The notes under the pieces were generated by a model. The model was not told the origin of the DNA. It searched no databases and saw only the letters and a list, made by a program, of their open reading frames with translations. The position numbers and the translations under genes were made by a program. A stretch of 57,108 nucleotides of DNA from Clostridia bacterium (GTDB lineage Bacteria; Bacillota; Clostridia; Oscillospirales; Acutalibacteraceae): positions 1 to 57,108 of the forward strand of contig JAFSDM010000023.1 in the NCBI GenBank assembly GCA_017436225.1. Reading direction: 5' to 3'. How positions within the stretch are numbered: position 1 is the stretch's first letter; each line of letters starts with the position of its first letter. Shown in pieces: positions 1 to 57,108 of the stretch.

Positions 1-5
1 CCCCT

Positions 6-1643
6 ATGCCGAATTTAAAAGAAGCATATGATATTCTTTTTAGTGAAGAAAATCCCCACATAAAAAAGGTGCCATTCGATAGCTTTTACGTTGACCTTTG
101 CCACCGAATAAGGCACGGTACCGCCGCCGCAGTTTTAAACCATTCTTCGGTTTGCATAGCCTCACACATAACAAGCGATGCCGCCGTAATTAGCGGTGTT
201 GCTACAAAAAAGAACTCTCGCAAAACGGGAAGCGGAAGTGAAGCTTTAAATTCCCTTTGCGAAAACTTAGATGGGCGAAAAATTTTCGTCGCCGCAGAAG
301 CTTCTGTTACTCCCTTTTACATAAAAAACGGATTTGAAGCTTGCGGCAAAACGGCAATTTACAGTATAAAGGAATTAAGAAATATGTTAGATTTTTTTAA
401 TATATCCGAAAGGCTTTGCGAGTTAGATGAAAAAGCACTGAAGATTTGCAAATCAGCCTTTGAAAAAATAGACAGTATTACAGAGTATAATCAGCTTAAG
501 GTTTTAAGGGCTTTTATTAACGGCAGAGTTAGCGAAAGCAACTTTAATGTGACCACAGGCTACGGATACGGTGACAAGGGCAGAGATGATTTAGATAAAA
601 TCCTAGCCGAAATTTTAGGCGCAGAGGACGCTTTAATCCGCCACTCCTTTGCAAGCGGCACCCACACCCTTACCGTTGCGCTTTTTGGAGTGCTTCGCCC
701 CGGTGATAAAATGCTTTGCGTGACCGGCAGACCATACGACACCCTTATTGGCGTTCTTGGTTGTGATGAAAAGGTTGATGGCTCACTTGCAGATTTTGGC
801 GTAGAATACAAAGAAGTTGCCTTAAACAGTGACGGTATGCCCGACCTTTTAGCTATTGAAAAGGCGGTAAAGGCGGAAAATCCAAAAATGGTATATATTC
901 AGCGTTCGCGCGGATATTCTCTTCGCCCAAGTTTAAGGGTTGCAGATATTGAAAAAATTTGCAAAGCTGTTCGCGCGACGGGTAGCGATGCCATAATTAT
1001 GGTGGATAACTGCTACGGCGAATTTGTAGAAAAAACTGAGCCTACCGAGGTTGGCGCAGATTTAATTGCAGGCTCACTTATTAAAAATCCGGGTGGCGGC
1101 ATTGCTCCATCGGGCGGATATATTGCAGGTAGAGCGGATTTGGTAGAAAAATGCGCATTCCGTATGACAGCCCCCGGTGTCGGTAGAGAGGTTGGTGCAT
1201 CACTTGGGCACAATCGTGAGCTTTATATGGGGATTTTTAACGCGCCGCACATTACGGGCGAAGCCTTAAAGGCGGCGGTTTATGCATCGGCGCTATTTAC
1301 CGAAATGGGCTTTGGCGTTACCCCCGTTTTAAACGAAGACCGAGCTGATATTATTCAGGCAATTTTGCTGGAGAGAAGTGACCGACTTATAGCCTTCTGC
1401 AAGGGACTTCAAAGCGGAGCACCTGTTGACTCACACCTGACCCCTGAGCCTTGGGATATGCCCGGTTATGATGATCAGGTTATTATGGCGGCAGGCGCAT
1501 TTACCTTAGGTTCTTCAATAGAGCTTTCGGCAGACGCCCCACTCAGAGAACCCTTTGCAGTTTGGATGCAGGGCGGACTTAACTTCCACACCGCTAGAGC
1601 AGGTATTTTAATGGCGGCTGAAGAGGTTTTAAAGTGCCCTTGA
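6..1643 (+). CDS. GNAT acetyltransferase domain fused to YnbB/methionine-gamma-lyase-family PLP enzyme
   Basis: Two domains lie in one open frame. Residues 1-125 look like a GNAT acetyltransferase: an acetyl-CoA motif RKTGSGSEAL near residue 73 and a motif-B-like FYIKNGFEACGK near 104. Residues 127-545 are a complete YnbB-type ('aluminium resistance', Met_gamma_lyase family) fold-type I PLP enzyme, beginning with the family's usual start region (FNISERL, YNQLKVLRAF) and carrying the probable PLP lysine in SLIKNPGGG. The substrate of this family is not firmly known; C-S lyase activity is the family annotation. No stop precedes position 6, so the GNAT part may start upstream of the window. An ATG at 384 preceded by AAAGGA could also start the PLP enzyme alone. 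The fusion is seen directly; whether one or two products are made is inference. Confidence 0.8.
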   Translation: MPNLKEAYDILFSEENPHIKKVPFDSFYVDLCHRIRHGTAAAVLNHSSVCIASHITSDAAVISGVATKKNSRKTGSGSEALNSLCENLDGRKIFVAAEASVTPFYIKNGFEACGKTAIYSIKELRNMLDFFNISERLCELDEKALKICKSAFEKIDSITEYNQLKVLRAFINGRVSESNFNVTTGYGYGDKGRDDLDKILAEILGAEDALIRHSFASGTHTLTVALFGVLRPGDKMLCVTGRPYDTLIGVLGCDEKVDGSLADFGVEYKEVALNSDGMPDLLAIEKAVKAENPKMVYIQRSRGYSLRPSLRVADIEKICKAVRATGSDAIIMVDNCYGEFVEKTEPTEVGADLIAGSLIKNPGGGIAPSGGYIAGRADLVEKCAFRMTAPGVGREVGASLGHNRELYMGIFNAPHITGEALKAAVYASALFTEMGFGVTPVLNEDRADIIQAILLERSDRLIAFCKGLQSGAPVDSHLTPEPWDMPGYDDQVIMAAGAFTLGSSIELSADAPLREPFAVWMQGGLNFHTARAGILMAAEEVLKCP

Positions 1644-1668
1644 CTTTGAGCAAAAATTGTTTTATAAT
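1640..1668 (+). promoter_or_regulatory. SigA-type promoter of the first PHP gene
   Basis: TTGACT at 1640-1645, a 17-bp spacer, then TATAAT at 1663-1668. The TGA stop codon of the preceding gene lies inside the -35 hexamer. Confidence 0.75.
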
Positions 1669-1721
1669 CATTTTATTAATGCTTTAAATATGCCTTATTT
1701 AAGCAAATTTAGGTGGTATTT

Positions 1722-2453
1722 ATGTATAGATACGAAACTCATCTTCATACAAGCCCTGCCAGTAAATGTGCATCTGCAACTGTAAAAGAATCTCTTGAAT
1801 TTTACAAGTCGCTAGGCTATGACGGAGTTTTTATAACCAACCATTATACTAAGGTTAAAAATTCAAAATTCCCCGATATGACACAAGAAGAATTTATACA
1901 TTTTTTCTTTAAAGATTATGAAGATGCTCTGTCTTTGTCTAGGAAAATTGGAATTAAGGTTTTTCCGGGAGCGGAACTAAGTTTCGAAGGCAATCATTTT
2001 TTAGTTTTGGGGCTTGATAAAGACTGGTTCCTTGCCCACCCTGAACTTAGGGAAATGAAGTTCTCAGATATGCTTAACCTTATGCGTGAAGAAGGGGCAT
2101 TTGTTAGCCATGCCCACCCCTTTGACGAGCGAGGATTTATTAACCACATAAAGCTTATGCCAAGGTGCGTAGATGCGGTTGAAGTAATAAACGTTCAAAA
2201 AAACCCATTTCAAAATGCTATGGCGAATTTTTACGCCGATGCTTACGGGCTTTTAAAAACTGCAGGCTCAGACAATCACATTGCAGGAAAGAGTAAAAAA
2301 CTTGCAGGTATTCAGTGCGAAGAGCCCATTGAAAGCGTTGCCGATTTTATTGAAAAGGCAAAAGCTGGTAAAATCTCTATTTTCCAAATTGAGAGAGAAG
2401 ATAGAGAGTCGGAATTTAAAGATGTTTCAATAGAATTTCAAAAACTACCTTAA
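1722..2453 (+). CDS. PHP-domain metal-dependent phosphoesterase (paralogue 1)
   Basis: A 243-aa single-domain PHP protein. The metal ligands of the family are visible in order: HLH near residue 6, TNH near 43, a G-x-E-L glutamate near 85, SHAHP near 130 and SDNH near 180. Such proteins hydrolyse phosphate esters or small nucleotides with three metals in the cytoplasm; the substrate cannot be told. The start is the ATG at 1722 after AGGTGG; the GTG at 1713 overlaps that ribosome site and is unlikely. It has its own promoter and a close paralogue at 8536, so the family was duplicated locally or both copies were kept for different substrates. Confidence 0.85.
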   Translation: MYRYETHLHTSPASKCASATVKESLEFYKSLGYDGVFITNHYTKVKNSKFPDMTQEEFIHFFFKDYEDALSLSRKIGIKVFPGAELSFEGNHFLVLGLDKDWFLAHPELREMKFSDMLNLMREEGAFVSHAHPFDERGFINHIKLMPRCVDAVEVINVQKNPFQNAMANFYADAYGLLKTAGSDNHIAGKSKKLAGIQCEEPIESVADFIEKAKAGKISIFQIEREDRESEFKDVSIEFQKLP

Positions 2454-2525
2454 GTTTATTTCATTAGAATAATATATCTTTTTAAAAGGTATAAATATAT
2501 ATTTTCTCACGTAGGAGTGTTTAAA

Positions 2526-3596
2526 ATGTTAGATATTAAATTCAAAAAAGCAGAAGTTTTAAAAGAAAAACCCGCAAAGGGTCAGCCCTTAGGCTTCGGT
2601 AAAATTTTTACCGACTATATGTTCACAATGCAGTACACCGAGGGCAAGGGTTGGCACGACCCCGTTATTGAGCCATACCACAATTTAAGCCTTTCCCCCG
2701 CTTCTATGGTTTTCCACTACGGTCAGGAAATGTTTGAAGGTCTTAAGGCTTATAAGGGCGAAGACGGGAAGGTTTACTTATTCCGTCCCGAAATGAACGC
2801 AAGGCGTGCAAACCGCTCTAACGACCGCCTTTGCATCCCCAATATCCCCGAAGAAGATTTTGTTCAAGCCGTTAGTGAGCTTGTAAGCGTTGAGCGTGAT
2901 TGGATTCCCGAAGATGAGGGCACTTCCCTTTACATTCGCCCATTTGTAATTGCTACAGATGATTTTCTTGGTGTTGCTCCTTCTAAAACATATATGTTTA
3001 TTGTTATTCTTTCACCAAGCGGCGCCTACTATGCAAGCGGTCTTGCACCTGTTGGCATTTGGATTGAAGATGAGTACGTTCGCGCAGTTAAGGGCGGCAC
3101 CGGCTTTGCAAAAACGGGCGGTAACTATGCTTCCAGTCTTATTGCTCAGGTTAAGGCTCACGATGAAGGCTTTTCTCAGGTGCTTTGGCTTGACGGTGTT
3201 GAGCGCAAGTACATTGAAGAAGTTGGCGCAATGAACATCTTCTTTAAAATTGACGGCAAGGTTATTACCCCCGCTATTAACGGCAGTATTTTACCCGGTG
3301 TAACCCGTGATTCTGTTATAAATCTTGTTAAATCTTGGGGCGTTGAAGTGGAAGAGCGCAAAATTTCTGTTGATGAACTTTTAGAAGCTCACAAAAACGG
3401 CTCCTTAGAAGAAGTTTTTGGTACAGGTACTGCGGCAGTTATCTCCCCTGTTGGTAAACTCCGCTATGTTGATGACGTTATGACCATTGGTGATGGCGGC
3501 ATTGGCGAGCTTAGCCAAAAAATTTACGATACCATTACAGGTATTCAGTGGGGCAAGCTTGATGACCCATTCGGTTGGAGAGTTGAAGTTAAATAA
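2526..3596 (+). CDS. ilvE: Branched-chain amino acid aminotransferase
   Basis: A 356-aa fold-type IV PLP aminotransferase that interconverts valine, leucine and isoleucine with their 2-oxo acids using glutamate/2-oxoglutarate. Family marks include GQEMFEGLKAY near residue 70, the PLP lysine region around GTGFAKTGGNYASS near 195, EEVGAMNIFF near 238 and GTGTAAVISPVG near 310. The start is the ATG at 2526 behind AGGAG; the earlier GTG at 2517 lies in that site. Single gene with a strong terminator just downstream. Length is normal for the bacterial enzyme. Confidence 0.95.
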   Translation: MLDIKFKKAEVLKEKPAKGQPLGFGKIFTDYMFTMQYTEGKGWHDPVIEPYHNLSLSPASMVFHYGQEMFEGLKAYKGEDGKVYLFRPEMNARRANRSNDRLCIPNIPEEDFVQAVSELVSVERDWIPEDEGTSLYIRPFVIATDDFLGVAPSKTYMFIVILSPSGAYYASGLAPVGIWIEDEYVRAVKGGTGFAKTGGNYASSLIAQVKAHDEGFSQVLWLDGVERKYIEEVGAMNIFFKIDGKVITPAINGSILPGVTRDSVINLVKSWGVEVEERKISVDELLEAHKNGSLEEVFGTGTAAVISPVGKLRYVDDVMTIGDGGIGELSQKIYDTITGIQWGKLDDPFGWRVEVK

Positions 3597-3617
3597 GAAA
3601 AATCATTTAAAAATTAA

Positions 3618-3650
3618 AGCTTCGTAGTTTTCCTACGAAGCTATTTTTAT
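3618..3650 (+). terminator. Rho-independent terminator of ilvE
   Basis: Ten-base-pair stem 3618-3627 with 3633-3642, 5-nt loop, followed by ATTTTTAT. Confidence 0.85.
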
Positions 3651-3665
3651 ATCTATATAACAACA

Positions 3666-3700
3666 AAAACGGTGGACTTTCGCCCACCGTTTTAATTTTA
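3666..3700 (-). terminator. Terminator of pckG
   Basis: Stem 3666-3675 with 3684-3693 around a GC core of CGGTGG/CCACCG. On the minus strand it is followed by CCGTTTTTGTTG. T-runs on both sides mean it may also stop the convergent transcript. Confidence 0.8.
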
Positions 3701-3712
3701 TTTAAGCCTTAA

Positions 3713-5476
3713 TTATTTAAGGTTTGCTTTAAGAGTGTTAAGCTGATTTACAAGCTCTTCGGGGAGTTTGTCACCGAATTTCTTGTAGTGCTCTTCAATC
3801 TCAGCAGCTTCTTTTGCCCAAGTATCCTTATCAACCTCAAGGATTGACTTTAAGGTTTCAATATCAAAGTCAAGGTCGGTAAGGTCAATATCCTCAGCCT
3901 TAGGAACAAAGCCGATAGGAGTTTCAACTGCATCTACCTTGCCTTCGCAACGGTCGATAATCCAGTTAAGAACACGCATATTGTCACCGAAACCGGGCCA
4001 GATGAAGTGACCTTCATCATCAAGACGGAACCAGTTAACGTTAAAGATTTTAGGAGCCTTGTCACCAAGCTTTTTGCCCATCTCTAACCAATGACGGAAG
4101 TAGTCGCCCATATGGTAACCGCAGAAAGGAAGCATAGCCATAGGATCGCGGCGAACAACACCAACTGCACCGGATGCAGCAGCAGTAGTTTCAGAAGCCA
4201 TTGCAGAGCCTACGAATACGCCGTTCTCCCAGTTCTTTGATTGATATACAAGGGGAGCAGTCTTAGCACGACGACCACCGAAGATGATAGCAGAAATGGG
4301 AACACCGCTCTGGCTTTCAAACTCGGAAGAAATGCAGGGGCAGTTAACTGCAGGAGCAGTAAAGCGGCTATTTGGATGAGCGCCCTTCTCTTCAGAGGTT
4401 TTGCCGTTCCAAGGATTGCCCTTCCATTCAATAGCGTTTTCGGGAGGATTTTTATCTAAGCCTTCCCACCAAACTGTATTGTTATCTAAGTTGTGTGCAA
4501 CGTTGGTAAAGATAGTGCCCTTCTTAGTAGAAGCAAGAGCATTGTAGTTGGATTTTTCATTGGTGCCGGGAGCAACGCCGAAGAAGCCGTTTTCAGGGTT
4601 AATAGCCCAAAGTCTGCCATCTTCGCCTATTCTCATCCAAGCAATGTCATCCCCAACAGTCCATACCTTGTAGCCCTTATCACGAAGGTACTTAGGAGGA
4701 ATCATCATAGCGAGATTGGTTTTACCGCAAGCAGAGGGGAATGCAGCTGCAACATACTTAACCTCACCCTTGGGATTTTCAATGCCAAGAATAAGCATAT
4801 GCTCAGCCATCCAGCCTTCCTTCCAACCTTGGTAGGAAGCAATACGGAGTGCAAAGCACTTTTTACCTAAAAGAACGTTTCCGCCGTAACCGGAGTTAAC
4901 AGAGATAATGGTGTTATCTTCGGGGAACTGGCAGATGTATCTCTTTTCTTCGTCAATATCGCAACGGCAGTGTAAGCCACGTACCCAGTCATTGCTGTCG
5001 CCAAGAGCGGTCCAAACCTCGTTGGAAACACGGGTCATAATAACCATATTAAGAACAACATAGATAGAATCGGTAAGCTCTACGCCGATTTTAGCCAAAG
5101 GAGAACCGATAGGACCCATTGAGAATGGGATAACGTACATTGTACGACCCTTGTAGCTATTCTTAGCGATGCCGTAAAGCATTTCATATGCTTCTTTAGG
5201 ATCCATCCAGTTATTGGTAGGACCTGCGTTTTCTTTTTCTCTTGCACAAATAAAGGTTCTGCCCTCTACACGTGCAACGTCATTAACCTTTGTTCTATGA
5301 AGATAGCAATCTGGTAAAAGCTCTTCATTAAGCTTTTCAAGCTCGCCACTGGCAACTGCCTCGGCACGAAGCTGTTCAATTTGTTCGTCACTACCATCAA
5401 TGAAAACTACATTATCAGGATTTACAAGAGCTTTCATCTCATCAATCCAGGCAAGAACGGTTTTGTTTGTTGTCAT
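3713..5476 (-). CDS. pckG: Phosphoenolpyruvate carboxykinase (GTP)
   Basis: A 587-aa GTP-type PEPCK that interconverts oxaloacetate + GTP and PEP + GDP + CO2. The GTP-class P-loop region FPSACGKTNLAMM (near residue 240), the kinase-2-like VGDDIAW and the segment WFRLDDEGHFIWPGFGDNMR near 480 identify the GTP rather than ATP class. In gut anaerobes it usually fixes CO2 at the PEP-oxaloacetate node or supplies PEP for biosynthesis. The start is an ATG with AAGGAG 9 nt upstream. About 255 bp of AT-rich sequence separates it from the SRP RNA; no clear -35 was seen for it. Confidence 0.96.
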   Translation of the reverse strand: MTTNKTVLAWIDEMKALVNPDNVVFIDGSDEQIEQLRAEAVASGELEKLNEELLPDCYLHRTKVNDVARVEGRTFICAREKENAGPTNNWMDPKEAYEMLYGIAKNSYKGRTMYVIPFSMGPIGSPLAKIGVELTDSIYVVLNMVIMTRVSNEVWTALGDSNDWVRGLHCRCDIDEEKRYICQFPEDNTIISVNSGYGGNVLLGKKCFALRIASYQGWKEGWMAEHMLILGIENPKGEVKYVAAAFPSACGKTNLAMMIPPKYLRDKGYKVWTVGDDIAWMRIGEDGRLWAINPENGFFGVAPGTNEKSNYNALASTKKGTIFTNVAHNLDNNTVWWEGLDKNPPENAIEWKGNPWNGKTSEEKGAHPNSRFTAPAVNCPCISSEFESQSGVPISAIIFGGRRAKTAPLVYQSKNWENGVFVGSAMASETTAAASGAVGVVRRDPMAMLPFCGYHMGDYFRHWLEMGKKLGDKAPKIFNVNWFRLDDEGHFIWPGFGDNMRVLNWIIDRCEGKVDAVETPIGFVPKAEDIDLTDLDFDIETLKSILEVDKDTWAKEAAEIEEHYKKFGDKLPEELVNQLNTLKANLK

Positions 5477-5692
5477 AATTAAGCACTCCTTTTTAAGGTT
5501 TTAGAAATTCAAATTAGCAATTTTTCTAAATTATAATTCAAATTTTTCCTTATATATTATATATTATAATTCCCCCAAAATCAAGAAGTTTAAATAACTT
5601 TTATAAAAATTTCAAAATTCGTACAAAATACCTACTTTAATATCGTTTTTTATATGAATTTATACTTAATTTTAAAAAAATATTTTTACCCC

Positions 5693-5721
5693 TTGTAATT
5701 AAATAAGATTTGTATTATAAT
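5693..5721 (+). promoter_or_regulatory. Promoter of SRP RNA
   Basis: TTGTAA at 5693-5698, 17-bp spacer, TATAAT at 5716-5721, ending about 10 nt before the first paired base of the SRP RNA. Confidence 0.75.
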
Positions 5722-5731
5722 ATTAAAGTAA

Positions 5732-5873
5732 GTCACGCTTTGGGGCGTGTAAACGGGCGGGTCCTGTGCGATAGGCAGCCATGAATCATGTCAGGCGGGG
5801 AACCGAGCAGCATTAAGTGGATATGTCCATGCGCCGCAGTAAATCGGTTCGTTTGCACTTCCGAAAGCGTGAC
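5732..5873 (+). ncRNA. ffs: Signal recognition particle RNA (small, Alu-less type)
   Basis: The terminal stem GTCACGCTTT (5732-5741) pairs with AAAGCGTGAC (5864-5873), and a T-run follows. Inside is the SRP domain IV signature: GGGTCCTG, CATGTCAGG, an internal-loop region GGGGAACCGAGCAGCATTAAG and GCGCCGCAG. At about 142 nt there is no room for a full Bacillus-type Alu domain. Position directly upstream of dnaX is the usual Firmicutes arrangement. Confidence 0.9.
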
Positions 5874-5904
5874 TTTTTTATTTTTAACAAGGGGTGTTTT
5901 TACT

Positions 5905-7542
5905 ATGTATCAGGCATTATACAGAAAGTATCGTCCTACCGTATTTTCAGATGTAGTAGGTCAAGAGCACATTACAAATACCCTTACCGGAAGCCTGATG
6001 TCGGGCAAAACCTCCCACGCATACCTTTTTACAGGTACTCGCGGAACGGGTAAAACCACCTGCGCAAAAATTTTGGCAAAGGCGGTTTGTTGTGAAAACC
6101 CCATAAACGGTGAGCCTTGCGGTGAGTGTGCCGCCTGTAAAACCGTAGCCGAGGGCAACACTACCGATATTAACGAGATTGACGCCGCATCAAACAACGG
6201 CGTAAACGATATCCGCGACCTTAAAGAGCAGGTTAGCTTTTTACCAACCTCCCTTAAATACCGCGTTTATATCATAGATGAGGTGCATATGCTCTCCACC
6301 GCCGCTTTTAACGCGCTGCTTAAAACCTTGGAAGAGCCACCCGCACACGTAGTATTTATTCTTGCCACCACCGAGGTTCACAAGCTCCCCGCAACCATTT
6401 TATCCCGTTGTCAGCGTTTTGATTTTAAACGCTTGGAACCCGAAACAATAGTTAAAAGAATTAATTTTATTGCTGGGCAGGAAGGCTTTACCATAACCGA
6501 TGCTGCCGCAATGCTGGTTGCATCCTTGGCGGATGGCGGTATGCGTGATGCCCTTTCGATTTTAGACCAATGCTCTGCGGCATCGATGAACATTGATGAA
6601 AATGTTATCCGCGACGTTTGCGGTATAGCGGGTAATGAAAATATATTCGGTTTGGTAAAGGCTATTAAGATTGGCGATACTGCCACCGCAATTAAAACGG
6701 TTGACACCCTTTACCGCAATTCGGTAGATATGAAAAAGCTTGTTTTTGAGCTTATCTCCTGCTACCGCAACCTTATGATAATAAAAACGGTTAGGTCGGC
6801 CCGCGAGCTTATTATATGCTCTGAGTCAGAGTTTTTAGAGCTTTCGCAAATGGCCGAGGACTACACCCTTTCAAACATACTCGGCGCCTTAACCGAGCTT
6901 CAACAAATGGCAGAGTCGCTTTCATCGTCGGCTTCGAGAAGTGATGTTGAGCTTGTTATTGTAAAGCTTTGCTCACCCGAGCTTGCCTCCACCCTGACCG
7001 CCCTGAAGGCAAAGGTGGAAAGGCTTGAAAAAACAGTCGCCTCGCTTTTAAACGGAGGCTCCGTTTCGGTAAATACCGAAGCCTCTCGCACTGCACCCAC
7101 GCCAAAGCCCTCGGTCTTTAAAGCCGCACCGCAAAGCGAGGAAATTCCTCTGCCCGAACCACCGCTCGAAGCAGCGCCTACGCCTAGCGCTCCTGCGCCA
7201 AAGGCAGAGCCTTCGCAAAGCTCGGGCGAACCCGTACCGGTTACTCAGTGGCCTGAAATTTTAGAGATATTAAAGCTTTCCTGTCCTCTTATGGCAGGCG
7301 TTCTTGCCGACTCCAAAGCCTATATAGGAAACGGCAGACTTTTAATAGATTCTCAGCTTAGTCAGTTTAAGGAAATGATAAATTCCGATGCAAAATACCG
7401 CGATTACATTCGCAAGGCTGCGGAGCAGGTGCTTGGCGTTTCCTACAATCTTGGCCCATACAAGCAGGCCGCAGCAAGGCAAAGCAACAACACCTTAGAT
7501 CCCCTTGCGGAGTTTGCTAAATCACTTAATAATCAAAACTAA
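5905..7542 (+). CDS. dnaX: DNA polymerase III subunit gamma/tau
   Basis: A 545-aa clamp-loader ATPase. Walker A GTRGTGKTT near residue 44, four zinc cysteines between about 66 and 85, Walker B IIDEVHML near 122, the SRC arginine-finger motif LSRCQRF near 168, and a Pro/Ala-rich linker at about 405-445 before a tau-like C-terminal domain. The frame is open back to 5788, but that part overlaps the SRP RNA; ATG 5905 has AAGGGG upstream and gives the conserved start MYQALYRKYRP. First gene of the dnaX-ebfC-recR unit. Confidence 0.96.
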   Translation: MYQALYRKYRPTVFSDVVGQEHITNTLTGSLMSGKTSHAYLFTGTRGTGKTTCAKILAKAVCCENPINGEPCGECAACKTVAEGNTTDINEIDAASNNGVNDIRDLKEQVSFLPTSLKYRVYIIDEVHMLSTAAFNALLKTLEEPPAHVVFILATTEVHKLPATILSRCQRFDFKRLEPETIVKRINFIAGQEGFTITDAAAMLVASLADGGMRDALSILDQCSAASMNIDENVIRDVCGIAGNENIFGLVKAIKIGDTATAIKTVDTLYRNSVDMKKLVFELISCYRNLMIIKTVRSARELIICSESEFLELSQMAEDYTLSNILGALTELQQMAESLSSSASRSDVELVIVKLCSPELASTLTALKAKVERLEKTVASLLNGGSVSVNTEASRTAPTPKPSVFKAAPQSEEIPLPEPPLEAAPTPSAPAPKAEPSQSSGEPVPVTQWPEILEILKLSCPLMAGVLADSKAYIGNGRLLIDSQLSQFKEMINSDAKYRDYIRKAAEQVLGVSYNLGPYKQAAARQSNNTLDPLAEFAKSLNNQN

Positions 7543-7557
7543 AGGCAGGTAACAAAA

Positions 7558-7902
7558 ATGAAAGTAAGAATTCCAAATCAAGGTCCCAGCAGAAACGATA
7601 TGTTAAAACAGGTTCAAAAAATGCAGGAGGATATGGCAAATCTTCAAGAAGATTTAGATGCCAGAGAGTATACCGCAACTTCCGGCGGCGGAATGATTTC
7701 TGTTACTGTGAACGGTAAGCACGAAATTACCGAGCTTAAAATTAATCCCGACGCAATTGACCCTGAAGAGCCCGAAATGCTTGAAGACCTTATTACCGTC
7801 GCTATTAACGAAGCAATTGCAACCGCTACCAAAACTTCTGAAGATGAAATGGGCGCCATCACCGGCGGTCTTAACATTCCCGGTATGCCCGGACTCTTTT
7901 AA
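7558..7902 (+). CDS. ebfC: YbaB/EbfC nucleoid-associated protein
   Basis: A 114-aa small DNA-binding dimer. It shows the family's N-terminal coiled region ([19 protein letters not shown]), then [20 protein letters not shown] and the acidic helix [12 protein letters not shown]. It lies 15 nt after dnaX and 2 nt before recR, the conserved trio in Firmicutes. Confidence 0.93.
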
Positions 7903-7904
7903 TT

Positions 7905-8507
7905 ATGGCTTACCACGTAGCCCCGCTTGACAAGCTCGTAGAGCAGTTTGAGCGTCTGCCCGGCATTGGCAAAAAAACTGCGGGCAGGCTTGCCTACCAT
8001 ATTTTATCTCGCAGTGACGCCGAGGCAAAAGCCTTTTCAGATGCGATTATTGAGGCTAAACAAAAAATTCGCTACTGCAAATGCTGTCAAAATCTAACCG
8101 AGCTTGAGCTTTGCCCCATCTGCACCGATGCGGACAGAGACAGAAGTTTTATTTGTGTGGTTGAAGACCCTCGTGATGTTATGGCGTTTGAGCGTACAAG
8201 AGAATATAACGGTCTTTACCACGTGCTTCACGGAGTTATTTCCCCAATGGACGGTATAGGTCCCGACAGCTTGCATATAAAGGAGCTTATGGCACGCCTT
8301 GCCGATAGCGAAATAAAGGAAATTATTATGGCAACCAACCCCACCGTTGAGGGTGAGGCAACCGCCAGCTATATCTCCCGACTAATTCGCCCTATGGGAA
8401 TTAAGGTAACAAGACTTGCCTACGGCATACCTGTTGGCGGTGATTTGGAATACGCCGATGAAATAACCCTTTCGCGCGCGCTTGAAGGCAGAAATGAAAT
8501 AAAATAA
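7905..8507 (+). CDS. recR: Recombination mediator RecR
   Basis: A 200-aa RecR. An N-terminal helix-hairpin-helix ([17 protein letters not shown], residues 18-34), a four-cysteine zinc finger ([16 protein letters not shown], about 57-72), then a Toprim domain beginning [11 protein letters not shown] and ending [17 protein letters not shown]. It helps load RecA in gap repair. The ATG is 2 nt past the ebfC stop with only a weak ribosome site, which suggests translational coupling. Confidence 0.96.
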
Positions 8508-8535
8508 CAAAATTTCTTAAAAGGAAATGATGAAA

Positions 8536-9246
8536 ATGTACAGATACGAAACTCATTTACACACTTTTCCTGTAAGCCGTTGCGCAAAAGCGAGTGTTGA
8601 AGAAAGTCTTAGATTTTACAAATCAATCGGATATGACGGTGTTTTTGTTACTAATCATTTCGTTGATGGAAACATAAATATAGACAAAGCTCTACCCTAT
8701 GAGGAGCAAATTAACTTTTATTTTTCCGACTATGAAAAAGCTTTAGAATTAAGCGAAGAAATTGGCATAAAGGTCTTTTTAGGCATAGAGCTTAGCTATA
8801 AAGGCACCGACTTTTTGGTTTACGGACTTGACAAAAAGTGGTTTTTATCTCACCCTGAAATTACCGCTATGAAAAAAAGCGACGAACTTAAGCTTATGAT
8901 TGAAAACGGTGCCCTTATTTTTCAGGCTCACCCCTTTAGAAATGGCGGTTATATTGACCATATCCGCCTTTACCCACACTGCGTTCACGGTGTTGAAATT
9001 ATTAACGCCGCTCGCCCTTTGCCTGAAAATGATATAGCAAAGCTTTACTGCAAACACTATAATCTTATTGAGTTTGCAGGCTCTGATAACCACACGGCAT
9101 CCAAACGAAGCTCATTAGCAGGTGTTTGTACCAAAGAGCCCGTTTTAAGCGTTGAGGATTTCATAGAAAAGGTTAAAAACAAAGAAACCGAAATTTTCCA
9201 TATTAAGGAAGATGAAATCAATAAGCTTCGCGAAGCAAATCTTTAA
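8536..9246 (+). CDS. PHP-domain metal-dependent phosphoesterase (paralogue 2)
   Basis: A paralogue of the protein at 1722, about the same length, with the same opening (MYRYETHLHT) and the same metal-ligand series: HLH, TNH, G-x-E-L, QAHP and SDNH. The frame also has ATGs at 8527 and 8530; 8536 matches the paralogue's start and lies about 10 nt after AAGGA. It follows recR by 28 nt and is probably cotranscribed. The substrate is unknown. AHP here is preceded by phenylalanine-glutamine instead of valine-serine, so active-site surroundings differ. Confidence 0.85.
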   Translation: MYRYETHLHTFPVSRCAKASVEESLRFYKSIGYDGVFVTNHFVDGNINIDKALPYEEQINFYFSDYEKALELSEEIGIKVFLGIELSYKGTDFLVYGLDKKWFLSHPEITAMKKSDELKLMIENGALIFQAHPFRNGGYIDHIRLYPHCVHGVEIINAARPLPENDIAKLYCKHYNLIEFAGSDNHTASKRSSLAGVCTKEPVLSVEDFIEKVKNKETEIFHIKEDEINKLREANL

Positions 9247-9267
9247 AACTATAAAAAACAAAAAATT

Positions 9268-9303
9268 AATGCGGAAGAAGGCTAAAGCTTCTTCCGCATT
9301 TTT
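9268..9303 (+). terminator. Bidirectional terminator between PHP gene and MATE gene
   Basis: Thirteen-bp perfect stem (9268-9280 with 9288-9300), then TTTTTGTG on plus. On minus the stem is followed by a T-rich run, so it can end both convergent transcripts. Confidence 0.88.
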
Positions 9304-9331
9304 GTGTCTATATTTTACCAAATATTCCCCA

Positions 9332-10708
9332 TTACATATCATCCGATAAAACCTTGCGTTTTTTCCATTTTCCCGAAAGGAAGTAAATCATACTGGGCAG
9401 GGCAAAGCCGTACGGGGCAAGACCGTAACCCAAAACAAAGCCGTAAAAGCCTAAATTTAGAGCTATTCCAAATAGCCAGCTAAGACCAATTCTAAGCACA
9501 ACGCCATCTAAAATTGCCAGCACCATACTAAGCTTTGCGTTGCCTATACCCTGAACGAAAGCACCGCTTCCTCGCATAATTGCAAATGCGGGGAACATCC
9601 AAAGAATTGCGCTTATGAAATCTTTGGCAAGGGCGGTGTCATAGCCCTCTGCCTCATTTGCGAAGAGCATAAACAGTTCTTGTCCGAAAAACTTGTATAA
9701 AACAATACAAATAACCGTAAAAACTCCCGAATAAAGCCAAGTCCAATAAACTACCCTTTGCGCCCTTTTTTGCGCGCCTGCGCCTATGTTTTGGCTTATC
9801 ATTGGTATGGCGGCGTACTGTATTCCCATACAAAGCTTGTTTATAATATCATCTATTCTTACGCCTACACCAAAGGTTGCGCCGGCATTAACGCCAATGC
9901 TGTTTATAAGCGAGGTTACAAAAAGCATAGAAATATTTATAAATCCCGACTGAATTGCCATTGGAGTACCTAAAGACACTATAAGCTTTAGATATTTTTT
10001 GCTAGGCTTTAGTGAGGCAAGTCTAAAATCAAAGCCTATTTCAGCCTTACGCCTATATAAATAATAAACAGAGAATAAAAATGAAGCGGTTTGACCTATT
10101 ATGGTTGCCCAAGCGGCACCAGCAACGCCGAAGCCTAAAAAGCCTGTAAACAAAACATCTAAAACAAGATTTATTGCAGATGCAATTGCGATGAAAAGAA
10201 GTGGACTTTTTGAGTCACCCATACCTCTTAAAACCGCCGAAACCATATTATAGCCCGCCGTAAAAATCAGACCTGCGGCACAAATTATAAGGTACTGCAT
10301 AGCCATATCGTAGGATTCTTTCGGCGTGTTCATAACTTTCAAAATAGGAACACTGCAGGCTATAATTAAAATTGTAAGCAAAAATGAAAATGAAATCAGC
10401 AGGGTAAACAAAGTACCTATTATATTGTTAATCTGCTTTTTCTTACCCGAACCAAGCGCCTGAGATACAAGCACCTGACCCGCATTTGCAACGCCCAGAC
10501 ATACCATAACGGCAAAATTTATTATTAAACTGCTTTGGGAAACCGCCGCAACGCCCGCCTGACCAACGCACCTTCCAACTATTATCATATCAATAGTGCT
10601 GTAAAGCACCTGAAGTGCGTTTGATGCCATAAAGGGAAGCGCAAACCAGAATAACTGTTTTGGAATACTTCCCGAGGTGAAGTTTTTAGTAAGAGTTTTA
10701 GTAGCCAA
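9332..10708 (-). CDS. MATE-family multidrug/sodium antiporter
   Basis: A 458-aa membrane protein with about 12 predicted helices in two halves, each half containing the MATE pattern (for example QVLYSTIDMIIVGR near residue 28 and the VGQAGVAAVSQSS stretch near 48). It probably exports cationic compounds using an ion gradient. The start codon is TTG at 10706-10708, 11 nt after AAAGG; no better start is nearby. It lies 26 nt downstream of ttcA and is likely cotranscribed. The true substrate is unknown. Confidence 0.9.
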   Translation of the reverse strand: MATKTLTKNFTSGSIPKQLFWFALPFMASNALQVLYSTIDMIIVGRCVGQAGVAAVSQSSLIINFAVMVCLGVANAGQVLVSQALGSGKKKQINNIIGTLFTLLISFSFLLTILIIACSVPILKVMNTPKESYDMAMQYLIICAAGLIFTAGYNMVSAVLRGMGDSKSPLLFIAIASAINLVLDVLFTGFLGFGVAGAAWATIIGQTASFLFSVYYLYRRKAEIGFDFRLASLKPSKKYLKLIVSLGTPMAIQSGFINISMLFVTSLINSIGVNAGATFGVGVRIDDIINKLCMGIQYAAIPMISQNIGAGAQKRAQRVVYWTWLYSGVFTVICIVLYKFFGQELFMLFANEAEGYDTALAKDFISAILWMFPAFAIMRGSGAFVQGIGNAKLSMVLAILDGVVLRIGLSWLFGIALNLGFYGFVLGYGLAPYGFALPSMIYFLSGKWKKRKVLSDDM

Positions 10709-10734
10709 TTTTATACGACCTTTGTTATTAGATT

Positions 10735-11574
10735 TTATTCCTTTTCATAGTCATCCAAAAAAGAATGCTCATCACCTTTTTTGTGGTAGCCTATTATGGT
10801 ATCAAGATTCACTCTGTGAAAGCTTCTGAATATGTTAATATCTATTAAATCGTCCTCTTTTTTAAGGACTTTTATAAGTTCTTTGCATTTGTAACGCTTG
10901 GATATGCCCTCACGATCTATGGCGCCCGACTCGCCAAGCTTTTCGGTAAATCGACAGGCGCAATTTAAAAATTCAAGATTGTTATACCTTGCAAATGCTT
11001 TTATATCATCCTCGCGAACACAGTAAAGGGGGCGAATAAGCTCCATTCCCTTAAAATTTGTACTGTGAAGCTTGGGCATCATTGTTTGAAACTGACCGCT
11101 GTAAAGCATACCCATTAAAGCCGTTTCTATTGCATCGTTAAAATGGTGTCCAAGGGCGATTTTGTTGCAGCCTAAATCTTTTGCAAAGCTATAAAGGTGC
11201 CCTCTGCGCATACGCGCGCAAAGGTAACAGGGTGACTGCTCAATATTTTCTACCGCCGCAAAAATATCGCTTTCAAAAATTTTTACAGGGATTTGCATAA
11301 GGGCGCAGTTTTGTTCGATTTTAAGTCGGTTTTGGGGACTGTAGCCGGGATCCATACATATAAATTCCAAATCAAAATTGGTGTGACCGTGACGCTGTAG
11401 CTCCTGCATAAGCTTTGCAAGAATAAAGGAGTCCTTACCGCCAGAAATACAAACGGCAATTTTATCCCCCTGCTTTATCAGCTCGTAGGACTGAACCGCC
11501 TCAATAAAGCGATTCCAAACGCTTTTTCGGAATTTTTTTATTAAACTACGCTCAATTTCAGTGCACCTATCCAT
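10735..11574 (-). CDS. ttcA: TtcA-family tRNA 2-thiolation PP-loop ATPase
   Basis: A 279-aa PP-loop protein. The ATP pyrophosphate loop SGGKDS is at residues 44-49, the iron-sulfur/catalytic CxxC (CYLC) near 116-119, and GHHFNDAIETALMGMLYSG near 142 is the family's motif. It likely forms 2-thiocytidine in tRNA, or a close variant of that modification; related 'TtcA-like' proteins differ in position modified. A clear promoter lies upstream. Confidence 0.85.
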   Translation of the reverse strand: MDRCTEIERSLIKKFRKSVWNRFIEAVQSYELIKQGDKIAVCISGGKDSFILAKLMQELQRHGHTNFDLEFICMDPGYSPQNRLKIEQNCALMQIPVKIFESDIFAAVENIEQSPCYLCARMRRGHLYSFAKDLGCNKIALGHHFNDAIETALMGMLYSGQFQTMMPKLHSTNFKGMELIRPLYCVREDDIKAFARYNNLEFLNCACRFTEKLGESGAIDREGISKRYKCKELIKVLKKEDDLIDINIFRSFHRVNLDTIIGYHKKGDEHSFLDDYEKE

Positions 11575-11604
11575 TTTTACTCATCCTAAAAATAAAGTTA
11601 CTTT

Positions 11605-11633
11605 ATTGTAGCATAAATCAAGCGTTTTTTCAA
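11605..11633 (-). promoter_or_regulatory. Promoter of ttcA
   Basis: Minus strand TTGAAA (11628-11633), 17-bp spacer, TACAAT (11605-11610). Confidence 0.7.
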
Positions 11634-11760
11634 TACCTGACAATTTTTAAAAAAGCAATCTTTTCTTGTTTTACCTTTTTAAAAAGTATTGCAAATCCTA
11701 AAAAAATCTGTTACTATTATAATAGATATATTTGTACGTTTGAAAGGTGGATCTTAAAGT

Positions 11761-13053
11761 ATGTATGAAGAAATAGTTAAACTTGTTGATGATGTAACTC
11801 CCGAAATGATTGCTATACGCAGGGATTTTCATAAACACGCCGAAGTGGGTTGGACCGAAATGCGCACCGCTTCCTTAATTGCAAGAAAGCTTTCCGACCT
11901 TGGCTATGAGGTGCTTATTGGCAAAGAGGTTTGCGATGCCGAGTCACGCGCCAATTTGCCGTCTGAAGAGGAGTTGGAAGAGGCTTATAACCGCGCCATC
12001 GCACAGGGTGCCGACCCCGAATTTGTTAAGGCTACCAAGGGCGGCTTTACAAGTGTTGTTGGTATTCTTCACTGTGGCGAAGGCCCTACCGTTGCCGTTC
12101 GTTTTGATATTGACGCGCTTTATATAACCGAAACAGAAAACGAAAATCACTTCCCAAATAAAGAGGGTTTTGCTTCTATTAATAAAGGTCAAATGCACGC
12201 CTGCGGTCACGATTGCCACGCGGCATCCGGCCTTGGTCTTGCTAAAGTATTAATGCAGATTAAAGATAGACTAAAAGGTACCGTAAAGCTTGTTTTCCAA
12301 CCTGCCGAAGAAGGCGGTCAGGGTGGTAAAGCAATCACCGAAAGTGGAATTTTAGATGACGTTAACTTCCTTTTTGGTGCCCATAATACTGATATGGGCG
12401 GAAATTTTGAAGTTCTGCCCGGTCTTTTAGGCTCTATGGCCGCCCGTAAATGCGACGCTGTTTTTAAAGGCAAATCTGCCCACGCGGGTATTGCTCCACA
12501 CCTTGGCAACAACGCTTTGCTTGCCGCCGCTACCGCGGTTCAGAGTCTACACGCTATTCCACGTCACGGTAGGGGCGCAACCCGAATTAACGTTGGCAAG
12601 TTTGTTGCGGGTACCACCCGAAACGTAATTGCAGACCACGCTTATATGGGGCTCGATATACGTGGCGAAACATCTGAGCTTAATGAATATATGAACAAAA
12701 AGGTTAAAACCGTGCTTGAGGCATCGGCTATGATGTACGGCTGCACTGTAGAATATATTCAAAAAGGCTATTTGCCTTCGGTTATTTCTGATTTTCCGTT
12801 TGCCGAAAGATTAGGCGAAATTTGTAATAAGTATTTGGGCTACAGAGTTCATAAAATGGTTATGAACAGCGGCTCAGAAGACATTTCATATATGATGGAC
12901 CGAGTTAAAAGTCTGGGCGGTCAAACAACCTTTATGGGCTTCCACAGTAAATTTGCCTCTAATAACCACTCACCCGAATTTGATTTAAACGAAGATTATT
13001 TACAAAGAAGCGTAAAGGCTTTTGCCGTAATACTTTGCGAGCTTATGAAATAA
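11761..13053 (+). CDS. abgA: M20 amidohydrolase, AbgA-like (p-aminobenzoyl-glutamate hydrolase type)
   Basis: A 430-aa M20D peptidase. Zinc ligands and catalytic residues are in HACGHDCHAA (near residue 142), the PAEEGGQGG stretch near 182 and the dimerisation lid KSAHAGIAPHLGNNAL near 238. The N-terminal RRDFHKHAEVGWTE and an inserted ~50-aa segment containing LPSEEELEEAY match AbgA rather than the shorter IAA-amino-acid hydrolases, so cleavage of folate breakdown products is the best guess. No abgB/abgT neighbour is present, so the natural substrate is uncertain. Ribosome site AAAGGTGG. Confidence 0.82.
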   Translation: MYEEIVKLVDDVTPEMIAIRRDFHKHAEVGWTEMRTASLIARKLSDLGYEVLIGKEVCDAESRANLPSEEELEEAYNRAIAQGADPEFVKATKGGFTSVVGILHCGEGPTVAVRFDIDALYITETENENHFPNKEGFASINKGQMHACGHDCHAASGLGLAKVLMQIKDRLKGTVKLVFQPAEEGGQGGKAITESGILDDVNFLFGAHNTDMGGNFEVLPGLLGSMAARKCDAVFKGKSAHAGIAPHLGNNALLAAATAVQSLHAIPRHGRGATRINVGKFVAGTTRNVIADHAYMGLDIRGETSELNEYMNKKVKTVLEASAMMYGCTVEYIQKGYLPSVISDFPFAERLGEICNKYLGYRVHKMVMNSGSEDISYMMDRVKSLGGQTTFMGFHSKFASNNHSPEFDLNEDYLQRSVKAFAVILCELMK

Positions 13054-13063
13054 TAAAAAACTG

Positions 13064-13105
13064 ACAGACGGCAGAGTTTTAAAATACTCTGCCGTCTGTG
13101 CTTTT
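13064..13105 (+). terminator. Terminator shared by abgA and the binding-protein gene
   Basis: Fourteen-bp perfect stem (13064-13077 with 13086-13099), then GCTTTTTAATT on plus, and a T-run on minus. Confidence 0.9.
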
Positions 13106-13117
13106 TAATTTAAAAAA

Positions 13118-14566
13118 TTATTTAATTTTAGCAAGATCTTTATTTGCGCGAACAATAGAAGAACTGATTTCGCTACCAACCTGATTAAGTACGGAAGTGA
13201 CTCTTTGAGGGTCTGCGCCCACAAGAGCGTTACAAACGGTTTTGTAGGTGGTAGAATCAACGTAGTCAGAAACACCGGAACCATACATAATAGATTTCTT
13301 AGCAGAAGAGCTAGTTACAGTGTTGAATACTTCTTTGAAGTTATCGTTGTAGAAGGTAGAATCAAAATCAAACTCACTGGTATCAAGGAAATATCGCAGG
13401 AAGTAAGCTGCGCCCTTAGCGTTTTTAGCATTCTTAGGAACTCCCCAAGTCTTAGGTTTAACGGGGGTGTAGGCGGTTCCTCCCTTAGGGCCTGCTACAG
13501 GCACAGCTCTAAGGGTTGCGCCAACACTTTCATTATACCAATTGCCCTCTTTATAAAGGCCGTAAGTAATTGCGGTATTAAGTGCGCTTTTACCGGTTAC
13601 AACATCGTTAATATTCCAAACACCAATTAAGTTTTCAGAATTAAGTGTAGCAACCTCTGCCCAAGCGCTTGTAAGAAGCGACCCGCTTGTAGCCCCGCTA
13701 GCAAGATTGTTAAATTGTGAGCCGTCATAGGAAACAAAATCCTGCCCCGCAGAGTGCATAAATACGTCAGAGGATTGATACTCAAGACCAACCTTACCGG
13801 CTGCTTTAGCCTTGCGCATAATTTCTTCTTGAGTTTCCCAGTTCCATTTACCTTGCTTATAAAGGTCATAAGGCATAGTGGTTACGCCTATGCTCTTAAG
13901 AAGCTGAGGATTGTAATAGGTTACATAGTTAAGGTCTTCGCAGGACCAAGATTTAGGCATTGCAACGCCAAAGTAACGACCATTTATTTTATATGCATCC
14001 ATATATTGCTTATTCCAACAATCAGAATTAAGTTGGAACATTTCTGTATCTAAGGGTTGCATAGCCTTGATAGCAAGACCGGGGAAGGAGCCGGTAGAAA
14101 GATATACTATATCGGGAGCATCGCTGCTTGTAATCATACTAACAAGCTTATTAGCATAGTCTTTCTCAGCAATAAGAGTAGTTTTAACCTTAACGTCGGT
14201 AAGCTGCTCATACTGTTTAATTAAAAGCTCCTCGGATTCGTGCCAGTTTCTATTCATAAGCACGTGAACAGAGCCCGTAGGTGCGTTTTGGTATATGTTA
14301 TCTTCATTGGCGTTATCAAAATCATCATAGGTTTGATCCGAGCCTGATTCAGAAGACACTGATTCGGTGAAAGAAGGAACGCCTAATTCAACATCCCACC
14401 CTGCAAGATACTGCGCAAGATGAGTTAAATCGGTAAGGTCTATTACTCCATCACCATTAGTATCGCCAACCTGAATACTAGAGGTTGCCTGAGCGTAAAA
14501 GCCCGATAACGCAATGGTTATGGCAAGTGAAACCGATAAAGCCACCATTAAAATTTTGTTTTTCAT
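13118..14566 (-). CDS. Secreted extracellular solute-binding protein with N-terminal half-dockerin
   Basis: A 482-aa protein. Residues 1-28 are a type I signal peptide ending in AQA with no lipobox cysteine. Residues 34-57 form one dockerin/EF-hand-like repeat with calcium ligands D35, N37, D39, D43 and D46 followed by LTHLAQYLAGW. Residues 62-96 are an acidic Ser-rich linker. The rest is a family-1-type ABC sugar/oligomer-binding fold (PDIVYLS, FGVAMPKSW, WNWETQEEIM). Only one of the two dockerin repeats is present. No permease or ATPase gene is nearby, so it is an orphan component. Ligand unknown; carbohydrate is a family-based guess. Confidence 0.85.
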   Translation of the reverse strand: MKNKILMVALSVSLAITIALSGFYAQATSSIQVGDTNGDGVIDLTDLTHLAQYLAGWDVELGVPSFTESVSSESGSDQTYDDFDNANEDNIYQNAPTGSVHVLMNRNWHESEELLIKQYEQLTDVKVKTTLIAEKDYANKLVSMITSSDAPDIVYLSTGSFPGLAIKAMQPLDTEMFQLNSDCWNKQYMDAYKINGRYFGVAMPKSWSCEDLNYVTYYNPQLLKSIGVTTMPYDLYKQGKWNWETQEEIMRKAKAAGKVGLEYQSSDVFMHSAGQDFVSYDGSQFNNLASGATSGSLLTSAWAEVATLNSENLIGVWNINDVVTGKSALNTAITYGLYKEGNWYNESVGATLRAVPVAGPKGGTAYTPVKPKTWGVPKNAKNAKGAAYFLRYFLDTSEFDFDSTFYNDNFKEVFNTVTSSSAKKSIMYGSGVSDYVDSTTYKTVCNALVGADPQRVTSVLNQVGSEISSSIVRANKDLAKIK

Positions 14567-14598
14567 ACTCTTAAACTCCTTTGGAAATTTGCAAAATA

Positions 14599-14644
14599 AT
14601 TATAACAATTTAATATCTGTAAGTCAATATATCTGTAAGTCAAT
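14599..14644 (-). promoter_or_regulatory. Promoter of the binding-protein gene with a duplicated -35 box
   Basis: Minus strand TTGACT (14622-14627), 17-bp spacer, TATAAT (14599-14604). The 16-bp segment 14613-14628 is perfectly repeated in tandem at 14629-14644, giving a second TTGACT 16 bp further upstream. Confidence 0.78.
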
Positions 14645-14738
14645 TTTAAAATTTAAATAAAAAATAGCATCAAGCCTTGCAATATATAGCAAAAACTGTT
14701 ATTATTAAGTGTATTACATAGCATAAAGGAGAATTTTT

Positions 14739-16031
14739 ATGAAATTCGTAGCAGCGGGCGATATGCTAGTTCAACAGCGTATTCAGCACAATTATCCGGG
14801 GTTTGATGAATTATCCCCCTTTATAAAGGATGCTGACGGTAGATTTTTTAATTTAGAAACAACCCTTAACCACGAGGGCGAGGCATCCGTTTCCCAGCTT
14901 AGCGGCGGCACCTATTTGCGTGTTGACCCCGAAGTGCTTGACGATTTAAAGCCTTTTGGATTTAATATGATGTCCTTTAATAACAACCACACCTTAGACT
15001 TTTTTTATGATGGTTTAGAAGCTACATTAAAGGCGGCAGACGCAAGCGGGCTTGTGCACGCAGGCGTTGGTAGAAATTTAGCCGAAGCATCTGCGCCTAA
15101 ATATTTAAGCACCCCAAATGGTCGCGTTGCTTTAATCAGCGTTAATTTTGCCTTCACTCCCGATATGCTGGCGGGTGAGCAAACACCCAGAATAAAGGGT
15201 CGCCCCGGTATTAACGGCGTTGGCACCTACAGTTACATAGAGCTACCACAGGAGCAGTTGGAGTTAGTTGGAAAAATAGCCGATGAATGCGGTGTTAACG
15301 ACCGTTGGGTAATTGGCAGAGCAGAGGGTTATGCCCCCGCCGCCAAAAAGGATGAATTCCAGTTTGGTAGTTATGTGTTAAAGGTTGGCGACACTCCCCG
15401 CGTTGTACAAAAGCTAAACGAAAAGGATATGGCGCGTGTTGAAAAAGCCATTTATGAGGCAAGTCTTCAAGCCGATTACATTATGGTTTCGGTTCACCTG
15501 CACGACGTTAGCGGTTTAAACAAAGCAAACGTACCTGAATATTTAAAGGAATTTGCCCACCGCTGCATTGATAAGGGCGCACACGCTATTGTTGGTCACG
15601 GTCCGCACCTACTCAGAGCTATTGAAGTTTATAAAGATTGCCCCATTTTCTATTCATTGGGCGACTTTGCTATGCAGCTTTACAGCGTACCCTTCGCACC
15701 CGAAGAATTTTTCTCAAAATACGGCTTAAGCGCCGCAACCGATACCGTTCACGGTCTGCTTAAAAAACGCTCCAAGGATTTCACAATCGGACTTATGGAA
15801 GATTGGAAAATGTGCCGCGCCGTTATGCCTTGTTGGGAGACCGAAGGCACAAAGCTTAAAAAATTAACCTTAGTACCTGTGGAATTGCCAATGGATTGCA
15901 TTAAGGCAGAGTGGGGTCTGCCACGCTTTAGTAAAGATGAAAGAATTTTTGAAATGCTTAATGAGCTTTGCCCACCATACGGTGTAACCGTAGAAATGAA
16001 TGAGGACGGCACCATTGAGTGTAAATGGTAA
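14739..16031 (+). CDS. CapA-family metallophosphatase-fold protein
   Basis: A 430-aa CapA/PgsA-like calcineurin-fold protein. Metal-site elements in order: AAGDMLV near residue 4, FFNLETTL near 46, FNNNHTLDF near 82, SVHLHD near 250 and VGHGPHLL near 285. CapA proteins are linked to poly-gamma-glutamate synthesis or to unknown phosphoester hydrolysis. There is no signal peptide or membrane anchor and no capB/capC neighbour, so a cytoplasmic, non-capsular role is more likely here. Ribosome site AAAGGAG. Confidence 0.85.
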   Translation: MKFVAAGDMLVQQRIQHNYPGFDELSPFIKDADGRFFNLETTLNHEGEASVSQLSGGTYLRVDPEVLDDLKPFGFNMMSFNNNHTLDFFYDGLEATLKAADASGLVHAGVGRNLAEASAPKYLSTPNGRVALISVNFAFTPDMLAGEQTPRIKGRPGINGVGTYSYIELPQEQLELVGKIADECGVNDRWVIGRAEGYAPAAKKDEFQFGSYVLKVGDTPRVVQKLNEKDMARVEKAIYEASLQADYIMVSVHLHDVSGLNKANVPEYLKEFAHRCIDKGAHAIVGHGPHLLRAIEVYKDCPIFYSLGDFAMQLYSVPFAPEEFFSKYGLSAATDTVHGLLKKRSKDFTIGLMEDWKMCRAVMPCWETEGTKLKKLTLVPVELPMDCIKAEWGLPRFSKDERIFEMLNELCPPYGVTVEMNEDGTIECKW

Positions 16032-16064
16032 TTAAAGCAATTTCACCATTAAATTAAGCTAAAT

Positions 16065-16105
16065 AAAACTGCTCTCTGCGATTGCAGAGGGCAGTTTTTG
16101 ATTTT
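16065..16105 (+). terminator. Terminator between capA-like gene and trpB
   Basis: Fifteen-bp stem (16065-16079 with 16084-16098, one G-U), loop ATT-rich, followed by TTGATTTTT. A-rich flank on the other side makes it usable on both strands. Confidence 0.85.
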
Positions 16106-16129
16106 TATAAAACAAAATTTAACTTTTAT

Positions 16130-17350
16130 TTAGCGGATACCGTATTTTTCAATAATATAGTCCATATCCTTATCGCCACGACCCGAAAGGTTAATTAAAA
16201 TTGAGCCGTGGTCCATAGTTTTGGCAAGCTTCATAGCGTAAGCTACGGCGTGCGAGCTTTCAATTGCGGGGATAATTCCCTCAAGTCTTGCAAGCTTATA
16301 AAAAGCGTCTACCGTTTCCTCATCATCAACAACGTCATACTTAACTCTGCCAATTTCCTGTAAAAATGCGTGTTCGGGACCTGATGATGGGTAATCCAAG
16401 CCGCTTGCTACCGAGTAAACGGGGGCGGGCTCGCCGTTTTCATCCTTAAGCATTATACTGTTAAAGCCGTGCATAATGCCCTCGGTGCCGTATTTTAAGC
16501 TTGCTGCATGGTCGCCCATTTTGGGACCTCTGCCAAGAGGCTCAACACCGTAAATTTCAACGGGGTCGTTTAAAAAGCCTGCAAAAAGACCTGCGGCATT
16601 GGAACCGCCGCCAACACAGGCAACTATTGATGATGGTAAATGACCTGTCATTTCCACAAACTGCTCCCTAGCTTCAATACCAACCACGCTTTGGAAGTCG
16701 CGAACCATCATTGGGAAAGGATGAGGACCTAAAACAGAGCCGATGCAGTAAATGGCATCGTTATACTCCTTGCTGTATGCATCAAAAGCGGCGTCAACAG
16801 CCTCTTTGAGGGTTTGAAGCCCGTGTGTAACCTCTACAACGTTTGCGCCTAAAATTTTCATTCTTGCAACGTTGGGAGCCTGCTTTGCAATATCCACAGT
16901 GCCCATATAAATGTCACACTCTAAGCCAAAGTATGCGGCGGCGGTTGCAAGGGCAACGCCATGCTGACCTGCGCCTGTTTCGGCAATAACCTTTTTCTTG
17001 CCCATATACTTTGCAAGTAGGGCTTCACCCATACAGTGATTTAATTTATGTGCGCCAGAATGGTTTAAATCCTCACGCTTTGCATAAAGCTGAACCTTAC
17101 CTCCCAAAGCGTCCGAAAGGCGCTCTAAATGGGAAACGGGTGTTGGTCTGCCCTGAAATTCCTTTCTTATTCTGCGAAGCTCGGCAATAAACTTACGAGA
17201 TTGACAAATTGAAAAATAGGCTTCGGTAATTTCTGCCATAGCGGCTTTAAGCTTATCATCAATAAAAACGCCGCCGTATTTGCCGAAAAAGCCCTCTTTA
17301 TTAGGGTAATTGTTAAAATAGGTGTCAAAATCAATTCCATTTAATTTCAT
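16130..17350 (-). CDS. trpB: Tryptophan synthase beta chain
   Basis: A 406-aa TrpB, joining indole and serine to make tryptophan with PLP. The PLP lysine sits in [20 protein letters not shown] (near residue 98), the serine-binding [16 protein letters not shown] near 124, and the phosphate-cup [15 protein letters not shown] near 243. It is TrpB1-sized. The catalytic motif reads HSGAHKLNH rather than the usual HTGAHKINN. No trpA or other trp gene is next to it; it stands alone behind a Trp T-box. It may work with a distant trpA or salvage free indole. Confidence 0.94.
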
Positions 17351-17390
17351 TTTTCTTTTCTCCTTTTTATGTTTTATTTTCTAGGAGCAT

Positions 17391-17676
17391 AAAAAAACGC
17401 CCCTAGCAGATTTTTCTGCCAAGGACGAATAAATTTATATTATCCGCGGTGCCACCTTGTTTCACGATAACCGTGCACTTTTAGCAGAGTACAATCATAC
17501 CCCCGACAACTAACGTATGCCCCACGTTGCAGAATACTCTGCTGAAATTCAGCATTTGACTGCACCCTCAGCGGTCCATTTAACAGCCTGTTTCTTACCC
17601 AATTTTCAGCTCCGTGGGCTCTCTGTAAAGGCATAACCATTTTTATCTCCGCTTCAACGGTTTTAAATATTAAGTT
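17391..17676 (-). promoter_or_regulatory. T-box riboswitch, tryptophan specifier, controlling trpB
   Basis: Minus strand carries the T-box bulge sequence AGGTGGCACCGCGG (17444-17457). The specifier region reads AAATGGACCGCTGAG, placing a TGG (Trp) codon at 17576-17578, followed by A as in other T-boxes. A conserved AGAGAGCC lies in stem I. The transcription terminator, stem GTCCTTGGCAG/CTGCTAGGGGC plus seven T, is at 17391-17426. Uncharged tRNA-Trp binding should favour the antiterminator and so raise trpB when tryptophan is scarce. Confidence 0.94.
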
Positions 17677-17682
17677 TGATTT

Positions 17683-17711
17683 ATATTATCATAAAATCAC
17701 CCATTTGTCAA
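17683..17711 (-). promoter_or_regulatory. Promoter of the T-box/trpB transcript
   Basis: Minus strand TTGACA (17706-17711), 17-bp spacer, TAATAT (17683-17688). Consensus-like, as expected for a gene controlled by attenuation. Confidence 0.85.
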
Positions 17712-17784
17712 GTGAAGTAATGCTTTTTTGAAAAAATGCACCATAAATTATAAATTTAAGATGTTTTTTGTGTTATTTTGTAAG

Positions 17785-17813
17785 TTGACAAAATTCCTGT
17801 TTACCTGTATAAT
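17785..17813 (+). promoter_or_regulatory. Promoter of the ZTP riboswitch/pflB transcript
   Basis: Perfect consensus: TTGACA (17785-17790), 17-bp spacer, TATAAT (17808-17813). Divergent from the trpB promoter about 75 bp away. Confidence 0.88.
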
Positions 17814-17820
17814 ATATATA

Positions 17821-17935
17821 AAGCTTTTACATAACTGACGGATTTGCGGAATTAACCGCGAGGAAATGTAAAAGATATATTAAGCCGACCGTCTGGGCAA
17901 TCAGTTGTGAAAGCTGATTGCCCATTTTTGTTTTT
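17821..17935 (+). promoter_or_regulatory. ZTP (pfl-motif) riboswitch with overlapping terminator, controlling pflB
   Basis: P1 pairs CTTTTACA (17824-17831) with TGTAAAAG (17867-17874). Conserved core ACTGACGG, GCGGAATTAACCGC and, 3', CCGACCGTCTGGGCA (17885-17899). A terminator stem 17894-17904 with 17914-17924 and T-run shares the TGGGC of the ligand-binding pseudoknot. Ligand (ZTP/ZMP, signal of 10-formyl-THF shortage) should block the terminator and turn on pflB, which supplies formate for one-carbon units. The link to pfl genes is the known origin of the motif's name. Confidence 0.95.
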
Positions 17936-17976
17936 TATCCATTTTTGTTTTTTATATTGTATAAGGAGGTAATGTT

Positions 17977-20208
17977 ATGCAACACAAAAATTGGAACGGG
18001 TTCATAAGTGGTGCTTGGCAGGATGAAATCAACGTTCGTGATTTTATTCAAACCAATTACACTGAATATACAGGTGATAAAAGCTTCTTATCGGGCGCTA
18101 CCAAGCGTACCTCAGCTCTTATGAAAAAGGTTGAGTCCTTATTCGCATTGGAGCGTCAGTATGGTGGCGTTTTGGATATTGATACTGCAACCGTATCTTC
18201 CCTTACAAGCTATTCGCCCGGATATATTGACAAAGGCAACGAGCTTATTGTTGGTTTGCAAACCAATCGTCCCTTAAAGCGCGGTGTTAGCCCCTTTGGC
18301 GGTATTCGTATGGCTCGTAACGCTTGTGAGGCATACGGTTACAAATTAAGCCGCAAAATTGAGGATGAGTTTCGTTTCAGAACCACCCATAACGACGGCG
18401 TTTTCAGGTCCTACACCGATGAAATGCGTGCTGCCAGAAAGTGCCACGTTATAACAGGACTCCCCGATGCTTATGGACGCGGCAGAATTATTGGTGACTA
18501 CCGCCGAGTTGCGCTTTACGGCGTTGACCGACTTATTGAAGAAAAGAAAAAGGACAAAAACGCTTTACAGAGCGAGATTTTTGATACCGTTCACATTCGC
18601 CAAGCCGAAGAGCTTTTCCAACAGATTTCCTTCTTGGGTTATTTAAAGGAAATGGCTAAAATGTACGGCTTTGATATTAGCGAACCTGCTAAGGATACAA
18701 AAGAGGCTATTCAGTGGACCTATTTTGCTTACCTTGCCGCTATTAAGGAGCAGAACGGCGCCGCAATGTCGCTTGGCAGAGTTAGCACCTTCTTTGATAT
18801 TTATATTGAGCGTGACCTTAAAGCAGGCGTTTTAACCGAGCAGGACGCTCAAGAGCTTTTTGATGATTTTGTTATAAAGCTTCGTATGGCGCGTCACCTT
18901 CGCACCCCCGAATATAACGAGCTTTTTGGCGGTGACCCAATGTGGATAACCGAAGCTGTTGGCGGTATGGGCGAAGACGGAAGAACTCTTGTTACCAAAA
19001 GCAGCTTCCGTATTCTTAACACCCTTTATACTCTCGGTTCATCTCCCGAGCCTAACCTTACCGTGCTTTGGTCTACTTCACTCCCCGAAGGCTTTAAGAA
19101 ATACTGTGCCGAGGTTTCTAAGGATACCGACTCTATTCAGTACGAAAATGATGATATTATGCGCCCCATTTACGGCGATGACTATGCAATCGCTTGCTGT
19201 GTTTCGGCTATGAAAATTGGTAAGCAAATGCAGTTCTTCGGCGCCCGTTGCAACCTTGCAAAGCTTCTTTTAATCGCTATCAACGGCGGTTATGATACCA
19301 CAAGCGGTATGCACATCGGTCCCCAAATGCCCGTTTTGGAAGGCGAAACACTTAATTACGAAGAGGTTATGGAGCGTTTTGACATTTACATTGCTTGGCT
19401 CTCCAACCTTTATGTAAACACCATGAACGTTATTCACTATATGCACGACAAATATTGCTATGAGAAAATTCAAATGGCTCTTCACGATACCGATGTTCAC
19501 CGCTTTATGGCGTTTGGTATTGCAGGTCTTTCGGTTGTTGCCGACTCTCTTAGCGCTATTAAATATGCATCTGTTCAACCCTTAAAGGATTCGCACGGAT
19601 TTATTACCGAATTTAATACCACAGGCGAATTTCCTAAATACGGTAACGATGATGACCGTGTAGACCTTATTGCTAAGGATATGGCTCACAAGGTTATTAC
19701 CGAGCTTAGAAAAACCCCTACCTATCGCAACGCAGAGCATACTCTTTCTGTTCTTACCATTACTTCTAATGTTATGTACGGCAAAAATACAGGTGCTACA
19801 CCTGACGGCAGAAAGGCTTCTGCCCCATTTGCACCCGGTGCAAACCCAATGCACAACCGTGAGGAAAACGGCGCTTTGGCATCCCTTAACTCGGTTGCTA
19901 AAGTCAGCTATGATGACTGCCGCGACGGTGTTTCCAACACCTTCTCCATCACCCCTGAGGCACTTGGTAAAACCGATGAGGAAAAAGTAAACAACCTTGT
20001 AGGTATTTTAGACGGTTACTTTGCCAAAAAGGCGCATCACATTAACGTTAATGTGCTTAACCGCGAAACTCTTATGAAGGCTTATGAAAATCCCGAGGCT
20101 TACCCAAATCTTACCATTCGCGTTTCGGGCTACGCCGTAAACTTTAACAAGCTTTCGCGTGAGCAACAGCGTGAGGTTATTAGCCGTACCTTCCACGAAT
20201 CTTTGTAA
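17977..20208 (+). CDS. pflB: Formate C-acetyltransferase (pyruvate formate-lyase)
   Basis: A 743-aa glycyl radical enzyme: pyruvate + CoA to formate + acetyl-CoA. The adjacent active-site cysteines are in [19 protein letters not shown] (near residue 407) and the glycyl radical loop is [13 protein letters not shown] near 720. Length and motifs are those of true PFL, not a diol dehydratase or choline lyase. Ribosome site AAGGAGG. A terminator hairpin and then pflA follow. Regulated by the ZTP riboswitch upstream, so formate for purine and folate pathways is the likely purpose. Confidence 0.97.
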
Positions 20209-20215
20209 AAATCTT

Positions 20216-20246
20216 AAAATCGCCCACTAAACGCGGGCGATTTTTC
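20216..20246 (+). terminator. Intra-operon terminator between pflB and pflA
   Basis: Stem 20216-20225 with 20235-20244 and a T-run, ending 18 nt before the pflA start; probably lowers activase expression relative to the lyase. Confidence 0.8.
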
Positions 20247-20263
20247 TTTAAAGGATGAATTCA

Positions 20264-20974
20264 ATGAGTAAAAAAGGCATTGTTCACTCAATTCAAAGTC
20301 TGGGTACTGTAGACGGCCCCGGAATACGCTTTGTTGTTTTTCTGATGGGCTGTAATTTGCGGTGCGGATGCTGTCACAACCCCGACACGTGGGAGCTTGC
20401 AAATGAAAAGACATTTACCGCCGAAGAAATTGTAAATAAAGCTAAAAGGTATAAGGAATATTTTGGTGAAAAGGGCGGAATTACCGTTTCGGGCGGGGAG
20501 CCACTGCTTCAGGCAGAATTTGTAAAAGAAATTTTTACCCTTTGCAAAGGGCAGGGCATAAACACCTGTCTTGATACTTCGGGAAGCATTTTAAATAATG
20601 CTGTAAAATCCCTTTTGGAAGTTACCGACAGGGTGCTTTTGGATATAAAGTACACAAATGATGATGACTACCAAAAATACGTTGGTTGCTCCCTTTCGGC
20701 TCCGATGGAATTTTTAAATTATTTAGAGAGCAAAAAAATTCCCACCACCTTAAGACAGGTTATTATCCCCACCTTAAACGATAATGAAGAAAACATTTTA
20801 AAGCTAAAGGATATAAAAGCCACCCACCCCACCGTAGATAAGGTTGAGCTTTTGCCTTTTAGAAAAATCTGTCAGGTAAAATACGATAATATGGGAATAG
20901 AGTTCCCCTTTGCGCATATCCCCGAACCTGACAAAGAGCTTATTACCCACCTTAACAACCTGTTAGAGACCTAA
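20264..20974 (+). CDS. pflA: Pyruvate formate-lyase activating enzyme
   Basis: A 236-aa radical SAM enzyme that installs the glycyl radical on PflB. The cluster motif CNLRCGCC (CxxxCxxC) is near residue 29, VSGGEPLLQ near 75 and LDIKYTN near 127. The start is ATG 20264, 9 nt after AAAGGA; ATG 20255 overlaps the ribosome site. Adjacent pflB confirms the partner. Slightly short but complete. Confidence 0.95.
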   Translation: MSKKGIVHSIQSLGTVDGPGIRFVVFLMGCNLRCGCCHNPDTWELANEKTFTAEEIVNKAKRYKEYFGEKGGITVSGGEPLLQAEFVKEIFTLCKGQGINTCLDTSGSILNNAVKSLLEVTDRVLLDIKYTNDDDYQKYVGCSLSAPMEFLNYLESKKIPTTLRQVIIPTLNDNEENILKLKDIKATHPTVDKVELLPFRKICQVKYDNMGIEFPFAHIPEPDKELITHLNNLLET

Positions 20975-20985
20975 ATTCAAAAAAT

Positions 20986-21033
20986 AAAAATCTGCAATAA
21001 GGGCAATTAACCCCTATTGCAGATTTTGTTTTT
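20986..21033 (+). terminator. Bidirectional terminator between pflA and the FAD protein
   Basis: Long stem 20986-21002 with 21011-21027, AT-rich with a GGG/CCC top, then TTGTTTTTAA on plus and TTTTTATTTTT on minus. Confidence 0.85.
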
Positions 21034-21041
21034 AAGCCTTA

Positions 21042-23864
21042 CTATATCCAAAATTCAGTGATTTCGGTTGGTACTACTTCGGAATTTGCAAGAGATAAGG
21101 CGTAAAGCTCACTTTTTGCAAACTCGCGGAAGAAAAGTCTGTTACTGTTTAAATATTTTTCAAGCTCTGTTCTGGCCACGGAGTCGCCACACCTTGCGGC
21201 GGCAGACATAATTCTCAAATAAAGCTGAACCGAATGAATTTCATCGCCGTAGCAAAGGTCGATATTTTTCTTTTTGCTAAGGCTTATAAGCGGCTTTGCC
21301 AATGATTTGTCCGCCAAGGTTTCGGCGGCTATGCAAAGAGCCATTATTACCCTGAAATTAGGCACAAGACGGTTGCTTACCTTAGAATTCTGATAAATTC
21401 CAAGACTTTTGTTTATGTAATCTCCGCCCGCATCCATAGTCTCTATTGCCTTTGCCAAAAGAGGTAAAAGTCTTTGCGTTTTGTCCTCGTCGCCCTTGGC
21501 AACACGAGAAAGTAAAATTGCGTAGCTTTTAATTTTTTCGGCGCCAATTTTTTTCTTGTCATAATCGGCTATATAAGCCTCGAAGCTTTGGCTCATTTGT
21601 TCAAAGCAAACCGAACTGCCAAGTGACAAGCAAACGGCGGCAAGGCTTTCGCTGTCTTCACATTCTTTTTCAAAATTTTCTAAATATTCGGGATGCACCG
21701 AAGCGATAGCCATTGCAAGAATATCGTTATTTTTTATTCTTTGTATAAGCTCATCAGCAGTTATATTTTCTTCCCTTTTATAATAATCGGGCAAATTTTG
21801 CATTTTAATAAGCTCGTTTTTAATATCGCTTATGTAGGCCTTTTCAAAATCTATATTTCCCTTAGCTGCTGCTGCGGCAACCATTCCCGCAGCGTAGCCT
21901 GTGTTTTGAATATCCGAATTCATTCTTATAAGACAGGCTGCATCACGAGTAGCAGAAATAGACTTTGAAATAACCATAATTGAGCTATCATTTTCCGGCA
22001 AAAGCGCCCTTAAGGGTATGCGAGTTAAAATATCAGGGTAGGCCTTTGATTTCATAGCGTTAAAAAAGTCGGTGTAATATGCGGGCGAGCTTCCCATACC
22101 GTGGGCATCATACTTGCAAAGTGAAACCGAAATGGTATCATCAAAAACGGTTCCACGGAAAATGTCCTTCATATTCAGACAGTATTTACCCTTTATTTTG
22201 CGTGATTCGCGGACGGTAAGTAAGGCCGAAAAGCCTAAATCCGACTGCTTTAAGTGAGCGGTATATATTCCCCTTAAAAATTCGCTGTAGCTCTCGGTTG
22301 AAATGCTATCCTCATCGCCTTTATAAAGAGAATCGGGAAATGCGGTGCCAACCGCTTCATCACCCCAAACCGAATAGCCTTGAGTTACGCCATCACGGTA
22401 GTCGCCGTTTTTTGTATACTCTACCCCCGCAAGCCGTGCCAAATCGGCATCGCCTGTGGCATCTATAAATTTATTTGCCAAAACCTTAATCGGTCCATCG
22501 GGTGTGGATAAAATAACGCCTATGGTTTTATCAGAGTCCTTTAAAGCGGCAAAAACTAAGCTTTCATAAAAAACGGTTGCCGATTTTGCAGTTACAATAT
22601 CATAGGCTATTTCGGCGGTATAATGCGGCGCCGATTTGCCAAGTCTTGACTTTGAAAAATCCTTTATCTGCATAAAATTTTCTCTTGCAAATCCGTTTGT
22701 GTAACCGTGCCAGAAAGCCGAAACCATACCCTGACCTCTGGTACCTGCGGGTACGGGCAACGCTTCGGCGCCTATTACGCTGGCGTTGGATTTTAATGCC
22801 GCCTTCATAGCCGCGCTTCCGCCCGTTCCAAGACCTGCTATAAAAAGCTCTGCAGATTTGCACGGCATATTTTCGGTTGGAAGATTAATTTTTAAAAGTC
22901 TTGCGCCTAAATAGCTGTCTAGCTCATCACCCGTATAAAGCGGAGCTAAATCAAATTCACCATATGTTGTAACTAAATGTTCGGGAGCTAATGGCTTTGC
23001 TTTTTCGGTAAAGCTGTTTACTAAATTGTTGGCAAAGCAAACGGCGTTATAATAATCATCCGAGCTTAAAAAATCACCCGAACAAAACTTTAAAAGATTT
23101 TTTTGCGGCGTTGAAAAGCTTGGTGTGATAAAGTTTGGTCTTAAGGAATATTTTAAAATTCCGCCAAACGAAAATGCAGAGTGATTTTCAATTAAACGCT
23201 TTGCAACTAAAAGAGCATCCTCTACCAACTCTGCCGCCGATTTTTTGTCGGTTTTAAAGGTGATTATACAGGTTTTTTCACTTCTGCTATCGCCATGAAT
23301 TGTAATGTTTTTGGCGTCTTCAATATCACATTCCACCTCTTGGGGTGTGTTAAAGCCACTTAAATCTACCCCCTCCATTTGGAAGGCATAGGTGTAACCG
23401 CCCTCCTGCTGAGTGGTGTTATAAAACTTACGAGAGGAAAAATCCGCAACAAAGCTACCCCTTAGCTCAAAGGCACCGAATTTTGTTGCAATAACAATTC
23501 CGCAAACCAAATTTGCATTAGTCAGCAGGGCAACGGGAGATGCCTTTAAAAATAAATTTACGTTGTTTTCACAAAGGTATTTAAGGGCGATTTTTGAACC
23601 CATACCGCTTGGAATGTGGTACTCATCCCCTACCTTTATGGGGCTTGCTCCAAGCTCAAGCAGCAATTCGTAAAGTGGAGATTTTTGGTTTACAAAACCC
23701 AGAAGGCTTTCACTAATTTCGCTTAAAAGCAGTTCGCTTTCGGTTACCAGAGCAACCGTTTTCCCGCTTTTGGCGGCAGATCCCGCGGCAATTACTGCAT
23801 CAAGCCCATTGCCCACAACAATTAAATCATAGTTGTTTAACACTTCAGCATTTTCAAAAAACAA
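21042..23864 (-). CDS. FAD-dependent oxidoreductase with two Rossmann motifs and a helical C-terminus
   Basis: A 940-aa protein. Residues 14-45 contain a dinucleotide-binding motif VVGNGLDAVIAAGSA; a second, better one, FIAGLGTGGSAAMKAA, starts at 340, followed by AEALPVPAGTRGQGM and a second FAD contact FIDATGDADLARLAG at 466-480, all typical of the FAD_oxidored (PF12831) family. VRESRKIKG lies near 551. The last ~250 residues look all-helical. The N-terminal half thus resembles a degenerate copy placed before an intact oxidoreductase. Substrate and electron partner unknown; no signal peptide. The TG-rich upstream start was accepted with a weak ribosome site. Confidence 0.7.
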   Translation of the reverse strand: MFFENAEVLNNYDLIVVGNGLDAVIAAGSAAKSGKTVALVTESELLLSEISESLLGFVNQKSPLYELLLELGASPIKVGDEYHIPSGMGSKIALKYLCENNVNLFLKASPVALLTNANLVCGIVIATKFGAFELRGSFVADFSSRKFYNTTQQEGGYTYAFQMEGVDLSGFNTPQEVECDIEDAKNITIHGDSRSEKTCIITFKTDKKSAAELVEDALLVAKRLIENHSAFSFGGILKYSLRPNFITPSFSTPQKNLLKFCSGDFLSSDDYYNAVCFANNLVNSFTEKAKPLAPEHLVTTYGEFDLAPLYTGDELDSYLGARLLKINLPTENMPCKSAELFIAGLGTGGSAAMKAALKSNASVIGAEALPVPAGTRGQGMVSAFWHGYTNGFARENFMQIKDFSKSRLGKSAPHYTAEIAYDIVTAKSATVFYESLVFAALKDSDKTIGVILSTPDGPIKVLANKFIDATGDADLARLAGVEYTKNGDYRDGVTQGYSVWGDEAVGTAFPDSLYKGDEDSISTESYSEFLRGIYTAHLKQSDLGFSALLTVRESRKIKGKYCLNMKDIFRGTVFDDTISVSLCKYDAHGMGSSPAYYTDFFNAMKSKAYPDILTRIPLRALLPENDSSIMVISKSISATRDAACLIRMNSDIQNTGYAAGMVAAAAAKGNIDFEKAYISDIKNELIKMQNLPDYYKREENITADELIQRIKNNDILAMAIASVHPEYLENFEKECEDSESLAAVCLSLGSSVCFEQMSQSFEAYIADYDKKKIGAEKIKSYAILLSRVAKGDEDKTQRLLPLLAKAIETMDAGGDYINKSLGIYQNSKVSNRLVPNFRVIMALCIAAETLADKSLAKPLISLSKKKNIDLCYGDEIHSVQLYLRIMSAAARCGDSVARTELEKYLNSNRLFFREFAKSELYALSLANSEVVPTEITEFWI

Positions 23865-23888
23865 AATTGACCCTCCTCACGGCAAATT

Positions 23889-24476
23889 TTATTTTAAAAT
23901 TGGTGAAAGCTTTTTATAAATTACAAAGCATATAACTGCATCAATAATTCCTTTAGCAAAGTTAAAGGGCAGATTGAAAATTACAAGGCTTTTAAATAGC
24001 GTATCGGATGCGGGAATTAACGCCTTATACATATCAATTATTACGGGCATTGGCATACCGTAAAGCTCTACAAATGCGGGATAAACCACAAAATAATTTG
24101 TAACAACGCTTAACAAAGCCATTAAAACAGCTCCAACCAAAGAGCCTATTAAAGCACCCGTTCTTGTTTTTTTGTATTTGTAAATAAAGCCTGCCGCACC
24201 AACAAAAACTGCGCCTAAAATAAAGTTTGAAAGCTCACCTACGCCTGCCGAAGTGGTAATAAAAAGGTGTAGCAGATTTTTTATAAAGCAAACGGCAATT
24301 CCGTGTATGGGACCTAACGCAAAGGCGGTTACAATTGCGGGTAGTTCTGAAAAATCAAACTTAATAAATGGTGGAATTATAAAGGGAAGAGGAAATTCCA
24401 ACACCATTAAAATAAAACCGATTGCGCCCATTATAGCAGTTACGGTTATGCTTTTTAATTTTAAGCTTTTTTGCAT
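23889..24476 (-). CDS. ribU: ECF transporter S component, riboflavin type (RibU)
   Basis: A 195-aa membrane protein with about six helices. KFDFSELPAIVTAFALGP near residue 38 and FIKNLLHLF near 64 are the RibU signature. An FMN riboswitch directly upstream supports riboflavin as the substrate. It needs a shared EcfA/A'/T energising module, which is not in this window. Confidence 0.92.
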   Translation of the reverse strand: MQKSLKLKSITVTAIMGAIGFILMVLEFPLPFIIPPFIKFDFSELPAIVTAFALGPIHGIAVCFIKNLLHLFITTSAGVGELSNFILGAVFVGAAGFIYKYKKTRTGALIGSLVGAVLMALLSVVTNYFVVYPAFVELYGMPMPVIIDMYKALIPASDTLFKSLVIFNLPFNFAKGIIDAVICFVIYKKLSPILK

Positions 24477-24496
24477 TTATTAAACCTCCACTACAC

Positions 24497-24534
24497 AAAA
24501 ACGCCCTGTCTTTTTAAAAGGACAGGGCGTTTTG
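24497..24534 (-). terminator. Riboswitch-controlled terminator before ribU
   Basis: Minus-strand stem ACGCCCTGTC/GACAGGGCGT (24501-24510 with 24521-24530, extended by A/T pairs), then TTTTTGTGTAG. It is placed between the FMN aptamer and the ribU start as an expression platform. Confidence 0.85.
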
Positions 24535-24555
24535 AGTGCTTATAAATATAAAATA

Positions 24556-24716
24556 ACACTTCTTCTCACATCCGGACTACGCAAAAAAATTGCTTACCGT
24601 CGGTTTTGGAATTGCACCAAATCAGCCACAAGGCAACGCCTTGGGTTCACGGACTTAAAGGAAATTTCGCACCTTATCACCGTCGGTGGGGAGTTGCACC
24701 CCGCCCCGAAGAATTC
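24556..24716 (-). promoter_or_regulatory. FMN riboswitch (RFN element) controlling ribU
   Basis: Minus strand shows the RFN signatures in order: TCTTCGGGGCGGGGTG, CCCCACCGACGGTGATA, AGTCCGTGAACC, GATTTGGTGCAATTCC, AAACCGACGGTAAG, AGTCCGGATG and GAGAAGAAG. FMN binding is expected to let the terminator form and reduce riboflavin uptake. Confidence 0.95.
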
Positions 24717-24725
24717 TTTTTTTAT

Positions 24726-24754
24726 ATTATATGTTGTTATATGCTTTTTGTCAA
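24726..24754 (-). promoter_or_regulatory. Promoter of the FMN riboswitch/ribU transcript
   Basis: Minus strand TTGACA (24749-24754), 17-bp spacer, TATAAT (24726-24731). The TGA in the -35 hexamer is the stop codon of thiT. Confidence 0.88.
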
Positions 24755-25572
24755 TTGGTTTTTTGCTTTTTGTAATAAATAAAATAAAACACACCAAACC
24801 AAACTAAGCCGCCAAGGGTTACAAGTCCGACGGTGCCGAAATTCACTGCCGAAATTCCCGTAATATCAAAATCGCCTGTTTCGGCATTTTGTAAATGCGG
24901 TGCAATCAAAAGCACGTCGGCAATAAACGCCGCTAAGGCGCCCAAGGAGCCAACAGCCTTTAAATAAAACTGACTTTTTGGCATACTTTCTTTAGAAACT
25001 CTGGCAAGCTTTTCGGCACTAAAATCAACAGCACCGCTTAAATAAGCGCATCCTGCAACCGCAATAATAAGCTCAGGGAGCATATAGGTTGCATTATAAG
25101 CAAGGGAATAAACAGCCGCATCATAAGTGGGAATAGAAAGTCCTGCCCAGACGGTGCAACCCGAAATAAAATGGAATATGTACCTTAAAACACATACAAG
25201 ACCAACGCCCAAAACAAGCTCGGAGGTTTGATTTTTAAATTTACCCTTAAACATTCCGCCAAAGCCTGTTATTGCAAAGGCGAAAATATAATCTAAAAAG
25301 ATTATTGCAACTGCGGCAAGGGCAGAGGTTGCATAGGAAAGTGAGCTAAGACCCATTAATAGCTGCAAAATACCGTTGGCAATACCAACGCCAAAGCCCC
25401 AAAGCATACCGTGGCGGTAGGCAATAAAAACGGTGGGAAGCATACTGCAAAGAGTGATACTGCCGCCATAAGGAAGGTCTAAAAGCTTTAGGTAGCTTAA
25501 AATTACCGTAAGGGCAAGCATAATTGCCGATTCGGTGAGCCTTTTTGTGAATTTTTCTTTGGATTTTTTCAA
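24751..25572 (-). CDS. thiT: ECF transporter S component, thiamine type (ThiT)
   Basis: A 273-aa membrane protein. PYGGSITLCSMLPTVFIAYR near residue 34 and RYIFHFISGCTVWAG near 130 are ThiT/YuaJ marks for thiamine binding. A TPP riboswitch lies upstream, which supports the call. At 273 aa it is longer than the usual ~190: a loop and one or two more hydrophobic segments follow residue ~200. Energising subunits are elsewhere. Confidence 0.92.
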   Translation of the reverse strand: MKKSKEKFTKRLTESAIMLALTVILSYLKLLDLPYGGSITLCSMLPTVFIAYRHGMLWGFGVGIANGILQLLMGLSSLSYATSALAAVAIIFLDYIFAFAITGFGGMFKGKFKNQTSELVLGVGLVCVLRYIFHFISGCTVWAGLSIPTYDAAVYSLAYNATYMLPELIIAVAGCAYLSGAVDFSAEKLARVSKESMPKSQFYLKAVGSLGALAAFIADVLLIAPHLQNAETGDFDITGISAVNFGTVGLVTLGGLVWFGVFYFIYYKKQKTN

Positions 25573-25605
25573 TTTTCATCATCCTTTAAATAAATTATAA
25601 CAAAC

Positions 25606-25631
25606 AAAAACCGCCCCCAAATTGGGGGCGG
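25606..25631 (-). terminator. Terminator after the TPP riboswitch
   Basis: Minus-strand stem CCGCCCCC/GGGGGCGG (25611-25631) followed by TTTTTGTTTG, about 35 nt before the thiT start. Confidence 0.85.
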
Positions 25632-25696
25632 AACCAAATTTGTGTTATAATCAAGCCGAATAAAGAATTCTCTTTATTCCAAGCGCTCGAAGGCTT

Positions 25697-25802
25697 GAAT
25701 AAACATCCCTACGTCGGAATTACCCGAATCAGGTTCCAGAGTTGGGTTTTTAAAACCCTCTCAGCCAAACCGATAAACATTACCTGGTTCAGCACCCCTT
25801 GT
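25697..25802 (-). promoter_or_regulatory. TPP (THI-box) riboswitch controlling thiT
   Basis: Minus strand reads GGGGTGCT, GGCTGAGAGGG, GAACCTGATTCGGGTAATTC and CGTAGGGA in the order of the TPP aptamer. A downstream terminator forms the off state when TPP is bound. A competing hairpin (about 25675-25703) may be the antiterminator side. Confidence 0.95.
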
Positions 25803-25817
25803 TTTGTTGTCGAGGGT

Positions 25818-25846
25818 ATTATACTACACCCGCCAAAATTTGTCAA
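25818..25846 (-). promoter_or_regulatory. Promoter of the TPP riboswitch/thiT transcript
   Basis: Minus strand TTGACA (25841-25846), 17-bp spacer, TATAAT (25818-25823). Confidence 0.88.
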
Positions 25847-25855
25847 GTTATGATT

Positions 25856-26551
25856 TTATTTTTCTAAATATTCAAGCGGGTCTACTGCCTTCGAATTTTT
25901 ATAAAACTCCAAATGAAGGTGTGAGGCATCCAAGCACTCGTTATTCACGGTGCCCAAGGGTCCTAAATTTGTGCCCGAGCTAACATGGTCATTAACCTCT
26001 ACCGCAACCGCCTTTGCAAGACCGCCGTAAATCGCCACCATACCGTTGCCGTGGTCAATTTTTACGGTGTAACCAAGCTGAGGGTCGTTTAAAATTTCGG
26101 TTACTACGCCATCACCCGCCGATTTCACAGCAGTACCCTCATCCGCCTTGATATCAATACCCGTGTGCAACCTCATATCGTTAAAGGTTACGGAATACTG
26201 AAGCTCGGTAGCGCTGAATTTTTTAATAACCTCACCCACTACGGGAAAAATAAAATATTTTGCAACCGGCTTTTCCTCAGGCTTCACTGAAGATGCTTCC
26301 TCGTTTTCTTGAATAGTGACGGGGGTTGATGACTGTCTTTCGTCGGGGATATTGCTAAGCCCTTTGTTCGCCTCTGTCTCGTTTGAGGAGCTTTCCTCCA
26401 CGATTTGAGCAGTGTCACTGCTTTGCAGCTCGGCACTTGGGGCAGATGCCTTGTCCAGCGCCGCAAACGCGGAAACTCCAACCGCTATCATACAAATTCC
26501 AAGAACAATGTAAAAGCCCTTACCGTTTAAAAATCTATTAAGTTTACTCAT
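25856..26551 (-). CDS. M23 (LytM) domain membrane-anchored protein, SpoIIQ-like
   Basis: A 231-aa protein: one N-terminal transmembrane segment (about 11-32), a Ser/Glu-rich linker to about 95, then an M23 domain. Zinc ligands HTGID and HLHLE are both present, so unlike Bacillus SpoIIQ it may still be an active peptidoglycan endopeptidase, as in clostridial SpoIIQ. Size and layout fit SpoIIQ, the forespore partner of SpoIIIAH in engulfment, but spoIID is not adjacent and a general cell-wall role cannot be excluded. Confidence 0.75.
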   Translation of the reverse strand: MSKLNRFLNGKGFYIVLGICMIAVGVSAFAALDKASAPSAELQSSDTAQIVEESSSNETEANKGLSNIPDERQSSTPVTIQENEEASSVKPEEKPVAKYFIFPVVGEVIKKFSATELQYSVTFNDMRLHTGIDIKADEGTAVKSAGDGVVTEILNDPQLGYTVKIDHGNGMVAIYGGLAKAVAVEVNDHVSSGTNLGPLGTVNNECLDASHLHLEFYKNSKAVDPLEYLEK

Positions 26552-26639
26552 ATTGGTTTACCATCGGCAAAAAACCGTCCTTTCATTTTGCTTTGTAATT
26601 ATTTTTAGCAAAAAGGCGTTTTTTTATTCAGTGGTAAAT

Positions 26640-26668
26640 AAAAAATGCCCTTGGTAACCAAGGGCAAA
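26640..26668 (-). terminator. Terminator of rny
   Basis: Stem TGCCCTTGG/CCAAGGGCA (26646-26654 with 26658-26666), then TTTTTTATTT on minus. Confidence 0.85.
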
Positions 26669-26679
26669 TAAATTTTAAA

Positions 26680-28236
26680 TTATTTAGCGTAATCAATCGC
26701 ACGATTTTCGCGAATGATATTTACCTTAATCTGACCTGGATATTCAAGCTCATCCTCATAGCGTTTTGCAATGTCACGAGCGATAATAACCATTTGGTCA
26801 TCAGATACCTGTTCGGGCTTAACAACAACACGAACCTCACGGCCTGCCTGAATAGCGAATGATGACTCAACACCATTAAAGGAATTGGCGATTTCCTCCA
26901 ACTTTTCAAGACGTTTAATGTAGCTTTCGATGTTTTCACGACGAGCGCCGGGACGTGCGGCAGAAATAGCATCAGCTGCCTGAACAAGACAGGCGATAAC
27001 AGTTTTGGCCTCTACGTCACCGTGGTGAGCGTGGATAGCGTGAATAACCGCTTCGCTTTCCTTACATTTTCTGGCGGCTTCAACACCAAGCTGAATGTGT
27101 GAACCTTCCTGCTCGTGGTCAATAGCCTTACCAATATCGTGGAGAAGACCTGCACGGCGCGCAAGGGTAACATCCTCACCAAGCTCGGCAGCCATAAGAC
27201 CTGCCAAGTGGCAAACCTCCATAGAATGGTTGAGCACGTTTTGACCGTAGCTTGTACGGTAATGAAGTCTACCAAGTAAACGAATAAGATCGGGGTGCAG
27301 GCTGTGAAGACCTGCATCAAGCATAGCGCGCTCACCCTCCTGCTTGATAGTATGCTCAACCTCGGCTTTAGCCTTGGCAACCATTTCTTCAATGCGGGCG
27401 GGGTGTATACGACCGTCTAAAATCAACTTTTCAAGGGACAAACGTGCAATTTCACGACGAACGGGATCAAAGCTTGAAAGGGTAATTGCCTCGGGAGTAT
27501 CATCAATAATAAGGTCAACGCCTGTTGCGGTTTCAAGGGCACGGATATTTCTACCCTCTCTACCGATAATGCGACCCTTCATTTCATCATTGGGAAGCTC
27601 AACAACTGAAATAGTTGCCTCAGAGGAATGGTCGGCAGCACAGCGCTGAATTGCCTGAGAAATAAGCTCTCTGGCTTTTTGATCGGTTTCCTCCTTAAAC
27701 TGTTGCTCAAATTCCAAAATTTTAACGGCTTTATCATGGTTAAGCTCACCATCTAAAGCGGAAAGAAGCTGTTCTTTAGCCTGCTCCGCGGTAAGACCCG
27801 AAATTCTTTCCAGCATTTCAAACTGGCTTTTTTTGAGTTGCTCTACCTCGGAAAGTTTATCCTCAACCTCTTTAGTGCGTTTTGCAAGTTTTTCTTCCTT
27901 AACCTCAAGGTTATCTACCTTACGGTCAAGATTTTCTTCCTTTTGTTGAAGCCTGTGTTCTAAACGTTGAACTTCACTTCTGCGCTCACGGATATCTTTA
28001 TCTGCTTCGGCGCGCTGACGGTGAATTTCATCCTTAGCCTCGATTAAAATTTCTTTTTTCTTAGCCTCTGCATTTTTAAGGGCGTCGCTTAAGATTCTAC
28101 GAGCCTCATCCTCTGCAGAGCCAATGGTTGTACGGTCTGCCTTACGTCGAAAAGCGGAGCCTGCAACGAAGCAAACCAAACCTATAACCACAGCGATTGC
28201 CGCCGCAATTATGTAAAAAAGTGGACTTGTGGGCAT
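26680..28236 (-). CDS. rny: Ribonuclease Y
   Basis: A 518-aa membrane-bound endoribonuclease for mRNA turnover. N-terminal transmembrane helix ([20 protein letters not shown]), a long charged coiled coil to about 200, a KH domain with [15 protein letters not shown], and an HD domain with [12 protein letters not shown]. The start MPTSPLF at 28236 is 9 nt after AAGGAGG; the alternative ATG at 28242 is too close and the frame further upstream lies in the leader. The transcript has a long structured 5' region. Confidence 0.95.
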
Positions 28237-28410
28237 TAACATGCACCTCCTTATATTATAAAGCGTTGTACCCCTATAAAGAGCCACGCGTTGTAGGCAG
28301 GGATTTCACCCGCCGACTTGTTTATATTCGTGTGTTTTTATGCCCGCCAAAGCACAAAAGCCACACACTAAGTTTGATGGTAAAAATGTATACCATAAAC
28401 CAATATACCA
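28237..28410 (-). promoter_or_regulatory. Long structured 5' leader of rny
   Basis: About 170 nt between the predicted start of transcription and the gene. On the minus strand: GTGTGT...ACACAC enclosing about 28 nt including GGCGGGC; then hairpin GGCGGG TGAAAT CCCTGCC; then the direct repeat TACAACGC twice, 19 nt apart, with CCCTG and AGGGG that could pair. I do not recognise it as a named riboswitch. It may be a cis-regulatory element for rny. Confidence 0.5.
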
Positions 28411-28416
28411 TATTAT

Positions 28417-28445
28417 ATTTTATACCTATTTGGTGTATATGTCAA
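28417..28445 (-). promoter_or_regulatory. Promoter of the rny transcript
   Basis: Minus strand TTGACA (28440-28445), 17-bp spacer, TAAAAT (28417-28422). Confidence 0.8.
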
Positions 28446-28512
28446 GAAAAAAATAATTAAAATTACAATATATTGAGATAAAAAGTTCGTTCGGCGGTGT
28501 TAATTTTTTAAC

Positions 28513-28558
28513 ACATATAAAAGGGCAAAAGGCCTTATTCTTTAGACCTTTTACCCTT
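28513..28558 (-). terminator. Terminator overlapping the end of the 63-aa gene
   Basis: Stem 28521-28534 with 28545-28558 (two G-U pairs), then CCCTTTTATATG on minus. The stop codon of the gene is in the loop. Confidence 0.7.
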
Positions 28559-28726
28559 CTTAGAAATGCCTTGCGCGATTTTTGGGAAAGCGTTACCACT
28601 ATCGTTTGTAGGCTGAATGTTATAGGTGCCGTACTTATTTATAAGCTCAAACGCCGTTTCGGGTTGACCCATAACGCTATTTGCCGAGGGGGTGAATAAA
28701 TCCACCTTTTCTTTTGATTTTTTCAT
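28535..28726 (-). CDS. Small conserved-looking protein of unknown function (63 aa)
   Basis: A 63-aa soluble protein with basic ends (MKKSKEK; SKKGKRSKE) and a middle FTPSANSVMGQPETAFELIN then KYGTYNIQPTNDSGNAFPKI. The ribosome site AGAGGTGA is 7 nt before the ATG, and the last codons form one arm of a terminator, which supports a real gene. I do not assign a function. No paralogue in the window. Confidence 0.65.
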   Translation of the reverse strand: MKKSKEKVDLFTPSANSVMGQPETAFELINKYGTYNIQPTNDSGNAFPKIAQGISKKGKRSKE

Positions 28727-28834
28727 TTTATCACCTCTAAACTTATTTTAGACGTATTTAAAATGAAAATGAAAGTAAAATTTTTCTTTTTCTCGGCACT
28801 AATTACACAAAGTGCCTCTTTGCTTTGTATAACC

Positions 28835-29929
28835 TCACCCCAAATACTGCGAGTTAATTCTGTTTTCAGGTTTTAAATCAAAAGTATACAAAACAAAAAT
28901 AAATAACCATTCGAGCGGTTTCATAATAAAATAAACAAGGTTAGAGCGCCGCTTTGTAGTTATGTGTTTTGAAATTGGCAAACCGATTTTATCATAAGTT
29001 TTTCTTATTATTTTATGCGTTTTAGGCAGTTTTTCGGCTATTAAATCCTCAAAAGCGTTTGCGATAAGCAACTGCCTGTTTACAACAATCAGTCTGTTTC
29101 CACGCTTGCCCGCGCGAACGGGCTTTACAACCCTTTCATCACCGCAAGCGGCTACTGTGCAAAGGTAATGCCCGTGGTAATCAAGCCTTGGTGGTGGTAT
29201 TTTTTGTGACAAGGTCCATTCTGCAGTTTCGGTAAAGGCCTTTATTATGGAATCGGGCTGCTGACCAAAAAGGGTAAGAATTGTAATCAAAATTAAAAGC
29301 AAGGGAAAGACAAGCAAAAATGAAATTACCATAAAGGATGCTGATTTGCTTAAAAGCACCTTGCAAAACTGCAAAAATTTATTTTTATAATTTCTTTCGG
29401 CAATATTTTTTGAAAATTCTCTAACAGATTTTTTCATTAATCTTATAGAGCAAATCACATAGTTCCAGGGCAAAACAAGTAAAAACGGGGCGTTGAAATT
29501 ATCCAAATCACAGCCAAGCTGAACGGTTATAGCTACCGTTAAGAAAACACCTATAAACATGCCGCTGTAGCATAGCGCCGCTATTACGGGTGAAAGCCAT
29601 TTGCCTATAACCCTTGGCAACAAATACCCCCAAAAAGCAACTAGCGACAGTATTATAACTGTGGGTAACGATTCAAATGAAATGGGAGTATAGGTGCCGC
29701 CCTCACTGAATTTATTAACAAAATACACAGGCACATTCCATTCCACAAATTCAGAAAAATCAATAAGCAACGCCGTAAGAGGAATACCTAAACCAAATAT
29801 TAATAAATCAACCAAATTTACCGTTTTGACCTTGAATTTTTCCTCTTTAAAAAGAAAAATAATATTAAATATCGTTAAGCCAATAGGTATGCTAATAATA
29901 CAAACAAAAATGAAAAGCAGTATTTCCAA
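28835..29929 (-). CDS. DUF6688-family integral membrane protein
   Basis: A 364-aa protein with five or six hydrophobic helices in the first 225 residues, then a cytoplasmic-looking domain: HYLCTVAACGDERVVKPVRAG near 253, NRQLLIANAFEDLI near 284, YDKIGLPISKHI near 312 and MKPLEWLF near 336, which I recognise as the DUF6688 pattern. Function unknown. Start codon is TTG, about 7 nt after AAGGGGTGA. It is the last gene of a four-gene minus-strand run that starts with a DUF2975 protein. Confidence 0.75.
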   Translation of the reverse strand: MEILLFIFVCIISIPIGLTIFNIIFLFKEEKFKVKTVNLVDLLIFGLGIPLTALLIDFSEFVEWNVPVYFVNKFSEGGTYTPISFESLPTVIILSLVAFWGYLLPRVIGKWLSPVIAALCYSGMFIGVFLTVAITVQLGCDLDNFNAPFLLVLPWNYVICSIRLMKKSVREFSKNIAERNYKNKFLQFCKVLLSKSASFMVISFLLVFPLLLILITILTLFGQQPDSIIKAFTETAEWTLSQKIPPPRLDYHGHYLCTVAACGDERVVKPVRAGKRGNRLIVVNRQLLIANAFEDLIAEKLPKTHKIIRKTYDKIGLPISKHITTKRRSNLVYFIMKPLEWLFIFVLYTFDLKPENRINSQYLG

Positions 29930-29940
29930 ACAATCACCCC

Positions 29941-30249
29941 TTAAGCTGCAACACCCAAAATACCAATTATAATAAACAAAATCACAAAAGCCCCGGAAAA
30001 GTATTTTAAAATTTTAAAACTATTTAAAAAAATCAAAATATATGAAAGAAAAAAGCCTACTGTAGAGCATATGAATATTACAGCTTTAGTTAATCCATAT
30101 GCAAGTGTTTCTGAGCCACTTACGTTCTGAAATGCAGATAACCTTTCCGCTTCTGCCAACAAAGCAAAATATTCTGAAACTACTGTCGCGAACAGTAGCG
30201 GTAAAATGGCAAAGAACATAATGGAGATTATTTTCTTAAATACCTTCAT
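29941..30249 (-). CDS. Small membrane protein, unknown (102 aa)
   Basis: Three hydrophobic segments (about residues 4-24, 52-75 and 78-98) with a short loop SAFQNVSGSETLAYGLTK between. Start chosen at ATG 30249, 8 nt after AAGGG; a longer frame back to 30312 overlaps the HTH gene and is rejected. It follows the HTH gene by 5 nt. Not recognised as a named family. Confidence 0.65.
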   Translation of the reverse strand: MKVFKKIISIMFFAILPLLFATVVSEYFALLAEAERLSAFQNVSGSETLAYGLTKAVIFICSTVGFFLSYILIFLNSFKILKYFSGAFVILFIIIGILGVAA

Positions 30250-30254
30250 TTCAG

Positions 30255-30461
30255 CTACCCTTCGTGGCGATATTCTAAAATATCCCCTACCTCGCACTCC
30301 AAAACCTCGCAAATAGATTCTAAGGTTGAAAAGCGAATTGCCTTTGCTTTATTGTTTTTTAGTATTGAAAGGTTGGCAAGGGTAATTCCAACCCTTTCAG
30401 AAAGCTCGTTTAAAGAGATTTTTCTTTTTGCCATCATAACATCTAAATTAACGTTTATCAT
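30255..30461 (-). CDS. HTH Cro/CI-type regulator (YozG-like)
   Basis: A 68-aa single-domain regulator: MMAKRKISLNELSERVGITL, recognition helix around LANLSILKNNKAKAIRFSTL, end ECEVGDILEY. Such short HTH proteins are commonly encoded right after a DUF2975 membrane protein, as here (10 nt gap), and probably regulate their own operon. Confidence 0.88.
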   Translation of the reverse strand: MINVNLDVMMAKRKISLNELSERVGITLANLSILKNNKAKAIRFSTLESICEVLECEVGDILEYRHEG

Positions 30462-30470
30462 AGCGGCACC

Positions 30471-30944
30471 TCACACAGTAAAATCGTTTTCGGATTTAAT
30501 TTCGGTGGCTTTTTCAATAACATTTTTAACAACGCGAACGCAAAGTCCGAGGAAAAGAGCCGCAAAAGCAATCACAGACGAAAGTGTGAAATAGTAGGTA
30601 AGCAGGGCAAAAATTGCGCCCACGCCTATGCTACACCACGAAATGCCTCTGATTAGGCTAACACTTTTGGAAGAAAAAATATTTTCCCCTTTTACCTGCA
30701 AAAGCAGCGTAAAAAGAAGTATGTTTGCAAGCAATGCCAAGGCTAGTATAAAATACGCCGCCACTAAAGCTAAAACTTCATCGTTAGCGGTAACCTCCAC
30801 CCTTGCGGTAATTTCACCCGAAAATCTAAGGAGAGAATTTGATATTTTTGGGAGAAATACGCCAACCATAGCCAAAACACAGAAAAATCCGCCCGATATA
30901 ACAAGCGATAAATTAACCGAAGCTTTACCTGAAATTTTAAGCAT
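30471..30944 (-). CDS. DUF2975-family membrane protein
   Basis: A 157-aa protein with four hydrophobic helices (about residues 10-30, 58-83, 98-115 and 118-137) and the family loop VKGENIFSSKSVSLIRGISW near 87. It pairs with the HTH gene downstream; this pair is widespread in Firmicutes and is thought to be a membrane-linked regulatory unit. First gene of the run; promoter identified at 30987. Confidence 0.85.
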   Translation of the reverse strand: MLKISGKASVNLSLVISGGFFCVLAMVGVFLPKISNSLLRFSGEITARVEVTANDEVLALVAAYFILALALLANILLFTLLLQVKGENIFSSKSVSLIRGISWCSIGVGAIFALLTYYFTLSSVIAFAALFLGLCVRVVKNVIEKATEIKSENDFTV

Positions 30945-30986
30945 TTTTAAACACTCTCCATAAAATAAATTATTGTTTACAATCGC

Positions 30987-31015
30987 ATAATAACATATTG
31001 TGTTTTGTTTGTCAA
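30987..31015 (-). promoter_or_regulatory. Promoter of the DUF2975-HTH-DUF6688 operon
   Basis: Minus strand TTGACA (31010-31015), 17-bp spacer, TATTAT (30987-30992). Confidence 0.82.
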
Positions 31016-31081
31016 TATATTTTTATCGAAAAACAACAAACTTTTATTTCAAATAAATAATTCAAAGCATTTTATTGCCAA

Positions 31082-31110
31082 TTGATTATTTGTCTGACTT
31101 GCGGTATAAT
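31082..31110 (+). promoter_or_regulatory. Promoter of the D-2-hydroxyacid dehydrogenase gene
   Basis: TTGATT (31082-31087), 17-bp spacer, TATAAT (31105-31110). Confidence 0.78.
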
Positions 31111-31142
31111 AAATAAAGATTTAAATTTTCAGGAGGATTTTT

Positions 31143-32129
31143 ATGAAAAGAATAGCCTTTTTTGACACCAAGCCATACGATAAGATTTGGTTTGATGAAT
31201 TTAATAACGGAAAATATGAAATCGTTTATTTTGAAGGCAAGCTTAACCGACACACCGTTGGAATTACAAGAGATTTTGATGCAGTTTGCGGTTTTGTAAA
31301 TGATGATATTAACGAATACGTTATAAACTCGCTAGTAAAAAACAAAATAAAAATACTTGCAATGCGGTCGGCGGGCTACAGTAATGTAGATTTAAAGGCG
31401 GCAAAGGGCAAACTGCCTGTGGTTAGAGTTCCCGCCTACTCGCCCTATGCCGTTGCCGAACACGCAATGGGACTTCTTTTAACGGTAAACCGCAAGCTTG
31501 CGAGAGCCGTTACCAGAACAAGAGATTTTAACTTCAGCATTGTAGGGCTTATGGGGGTTGACCTTCACGGCAAAACGGTTGGCGTTATAGGTACGGGCAC
31601 CATAGGCAGAGTTTTTATAAATATTTGCAAGGGCTTTGGTATGAATGTGCTAGCCTATGATCCCCACCCCAACAAGGAACTGGATATTCAGTATGTATCG
31701 CTTGAAGAGCTTTTTAAAAACAGCGATATTATATCGCTTCACTGCCCGCTAACCGACAGCTCCTATCACATTTTAAATGAAGATGCCTTTAAACGTATGA
31801 AAAAGGGTGTGTTTATAATAAACACCTCTCGCGGCGCATTAGTAGACGCTGCCGCTTTGCTTGACGCCCTTAACAGCGAAAAGGTGCGAGGTGCGGCGCT
31901 TGATGTTTACGAAGAAGAAACCGACTTCTTTTTTGAGGATATGTCGGGAATGATTATAAAGGATGACACCCTTTCGCTTTTAATAAGCCACCCCAATGTT
32001 GTTATGACTTCTCACCAAGCGTTTTTAACCGAAGAGGCATTGAAAGCAATAGCCAAAACCACGCTTCAAAATTTTGATGATTTTTTTGCAGGGAAACCCC
32101 TTAAAAACGAGGTTTTAAAATCAAACTAA
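31143..32129 (+). CDS. ldhA: D-2-hydroxyacid dehydrogenase, D-lactate dehydrogenase type
   Basis: A 328-aa NAD-dependent D-isomer-specific dehydrogenase. NAD motif VGVIGTGTIGR near residue 146, catalytic arginine in NTSRGALVD near 233, glutamate in ALDVYEEE near 256 and histidine in TSHQAFLTEEAL near 294. Length and C-terminal layout match fermentative D-LDH (pyruvate to D-lactate). Related vancomycin-type VanH and 2-hydroxyisocaproate enzymes are alternatives. Single gene with its own promoter and terminator. Confidence 0.88.
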   Translation: MKRIAFFDTKPYDKIWFDEFNNGKYEIVYFEGKLNRHTVGITRDFDAVCGFVNDDINEYVINSLVKNKIKILAMRSAGYSNVDLKAAKGKLPVVRVPAYSPYAVAEHAMGLLLTVNRKLARAVTRTRDFNFSIVGLMGVDLHGKTVGVIGTGTIGRVFINICKGFGMNVLAYDPHPNKELDIQYVSLEELFKNSDIISLHCPLTDSSYHILNEDAFKRMKKGVFIINTSRGALVDAAALLDALNSEKVRGAALDVYEEETDFFFEDMSGMIIKDDTLSLLISHPNVVMTSHQAFLTEEALKAIAKTTLQNFDDFFAGKPLKNEVLKSN

Positions 32130-32153
32130 GCCTGTATTTTGTTTCTATAAAGT

Positions 32154-32196
32154 AAAAACACGGCAGAAAAAACAATTTCTGCCGTGTTTTAATTTA
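32154..32196 (+). terminator. Terminator between ldhA and aspS
   Basis: Fifteen-bp stem 32155-32169 with 32176-32190; T/A-runs on both flanks make it bidirectional. Confidence 0.88.
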
Positions 32197-32204
32197 GGAT
32201 TTGT

Positions 32205-34004
32205 CTATTCTTCTGTTTTTTCGGGTTTTAACACCTGAATACTTAAATCAGTTAGCTGAACTTCATCAACGTTGCCCGGAGCACCGCTCATAAGCTCGCT
32301 TGCGTTGGCAACCTTGGGGAAGGCAATAACGTCACGAATGGACTCGCTTCCGCACATAAGCATTACCAATCGGTCAAGACCGAGACCAAAGCCGCCGTGG
32401 GGTGGTGCGCCGTAGCGGTAGGCATCTACTAAAAATCCAAACTTTTCTGCCGCCTCTTCATCTGAAAGGCCGAGCGCCGCAAACATTTTCTTTTGAAGCT
32501 CGGGGTCGTTAATACGTATAGAGCCTGAAGAAAGCTCAACACCGTTAAGCACAAGGTCATAAGCCTTGGCAAAAACCTTTTCGGGAGCGGTATCAAGATA
32601 CTGCAAGCACTCATCAAGGGGAGAAGTGAATGGATGGTGCATAGCATCCCAGTTGCCTGTTTCTTCATTATACTCAAAGAAGGGGAATTCGGTAATCCAA
32701 AGGAATTCATAACCTTCGGGGATAATATCAAGCTTTTGGGCAACCTGTAAACGAAGTGCGCCGAGAACGCTTAAGGTAACCGATTTTTTATCGGCAATAA
32801 ATAAAGCAACGTCGCCCTTTTCCACTCCCATACGAGCCATCAAAGCGGCAAATTCTTCATCGGTTAAGAACTTTTTGAATGCGCAGGTAGCCTCATCGGC
32901 GTCATCTGCCCAGCGAATAAAGGCAAGACCCTTTGCGCCGATACCCTTTGCGGCTTCGGTTAATTTATCTATCTCTTTACGGGTAAGAAGCTTTGCGCCG
33001 CCCTTTGCGGTAATGCCGCGAACGTAGCCGCCGTTTTTAACTGTATCTGCGAAAACGGAAAATCCGCTGTTTTCTACGATATCTGCAACGTTGATAAGCT
33101 TCATATCAAAACGAACGTCGGGCTTATCGGAGCCGTAATTTTCCATAGCTTCGGTATAGGTCATACGGCGAATGGGGGTAGGAATATCCACATTTAAAAC
33201 ATTTTTGAAAAGATAGTTTACATAACGCTCACCAAGAGCTAAAACATCCTCCATTTCCACAAAGGAAATCTCAACGTCCACCTGAGTGAATTCAGGCTGA
33301 CGGTCTGCGCGCAAATCCTCATCACGGTAGCAACGTGCAATTTGCATATAACGGTCATAGCCAGAAAGCATAAGCAACTGCTTATACATCTGCGGTGACT
33401 GAGGAAGGGCGTAAAAACTGCCCTTATGAATACGGGAGGGCACAAGGTAATCGCGTGCGCCTTCGGGGGTGGACTTAATAAGTGTAGGAGTTTCAATCTC
33501 TAAAAATCCCTCACTATCAAAAAAGTCGCGAGTAACCTTTGTAACCTTATGGCGCATCATAAGATTATTTTGCAAGGTGGGGCGACGAAGGTCTAAATAG
33601 CGGTATTTAAGCCTAAGCTCCTCCTTAACCTGTGTATCATCTAAAATTTCAAAGGGTGGGGTTTCTGCCGAGCCTAAAATTTTAAGCTCCTTAACCTCAA
33701 TTTCAATTTCGCCTGTTGGAATATCAGGGTTTACAGAAGAACGCTTTCTGACAACGCCCTTTGCCATTAAAACGTACTCACTGCGAACCGCAAATGCCTT
33801 AGAAAAAACTTCACGGTCGGTGGTATCATCAAAGGCTAGCTGAACAATACCTGTGCGGTCACGAAGGTCAATAAAAATAAGCTGACCCAAGTCGCGCTGG
33901 CGTGCAGTCCAACCACAAACCGTAACCTCACAGCCTACCTTTTCGGTAGTGAGTGTTCCGCAGTAATCGGTACGGCTTAATCCTTGCATAGTATCTAGCT
34001 TCAT
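32205..34004 (-). CDS. aspS: Aspartyl-tRNA synthetase
   Basis: A 599-aa class II bacterial AspRS with N-terminal OB domain (VTVCGWTARQRDLGQLIFIDL, residue 28), motif 2 region YMQIARCYRDEDLRADRQPE near 214, a central GAD insertion, and motif 3 GFGLGLDRLVMLMCG near 540. No T-box upstream. Whether it is discriminating (AspRS) or also charges tRNA-Asn cannot be settled here; gatCAB is not in the window. Confidence 0.96.
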   Translation of the reverse strand: MKLDTMQGLSRTDYCGTLTTEKVGCEVTVCGWTARQRDLGQLIFIDLRDRTGIVQLAFDDTTDREVFSKAFAVRSEYVLMAKGVVRKRSSVNPDIPTGEIEIEVKELKILGSAETPPFEILDDTQVKEELRLKYRYLDLRRPTLQNNLMMRHKVTKVTRDFFDSEGFLEIETPTLIKSTPEGARDYLVPSRIHKGSFYALPQSPQMYKQLLMLSGYDRYMQIARCYRDEDLRADRQPEFTQVDVEISFVEMEDVLALGERYVNYLFKNVLNVDIPTPIRRMTYTEAMENYGSDKPDVRFDMKLINVADIVENSGFSVFADTVKNGGYVRGITAKGGAKLLTRKEIDKLTEAAKGIGAKGLAFIRWADDADEATCAFKKFLTDEEFAALMARMGVEKGDVALFIADKKSVTLSVLGALRLQVAQKLDIIPEGYEFLWITEFPFFEYNEETGNWDAMHHPFTSPLDECLQYLDTAPEKVFAKAYDLVLNGVELSSGSIRINDPELQKKMFAALGLSDEEAAEKFGFLVDAYRYGAPPHGGFGLGLDRLVMLMCGSESIRDVIAFPKVANASELMSGAPGNVDEVQLTDLSIQVLKPEKTEE

Positions 34005-34047
34005 ATTACAAATACCTCTTTTTTGTTAAATAGGTTAAAGTTATCTA

Positions 34048-34074
34048 GGGCGAACCCTAAAATAGGGTTCGCCC
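34048..34074. other. Perfect hairpin between the MGS-like gene and aspS
   Basis: GGGCGAACCCT (34048-34058) pairs with AGGGTTCGCCC (34064-34074). No strong T-run on either side, so it may be an RNA processing or stability element rather than a terminator. Confidence 0.6.
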
Positions 34075-34086
34075 AATAAAACAAAT

Positions 34087-34491
34087 TTATTTAGTTGGGC
34101 GAACAATATCACGCCAAGCTAAATCGCCACGCTCCAAGCCGTGTATAAGCACCTCGGCAGTAGCAATATTAGTTGCAACAGGAATATTGTGAACATCACA
34201 AAGGTTTAATAAAACCTGCTCATCGGGTTCATTTGTTTTTACTGTCATAGTGTCGCGGAAGAGAAGAACCAGATCGACTTCATCACAGCTAATACGGGAA
34301 GCGATTTGTTGGAAACCGCCCTGTCTACCGCTTAAAAACTTAACAATATCAAGTCCGGTAGCTTCAGAAACCAATTTGCCGGTTGTTCCGGTAGAAAACA
34401 AGCTATGGCGGCTAAGAACGCCACAGTAAGCTATACAAAACTGAACCATAAGTTCTTTTTTTGCATCATGTGCAATAATAGCAATATTCAA
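34087..34491 (-). CDS. Methylglyoxal synthase-like protein lacking two catalytic residues
   Basis: A 134-aa MGS-fold protein. Phosphate-binding parts are kept (IIAHD near residue 5; FSTGTTGKLV near 35), and VKFLSGRQGGFQQI and TKNEPDEQ-like segments align with the active site. In the known enzyme the second segment is GGDQQ and the later loop PHEPD: here the catalytic Asp71 equivalent is Phe and the His98 equivalent is Asn; Asp101 is kept. So it may not make methylglyoxal. Start is TTG 34491, 8 nt after AAGGAG; the frame upstream to 34515 has no ribosome site. It follows minD by 42 nt. Confidence 0.85.
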   Translation of the reverse strand: MNIAIIAHDAKKELMVQFCIAYCGVLSRHSLFSTGTTGKLVSEATGLDIVKFLSGRQGGFQQIASRISCDEVDLVLLFRDTMTVKTNEPDEQVLLNLCDVHNIPVATNIATAEVLIHGLERGDLAWRDIVRPTK

Positions 34492-34533
34492 TCTAATCTC
34501 TCCTTTGACTCTCACCTAAAACCCAAACAGGTT

Positions 34534-35262
34534 TTAAATTTTTTTATATGGCATAAGGGGAATATCATACCCCATTACACGCTTGGCTATTCTTTCAAAC
34601 GCCTTTGCGGCACGAGTTCTTTTGCCAAGCGGCTGACCCGAGCAGCAAGACATATAAATATCCATACTTTGCGGAACAACACCCATAAGGCGAATTCCGC
34701 TTGTATCAATAACCTCATCAATGTTAGCGGTTATTCCCTTTTGCATATTTTTAAAGGATACCCTATTTAAAATAAGCCGTACGGACATAAAATTAAGCTC
34801 TGATAAATCCGCACCCATTATTGCGGCATCCCTTAGGGATACGGCATCGGCATTGCAAACAACCAAGGCTTCGCAGTAGCGCGGCAATGCTGTATAAAGC
34901 TCGTCCACCGTTCCTGCGGGAAAATCAAGTATTATAAAGTCGTAATCCTCCAAAACCTCTGAAATGAAGCGTGAAAACTCTGTAGGATTGATTTTCCCCT
35001 TTAGAGGCGCGGGAAGAAAATCTAAATTTCCAAGGCTAATTACTGCCTCTTGAACGGATTTGTTTTTATCCAGCACGTCACTTAAATCGAAAAGCAAACG
35101 GTCAGACACGCCGAGCATTATATCAAGGCAACGCATACCTGCGTCTAAATCAACAATCAGTACCCTTTCGGAAAGCTTGGCAAGCGCCGTAGCAAGATGC
35201 ACGGAAACACTGGATTTACCTGCACCGCCCTTACCGGAGGTGACAGCTATTAATCTACCCAT
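34534..35262 (-). CDS. minD: MinD-like ParA-family ATPase
   Basis: A 242-aa deviant Walker ATPase: KGGAGKSS near residue 11, VLIVDLDAGMRCLDIMLG near 34, IILDFPAG near 110. The sequence through about 230 tracks MinD, which positions the division septum. The C-terminus ends GYDIPLMPYKKI and lacks an evident amphipathic membrane-targeting helix. MinC and MinE are not in the window. It heads the operon with the MGS-like gene. Confidence 0.82.
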   Translation of the reverse strand: MGRLIAVTSGKGGAGKSSVSVHLATALAKLSERVLIVDLDAGMRCLDIMLGVSDRLLFDLSDVLDKNKSVQEAVISLGNLDFLPAPLKGKINPTEFSRFISEVLEDYDFIILDFPAGTVDELYTALPRYCEALVVCNADAVSLRDAAIMGADLSELNFMSVRLILNRVSFKNMQKGITANIDEVIDTSGIRLMGVVPQSMDIYMSCCSGQPLGKRTRAAKAFERIAKRVMGYDIPLMPYKKI

Positions 35263-35302
35263 AAGCCACCTACTTCCCTTTTCTTTAGCACCAATTGTTG
35301 TT

Positions 35303-35331
35303 ATTTTATCATATTTTTATTATTTTGTAAA
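35303..35331 (-). promoter_or_regulatory. Promoter of minD
   Basis: Minus strand TTTACA (35326-35331), 17-bp spacer, TAAAAT (35303-35308). Confidence 0.7.
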
Positions 35332-35436
35332 CACTTATAACGACATATTTTTTAATTTTTTATTAAATTTTTACAAACTCTTTTTATTATTTCCGATGCA
35401 AAATTCAGGCAAAAATCAATGAAAATTTAAAGCCTT

Positions 35437-36294
35437 TTAATCATCAATTTTATCTGCCAATACGGCAAACTGCTCTAAGCTCAGCTGCTCTGCCCTGACT
35501 GTTAGCGGTATTTCAAGCTCGACTAAAGCGGAGGTTAATTTTTCCTTAGAAACAACGCCCGATGCCGATGCCGAATTAACAAGCGTTTTTCTGCGATGCT
35601 CAAATGCTCCTCGAATAAGCCTGAAAAGTGTTTTTTCATTTTTAACCTTTGTTTCAACCGACTGCTTTATTTTAAACTGAATAACGGCGCTATCCACATT
35701 TGGCGATGGCGTAAAGCTTTCTCTTGGAACCTCAAACAAAAGCTCCCTTTCGGCATAAAAGGCGGCGGCTAGTGTAACCGCCCCAACCTCACGACTTGGG
35801 ATTTCAGCGCAAAGCCGCTCGGCGGCTTCCTTTTGCACCATAACGGTTATGCTTTCAACATTCAGCCTGCTTTCAAGCAGGGACATTATTATGGGCGAGG
35901 TTATATAATAAGGAAGATTTGCGCATATAGTAACGCGTTTGCAGTCCTTGAATTCATCCTCGATGAGCTTTTTTAAATCAAGCTTTAAAACATCGGAAAA
36001 TATTACAGATGCATTAGGGTAGTCGGCTAAGGTTTTAGCGAGAATGGGGCGAAGCCTTTCATCAAGCTCTACCGCGATAACCTTTTTGGCAATTTCAGCA
36101 AGCTCAACCGTTAACACGCCTATACCCGGACCTATTTCAATAACACCCGTTTCGCTATCTGCCGCGGCGGCCGCCATTTCGGGGCAGACGTAAGGGTCGG
36201 TTAAAAAGTTTTGACCGAGTGATTTTTTAAAGGTAAAGCCTGCGTCGGACAAAAGCTTATCTATTGTTCGTTTATTAGAAAGACTGTACTTCAT
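35437..36294 (-). CDS. rsmA: 16S rRNA (adenine1518/1519-N6) dimethyltransferase
   Basis: A 285-aa KsgA/RsmA. SAM motif I VIEIGPGIGVLTVELAE near residue 51, motif IV NLPYYITSPI near 125, KSLGQNFLTDP near 24. It modifies the 3' end of 16S rRNA in 30S assembly. One base separates it from the upstream ATPase gene, so they are cotranscribed. Confidence 0.95.
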   Translation of the reverse strand: MKYSLSNKRTIDKLLSDAGFTFKKSLGQNFLTDPYVCPEMAAAAADSETGVIEIGPGIGVLTVELAEIAKKVIAVELDERLRPILAKTLADYPNASVIFSDVLKLDLKKLIEDEFKDCKRVTICANLPYYITSPIIMSLLESRLNVESITVMVQKEAAERLCAEIPSREVGAVTLAAAFYAERELLFEVPRESFTPSPNVDSAVIQFKIKQSVETKVKNEKTLFRLIRGAFEHRRKTLVNSASASGVVSKEKLTSALVELEIPLTVRAEQLSLEQFAVLADKIDD

Positions 36295-36295
36295 T

Positions 36296-38911
36296 TTATT
36301 TTCCCCGTTTTAACAAAAAGCCCTTAAAAAACTTAACTGCTTCGGTAGCCGCAAGTGGGATTATTGAGAATAAAATTAGCTCAAAAACCATTGCGGTTGT
36401 AAGATTTTCTTTAAGCATAAATACGGTATGCAAGGGTCCCGAAATAATAAGAAGTGTAAAAACAGCAACGCCAAACGCTACTAACAATCCCTTATTTGTA
36501 TGGAAACCGATTTTAAATATTGAAAGGTCGCTTCTGTTGGCAAAGGCAAGAGAAATTTCCGAAAGAACAAGCACGGCAAAAAGCATTGCAGAGCCGCCAA
36601 TAGCGTACGAAATTATACCAAGCACCGACAAAAGTCCTCCCTGCCACAATATGGAAATTAAATAATCCTTTGTAAAGAAGCGTTGCTTTTTAGAAATAGG
36701 CGGCTTTTGCATTACGTCATCGCCCGCCTTTTCAAAGGCAAGACCGATAATAGCTGAAAATCCAACAACAAGATTTAGCCATAAAATCGGCAACGCGGTA
36801 AGCGCGGGATAGCCGAATATTATAATCTCTAAAAGCATTAAAAACAGCTCACCGAAAGCACAGCTGATTACCTGTGCCGAAACACGCTTTACATTTGCGT
36901 AAATTCCGCGTGATTCCTTTATAGCGCCTACAACAGAAATGTAGCTATCCTCTGTAAGGACTACATCGGCGGCGCCCTTTGCAATATCGGTGCCGGTAAC
37001 GCCCATTGCGCAACCAACATCCGCCGCCTTTAAAATAGCGGCATCCTCTACGCTGTCACCCGTTATGGCAACCGTTTCACCCAACTGCTTATAGGCGTTT
37101 ATAAGTCTCATTTTATCATTATGTGTTATTCTTGAATAAACTGAAATATTTTGAAGTTCCTCTAGAAGGGTATCATCATCCATTTTAGAAAGCTCTTCGC
37201 CCGTAATGGCTCTTTGACCACCCTTTAAAATGCCAAGATCCTTAGCTATGGCTTCGGCGGCGGTAATGTGGTCACCCGTTATCATAACGGTACGAATACC
37301 CGCGCCCTCACTTTCACGCAAGGCGGCGGTTGTTTCACGGCTAATGGTATCGGTCATACCAAACACGCCCATTATGGTAAGGTCGCTCTCCATATTTTCA
37401 GAATTGGGGTTAGACGGCACCTCCGAAAGGGGCTTCATTGCAACCGCAATGGCTCGAAGACCGCGTTTTGCCATTTCGTCTGCCGCTTTAATAGCTCCCT
37501 CAACATTGCCTGCAGTACAGTGATTTATTAAAATATCGGGCGAGCCTTTAACAATGGCAAAGGGACGATTATTTATCATATTAATGGTTGTCATAAGCTT
37601 TCTGGCAGAATCAAAGGGCACCTCTGCCATACGGGGATAGATGTTTTCAAGCTCCTCCTTAGTGAGTCCGCAGTATTCCATTGAGGCCGAAACAATACTG
37701 ACCTCGGTAGGGTCGCCAACGGGTCGAAGCTTTCCGCCTGTTCCAACCTCAACAGTGGAATTTCCGCAAAGAGCGGCGGTTCTTATTAGGGTTACGGCGT
37801 TTTCTGTTGGAGCTTCTAAATTCAAATCAATTAAACGGGCGCCGTCATAAAGCATTGTCATTTTCATACGATTTTTTGTAAGGGTGCCTGTTTTATCTGA
37901 AATAATAAGCGAAACTTTACCTAAATCCTCAATGGCGGTGGGATTTTGAATAATAGCCTTGCGCTTTAGCATACGGCCCGCGCCAAGTCCTAAAATTATA
38001 TCAACCGCCTGTGCCGCCTCCTCAGGGATGGCCGCCACCGCCAAGGCGATTACGGTAAGAAGCAATTCAAGCACGGTAAGCGCAAAGTTTTCGGAAGAAA
38101 GACTGCCAAAAACACCTACTAAAAAGATTATCGAACAGGTAATAAGCACACAAATTCTTGCAATGTGCCCAATTTCAATAAGGCGGCGTTTTACGGGAAG
38201 GTCGCTGCCATTATCAATCTGCTCGATTGTCTCGCGCCTTGCAAGCTCGGTGTTCATACCTGTATCTGTAACTATTACGGTTGCACGTCCAAAAAGCACC
38301 GAACAGCCTGTGTAAACCATATTTTTACGCTCGGTAATATCTGCAATGTCATCGGGCAGGGCTTCTGCCAATTTTTCGTTGGGTGCAGAATCGTTGCAAA
38401 TTGCCGATTCATCACAGGTAAGCGAACTGCTTTCTAAAATACGGCCATCGGCAGGGATATAATCCCCCTGTTCTAACATTACTATATCGCCCGGCACCAA
38501 GTGTGATGCGGGAACCTCTGTAATCTTGCCATCACGGAGAACCTTTGCAGAAGGGGCAATATCCCCCTTAAGCTTTTTAAAAAGCTCGGATGCTTTAACG
38601 CCCATTAAAACGTCTAAAACGGCATTTAAAACAAGCAAGATTAAAACTATAAGCGGTACATACCATCTGCCCGTTTCAGCTATAATATTTGTCACCAAAA
38701 CAACGGCAGAAACTATTAAAAGCAAAAGGTCAAGCGCCGAGGTAAGGTGTTTAAAAACCTTTTTGGCTATGTTTTTATCTTGATTTTTATCGCGGGTGTT
38801 TTCGCCATACACGGCAATTCTTTCTGCAATTTCTGCAGATGATAAGCCGTTTTGGGCATTAACCCTTAAAGTTCTCTTGACATCTTCAATATTAGAACTG
38901 TGCCAGATCAT
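36296..38911 (-). CDS. P-type ATPase, PMCA/Ca-like family, with degenerate catalytic and ion-site motifs
   Basis: An 871-aa P-type ATPase by layout: cation N-terminal domain, ten helices, phosphorylation motif SDKTGTLTKN (Asp near 339) and KGSPD. But several invariant motifs have drifted. The actuator TGES reads CNDS in DESAICNDSAPNEK (near 167-180); the TM4 PEGL reads PEEA (296-299); the hinge GDGxND reads GDSVEDAAILKAAD; TM6 NLVTDG reads NLVVGFSA; the TM5 Asn is Ala. So Ca2+ transport is doubtful, and it may be a slow or regulatory pump or carry a different ion. Cotranscribed with rsmA. Confidence 0.85.
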   Translation of the reverse strand: MIWHSSNIEDVKRTLRVNAQNGLSSAEIAERIAVYGENTRDKNQDKNIAKKVFKHLTSALDLLLLIVSAVVLVTNIIAETGRWYVPLIVLILLVLNAVLDVLMGVKASELFKKLKGDIAPSAKVLRDGKITEVPASHLVPGDIVMLEQGDYIPADGRILESSSLTCDESAICNDSAPNEKLAEALPDDIADITERKNMVYTGCSVLFGRATVIVTDTGMNTELARRETIEQIDNGSDLPVKRRLIEIGHIARICVLITCSIIFLVGVFGSLSSENFALTVLELLLTVIALAVAAIPEEAAQAVDIILGLGAGRMLKRKAIIQNPTAIEDLGKVSLIISDKTGTLTKNRMKMTMLYDGARLIDLNLEAPTENAVTLIRTAALCGNSTVEVGTGGKLRPVGDPTEVSIVSASMEYCGLTKEELENIYPRMAEVPFDSARKLMTTINMINNRPFAIVKGSPDILINHCTAGNVEGAIKAADEMAKRGLRAIAVAMKPLSEVPSNPNSENMESDLTIMGVFGMTDTISRETTAALRESEGAGIRTVMITGDHITAAEAIAKDLGILKGGQRAITGEELSKMDDDTLLEELQNISVYSRITHNDKMRLINAYKQLGETVAITGDSVEDAAILKAADVGCAMGVTGTDIAKGAADVVLTEDSYISVVGAIKESRGIYANVKRVSAQVISCAFGELFLMLLEIIIFGYPALTALPILWLNLVVGFSAIIGLAFEKAGDDVMQKPPISKKQRFFTKDYLISILWQGGLLSVLGIISYAIGGSAMLFAVLVLSEISLAFANRSDLSIFKIGFHTNKGLLVAFGVAVFTLLIISGPLHTVFMLKENLTTAMVFELILFSIIPLAATEAVKFFKGFLLKRGK

Positions 38912-39037
38912 AAATTTTCCTCCGGTAAGTTTTTTAAATATACAAAGTCATTATACTATAAATCTTTGAAATTTGCAACGAAAAGAATGTTATATTTTGG
39001 AAAAGAATAACAATTTGTTAATTGAATAACAAAAGCA

Positions 39038-39066
39038 TTGACTAATTACAGAAAAAAGGGTAAAAT
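39038..39066 (+). promoter_or_regulatory. Promoter of the DUF1292 gene
   Basis: TTGACT (39038-39043), 17-bp spacer, TAAAAT (39061-39066). Confidence 0.75.
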
Positions 39067-39108
39067 AGTTTTAGCAAAAGTTTAAAAAAGAAAGTTGAGG
39101 TGTGCCCG

Positions 39109-39411
39109 ATGAATGAACAGGCTTTCGGTAATGATATAATTACTTTAACCGATGATGACGGTAAAAATTATCAATTTGAAATTGTAGATGCTATTGAAAC
39201 CGATGATGGCAGATACCTTGCTATGATCCCATACTTTGCCAACCCCAAGGAAAAGCTCGATGATAGCGGCGAACTAGTTATAGTTAAGGTTTTTGAGGAT
39301 GAAAACGGTGATGAATATTTTGAAGATATTCCGGATGATGATGAATACGATACCGTTGCAGACCTTTTTATAAACCGTTTGCAGGACGCCTTTGAAATAA
39401 ACGAAGAATAA
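39109..39411 (+). CDS. DUF1292 family protein (YrzB-like)
   Basis: A 100-aa acidic protein: NDIITLTDDDGKNYQFEIVD, YLAMIPYF and GELVIVKVFEDENGDEYFEDI are the DUF1292 pattern. Function unknown; in many Firmicutes it sits near alaS and ruvX, not here. The start is ATG 39109 after GAGGTG; a 3-residue-longer start has no site. A structured RNA region follows. Confidence 0.9.
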   Translation: MNEQAFGNDIITLTDDDGKNYQFEIVDAIETDDGRYLAMIPYFANPKEKLDDSGELVIVKVFEDENGDEYFEDIPDDDEYDTVADLFINRLQDAFEINEE

Positions 39412-39431
39412 ACTAAAAATTCTCATTTTTA

Positions 39432-39538
39432 CCGCAAACTGTGTGGACGCGGGGTAAATTCTACACCGCAACCACATTCTTATTCGTAATTAAACAGGTC
39501 CTAGACCTGCCTTAAATCCGCAAACTGTATGGGCGCGG
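39432..39538 (+). repeat. Pair of 21-nt imperfect repeats with CCGC/GCGG ends upstream of the 6S-like RNA
   Basis: CCGCAAACTGTGTGGACGCG(G) at 39432-39452 and the same with two changes at 39518-39538. The first also forms TGTGG-GCGG/CCGC-CCACA across 39442-39476. Between them is a hairpin CAGGT CCTAG ACCTG. Non-coding. Confidence 0.65.
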
Positions 39539-39591
39539 AACGAGGCTATATTAAATCCAAAACACTATCCCGCAATGTATCAAGCTTCAGA

Positions 39592-39795
39592 CCTACCTTC
39601 CCTGTTCGCGGACCGTGGTTAATTATAACCCTACAACCTTTTAATAGGGGACCTTTCTCCCGCGGCGGGCTTGCAGACCTCCCGACACTGTCTTTGAGCA
39701 GTGCTCGGAAGAAGGGAGCGCGAAACCGTGGGGCGGCCACCCACCTGCTTATTTTTGCAGGTTATCAATTGCCATTTACGGCAGGGAGGGTTTTA
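39592..39795 (+). ncRNA. ssrS: Probable 6S RNA
   Basis: A ~200-nt rod. The closing stem ACCTTCCCTG (39595-39604) pairs with CAGGGAGGGT (39782-39791). Next CCGTGG...AATT...TAACC pairs with GGTTA...AATT...CCA...ACGG. A central bubble follows, then a tip hairpin CCGACACTG/CAGTGCTCGG. On the 3' side of the bubble is a small hairpin ACCTGC/GCAGGT after CCACCCACC. CCCTGTTCGC near the 5' end resembles the conserved CUG-UGUUCGC of 6S. A terminator follows at 39804. I saw no clear promoter. Identification by fold and these motifs, not by search. Confidence 0.62.
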
Positions 39796-39803
39796 AAAAA
39801 AGC

Positions 39804-39842
39804 AAAAGGAATTGTCTATAACAGACAATTCCTTTTTATTTT
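39804..39842 (+). terminator. Terminator after the 6S-like RNA, shared with the minus strand
   Basis: Fourteen-bp stem 39804-39817 with 39823-39836, then TTATTTTA; on minus it also ends in a T-rich run after the small CDS. Confidence 0.85.
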
Positions 39843-39855
39843 ACATTATTAAAAA

Positions 39856-40026
39856 TTATTCGGCTACATCTAAAAGCTCGTCGGGGTCGCACTCACAGTC
39901 GCACTCGATATAATCTAAATCTTTTTTAGTGTTAAGATAACGATTTACGAAAACTGCTACGCCTGCTGCCATAGCTACAACGGCAATAGCTGCTGTAACA
40001 ATCCACATAAGAGTTCTGAATTTCAT
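39856..40026 (-). CDS. Tiny membrane protein with an acidic Cys tail (56 aa)
   Basis: A 56-aa ORF: MKFRTLMW, one transmembrane helix (IVTAAIAVVAMAAGVAVFV), then NRYLNTKKDLDYIE and the tail CDCECDPDELLDVAE with three cysteines. A good site GGAGG is 9 nt before the ATG. It lies about 95 nt after the DUF4956 gene on the same strand, so it may be the last gene of the CotH-VTC cluster. Unknown function; the clustered Cys/Asp could bind metal, which is only a guess. Confidence 0.6.
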   Translation of the reverse strand: MKFRTLMWIVTAAIAVVAMAAGVAVFVNRYLNTKKDLDYIECDCECDPDELLDVAE

Positions 40027-40121
40027 ACAAAACAACCTCCCAAAAGTGTTATTTTAAAATCTTATTTATTTTATTATACCCCAATTTTTCTACAATGTCA
40101 ATTGCTTTGTTGGCGGTAAAA

Positions 40122-40787
40122 TTAAAGCTCTTCCTTGCCGTAGGCGGGAAGTGTGCAAACAATATCTAAATTTCCGTTTCTGCAACGAAGCTCATCCATA
40201 AACTGCTTGGTTTTATTTACATCGCGAAGCCTAACCTTATAAACCAATTGAAAAAGACTGCCCATATTAACGGTGCGAACGCGAACAAGCTCATTAAATG
40301 AGGTGTATTTTTTCATAAGGTCATCAAAAAGATTGGTGTAATCAATATTTTCGGGAATGGTGATTTTAAGCTCGCGGTCGGCAGATTTTGCCTTGCCAAA
40401 GCCCACCAAAGTATAAAAAAGGGTAAAAACAACCATTATTGCGGTGAAAATTGCCGCTACCCATATAAATCCCATACCTGTTGCAAGACCAACAGCCATA
40501 CTTAAAAATACGCTGCCGATTTCCCTTGCGTTGCCCGGTACAGAACGAAATCTTACAAGGTTAAATGCGCCCGCAACAGCAACACCAACACCGATATTTC
40601 CGTTTACCATCATAATTATCATTTGAACGATGGCGGGCAAAAGGGCTAGTGTTACCACGAAGCTTTTTGAATACTGACTGCGGAACATATAGCTGATTGC
40701 AATAACGGCGCCCAGAAAAAGTGATGCCAAAACGCAAACAAAAAAGGTTCCGGAAGTTATACCTGTTTCAATAATTGAATTAAACAT
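40122..40787 (-). CDS. DUF4956 membrane protein
   Basis: A 221-aa protein with about four helices (residues 15-35, 44-60, 64-78 and 95-130), GNIGVGVAVAGAFNLVRFRS and GNAREIGSVFLSMAVGLATGMG, then a soluble C-terminal domain. This is the DUF4956 pattern, regularly encoded beside VTC-type polyphosphate polymerases. It overlaps nothing and lies 5 nt after the VTC gene. Role unknown; possibly a membrane partner of the polymerase. Confidence 0.88.
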   Translation of the reverse strand: MFNSIIETGITSGTFFVCVLASLFLGAVIAISYMFRSQYSKSFVVTLALLPAIVQMIIMMVNGNIGVGVAVAGAFNLVRFRSVPGNAREIGSVFLSMAVGLATGMGFIWVAAIFTAIMVVFTLFYTLVGFGKAKSADRELKITIPENIDYTNLFDDLMKKYTSFNELVRVRTVNMGSLFQLVYKVRLRDVNKTKQFMDELRCRNGNLDIVCTLPAYGKEEL

Positions 40788-40792
40788 ATTTA

Positions 40793-41506
40793 TTACCTCC
40801 CAAAGGTGACTTCTTTTACAAAATCTAAAAAGGCTCTGCCATATTTAGAAAAGGATCTTGGAAAAATATTAAGCTCGCTTAGGGTGTGGGCAAGCCAAAC
40901 GGGGAATGTGCCCGAAATTTTTATTTCAAGCAGTCTTTGATTTTCACCAATTATCCTCTCTCCATACGCGCCCAGCGTTAAATCCAAATCATCTCTTCGC
41001 CAAAAAAGATCCTTATCCACTGTTATGCGAAGCTCGGGGTCGACGGTATCAAAAAAAGCGGTGCGGGTATAAAAAAGGGCGGTGGACGGGGCTATTCCCT
41101 CATAGCTTTTTAAGAACCAGTCAAGCTCATTTTTAACCTGACCTTCAACATCGGTTTCTCCCGTTTTAAGATAATCTACCGCCTTTTTGTAGGTGGTATC
41201 TATACGCCTTTTATAAACAATTTTTGCAACCTTTTTTTTAATTTCTATAAAGGCGAGCGAATCTTTATTAGGCACGCCGTAGCACCTTATCCTTAGCTTC
41301 TCCTTATATTTAGGTTTGTCTAACGAACGGCGGATTAAAAGATAATCGGGTGTATCATAATACAGGTTGCAAATTACCGTTTCGCCGTATTCGTCGGGTC
41401 GCATACGGTCGCCGATTTTTTCAAAAAGGGCGTCTGCCTGCTCGGCGGTAATTAAATATTTTTTCTCATATCGCCTGAAGGTATGTATCATTTTCACCTT
41501 TGCCAA
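40793..41506 (-). CDS. VTC-domain polyphosphate polymerase-like protein
   Basis: A 237-aa VTC domain. RRYEKKYLI near residue 11, KEKLRIRCYG near 70 (basic pair), FIEIKKKVAKIVYKRR near 86, and LLEIKISGTFP near 200 (catalytic Glu region) match the tunnel of yeast Vtc4, which makes polyphosphate from ATP. No SPX domain. It probably acts on the cytoplasmic side with the DUF4956 partner. Start at TTG 41506 or ATG 41491; the second follows AAAGGTG closely, so the start is uncertain. Confidence 0.85.
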   Translation of the reverse strand: MAKVKMIHTFRRYEKKYLITAEQADALFEKIGDRMRPDEYGETVICNLYYDTPDYLLIRRSLDKPKYKEKLRIRCYGVPNKDSLAFIEIKKKVAKIVYKRRIDTTYKKAVDYLKTGETDVEGQVKNELDWFLKSYEGIAPSTALFYTRTAFFDTVDPELRITVDKDLFWRRDDLDLTLGAYGERIIGENQRLLEIKISGTFPVWLAHTLSELNIFPRSFSKYGRAFLDFVKEVTFGR

Positions 41507-41550
41507 GCCACATCGCCCCCTTTAAATTTTATTGTTGCTTTGCTACGACT

Positions 41551-43566
41551 TTACCATTTGCCGATTTTGCTATTCATATAAGCTATTCTGCCTTCAACAA
41601 ACTCGCTTAAATATTCTACCTGACCTGCATATTTGGTAATCTTTTCGGTGGAATACGCATAGGTATGATCGGCATAATCAGTAATACTCCAAAGCTCAAA
41701 GTTCACTGCTTGAGCTTTATTAAGAAGCTTTGCGGTGTCATCAATAAAGTCTAAAAGTGTTGGAATTTTCTTTTTGGCGTTGTTCCAAACTTTTTTCGCT
41801 ACTGCCCTGAACTCAGGCATTGAAACCAACTTCTTAAACCATGCAGTTTCATCCAGATAGGTTTTGTTTATGTGCTTTTCGTTAGCATATTTACCATTAC
41901 CAAAGCCAAGGTCAAAGTCCCAAACAGGTCCCATTTTAAGCTTGCCGCCGGCATCCTTATACATATAGCAAGAGGCGTGGAGCTTTGAGTCGGTATTCAT
42001 TGCAAGTTCTTCTACAATATACCACTTTGCCATAGCTTCCATATCCATATATTTTGCGGCTTGATTATAGTTTCCGCTTTTTAAAGCCGCCTCGGTTTTG
42101 TTCATATAGTCATATATGTAATTCAGATATTCTAACTGTTTTTTCTCATTAAGCTTAGTGAGCTTGGTATCAGATGGCTTTGTGATGGTATAAATTGCAC
42201 CATTATAAACGGGAGAAGAGTAGAAAATATCTCCGCTTATGGGGTCGTAGGTGAAGTGGTCGCCAATGCTAACCCATTTTGACGGACGGTCGACATCAAC
42301 GCCGTTTGTCCACTGATAAAACTCCTCGGGTTTATTGTGACCTGTGGCCTCAATAATATAGCCAACCTTATCGGGTGCGAGCTTTGAATCAAAATCGGCA
42401 ATATCAATTCTGTTTTTGCTTACCTCAATTTTTTCAATAAGCTGATAGTTGCCCGCGTAGATTCCGTTTACCCATAAATCAACAAATCTAACATCCATAA
42501 TCGCTTCGGCGCCAAGCATACGCGAAAGCTCCATTGCCACTGCGTTACGCATAAGTGAGCGATCGGCAAAGTTGGCGGAAAGCACCCACTCCTTATGAGC
42601 AGGAAGTCCCAGCATAGACTGCTTTTTATCAAACTTTAAGGTATAGCCCTTTTTGGGATAATAGTACCAGCTGGTCCAACCACGGCCCTTGATTTGAGCC
42701 GTTCCGGATATAGACTGATTTTTGCCAAAGGAATAATTGCCGTTTGCGGTGTTTCCTCCACCCGCAAAAACGTTACACTTTTTATATTCTGTTTTGCTTA
42801 AAATATCTTGATTATCATTAGTGGTGATAGACATTGAAGGAAGACCTGTATTAAGGGTCATAATATAAACGGTGAATTTGGTTCGCTTATTTCCCTTTAC
42901 AACGGTAAGCTCAACGGGAACGGTGAAGTTAAAGCCCGCCTGACCGCTTTTAATTTCACTGTTTCCGTAAAGAATTTTGTCGGCGTTAATGGTAAATTCG
43001 GGAACTAAAGCGTGAATTTGAGTACCTGCGGGTAAAAGCGCAGTGATTTCATTGCCCGAAATGTTACACTCTACCGAAAACGAAAGGGATGGGTTTGTTT
43101 CCTTCATAAGAACAAACTCACTGATTAAACCATCCTCTACGCCGCCTGTTCTTTCGATAATCGGCCAACCTGCATTCATCTGATTGGGTGAAAGAACCGG
43201 CCATTTAATGTTTGCGGCGTTTTTGGTTTTATCGGCACTGGAGCTCCAGCCCTTTGGATTATTTAAAACCTTAACGTTCGTAGCAGGCTTTGAAGGTGTG
43301 GTTGTTGTGGTGCCGCCACCGTTGCTACCAATACTTGTCTGCTCATCTGTGTTGTAATCATCTTCAAGACCAATACTTGTCTGCTCATCATCTTCAAGAT
43401 CTATGAGTTCATTAGCCCAATCAGGTATAGAGCTGTTACTTTCACTGCTTGATTGAAAAACAGTTTCCACAATCTCGGGTCTGGTTGCAAAGGCAATGGT
43501 TATAGCTATGGAAATAACCAAAGATGCCGCTACAATACCCAGCAATATTTTTCTTTGCGGTCTCAT
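41551..43566 (-). CDS. CotH kinase family protein, secreted/membrane-anchored
   Basis: A 671-aa protein: signal-anchor (about 7-27), low-complexity linker to about 95 with a repeated DEQTSIG unit and a Thr/Gly run, a beta-rich domain to about 270, then a CotH kinase domain with KGRGWTSWYYYPKKGY, LRN-type and GPVWDFDLGFGN motifs. CotH phosphorylates spore coat proteins in Bacillus; similar proteins in non-coat contexts occur beside VTC and DUF4956 genes, as here. It heads that cluster and has its own promoter. Confidence 0.87.
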   Translation of the reverse strand: MRPQRKILLGIVAASLVISIAITIAFATRPEIVETVFQSSSESNSSIPDWANELIDLEDDEQTSIGLEDDYNTDEQTSIGSNGGGTTTTTPSKPATNVKVLNNPKGWSSSADKTKNAANIKWPVLSPNQMNAGWPIIERTGGVEDGLISEFVLMKETNPSLSFSVECNISGNEITALLPAGTQIHALVPEFTINADKILYGNSEIKSGQAGFNFTVPVELTVVKGNKRTKFTVYIMTLNTGLPSMSITTNDNQDILSKTEYKKCNVFAGGGNTANGNYSFGKNQSISGTAQIKGRGWTSWYYYPKKGYTLKFDKKQSMLGLPAHKEWVLSANFADRSLMRNAVAMELSRMLGAEAIMDVRFVDLWVNGIYAGNYQLIEKIEVSKNRIDIADFDSKLAPDKVGYIIEATGHNKPEEFYQWTNGVDVDRPSKWVSIGDHFTYDPISGDIFYSSPVYNGAIYTITKPSDTKLTKLNEKKQLEYLNYIYDYMNKTEAALKSGNYNQAAKYMDMEAMAKWYIVEELAMNTDSKLHASCYMYKDAGGKLKMGPVWDFDLGFGNGKYANEKHINKTYLDETAWFKKLVSMPEFRAVAKKVWNNAKKKIPTLLDFIDDTAKLLNKAQAVNFELWSITDYADHTYAYSTEKITKYAGQVEYLSEFVEGRIAYMNSKIGKW

Positions 43567-43602
43567 AAATACTCCCCCTTATAATTTATATTGTACATAG
43601 TA

Positions 43603-43631
43603 ATACTATCACATTTTTACATCCTTGTCTA
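43603..43631 (-). promoter_or_regulatory. Promoter of the CotH-VTC cluster
   Basis: Minus strand TAGACA (43626-43631), 17-bp spacer, TAGTAT (43603-43608). Moderate match. Confidence 0.6.
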
Positions 43632-43767
43632 TATATTTTTTTGCTTTGTGACAATAATGTTTCAAATTATTTCATATATTCTCTTTTTATTTGTAACAAT
43701 CGCATTTTTTGAAAGTCTTAAATCATATACTATTAAAAAACGGGTTTACCCGAAAGGTGGTTTTTAT

Positions 43768-45597
43768 ATGTGCTCCATAGCAGGAGAAATAAATTTTAAA
43801 AACGGTGTAAACTTAAGCGAGTATCATATTAAAATGAGAGAGGCGTTAGCACCAAGAGGACCCGATGAAAACGGCATTTTTCAAAGCAGAAATTGTGTTT
43901 TTTTACACAACCGCCTTGCCGTTATAGATCCCGAAAACGGCAATCAGCCAATGACCTTTTGGCATAACGGACTTAAATACACCATTTGCTATAACGGCGA
44001 GCTTTACAACACCGCCGAAATAAAATCCAGACTTTTAGCTGACGGCTTTAATTTTGAAACCAACACCGATACCGAGGTTGTACTAAAGGCCTTTGTTGCC
44101 TATAAAGAAAAAGTCCTTTTCGATTTTAACGGAATTTTTGCCTTTGCCGTATTTTGTCCCCAAAAAAACGAGCTTTTTATAGCACGTGATAAAATGGGTG
44201 TCAAGCCGTTTTTCTACGCCGAAAGAAAGGGCTCCTTTATATTCGCAAGCGAGCTTAAGGGGTTGCTCTGCCACCCTGAGATTAAACCCGAAATAGACAA
44301 AAACGGAGTCGCCGAGCTGTTGCTTTTGGGTCCCGGTCGAACCCCCGGCTTTGGCGTTTTCAAGGATGTTTTTGAGCTTAAGGCGGGTTTTTACGGCTAT
44401 TTCACCCCATCGGGACTCTCGCTTTTTAACTACTTTAGACTCATAGACACAAAAAACACCGACAGTGTGGATGATGCTGTAAAAAAGGTGCGTTTTTTAG
44501 TGACCGACTCTATAAAAAGACAGATGGTAAGCGATGTTCCTATTGGCACCTTTTTATCGGGCGGACTTGATTCAAGCATAATAAGCGCCGTTGCCTCAAA
44601 CCACCTTGCCGAAAGGGGTGAAAGACTAAAAACCTTTTCGCTAACCTACAAGGACAACCAAAAATATTTTAAAAGCAGTCATTTTCAGCCCAACAGCGAT
44701 GATGATTTTATAAACATTATGGTGGATTATCTTGGCAGTGAGCACACCTATGTAACGCTTGATACAGATGATATAGTAAACGCACTTTTTGCAGCAGTAG
44801 ATGCAAGAGATTTGCCCGGTATGGCTGATATAGATTCATCGCTGCTCACCTTTTGCAAGGAAATAAAACGCCACGTAACGGTGGCTCTTTCTGGCGAATG
44901 TGCCGATGAAATTTTCGGCGGCTACCCGTGGTACAGAGATGAAAAAATCCGTTCGCAATACGGTTTTCCTTGGGCGCAGTCCACCGAATACCGCGAAAGC
45001 TTTTTGCACCCCGATTTAAAGGCCGATATTTGTGGCAAGGACTATGTAAACTCTTTGTACGAGAGCAGTATTCTTTCCGCCCACAAGCGAGAGGGGCTTT
45101 CTCCGCTTGAGCAAAGAATGAGAGAAATGGTGCATCTTAATCAAAGCTGGTTTATGCAAACCCTTTTAGACCGTAAGGACAGAATGAGTATGGCAAACGG
45201 GCTTGAGGTAAGGGTGCCCTTTTGCGACTACCGAATAGCCGAATACCTTTACTCGCTTCCTTGGGAGATTAAGGATTTAAGGGGCAGAGAAAAGGGGTTG
45301 CTTCGAGCCTCTATGGAGGGAATTTTGCCCGAAAGCATTTTGTGGCGCAAAAAAAGTCCTTACCCCAAAACCCATAATCCCGCCTACCTTGAGGCGGTGC
45401 GGGGCATTTTAAGGGAAATTTTAAGCAACAAATCCGCCCCTTTGTTTGAGCTTTGTGATTATAACAAGGTGTCCGAGCTTCTTAACACCGAAAGAAGCCT
45501 TCCATGGTACGGTCAGCTAATGACCACCCCTCAAACTATTGCCTATATGATTATGCTTAATTATTGGCTTGAGAAATTCAAGGTAAAAATAGTTTGA
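43768..45597 (+). CDS. asnB: Asparagine synthase (glutamine-hydrolysing)
   Basis: A 609-aa AsnB. The start at ATG 43768 places the catalytic cysteine at residue 2 (MCSIAGEI), which the longer open frame from 43591 would not allow. Class II amidotransferase, then the synthetase PP-loop FLSGGLDSSIIS (near 268) and GECADEIFGGYPWYR (near 375). Makes Asn from Asp using Gln and ATP. Ribosome site AAAGGTGG. Confidence 0.95.
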   Translation: MCSIAGEINFKNGVNLSEYHIKMREALAPRGPDENGIFQSRNCVFLHNRLAVIDPENGNQPMTFWHNGLKYTICYNGELYNTAEIKSRLLADGFNFETNTDTEVVLKAFVAYKEKVLFDFNGIFAFAVFCPQKNELFIARDKMGVKPFFYAERKGSFIFASELKGLLCHPEIKPEIDKNGVAELLLLGPGRTPGFGVFKDVFELKAGFYGYFTPSGLSLFNYFRLIDTKNTDSVDDAVKKVRFLVTDSIKRQMVSDVPIGTFLSGGLDSSIISAVASNHLAERGERLKTFSLTYKDNQKYFKSSHFQPNSDDDFINIMVDYLGSEHTYVTLDTDDIVNALFAAVDARDLPGMADIDSSLLTFCKEIKRHVTVALSGECADEIFGGYPWYRDEKIRSQYGFPWAQSTEYRESFLHPDLKADICGKDYVNSLYESSILSAHKREGLSPLEQRMREMVHLNQSWFMQTLLDRKDRMSMANGLEVRVPFCDYRIAEYLYSLPWEIKDLRGREKGLLRASMEGILPESILWRKKSPYPKTHNPAYLEAVRGILREILSNKSAPLFELCDYNKVSELLNTERSLPWYGQLMTTPQTIAYMIMLNYWLEKFKVKIV

Positions 45598-45622
45598 TTT
45601 GCCGCCCAATATGGTGTATAAT
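45594..45622 (+). promoter_or_regulatory. Promoter of the MBL-pgeF-rpiB unit
   Basis: TTGATT (45594-45599), 17-bp spacer, TATAAT (45617-45622). The TGA stop of asnB is inside the -35 box. Confidence 0.75.
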
Positions 45623-45658
45623 GTATTAATATAGATTTACATTATGCGGAGGGCTTAA

Positions 45659-46594
45659 ATGGCAAAGAGAAATTTTAAAAAAAGGTTGTTCGGCTTAGTT
45701 GCAATAATAGCGCTTTTTATTGTTATTTGGCAGGGCGTTACAAGACTTGTTCCAAACACCGATGTAACACCTCATCCCGCAACAGGTGAAAATCTTCTTG
45801 TTGCCGAATTTTTAGATGTAGACCAAGCCGACTGTGAGCTAATTTTTCTGCCCGATGGCAAAATTTTTCTTATTGATGCGGGCAACCGCGGTGACGGTGA
45901 GGAAATTGTTGCCTACCTAAAGGGCAAAAACATTTCTAAAATTGATTATGTAGTTGCAACCCACCCCCACGCCGACCACATTGGCGGAATGAGCGATGTT
46001 ATAGACTCCTTTGAAATCGGCAAAATTTTTGTGCCAAGGGTTGCAAGCAGTGATGTTCCAACAACCAAAACCTATGAGGATTTTTTAACCTCGGTTCAAA
46101 ATAAGGGTCTTAAGCTTTCTGCCGCCAAGGCGGGCACCACCCTTTTTGAGGGCGCCGATTATAAGGCAGACTGCTTTGCCCCCTGCAGCGAAGATTACAA
46201 AGAGCTTAACGATTATTCGGTTGTAATAAAGCTAAGCTATGGCATTCATTCGTTTTTGTTTACAGGCGATGCCGAAATCTTAAGCGAAAACGAAATGCTA
46301 AACGCCGGCTACAATTTAAACAGCGATGTAATTAAGCTTGGTCATCACGGCAGTCATTCTTCATCCTCCGAGGAATTTTTAAAGGCGGTTAGCCCACGCT
46401 ATGCTGTAATTTCCTGCGGGGAAGGCAACGATTACGGTCACCCACACGACGAAACTATCAATACCCTTTCAAATTTAAAGGGTACCCCAAAAACGCTTCG
46501 TACCGATTTGGATAAAACTATTATTTTTAAAGCAGACGGCAAAACCGAAAACGGAATTATATTTTCTACCAAGCACGATACTGTGGTAGAATAA
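45659..46594 (+). CDS. Exported MBL-fold hydrolase, ComEC-C-terminal-like
   Basis: A 311-aa protein with an N-terminal membrane helix (about 10-26) and a metallo-beta-lactamase fold: ATHPHADHIGG near residue 100, FLFTGDAE near 200 and LGHHGSHSS near 228. It matches the soluble domain of the competence protein ComEC, without the channel part. Likely a surface hydrolase of nucleic acid or phosphoester; not proof of competence. Followed by pgeF and rpiB with 11-12 nt gaps. Confidence 0.85.
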   Translation: MAKRNFKKRLFGLVAIIALFIVIWQGVTRLVPNTDVTPHPATGENLLVAEFLDVDQADCELIFLPDGKIFLIDAGNRGDGEEIVAYLKGKNISKIDYVVATHPHADHIGGMSDVIDSFEIGKIFVPRVASSDVPTTKTYEDFLTSVQNKGLKLSAAKAGTTLFEGADYKADCFAPCSEDYKELNDYSVVIKLSYGIHSFLFTGDAEILSENEMLNAGYNLNSDVIKLGHHGSHSSSSEEFLKAVSPRYAVISCGEGNDYGHPHDETINTLSNLKGTPKTLRTDLDKTIIFKADGKTENGIIFSTKHDTVVE

Positions 46595-46605
46595 AGGGTG
46601 GTTTT

Positions 46606-47436
46606 ATGAAGTCTAATTCTTTAAATATTGTAAAGGGCGAAAACGACCTTTTATATGTTACCTTTCCAAACCTCGATGACGGCAACTGCATCTCGGCGGT
46701 TACAACCCGTATGGGTGGAGTTAGCCGTGGTAAATACGCCTCAATGAATATGAGCTTTTCTAACGGCGATAACCCAAAAGCGGTTAAAGAAAACTATAAT
46801 ATTTTGTTTTCTTCGCTTGGTCTTGACCCCGAAAAAGCGGTGTTCAGTCAGCAAACCCACACCTGTAACCTGCGTGTGGTAAAGCCCGAGGATTTTGGCA
46901 AGGGGCTTGTTAAAGAGCGTGATTACACCGATATTGACGGTCTTATAACCAACCTTAAGGGGGTCACGCTTGTAACCCACTTTGCTGACTGTGTTCCGCT
47001 TCTTTTTTATGACCCCAAATGTGAGGTTATTGCGGCATCACACGCGGGTTGGCGTGGAACGGTGCAGGAAATTGGCAAAAAAACAGTAGATGCAATGGTT
47101 TCTATGTTTGGCTCAAACCCCGCCGACATAAAGGTTGCCATAGGTCCCTCAATCGGCTGCTGCTGTTATGAGGTTGACCAACCCGTTTTTGCAGAATTTG
47201 AAAGGCTTAGCTACATTGAAGCCTTTAAAATATTTAGCCCAAAATCAAACGGAAAATATATGCTTGATTTGTGGACGGCAAATCGCTTAATACTTGAAAA
47301 CGCCGGAATAAAAAGGGAAAACATTTGCGTTACCGATTTATGCACAAGCTGTAACAGTAATTATTTTCACTCTCATAGGGCAACCGGCGGAAATCGCGGA
47401 CTTATTGCAGCAGTTATTGCGCTTAAAGATAAATAA
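46606..47436 (+). CDS. pgeF: Purine nucleoside phosphorylase / peptidoglycan editing factor, YfiH-LACC1 family
   Basis: A 276-aa multicopper-oxidase-like fold protein: VFSQQTHTCN near residue 83, HFADCVPLLFYDP near 125, ASHAGWRGTVQEIGKK near 144 and CTSCNSNYFHSHRATGGNRG near 250, the family signature. The family acts as purine nucleoside phosphorylase/adenosine deaminase in some members; in E. coli as an editing factor of murein precursors. Middle gene of a short operon. Confidence 0.9.
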   Translation: MKSNSLNIVKGENDLLYVTFPNLDDGNCISAVTTRMGGVSRGKYASMNMSFSNGDNPKAVKENYNILFSSLGLDPEKAVFSQQTHTCNLRVVKPEDFGKGLVKERDYTDIDGLITNLKGVTLVTHFADCVPLLFYDPKCEVIAASHAGWRGTVQEIGKKTVDAMVSMFGSNPADIKVAIGPSIGCCCYEVDQPVFAEFERLSYIEAFKIFSPKSNGKYMLDLWTANRLILENAGIKRENICVTDLCTSCNSNYFHSHRATGGNRGLIAAVIALKDK

Positions 47437-47448
47437 AGGAGCATAAAA

Positions 47449-47892
47449 ATGAAAATAGCTATTGGAAACGACCACACAGCCGTGGAACTAAAAAAACACA
47501 TCACAAAACATCTTGAAGCAAAGGGCTACACCGTAGTAGATCTTGGCGCCGACACTGATGAACCTTCCGACTATCCCCTCTTTGGCGAAAAGATAGGCAA
47601 GGCGGTTGCTAGTGGCGAATGCGATCTTGGCGTTGCTATTTGCGGTACTGGTATTGGCATTTCTCTTGCCGCCAATAAAATTAAGGGTATTCGCGCGGCA
47701 GTATGCTCCGAACCCTATTCAGCAAGGCTCACCCGCCAACACAATAATGCAAACATAATTGCTTTTGGAGCAAGGGTTGTAACCACTGAAATGGCAGAAA
47801 AGATTGTTGATGAATTTTTAAATGCCGAGTTTGAAGGCGGCAGACACCAACGCAGGGTTGATATGATTAGCGAAATTGAGAAAAATAATTAA
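47449..47892 (+). CDS. rpiB: Ribose-5-phosphate isomerase B
   Basis: A 147-aa RpiB/LacAB family isomerase (ribose-5-P and ribulose-5-P). Marks: GNDHTAVELKKHI near residue 6, DLGVAICGTGIGISLAANKI near 60 with the catalytic cysteine, and RQHNNANIIAFGAR near 99. Operon end, followed by a strong terminator. Confidence 0.93.
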   Translation: MKIAIGNDHTAVELKKHITKHLEAKGYTVVDLGADTDEPSDYPLFGEKIGKAVASGECDLGVAICGTGIGISLAANKIKGIRAAVCSEPYSARLTRQHNNANIIAFGARVVTTEMAEKIVDEFLNAEFEGGRHQRRVDMISEIEKNN

Positions 47893-47940
47893 AAGCAAAA
47901 AACGGAGCGCACTCTGAGTGTCGCTCCGTTTTTTGCTTTT
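47891..47940 (+). terminator. Strong bidirectional terminator after rpiB
   Basis: Nineteen-bp perfect stem (47891-47909 with 47922-47940), A- and T-runs on the two arms; ends rpiB on plus and the BSH gene on minus. Confidence 0.92.
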
Positions 47941-47943
47941 AAT

Positions 47944-48903
47944 TTAAGTCTGAATAGGGTTTAAATCAAAGGTTATAAGGGCGTTGGAGTCTAAATTTTC
48001 TTTTTGCATATCCACCGCCGAAACAGTGCGGTTGTTATAGGTGGTATAATAATAAATGCCTTTACTGGCATTGCAACAGCTTGAATAAACGGTGTATTCA
48101 CACTCACCGTTATCGGTCAGGGTGGCGCCCTTAACCTGCTCGACCGAAGACAAAATATGAAAAAACTGCGAAACGGCAGAGTTTTCATCGGGCTCGCAAA
48201 CCGAATTTTTTCGTAAAAAGGCGGCTTTTACAAAGCGTGATGGCGATGACATATCACCAGGAAGCCCAATAGCCCCCATTCCAAGGCTGTAAAAATTCTG
48301 CTCGGTTGTGAAATAAAAACCTTTTTGTGGATTTTTATTAGAGAGGTGCCAAAAATTTTGCAGCCAAAGACTTTGTGTTTCAAAGGGCGGATTATTTGTT
48401 AGCACGCCGTAGGGGTTTTTGTAAATTTTAAGTCGGTCTGCCATAGGCTCCAGTACAAGCGAAGCGGTTTCATCGCTCACCATCCAGTGCAGGGGCGAGG
48501 CTGGGAAATCGCTACTGAAATTACGCTCTAAAACAGAGATGTCCCCCGCCGCCTTTTCAACCTCTGCCACGCTTTTAAAATTGCAAAGCAAAAAGGGAAT
48601 AACCTCAAACGAGGCTAGATTTGTTTTTCCCTTTTGGGCGGGTAAATAGTGCGCATTGCAAGGAAAATTAAGGGCGGCTACGCCAAGCCCTTTTTCGTTA
48701 ACCCCATCGTAATAAAGGGGATAGCCATCTGACACGGTTGCCATGCCTATAAAAGAAAAATGGCGGGTAGCTTTACCCGCCATACAAAAATCAAAATTAT
48801 AATTTCTTGGTGTAATTACAACCTGTTCATTATAATTATAATAAAGGTCTAAATTTCTGCCAAAATAATGGTCTTTAACCTTTAAGCTTATAGCGGTACA
48901 CAT
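47944..48903 (-). CDS. Choloylglycine hydrolase family enzyme (bile salt hydrolase/penicillin V acylase)
   Basis: A 319-aa Ntn hydrolase. Start set at 48903, because the resulting MCTAIS places the catalytic cysteine at residue 2; the longer frame would bury it. Other catalytic sites: GRNLDLYY near 15, NEKGLGVAALNFP near 79, LTNNPPFE near 170 and LPGDMSSPSRFVKAAF near 220. The GMG after SL resembles the G-x-G selectivity loop reported for glycine-preferring bile salt hydrolases. Penicillin V or lactone substrates cannot be ruled out. No signal peptide. Last of five minus genes. Confidence 0.87.
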   Translation of the reverse strand: MCTAISLKVKDHYFGRNLDLYYNYNEQVVITPRNYNFDFCMAGKATRHFSFIGMATVSDGYPLYYDGVNEKGLGVAALNFPCNAHYLPAQKGKTNLASFEVIPFLLCNFKSVAEVEKAAGDISVLERNFSSDFPASPLHWMVSDETASLVLEPMADRLKIYKNPYGVLTNNPPFETQSLWLQNFWHLSNKNPQKGFYFTTEQNFYSLGMGAIGLPGDMSSPSRFVKAAFLRKNSVCEPDENSAVSQFFHILSSVEQVKGATLTDNGECEYTVYSSCCNASKGIYYYTTYNNRTVSAVDMQKENLDSNALITFDLNPIQT

Positions 48904-48947
48904 TTTTATCACCAAAAATAGTATACCCTTAAAGCCGCAAATTATCC

Positions 48948-49883
48948 CTAAGCTATGTAGCCGCTCATACCGATTAAAGAATTTACAATACAAGCAACCA
49001 TAAAGCCTATGAGCGCAAAAAATGTAAGGCCGTATAAAATAGAAACCGCTACAACTGCGCCGCTGTTTGTTCCACCGCTATGGCGAAGATTAGGCTGAAC
49101 CGATTTGCTGTATTCAAGGCGAATTTTATTAATCGCAAAGTTTTTGTACTGCTTATAGGCATAGAAGGGCAGTGCTATTGTAATCGCAAGAGTTAGTATG
49201 GATATAATATTTGAAATGCCATCCATAATAAGCATATTCATTCCAAATGATGAAAAAATATCCGTTGGTATCTCGGTGCCGTATTCGGCATATTCTTCAA
49301 ACGCTTTGTCTAAATAACCTGAACTTACAGCATTTGAAAATTCTTTTAAAAATTCTACCACAAAAAATGCCGCTATAGAAATTTGCGCTACGGTTGCGGC
49401 AAGAAATGCGGCGGCAGGCTTATACATTTTGTGGTAAAGGTACCAGCACCCCATACCAAAAAAGCCTAAAAGCATTCCAAGTATAAAAAGCGGCCAACAG
49501 TAAGGACCGTTTTTGCCCGTAAAATGCTGAGTTCTTAATTTTTCATAAAACTGTGGCTTTTCGCCCGAAAATTCATAAAGGTCCTGCGCCGAAACGCCGT
49601 TAAAATCAGGGGTATTCATATAAGGCTGATTTGCATAAAAGCCGTAAGGTGTATAGTTGCCTGTATATCCGTTTGAGGTTTGTGTGCTTCCGCAATAAGA
49701 GCCGTTTGTACCGCCATACTGATTTTGCTGACCGACGTTTTGGTAGCCGCCGTTTGTGTTTGCAGAGGCGTTATAATCCGACCTGCTTAACTGTGCGCCG
49801 CACTCATTGCAAAAGCTGTAAACTGCTTTGTTTTTAGCGCCGCAGGATGGACAAAGTTTAATATCTTGATTATGATTTTCCAT
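48948..49883 (-). CDS. Zinc-ribbon membrane protein, DUF2628-like
   Basis: A 311-aa protein. A zinc ribbon CPSCG...CNECG near residue 10-26, a low-complexity Gly/Tyr/Gln/Asn linker to about 100, then four hydrophobic helices (GPYCWPLFILGMLLGFFGMG near 127, AAAFLAATVAQISIAAFF near 158, MDGISNIISILTLAITIALP near 220, and one at the end). Start at ATG 49883 after AAGGAG. It pairs with the RING-like gene upstream, 11 nt away, and both share the same membrane layout. Function unknown. Confidence 0.8.
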   Translation of the reverse strand: MENHNQDIKLCPSCGAKNKAVYSFCNECGAQLSRSDYNASANTNGGYQNVGQQNQYGGTNGSYCGSTQTSNGYTGNYTPYGFYANQPYMNTPDFNGVSAQDLYEFSGEKPQFYEKLRTQHFTGKNGPYCWPLFILGMLLGFFGMGCWYLYHKMYKPAAAFLAATVAQISIAAFFVVEFLKEFSNAVSSGYLDKAFEEYAEYGTEIPTDIFSSFGMNMLIMDGISNIISILTLAITIALPFYAYKQYKNFAINKIRLEYSKSVQPNLRHSGGTNSGAVVAVSILYGLTFFALIGFMVACIVNSLIGMSGYIA

Positions 49884-49894
49884 AAAAATCTCCT

Positions 49895-50833
49895 TTACAA
49901 AAGCGTATAAAATGCTGCTATCCACTCTAAAACAAAGTCGACTGCCAAAAGTCCCACAATGCCCATTAAGGGGTTTACCCCGCCCTTACGGGCAAGAGCT
50001 AATTCTACGGGGACGTCCTCGGTGTCGCTTTCCTTTATCTTTTTAATGTTCTGCACTGCCGATTTTTTGTAGAGCTTATCACCCGTAAGACCCGCTACTA
50101 TTCTTACAACTAATTCTAAAACGCCTGATAAAGCCGCAAGAATTAAGGGCAACGCGCCAATTTTTTCAATATTTTGCGCCAGATACTGCGCTAAACGGAC
50201 GGTAGATGACAACGCCTCCTGTGGGAAGGTGGAAACAACCGCCGAAAGGGGTAATAAAAACAAGGTTACAGTTATTAAAAGAAGCGAAAAAAGTACGCCG
50301 GGCAAATACATTTTGCGGTAAAAGAACCACACATTGGGAATTAGAAATGCCGCCCAGTTCCAAGATCTTTTTTTGCCCTGATTCATAGCCTTAAAGCGTG
50401 GCAAGTACCTTGGGGTATTAACCGCAACATACCGCCTTAAATCCTCTGCCACAACGCCGTCAATATCTTCGTTAGGCAAAACACCGCCCATAGGGTCCAC
50501 AAAAACATTGGCGCCAAACTGCTGTGCCGACTGAGGGCGACCGCATCTATGGCAAACCTCCTCATTTAAAGAAAGCTCCTCACCACAAAAACGGCAACGC
50601 TTTGTAATCTGTTGCTGATTTGGTCCTTCCGCCTCTACCTTAGGTTCCGCTTTAACGGGCGGCATATAGCCTTCGCTTGTTCCGTGCTTATCCTTATAAG
50701 CACAGTGACCGATGGCTTCATAGCAATCTCTGTGATGAGGCGCGCCACATTCGGGGCAGAATACTAAATCATCATTGTCAAAAAGATATGCTCCGCATAC
50801 AGGACATTTTTGACCCTCTACCGAAATTCCCAT
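49895..50833 (-). CDS. Prokaryotic RING-like/zinc-ribbon membrane protein
   Basis: A 312-aa protein. An N-terminal RING-type arrangement: CPVCG, then CPECGAPHHRDCYEAIGHC (residues about 10-45). A second zinc ribbon CRFCGEELSLNEEVCHRCG near 80-98. Then three hydrophobic helices (WAAFLIPNVWFFYRK near 160, GVLFSLLLITVTLFLLPL near 176, ALPLILAALSGVLELVV near 227, one at the end). Such Prok-RING proteins are common in Clostridia; ubiquitin-like activity is not shown. Membrane part is DUF2628-like. Confidence 0.8.
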   Translation of the reverse strand: MGISVEGQKCPVCGAYLFDNDDLVFCPECGAPHHRDCYEAIGHCAYKDKHGTSEGYMPPVKAEPKVEAEGPNQQQITKRCRFCGEELSLNEEVCHRCGRPQSAQQFGANVFVDPMGGVLPNEDIDGVVAEDLRRYVAVNTPRYLPRFKAMNQGKKRSWNWAAFLIPNVWFFYRKMYLPGVLFSLLLITVTLFLLPLSAVVSTFPQEALSSTVRLAQYLAQNIEKIGALPLILAALSGVLELVVRIVAGLTGDKLYKKSAVQNIKKIKESDTEDVPVELALARKGGVNPLMGIVGLLAVDFVLEWIAAFYTLL

Positions 50834-50837
50834 TTAA

Positions 50838-51359
50838 TTAATCTTCCTTTTCGTTTTTAATTTTGTCTACCAAGCCGTAAACCAAATTAAAATATTCCTT
50901 GCCGTAATCGTGAAATTCGCCCGAAGCCACCATATTCATAAGGGTTGCTTTGTTTACCCATTTTGCCTCGGCAACCTCGCTTTTTTGAAGCTGAAGCTCG
51001 GGCACCCTAACATTGGTGCGAACTGTCCACATATCTATAAAGGAATTTTTCCTTTTAATGCGTTTAACAAGCTTTAAATCATCGGAGCTAACCTTTATTC
51101 CAAGCTCCTCACCAAGCTCTCTTGCGGCGGCGGCAACCGATGTTTCGCCCGCAATTGCGGCTCCACCCGTTGCTGCCCATATTCCGGGCATTAAACGCTT
51201 TGTTTTTGTTCTTTTTTGTATTAAAATGCTACCGTAATCATTAAGCGGCCAAATATGAACCACCAAATGATACTCGTTAGCCTTAATTGCATTACCGCCC
51301 CTTACCATGGTTCGCCCAGTAGGCTTACCCTCGGCAGTAAGCACATCCCATAATTCCAT
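50838..51359 (-). CDS. Nudix hydrolase
   Basis: A 173-aa protein with the Nudix box GGAAIAGETSVAAAARELGEELGI (residues about 65-88), containing the REL-EE catalytic glutamates. The N-terminal half (MELWDVLTAEGKPTGRTMVRG) resembles the isopentenyl-diphosphate-isomerase-like/YfcD group. Substrate unknown. Overlaps nothing; 4 nt from the RING gene. Confidence 0.9.
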   Translation of the reverse strand: MELWDVLTAEGKPTGRTMVRGGNAIKANEYHLVVHIWPLNDYGSILIQKRTKTKRLMPGIWAATGGAAIAGETSVAAAARELGEELGIKVSSDDLKLVKRIKRKNSFIDMWTVRTNVRVPELQLQKSEVAEAKWVNKATLMNMVASGEFHDYGKEYFNLVYGLVDKIKNEKED

Positions 51360-51372
51360 TTATTTCAACCTC

Positions 51373-52038
51373 TTATAGCTTTGTTACAACCTCACCGGCC
51401 TTTTTGTAAATGCTGTTTGCCTTTACAACACCGCGCACTGCAGAAAGAGGATAAATTTGAGAGTTTTTACCAACTATTGTACCGGGATTTAAAACTGAAC
51501 CGCAACCAACCTCTACGCAGTCACCGAGCATTGCGCCGAACTTTTTAAGACCTGTTTCGATTTTTTTATCACCGTTTTTAACAACCACTAAGGTTTTATC
51601 ACTTTTAACGTTAGAGGTGATAGAGCCTGCGCCCATATGAGCTTTATAGCCCAAAACAGAGTCACCGACATAGTTATAGTGCGGAACCTGTACATTATCA
51701 AACAAAATAACATTTTTAAGCTCGGTTGAATTGCCTACAACTGAATTTTTGCCTACCAGTGCGTTACCGCGAATAAATGCGCAGTGGCGAACCTCGGCTC
51801 CTGCTTCAATAATGCAGGGACCTGTGATGCTTGCGGTAGGTGCAACCTTAGCCGATTTGGATACCCAAACATTTTCGCCCTTGCACTCAAACTCGTTTTT
51901 ATCTAAGCCTTCAATAAGCTTTAAAATAAATGCTCCGATTTTGGGAAGCGCCTCAAAGGGATATTCACATTCACTTAAAAGCTCTGCCGCAGTTGTATGA
52001 GTTAAATCATAAAGTTCTTTAGTTTTTATACTTTCCAT
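51373..52038 (-). CDS. Left-handed beta-helix acyltransferase-like protein (GlmU C-terminal-like)
   Basis: A 221-aa hexapeptide-repeat protein: about 55 residues of N-terminal helix, then [LIV]-G-x4 turns from about 70 to 205, including VRHCAFIRGNALVGKNSVVGNST and KFGAMLGDCVEVGCGSVLNPG. It looks like the C-terminal part of GlmU-type enzymes without the uridyltransferase domain, often annotated UDP-GlcNAc pyrophosphorylase-like in Clostridia. Acyl acceptor unknown. First gene of the five-gene run. Confidence 0.82.
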   Translation of the reverse strand: MESIKTKELYDLTHTTAAELLSECEYPFEALPKIGAFILKLIEGLDKNEFECKGENVWVSKSAKVAPTASITGPCIIEAGAEVRHCAFIRGNALVGKNSVVGNSTELKNVILFDNVQVPHYNYVGDSVLGYKAHMGAGSITSNVKSDKTLVVVKNGDKKIETGLKKFGAMLGDCVEVGCGSVLNPGTIVGKNSQIYPLSAVRGVVKANSIYKKAGEVVTKL

Positions 52039-52249
52039 TTTCTAGTTTCCTTTCGGTTTAAAGTTTAGTAAAGTCGAAATATAAAATACAAACAATTCGC
52101 CTTTATATCATAATATTTATATTTTACCAAATTTTTGCCGCCATTACAAGATTTTTATTATATATTTTATTTATTTTTACCTAAAATATATTTGACCTAT
52201 TAAAATTTTAGCCTTTTTTATTAGTATATCTTAAAAGTAAGGTGATTTT

Positions 52250-52486
52250 TTGAAAAAATATATAAAATTTTTTGAACAAATTGCAATAAATAATAATACC
52301 TCGGCGGCAGAGGTTGAAAAAGAAATTTCTTTAGCAATTTTAAGTGCAATGGAAAACGCCGAAAAATCCGAAAAGACAGCACTTTTTTGGGATGAGCTAA
52401 TGCAGGGCAACGAACCCCCCACCCCCGAAAGGGTGATGGATACGATTGTAAAAAACTGCCTTGAGGCCATCCTTCCCCCACGGTAA
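52250..52486 (+). CDS. Small Spo0A C-terminal-domain-like protein
   Basis: A 78-aa protein from a TTG start 4-5 nt after AAGGTGAT. NNTSAAEVEKEISLAILSAM, a short tryptophan-containing segment ALFWDEL and PTPERVMDTIVKNCLEAI resemble the helical Spo0A-C fold seen as stand-alone small proteins in Clostridia. It may bind DNA or be a relic; a regulator role is not shown. A 98-aa ORF on the opposite strand was judged a shadow. Confidence 0.55.
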   Translation: MKKYIKFFEQIAINNNTSAAEVEKEISLAILSAMENAEKSEKTALFWDELMQGNEPPTPERVMDTIVKNCLEAILPPR

Positions 52487-52573
52487 GGTATGATTTATTA
52501 TAAAAATCCACAGGCAAAATTCCTTTTGCCTGCGGATTTGAAATTTTAGTATTATGCTTGCAGTTTTAAAAAA

Positions 52574-53149
52574 TTAATCTTCCAAAGAGTTAAGCTCTAC
52601 AGGGATTTCAGGAAGCTTTTCCTTATTCAGCTGTGCGGCAAGGCGGTTTTTTGGACCGTCAAGCGAAAGTGACATTGAGCTTAAATCCTCAACCAGCCGC
52701 TCGGCAGAGCTTTTAATGTTTTCTCTTATTGCTTTGAGCTGTTCCTCAGCCTTCATAGCCGCCTCTAATCGAATTGCAGAAATTTCGTTTATCTCTGCGG
52801 CGCAACCCTCAGCTTCGGAGATAATATCCTGTGCGTTTTGCATTGCCACCATATACATTGTGCCTATGCTTTCGCTAATCTGCTCAATTTCCTGCTCCTT
52901 ACCCTTCAGGTAAGCGTACTCACCGCTTATGCGATTAAGCTCATCGCTTGCTTCGGTAAGGTCGGCTTCGGTTTTACCAAGCTTTTCGTTTAAAGAGGTG
53001 TTCGCTTTCTCTAAATCCTCAAGCTTTTTTAAAAGCTCCTGCTCCTTTAAGGCGTACTCTTGCTGAAGCTTTAACAAATACATATTTACATCATTTTTAT
53101 TGAAGCCAAACATTGCAGTGCGAAAACCAATTCTTGCCAAATTAATCAC
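52574..53149 (-). CDS. DivIVA-domain coiled-coil protein
   Basis: A 191-aa protein. FGFNKNDVNMYLLKLQQEYA (residues 14-33) is the DivIVA N-terminal membrane-binding-type motif; then a coiled coil to about 165. DivIVA/GpsB family members mark cell poles or division sites. Start is GTG with a weak site; a TTG three codons downstream is possible. It is short and may be a GpsB-like adaptor. Confidence 0.78.
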   Translation of the reverse strand: MINLARIGFRTAMFGFNKNDVNMYLLKLQQEYALKEQELLKKLEDLEKANTSLNEKLGKTEADLTEASDELNRISGEYAYLKGKEQEIEQISESIGTMYMVAMQNAQDIISEAEGCAAEINEISAIRLEAAMKAEEQLKAIRENIKSSAERLVEDLSSMSLSLDGPKNRLAAQLNKEKLPEIPVELNSLED

Positions 53150-53269
53150 ATCCGTTTAATTTGTAAAATATATTTAACTAATATTATACTGTTGCGCTTA
53201 ATTTTTGTCAAGTTGCGACAAAAATTTTGATTTAACCACCTCTTTAACCAATTGGTAAAAAATTTAGTC

Positions 53270-53298
53270 TTGAAAAAACATAAAAAATGTGTTAAAAT
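53270..53298 (+). promoter_or_regulatory. Promoter of the 77-aa gene
   Basis: TTGAAA (53270-53275), 17-bp spacer, TAAAAT (53293-53298). Confidence 0.72.
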
Positions 53299-53330
53299 AT
53301 CCAAGCAATAAAAATTAAGGAGCATAAAAA

Positions 53331-53564
53331 ATGAAAAAGATTATATGTAAAGTTGAATATGATACTGAATATTCAAAACTCTTAGGCCAAATGATTTGCG
53401 GCGAATTCGGCAATCCTGACGGTTATGAAGAAAGACTTTATCAAACCGAGAACGGCAAATATTTTCTTTATGTAAATGGCGGCGAAGCTTCCCCCTACAA
53501 AAAAGAGGATATTAAAAGAATGTCTGCTGCTAAAGCAAATGAATGGCTTAAAGAACACGAATAA
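53331..53564 (+). CDS. Small conserved-looking protein, unknown function (77 aa)
   Basis: A 77-aa soluble protein: MKKIICKVEYDTEYSKLL, then GEFGNPDGYEERLYQT, FLYVNGGEASPY and KKEDIKRMSAAKANEWL. Good site AAGGAG, its own promoter and a following terminator make it a real gene. I do not recognise a characterised family. Confidence 0.75.
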   Translation: MKKIICKVEYDTEYSKLLGQMICGEFGNPDGYEERLYQTENGKYFLYVNGGEASPYKKEDIKRMSAAKANEWLKEHE

Positions 53565-53570
53565 TCTCTT

Positions 53571-53607
53571 TAAAGGTGTTGCCTTTTAGGCTGCACCTTT
53601 ATTTTTC
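53571..53607 (+). terminator. Terminator of the 77-aa gene
   Basis: AAAGGTG/CACCTTT plus an inner GCC/GGC stem (53572-53600), then ATTTTTCCC. Confidence 0.78.
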
Positions 53608-53629
53608 CCTTTATAAAGCAAAAATAGAT

Positions 53630-53671
53630 AACGAAAAAAGGTGGTTCTTTCGAACCGCCTTTTTTCGTTTT
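53630..53671 (+). terminator. Long second hairpin, possible bidirectional terminator
   Basis: Eighteen-bp stem 53630-53647 with 53652-53669 (one G-U), tetraloop TTTC; arms carry A6/T6 runs. No gene ends between it and the previous one. Confidence 0.65.
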
Positions 53672-53862
53672 AGGGAGATATATTTATAAAAAAAAGTCAT
53701 TAGCATTTTTAAGGTGAGCCTCTCGCTCACTGCATATATAGTATACTACACCTTGATACCAAAGTAAATACCCAAAACTCACGAATATCACAATTGTCCA
53801 AACCAAAAATTGTGCAGTTTGCACTAAAAATAAGTCTTTAGTGCCAAATTTGCATCATTACT
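53672..53862. other. Non-coding spacer with three hairpins
   Basis: GTGAGC/GCTCAC (about 53714-53730), ACAATT/AATTGT (about 53790-53813) and GCACTAAA (53821-53828) with TTTAGTGC (53837-53844) flanked by TTTG/CAAA. The last, on minus, is followed by AATTTTTGG and could end the DUF421-DUF4363 transcript. No coding capacity. Confidence 0.6.
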
Positions 53863-54231
53863 TTAAAGCAATGTGTATAAACTAAACTGCTCATCTTCCC
53901 TAAGTCCCCGAATAATAAAAAGTATTTCGTTGGCAGCCTCAAAAAGCTCGCTTTTTTTCTCCAGCCGTTCGGCAGACACCATTTTTGCCGAAAGCCTGCC
54001 AATTTCATCTATTTTTTCGTGGTTTACAAAAACCGCCAAAAGCTCTCGCTTTTGCTCCCAAAAATAGTAAAAGTCCTCGCCCTTTTTACTGCTTTTAATC
54101 TCATCCAGCTTTTGAATTTGCTCTATTTTTTGCTCGGCTGTTTCCACTGCAGAATTTATAACCGTTGCCCCCGTAAAGGAAACGGCAAAAATAAGTACTG
54201 CTATAATCCCCGCCGCTATTAATCTTTTCAT
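53863..54231 (-). CDS. DUF4363 protein
   Basis: A 122-aa protein with an N-terminal signal/anchor (RLIAAGIIAVLIFAVSFTGATV) and an alpha-helical periplasmic-side domain. It is the usual partner of DUF421 in sporulating Clostridia. Its ATG overlaps the TGA of the DUF421 gene by 4 nt (ATGA), so the two are translationally coupled. Confidence 0.85.
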   Translation of the reverse strand: MKRLIAAGIIAVLIFAVSFTGATVINSAVETAEQKIEQIQKLDEIKSSKKGEDFYYFWEQKRELLAVFVNHEKIDEIGRLSAKMVSAERLEKKSELFEAANEILFIIRGLREDEQFSLYTLL

Positions 54232-54905
54232 TTGTTATTTTCCTTTTTAATTATTATGCTTTCGCCTGATTTGTTAAGGGTCATTAAAAATATTTCTTTT
54301 ATTGTTTTGTTTTCCTTTTTTAGTATTAACCTTAAATCATCCCTTGTGAGAGATAAAAATTTAAGCGATGAGTCCACCACCGTGCCATCACTGATTACCG
54401 TCATAGGAATACCCTTGTCGGTAATGTTTAACTTCATCTGTTCGGGTGTCAGGGGCGCTCGGTTCGGCTTTTGGCGAACGCTAAGACTTCCGTTCACCTC
54501 TAAAAATGCTGTTTCAATATCATCAAGCTCAAAAATCCCCTGCATTCGCAGCATTTCTACCAAATCGAAAATGGTTATTCTAACATTTCGCATAGCCTTT
54601 TGGTCTATAACTCCGTTTTTTATTACCGCCACCGCTTTGCCACTGAAAATTCGCCTTAGTCTTAGATTTTTTAAGATTATCACCGATGCAATAATTTCTA
54701 AAAACACCAGCATAAATATCGCCACTAGACCTATGCTTATGGGCTGTGAAACATCCTGAAGAGGAATTGCCGCGATTTCTGATATAAGCAATGTCACAAC
54801 CAATTCGGTTGGCTGCATATCGCCGATCTGCCGTTTTCCCATAAGCCGAACGCTTAAGGTTACAAAAATATACATTAAAAAGGTTCTTGCGATTACTTTT
54901 AACAT
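54228..54905 (-). CDS. DUF421 (YetF/YcaP-like) membrane protein
   Basis: A 225-aa protein: N-terminal helices in residues 5-77 (LMYIFVTLSVRLMGKRQIGDM, GLVAIFMLVFLEIIASVI), then two soluble repeats with the family motif DLVEMLRMQGIFELDDIETAFLEVNGSLSV near 118. Start at ATG 54905, closely after GGGTGAT. YetF-type proteins have been tied to spore and lipid-related membrane functions; role not fixed. Confidence 0.88.
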   Translation of the reverse strand: MLKVIARTFLMYIFVTLSVRLMGKRQIGDMQPTELVVTLLISEIAAIPLQDVSQPISIGLVAIFMLVFLEIIASVIILKNLRLRRIFSGKAVAVIKNGVIDQKAMRNVRITIFDLVEMLRMQGIFELDDIETAFLEVNGSLSVRQKPNRAPLTPEQMKLNITDKGIPMTVISDGTVVDSSLKFLSLTRDDLRLILKKENKTIKEIFLMTLNKSGESIIIKKENNK

Positions 54906-55027
54906 CTTATCACCCATAGAATTATGCCCAAAATGAATACTATTATGTTAATTTTTCCATTACATAATAATATTTTTTGTTAGACTCTACAAAATTATGG
55001 TTATTGATACATTTTTTGCAAAAACTA

Positions 55028-55056
55028 TTGAAAACTATACTAAAATGGTATACAAT
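55028..55056 (+). promoter_or_regulatory. Promoter of the iscS-iscU unit
   Basis: TTGAAA (55028-55033), 17-bp spacer, TACAAT (55051-55056). The spacer and flank are A/T palindromic (TATAC...GTATAC), and could hold an operator. Confidence 0.68.
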
Positions 55057-55093
55057 AGAAACAGATATAAAAAACAAAGGAAGTTTACTATCT

Positions 55094-56275
55094 ATGCAAA
55101 AATTTATTTATGCAGATAATGCGGCAACAACCGCACTTTCCAAACCTGTTTTGGATGAAATGTTGCCTTATCTTACTACAGAATACGGAAATGCTTCCAG
55201 CCTTTATAGATTGGGCGGCAGAGCAAAGGCGGCGGTTAATACTGCACGCGAGCGTGTTGCCGCAGCAATAGGCGCCGAAGCCAGAGAAATATATTTTACA
55301 GGCGGCGGCAGTGAGTCGGACAACTGGGCTATTAAAGGCATAGCCGAAGCAATGGCTAAAAAGGGCAAAAAGCACATAATTTCCACCGCCTTTGAACATC
55401 ACGCCGTACTTCACACCCTTGAAAAACTAAAGAAAAACGGCTTTGAGATAACCTTACTCCCCGTTTATGAAAACGGAATTGTACGCCTAAGCGACCTTGA
55501 AGCCGCAATTAAGGAAGATACCGCTCTTGTTACCATTATGTACGCCAACAATGAAATCGGCACAATTCAGCCCATTAGCGAGATTGGCGAGATTTGCAAA
55601 AAGCACGGCGTTATTTTCCATACCGATGCAGTTCAGGCTGTGGGCAACGTTAAGATTGATGTAAAGCAAGAAAACATCGACCTGCTTTCAATGTCTTCAC
55701 ATAAATTCCACGGACCAAAAGGCGTAGGCGCCCTTTACATTCGCAAGGGTCTTGTAGTGCCTAACCTTATTGATGGCGGCGCACAGGAGCGCGGCCGCAG
55801 AGCAGGTACCGAGAACACCGCAGGTATTGTTGGAATGGGCAAGGCGTTAGAGATTGCTGTTTCAACTATGGATGAGCGCAACGAAAAACTTGTTGCAATT
55901 CGCGAAAGAATAATTGACGGCGCACTTAAAATAGAGCGTAGCCGAGTAAACGGTGACAGAGTAGCAAGACTCCCCGGTAACGTAAGCCTCTGCTTTGAGG
56001 GTGTTGAGGGTGAATCGCTTTTACTTATGCTTGATTTAAAGGGCGTTGCGGCATCATCCGGCTCGGCTTGTACTTCAGGCTCGCTCGACCCAAGCCACGT
56101 ACTGCTTAGTCTTGGTCTCCCCCACGAAATTGCACACGGATCTTTAAGACTTAGCTTTAGCGAAGACAACACTTTAGAAGATGCAGACTACATTTTATCT
56201 GTGCTTCCTGAAATAATTGAGCGACTTCGCAGTATGTCTCCGCTTTGGGACAGAATTAAATCTGAAAATAAATGA
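55094..56275 (+). CDS. iscS: Cysteine desulfurase (IscS/NifS type)
   Basis: A 393-aa PLP enzyme that moves sulfur from cysteine to scaffold proteins. [13 protein letters not shown] near residue 7, [16 protein letters not shown]-like segment near 98, PLP lysine in [10 protein letters not shown] near 205 and the active cysteine loop [15 protein letters not shown] near 320. The start ATG 55094 with AAAGGAAG avoids an upstream extension to 54977 that overlaps the promoter. iscU follows by 12 nt. Confidence 0.94.
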
Positions 56276-56287
56276 GGAGGAATAAAA

Positions 56288-56722
56288 ATGTATACTGAAC
56301 AGGTTATGGAACATTTCACCAACCCAAGAAATGTTGGCGAAATTGAAAATGCCGATGGCGTAGGCGAAGTTGGCAACGCAAAATGCGGCGATATAATGAA
56401 AATTTTTCTTAAAATAAACGGCGGCATTATTGAGGATGTTAAGTTTAAAACCTACGGTTGCGCATCTGCAATTGCTACAAGCTCCATTGCAACCGAAATG
56501 ATAAAGGGTCAGCCTATTGAAAAGGCTGTTGAGCTTTCAAACAAGGCGGTTGTTGAAGCTTTAGGCGGTTTGCCCGCACACAAAATTCACTGCTCTGTTT
56601 TGGCTGAGGAGGCTATTAAAGCCGCCCTTCGCAACTACTATGAAAAACAGGGTATAGACCCCACTCCAATCCTTGGCGAGCCCGTACACGACTGTCACGA
56701 TTGTGAAGGCTGCGCACACTAA
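56288..56722 (+). CDS. iscU: Iron-sulfur cluster scaffold IscU/NifU-N
   Basis: A 144-aa scaffold with the three cluster cysteines: NAKCGD near residue 33, YGCASAIA near 58 and HCSVLAEEAI near 102. The C-terminus adds DCHDCEGCAH, an extra three-cysteine cluster not essential to the classical scaffold. Cotranscribed with iscS. Confidence 0.93.
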   Translation: MYTEQVMEHFTNPRNVGEIENADGVGEVGNAKCGDIMKIFLKINGGIIEDVKFKTYGCASAIATSSIATEMIKGQPIEKAVELSNKAVVEALGGLPAHKIHCSVLAEEAIKAALRNYYEKQGIDPTPILGEPVHDCHDCEGCAH

Positions 56723-56733
56723 AGCTAAAAACT

Positions 56734-56778
56734 AAAAGGTAAATCCCCTTAGAAAACTATGGGGATTTACACTTTTAA
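56734..56778 (+). terminator. Terminator after iscU
   Basis: Stem GTAAATCCCC (56739-56748) with GGGGATTTAC (56761-56770), extended after a one-base mismatch by AAAAG/CTTTT, then AATAAA. Confidence 0.8.
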
Positions 56779-56808
56779 TAAAAATCTATTAAAAAATTTA
56801 TTTTTCGG

Positions 56809-56837
56809 TTGACAAAACGGTTTTAGTGTGTTAGAAT
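56809..56837 (+). promoter_or_regulatory. Promoter of tRNA-Ser
   Basis: TTGACA (56809-56814), 17-bp spacer, TAGAAT (56832-56837). Confidence 0.82.
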
Positions 56838-56856
56838 ATTCTAGCACTTTAAATAT

Positions 56857-56943
56857 GGAGAGATGTCCGAGCGGTTTAAGGAGCTGGTCTTGAAAACCAG
56901 TGACTCGCAAGAGCCAAGGGTTCGAATCCCTTTCTCTCCGCCA
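56857..56943 (+). tRNA. tRNA-Ser (UGA anticodon)
   Basis: Acceptor GGAGAGA (56857-56863) pairs with TCTCTCC (56933-56939), discriminator G, CCA encoded at 56941-56943. The anticodon loop is CTTGAAA, with TGA at 56891-56893. A long variable arm (TGACTCGCAAGAG) and the TTCGAATCC T-loop confirm a class II serine tRNA. Confidence 0.97.
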
Positions 56944-56948
56944 TTTTT

Positions 56949-56977
56949 TAACTAAATATTTTATATATTAGTTACCT
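56949..56977 (+). terminator. Likely terminator of tRNA-Ser
   Basis: TAACTAA...TTAGTTA inverted repeat (56949-56974) followed by CCTTTTT. Confidence 0.65.
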
Positions 56978-57108
56978 TTTTGGAGTAGTACGGGGGTTGG
57001 TGACGGGCAACACATTCGAGCGCTGCCGGTGGCAGATGAAGCGAGAATTTGTTGGCGCAGCGGTCAAAATTTTACGCCGCTCCAAGGTGAATAAAATTTT
57101 GGGCACCG
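56978..57108 (+). other. GC-richer, hairpin-forming non-coding end of the window
   Basis: Imperfect inverted repeats AGCGG...CCGCT and GGTG...CACC, with AAAATTTT twice; composition is clearly unlike the AT-rich intergenic DNA around it. A frame from ATG 57037 (MKREFVGAAVKIL) stays open to the edge, with GGTGG upstream, but it is too short to call a gene. Confidence 0.45.

Follow-up and report, generated by a model that had tools for sequence, protein, structure and literature searches.

We propose that, at a minus-strand locus of Clostridia bacterium GCA_017436225.1, a cytosolic VTC protein would make polyphosphate (polyP), a DUF4956 protein would act as its membrane partner, and an extracytoplasmic CotH-family protein would need or use the product. 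Judged from sequences and their distribution, we put the probability of this reading at about one half. Three observations made here are new: of 159 genomes of the phylum, the 22 with VTC were exactly those with DUF4956; 73 VTC-DUF4956 pairs split in the tree into a CotH-partnered (clade I) and a Cthe_2159-partnered lineage (clade II); and export-type CotH tracked VTC, with 19 of the 20 genomes carrying it being VTC-positive, compared to 3 of the 139 other genomes. Also new is the apparent retention of the catalytic residues of yeast Vtc4 in the VTC proteins. The retained residues, the shared genome set and the CotH counts lend support to a suggestion, made in an earlier note on this DNA, that an exported kinase is tied to polyP synthesis. 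The tie between CotH and VTC suggests a way of phosphorylating things outside the cell, and it bears on how bacteria could phosphorylate proteins or polymers beyond the membrane, where ATP is scarce. If the reading is true, DUF4956 would gain a function, and the pair would parallel, in a prokaryote, the VTC machinery that joins synthesis to translocation.

In the window (the whole stretch of 57,108 nucleotides that was analysed), the three genes form a tight run on the minus strand, in the order cotH, VTC, DUF4956. Their adjacency, with the gene of a 56-aa protein next on the same strand, had been described before, and Pfam matches and coordinates confirmed it; the genes of the locus are real. 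The features were as follows.

41551..43566, minus strand: CotH-family kinase-like protein, 671 aa (Pfam E 1e-40)
40793..41491, minus strand: VTC polyphosphate-polymerase (TTM) domain protein (Pfam E 1.2e-38)
40122..40787, minus strand: DUF4956 membrane protein (Pfam E 5.7e-14)
40102..40121, minus strand: slot of the Cthe_2159 lipoprotein gene in the related loci L043 and L044, empty in the window and in L042
40073..40101, minus strand: small-gene promoter TTGACA-N17-TATAAT, 12/12, outside the cluster
39856..40026, minus strand: 56-aa one-helix protein with a YIEC-x-C tail, a neighbour outside the cluster
43603..43631, minus strand: candidate promoter upstream of cotH, TAGACA-17-TAGTAT, 9/12, with TG before the -10
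39804..39836, no strand assigned: hairpin with T-runs on either strand, terminator-like for the small gene and the convergent 6S RNA
39591..39796, plus strand: 6S RNA (RF00013, scoring 49 bits against a gathering score of 46.4) that converges on the small gene and lies outside the cluster

The likely start of the VTC gene is the ATG at 41491, with AAAGGTG upstream, and its reading frame extends back to a TTG at 41506. Among the open reading frames matched by profiles, no fusions were found between VTC, DUF4956, CotH, Cthe_2159 and the small gene.

The VTC protein matched the family profile PF09359 with 133.4 bits (cut-off 23), and hydropathy revealed no transmembrane segment in it. The equivalents of Vtc4 K200, R264, R266, K281, R361, R373, E426, K428, S457 and K458 (reference numbering less 3) were invariant in 25/25 VTC proteins and again in all 74 of a larger alignment, from which 2 of the 76 proteins found had been left out as fragments or cut. 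R264, R266 and E426 are, according to passages of PMC9911596, residues mutated to inactivate VTC. The window counterparts of these tunnel residues are K16, R72, R74, K90, R148, R160, E194, K196, S220 and K221, with the assignment of the last four resting on a sub-threshold second alignment stretch. With these residues kept, the cytosolic VTC protein would be expected to polymerise the phosphate of ATP into polyP. TTM folds carry several activities, and the single window sequence resembled Vtc4 weakly (E 0.038), as would fit another TTM enzyme, such as a triphosphatase, with no polyP involved; the profile match to Vtc4 (E 1.2e-14), the retained tunnel residues and the strength of the Pfam VTC match listed above argue against this, and we consider it very unlikely.

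DUF4956 has about four transmembrane segments, as surveyed in the locus proteins with a 19-residue hydropathy window, and a soluble C-terminal part; G73, R79, R81 and G100 were invariant in 76 aligned sequences. The MgtC Pfam family overlapped one DUF4956 protein (G047:C9) below the cut-off (E 3.5e-4), with an hhalign probability of 56% and an E value of 0.43 for the window protein, which is only suggestive of a relationship to MgtC/SapB. Against solved structures, the DUF4956 profile had no match and the single sequence a chance-level one (E 0.87), and the open literature, among the matches listed, gave no function for the family. From its strict pairing and topology, DUF4956 may partner VTC in place of the transmembrane part of the eukaryotic VTC complex (Vtc1/Vtc3/Vtc4), and may move or tether the polyP chain at the membrane; translocation of polyP by DUF4956 is a guess by analogy. 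The two systems share a cytosolic TTM polymerase domain, the same catalytic residues and a membrane partner. However, the eukaryotic complex has an SPX domain and a fused transmembrane domain, both lacking in the window VTC protein, and it sits at the vacuole with 3-TM subunits, whereas the window system has a separate DUF4956 protein with about four segments, in a bacterial membrane.

The CotH protein matched PF08757 with 140.7 bits (cut-off 23.8). It has a hydrophobic N-terminal export or anchor segment (residues 7-25), which is its only transmembrane segment, then a Ser/acidic linker and the CotH domain (294-664). D526 and D550, which we take to be the catalytic Asp residues, were invariant in 19/19 aligned CotH proteins. 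The Bacillus spore-coat kinase CotH (PDB 5jd9) shares the CotH domain, and both Asp align with its own in a weak match (E 0.022), but the window protein differs from it in having the N-terminal segment, a long N-terminal region and the company of VTC-DUF4956. We called CotH export-type when hydropathy before the CotH domain reached about 2 or more in a 15-residue window, with start codons set by a simple rule. Three copies (G153:C80, G182:C118 and G050:C6) were counted as export-type from the whole upstream frame, and in L113, L119 and L120 the ORF starts were over-extended. L183, whose start is open at a contig end, scored 1.34 and L184 scored 1.84, both below the mark, but their genomes have other CotH proteins above it; G116:C21 has an in-frame stop, and the C27 copy of that genome is export-type. 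The form of about 365 aa without an export segment was termed 'spore-type', a label taken from the length of the Bacillus CotH protein.

The association of export-type CotH with VTC gave a Fisher p of 1.7e-20, a statistic that, like the others of this kind here, ignores kinship (13 family codes were noted). The identical test for PPK1 gave 6/20 export-type CotH genomes and 19/139 others (p 0.09). The exceptions were G126, with export-type CotH and no VTC, and G049, G080 and G121, with VTC and no export-type CotH. Among 60 relatives, 8 of the 34 VTC genomes were without CotH, and the two VTC-negative genomes with CotH had a frame-broken gene (G007) and a fragment (G045). Adjacency, read by hand from coordinates in both genome sets, showed CotH unlinked to VTC in 4 of the 19 VTC-positive genomes with export-type CotH (G068, G117, G182 and G208). 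Corynebacterium glutamicum was among the carriers of CotH, VTC and DUF4956. Gene linkage explains most of the co-occurrence, and a shared life style could lie behind the remainder.

A rival reading is an arrangement in which VTC-DUF4956 is an intracellular polyP store with DUF4956 as an anchor only, and CotH and Cthe_2159 are habitat-sharing neighbours with unrelated surface roles. Cthe_2159 and CotH both occur in plant-fibre degraders, no match to PPK1 was found in the window genome, so that VTC may be its polyP synthase, and VTC and PPK1 were positively associated (9/22 vs. 16/137, p 0.0018). Yet those nine VTC genomes carry PPK1 as well, export-type CotH tracks VTC far more than PPK1, and the two unrelated partners are each exported and tightly linked. 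We consider such a store unlikely. Under the proposed partnership of all three proteins, to which co-occurrence and export segments point, CotH would work outside the cell with the VTC-DUF4956 module, and polyP could be a phosphate donor, a bound ligand or part of a modified surface polymer.

Use of VTC-made, DUF4956-passed polyP as the donor by exported CotH kinases would make sense because ATP is scarce outside the cell, but we regard this boldest version as rather doubtful. If true, it would account for the near-restriction of export-type CotH to VTC genomes in our sample, and for the fact that CotH without an export segment, acting near ATP, can occur without VTC, as in G172 and G186; G121 and G196 have such a CotH together with VTC. 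Bacillus subtilis likewise carries CotH and is not known to have VTC. In the open literature, nothing among the matches listed linked CotH to polyP as a donor.

In the tree, built without L074, L076, L122, L123 and L124 (cut at contig ends, or with VTC or DUF4956 missing), the window pair fell into clade II on a branch with 100* SH-aLRT. Clade II mostly pairs with Cthe_2159, and CotH is therefore not a general client; the lipoprotein Cthe_2159 may be the alternative surface partner in related systems. A search with the window DUF4956 supplied the 35 named loci, which therefore lean towards clade II, and the count of 44 places in the 60 relatives is the less biased of the two; CotH is undercounted among the loci, since our home-made profile missed copies that Pfam detects (L110 and L115 were labelled from Pfam). 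The window copy is a Cthe_2159-lineage core with CotH upstream and without Cthe_2159, the usual fourth partner, which is absent at the locus and had no match in the window's own genome.

The earlier note was right that these families keep recurring together while their joint role is not settled, and this is partly published: in Gram-positive Pel loci the triad is already described as a set of accessory genes. A passage of PMC7112168 reports one contiguous stretch holding cotH, a poly-phosphate polymerase (which we take to be of the VTC family), DUF4956, DUF4832 and pelDEADAFG, and it proposes phosphorylation-based regulation. The same three families are contiguous in the window, but the window has no match to Pel-type genes and its VTC-DUF4956 belongs to the other, mostly Cthe_2159-partnered lineage. 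The published contiguity raises the possibility of an exopolysaccharide accessory module in which CotH regulates or modifies a surface polysaccharide system of Pel type by phosphorylation, VTC-DUF4956 supplies or tunes that system, and polyP itself is not exported. PelG, PelF-like glycosyltransferase and DUF2194 genes beside VTC-DUF4956 in L113, L119 and L120 fit with this, as do DUF4832 at L120 and, at L119, genes with EAL/GGDEF domains. Against it, these Pel-type genes were found at 3/21 clade I and 0/52 clade II loci in the stretches examined, and the window genome (88% complete) had no PelG match; we consider such a module rather unlikely. VTC genes and a CotH gene also share one locus in NELoc-2 of Clostridium perfringens (PMC2879425, PMC11677781), which is larger and strain-variable, and DUF4956 is not named in the passages concerned. 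There, proteins of 222-226 aa beside VTC are called tubulin/FtsZ GTPases (PMC2879425); our guess is that they are DUF4956.

The 56-aa protein had been put forward as a cluster member, with one promoter, before cotH, for the whole set. Its membership was refuted by the criteria of the earlier note itself, and the single promoter was not confirmed. The cotH site is weak and conserved in part among four genus members, with 15 promoter-like sites observed in the region compared to 14.2 in shuffles, while the 12/12 promoter lies between DUF4956 and the small gene, with both hexamers identical in 6/6 aligned genus members, two of which have no match to VTC, DUF4956 or CotH. In 5/9 credible cases, homologues of the small protein lie away from the cluster. 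We found neither exclusive occurrence with the cluster nor a common promoter. Because of its own strong and conserved promoter, as against the weak cotH site, we take the small gene to be a unit of its own that adjoins the operon by chance. The two abut because the Cthe_2159-type lipoprotein gene that stands in between in L043 and L044 is absent, as it is in L042. Assignment of the small protein as FeoB-associated was rejected (Pfam E 0.11, below the cut-off), and NCBIfam offered TrbK_Ti only (E 0.055, 13.8 bits with a cut-off of 50). The tail CDCECDPDE reported earlier is indeed present. Its third Cys occurs in none of the eight listed relatives; L081 has neither part of the motif and L079 has YLEC only, and YIEC-x-C was found in the other six.

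The association of CotH, VTC (the polyphosphate-polymerase family) and DUF4956 is already known from the passages cited here. PMC7112168, in the part seen, describes CotH, a poly-phosphate polymerase, DUF4956 and DUF4832 as contiguous and next to the pel genes of streptococci and clostridia, with CotH proposed as a possible regulator of Pel through phosphorylation; according to passages of PMC2879425 and PMC11677781, a single C. perfringens locus holds both CotH and VTC-type genes. In the window, the same-strand association that the earlier note had proposed was borne out, the three families being assigned by Pfam:

43566-41551, minus strand: CotH, 671 aa; Pfam score far over the cut-off
41506 (TTG) to stop at 40793, minus strand: VTC ORF; Pfam score far over the cut-off
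40787-40122, minus strand: DUF4956, starting 5 bases past VTC; Pfam score far over the cut-off
40026-39856, minus strand: ORF of the 56-aa small protein; no family at cut-off in Pfam or NCBIfam
39804-39836, both strands: terminator-like hairpin, downstream of the small gene
39591-39796, plus strand: 6S RNA, convergent with the small gene, the hairpin lying between the two

For VTC, the ATG at 41491, preceded by AAAGGTG, appears by sequence a better start than the TTG at 41506. A sequence resembling the 6S RNA was seen at the same place in two loci of genus relatives, L043 and L044 (by reading of translations; under the Rfam gathering score). Immediately 5' of cotH, a divergent asnB is found in the window, L043 and L044, and RNase P RNA (L042:3020-3353) in a third such locus, L042.

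VTC and DUF4956 form one unit. Among 159 phylum genomes each was found at 27 places, both in the same 22 genomes, and 26 of the 27 pairs were, by coordinates, on the same contig within about 3 kb; the remaining pair (G117) was near the starts of two contigs. The 60 relatives gave 44 VTC places, spread over 34 genomes, and 45 DUF4956 places over 35; DUF4956 stood beside VTC at 43 of the 44, the exception (G054:C23) being a VTC fragment. Invariant VTC residues matched those lining the catalytic tunnel in yeast Vtc4 (E 1.2e-14 for the profile), using a numbering offset of 185 (188 was used first) chosen so that R264, R266 and E426 fall on conserved residues and fitted to residue numbers in passages of PMC9911596 and to further Vtc4 residue numbers; the E426-K428-S457-K458 match rests on a second, sub-threshold alignment stretch. 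Hydropathy indicated about four hydrophobic segments in DUF4956; R79 and R81, both invariant, fall in the stretch that joins segments two and three, probably on the cytosolic side.

Export-type CotH tended to occur with this unit. In the 159 genomes, CotH was found in 23, VTC in 22 and both in 20, and all 32 CotH genes listed, that of the window aside, were inspected for a hydrophobic segment preceding the CotH domain that could serve in export. VTC was present in 19 of the 20 genomes with export-type CotH, compared to 3 of the 139 others (G049, G080 and G121; Fisher 1.7e-20), and these 19 span 13 family codes, the statistics ignoring kinship; the association thus extends beyond one clade. The same test for PPK1 gave 6/20 against 19/139 (p 0.09), while VTC and PPK1 were themselves associated (9/22 against 16/137, p 0.0018). 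Among the three genomes with CotH and no VTC, G172 and G186 had a sole CotH of roughly 365 aa with no export segment, and the exception, G126 (93% complete, 200 contigs), had an export-type, lipoprotein-like CotH. Of the VTC carriers, G121 also had only a roughly 365-aa CotH without export segment, and G196 had one copy of each type. In most of the 19 genomes export-type CotH was linked to VTC, and this linkage explains the co-occurrence there by itself. CotH was unlinked in G068, G117, G182 and G208, the last three sharing one genus code, and export-type CotH lay away from VTC in seven relatives (G008, G010, G027, G052, G054, G055 and G057).

In the 60 relatives, CotH was present in 26 of the 34 VTC genomes, compared to 2 of the 26 others (Fisher 6.5e-8). 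By reading, all 26 had at least one copy with an export segment, the call for G019 being a hydrophobic stretch at 84-102 in an over-extended ORF. In both VTC-negative relatives with CotH, the gene was damaged. In G007, from the genus of the window (96% complete; no VTC or DUF4956 match), a lipoprotein-signal ORF (L125:7342-7590) is followed by a CotH ORF in another frame (7620-9182), which may reflect either an assembly error or decay of the gene where VTC is absent. In G045, which had no VTC match, only the second half of the CotH domain remains, behind response-regulator sequence (L171, about 483-1848, minus strand), which could be an assembly error. Cthe_2159 gave a weaker signal in the same test (26/34 against 7/26, p 2e-4); a 3.2-kb contig of G026, which is among the seven, carries DUF4956. 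Among the 14 genomes taken as controls, all three families were present in Corynebacterium glutamicum and Methanosarcina acetivorans, CotH alone of the three in Bacillus subtilis, and VTC and DUF4956 without CotH in Bacteroides ihuae. Export-type CotH goes with VTC-DUF4956, and the signal is broader than the literature passages reported.

PMC9911596 describes, in the part seen, a eukaryotic VTC that couples synthesis to translocation, and passages of PMC12526157 and PMC10657179 treat VTC as the eukaryotic polymerase, bacterial VTC being absent from them. The analysis establishes gene order, family membership, hydropathy-based topology, retention of the catalytic residues, pairing and co-occurrence. 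In the window's system, VTC would synthesize polyphosphate inside the cell, DUF4956 would pass it through or tether it at the membrane, and CotH would act outside. That polyphosphate is the phosphate donor would be a bold step; it agrees with the difference seen between CotH that has an export segment and CotH that lacks one, a contrast of few genomes. A habitat link or a polysaccharide role might instead explain the CotH-VTC association.

By coordinates, CotH was near 19 of the relatives' 44 VTC places and Cthe_2159 near 19, 3 of these having both; 9 had neither, some of them cut by contig ends. Four genomes (G017, G019, G033 and G035) had one VTC copy of each partner type. When 73 VTC-DUF4956 pairs were concatenated and placed in a tree (quick method, SH-aLRT only), they fell into clade I, with 21 rows (14 CotH, 7 without a visible partner, 0 Cthe_2159), and clade II, with 52 (41 Cthe_2159, 3 both, 3 CotH only, 5 none), which includes the window. 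Partner labels were strongly clustered (13 changes against a shuffled mean of 29.1; 0/200 as low), the counts not separating gain from loss. In the stretches examined, PelG, a PelF-like glycosyltransferase and DUF2194 (Pfam names) were next to three of the 21 loci in clade I (L113, L119 and L120) and none of the 52 in clade II, and DUF4832 was in L120 only. VTC-DUF4956 had OmpR-type response regulators less than 6 kb away in 27 loci and histidine kinases in 25, mostly in clade II (e.g., L064:11425-13454); because genes were grouped by similarity, these counts take in any pair of that kind.

Most simply, a Cthe_2159-type core would have acquired CotH in the genus of the window and, in a separate event, in L071; L084 carries both partners and branches close to the base of clade II. 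L043 and L044 have a Cthe_2159-family (PF14262) lipoprotein gene between DUF4956 and the small gene (E 1.1e-75 for L043), which the window and L042 lack there, and the window genome (88% complete) had no match to the family. The four are one another's nearest kin in the tree, and loss in the branch of the window is the simple reading; gain in L043 and L044 is a possible alternative. L044 also has, between DUF1292 and a P-type ATPase, DNA methyltransferase-like, restriction-like and HTH genes (11777-15001, by reading) that are absent in the window and look like an inserted restriction-modification island.

The small membrane protein, which the earlier note had counted as part of the cluster, is not a member of it. 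The promoter scan found a perfect sigma-70 promoter (12/12) at 40101-40073, immediately 5' of its gene, with TTGACA and TATAAT at 17-base spacing identical in all six aligned sequences (window and five genus relatives), whether the upstream gene was DUF4956 (window, L042), Cthe_2159 (L043, L044) or unrelated (L077, L078). Transcripts of the operon may still run on into the small gene, as no terminator was predicted after DUF4956 in the gap before it. Matches were found in 10 of the 60 genomes; that in G055 (24 residues within a 242-residue frame) was discounted, and the cluster adjoins the gene in four of the nine remaining homologues (G000, G003, G004 and G006) and not in five (G001, G002, G011, G013 and G024). 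The genus members G001 (94% complete) and G002 (87%) had no VTC, DUF4956 or CotH match, and in both an rsmI-like gene, named by reading of the sequence, is near the small gene. The window's small protein has one helix and a YIEC-x-C tail that recurs among its homologues, its gene has the perfect promoter, and members of its family are found at other loci.
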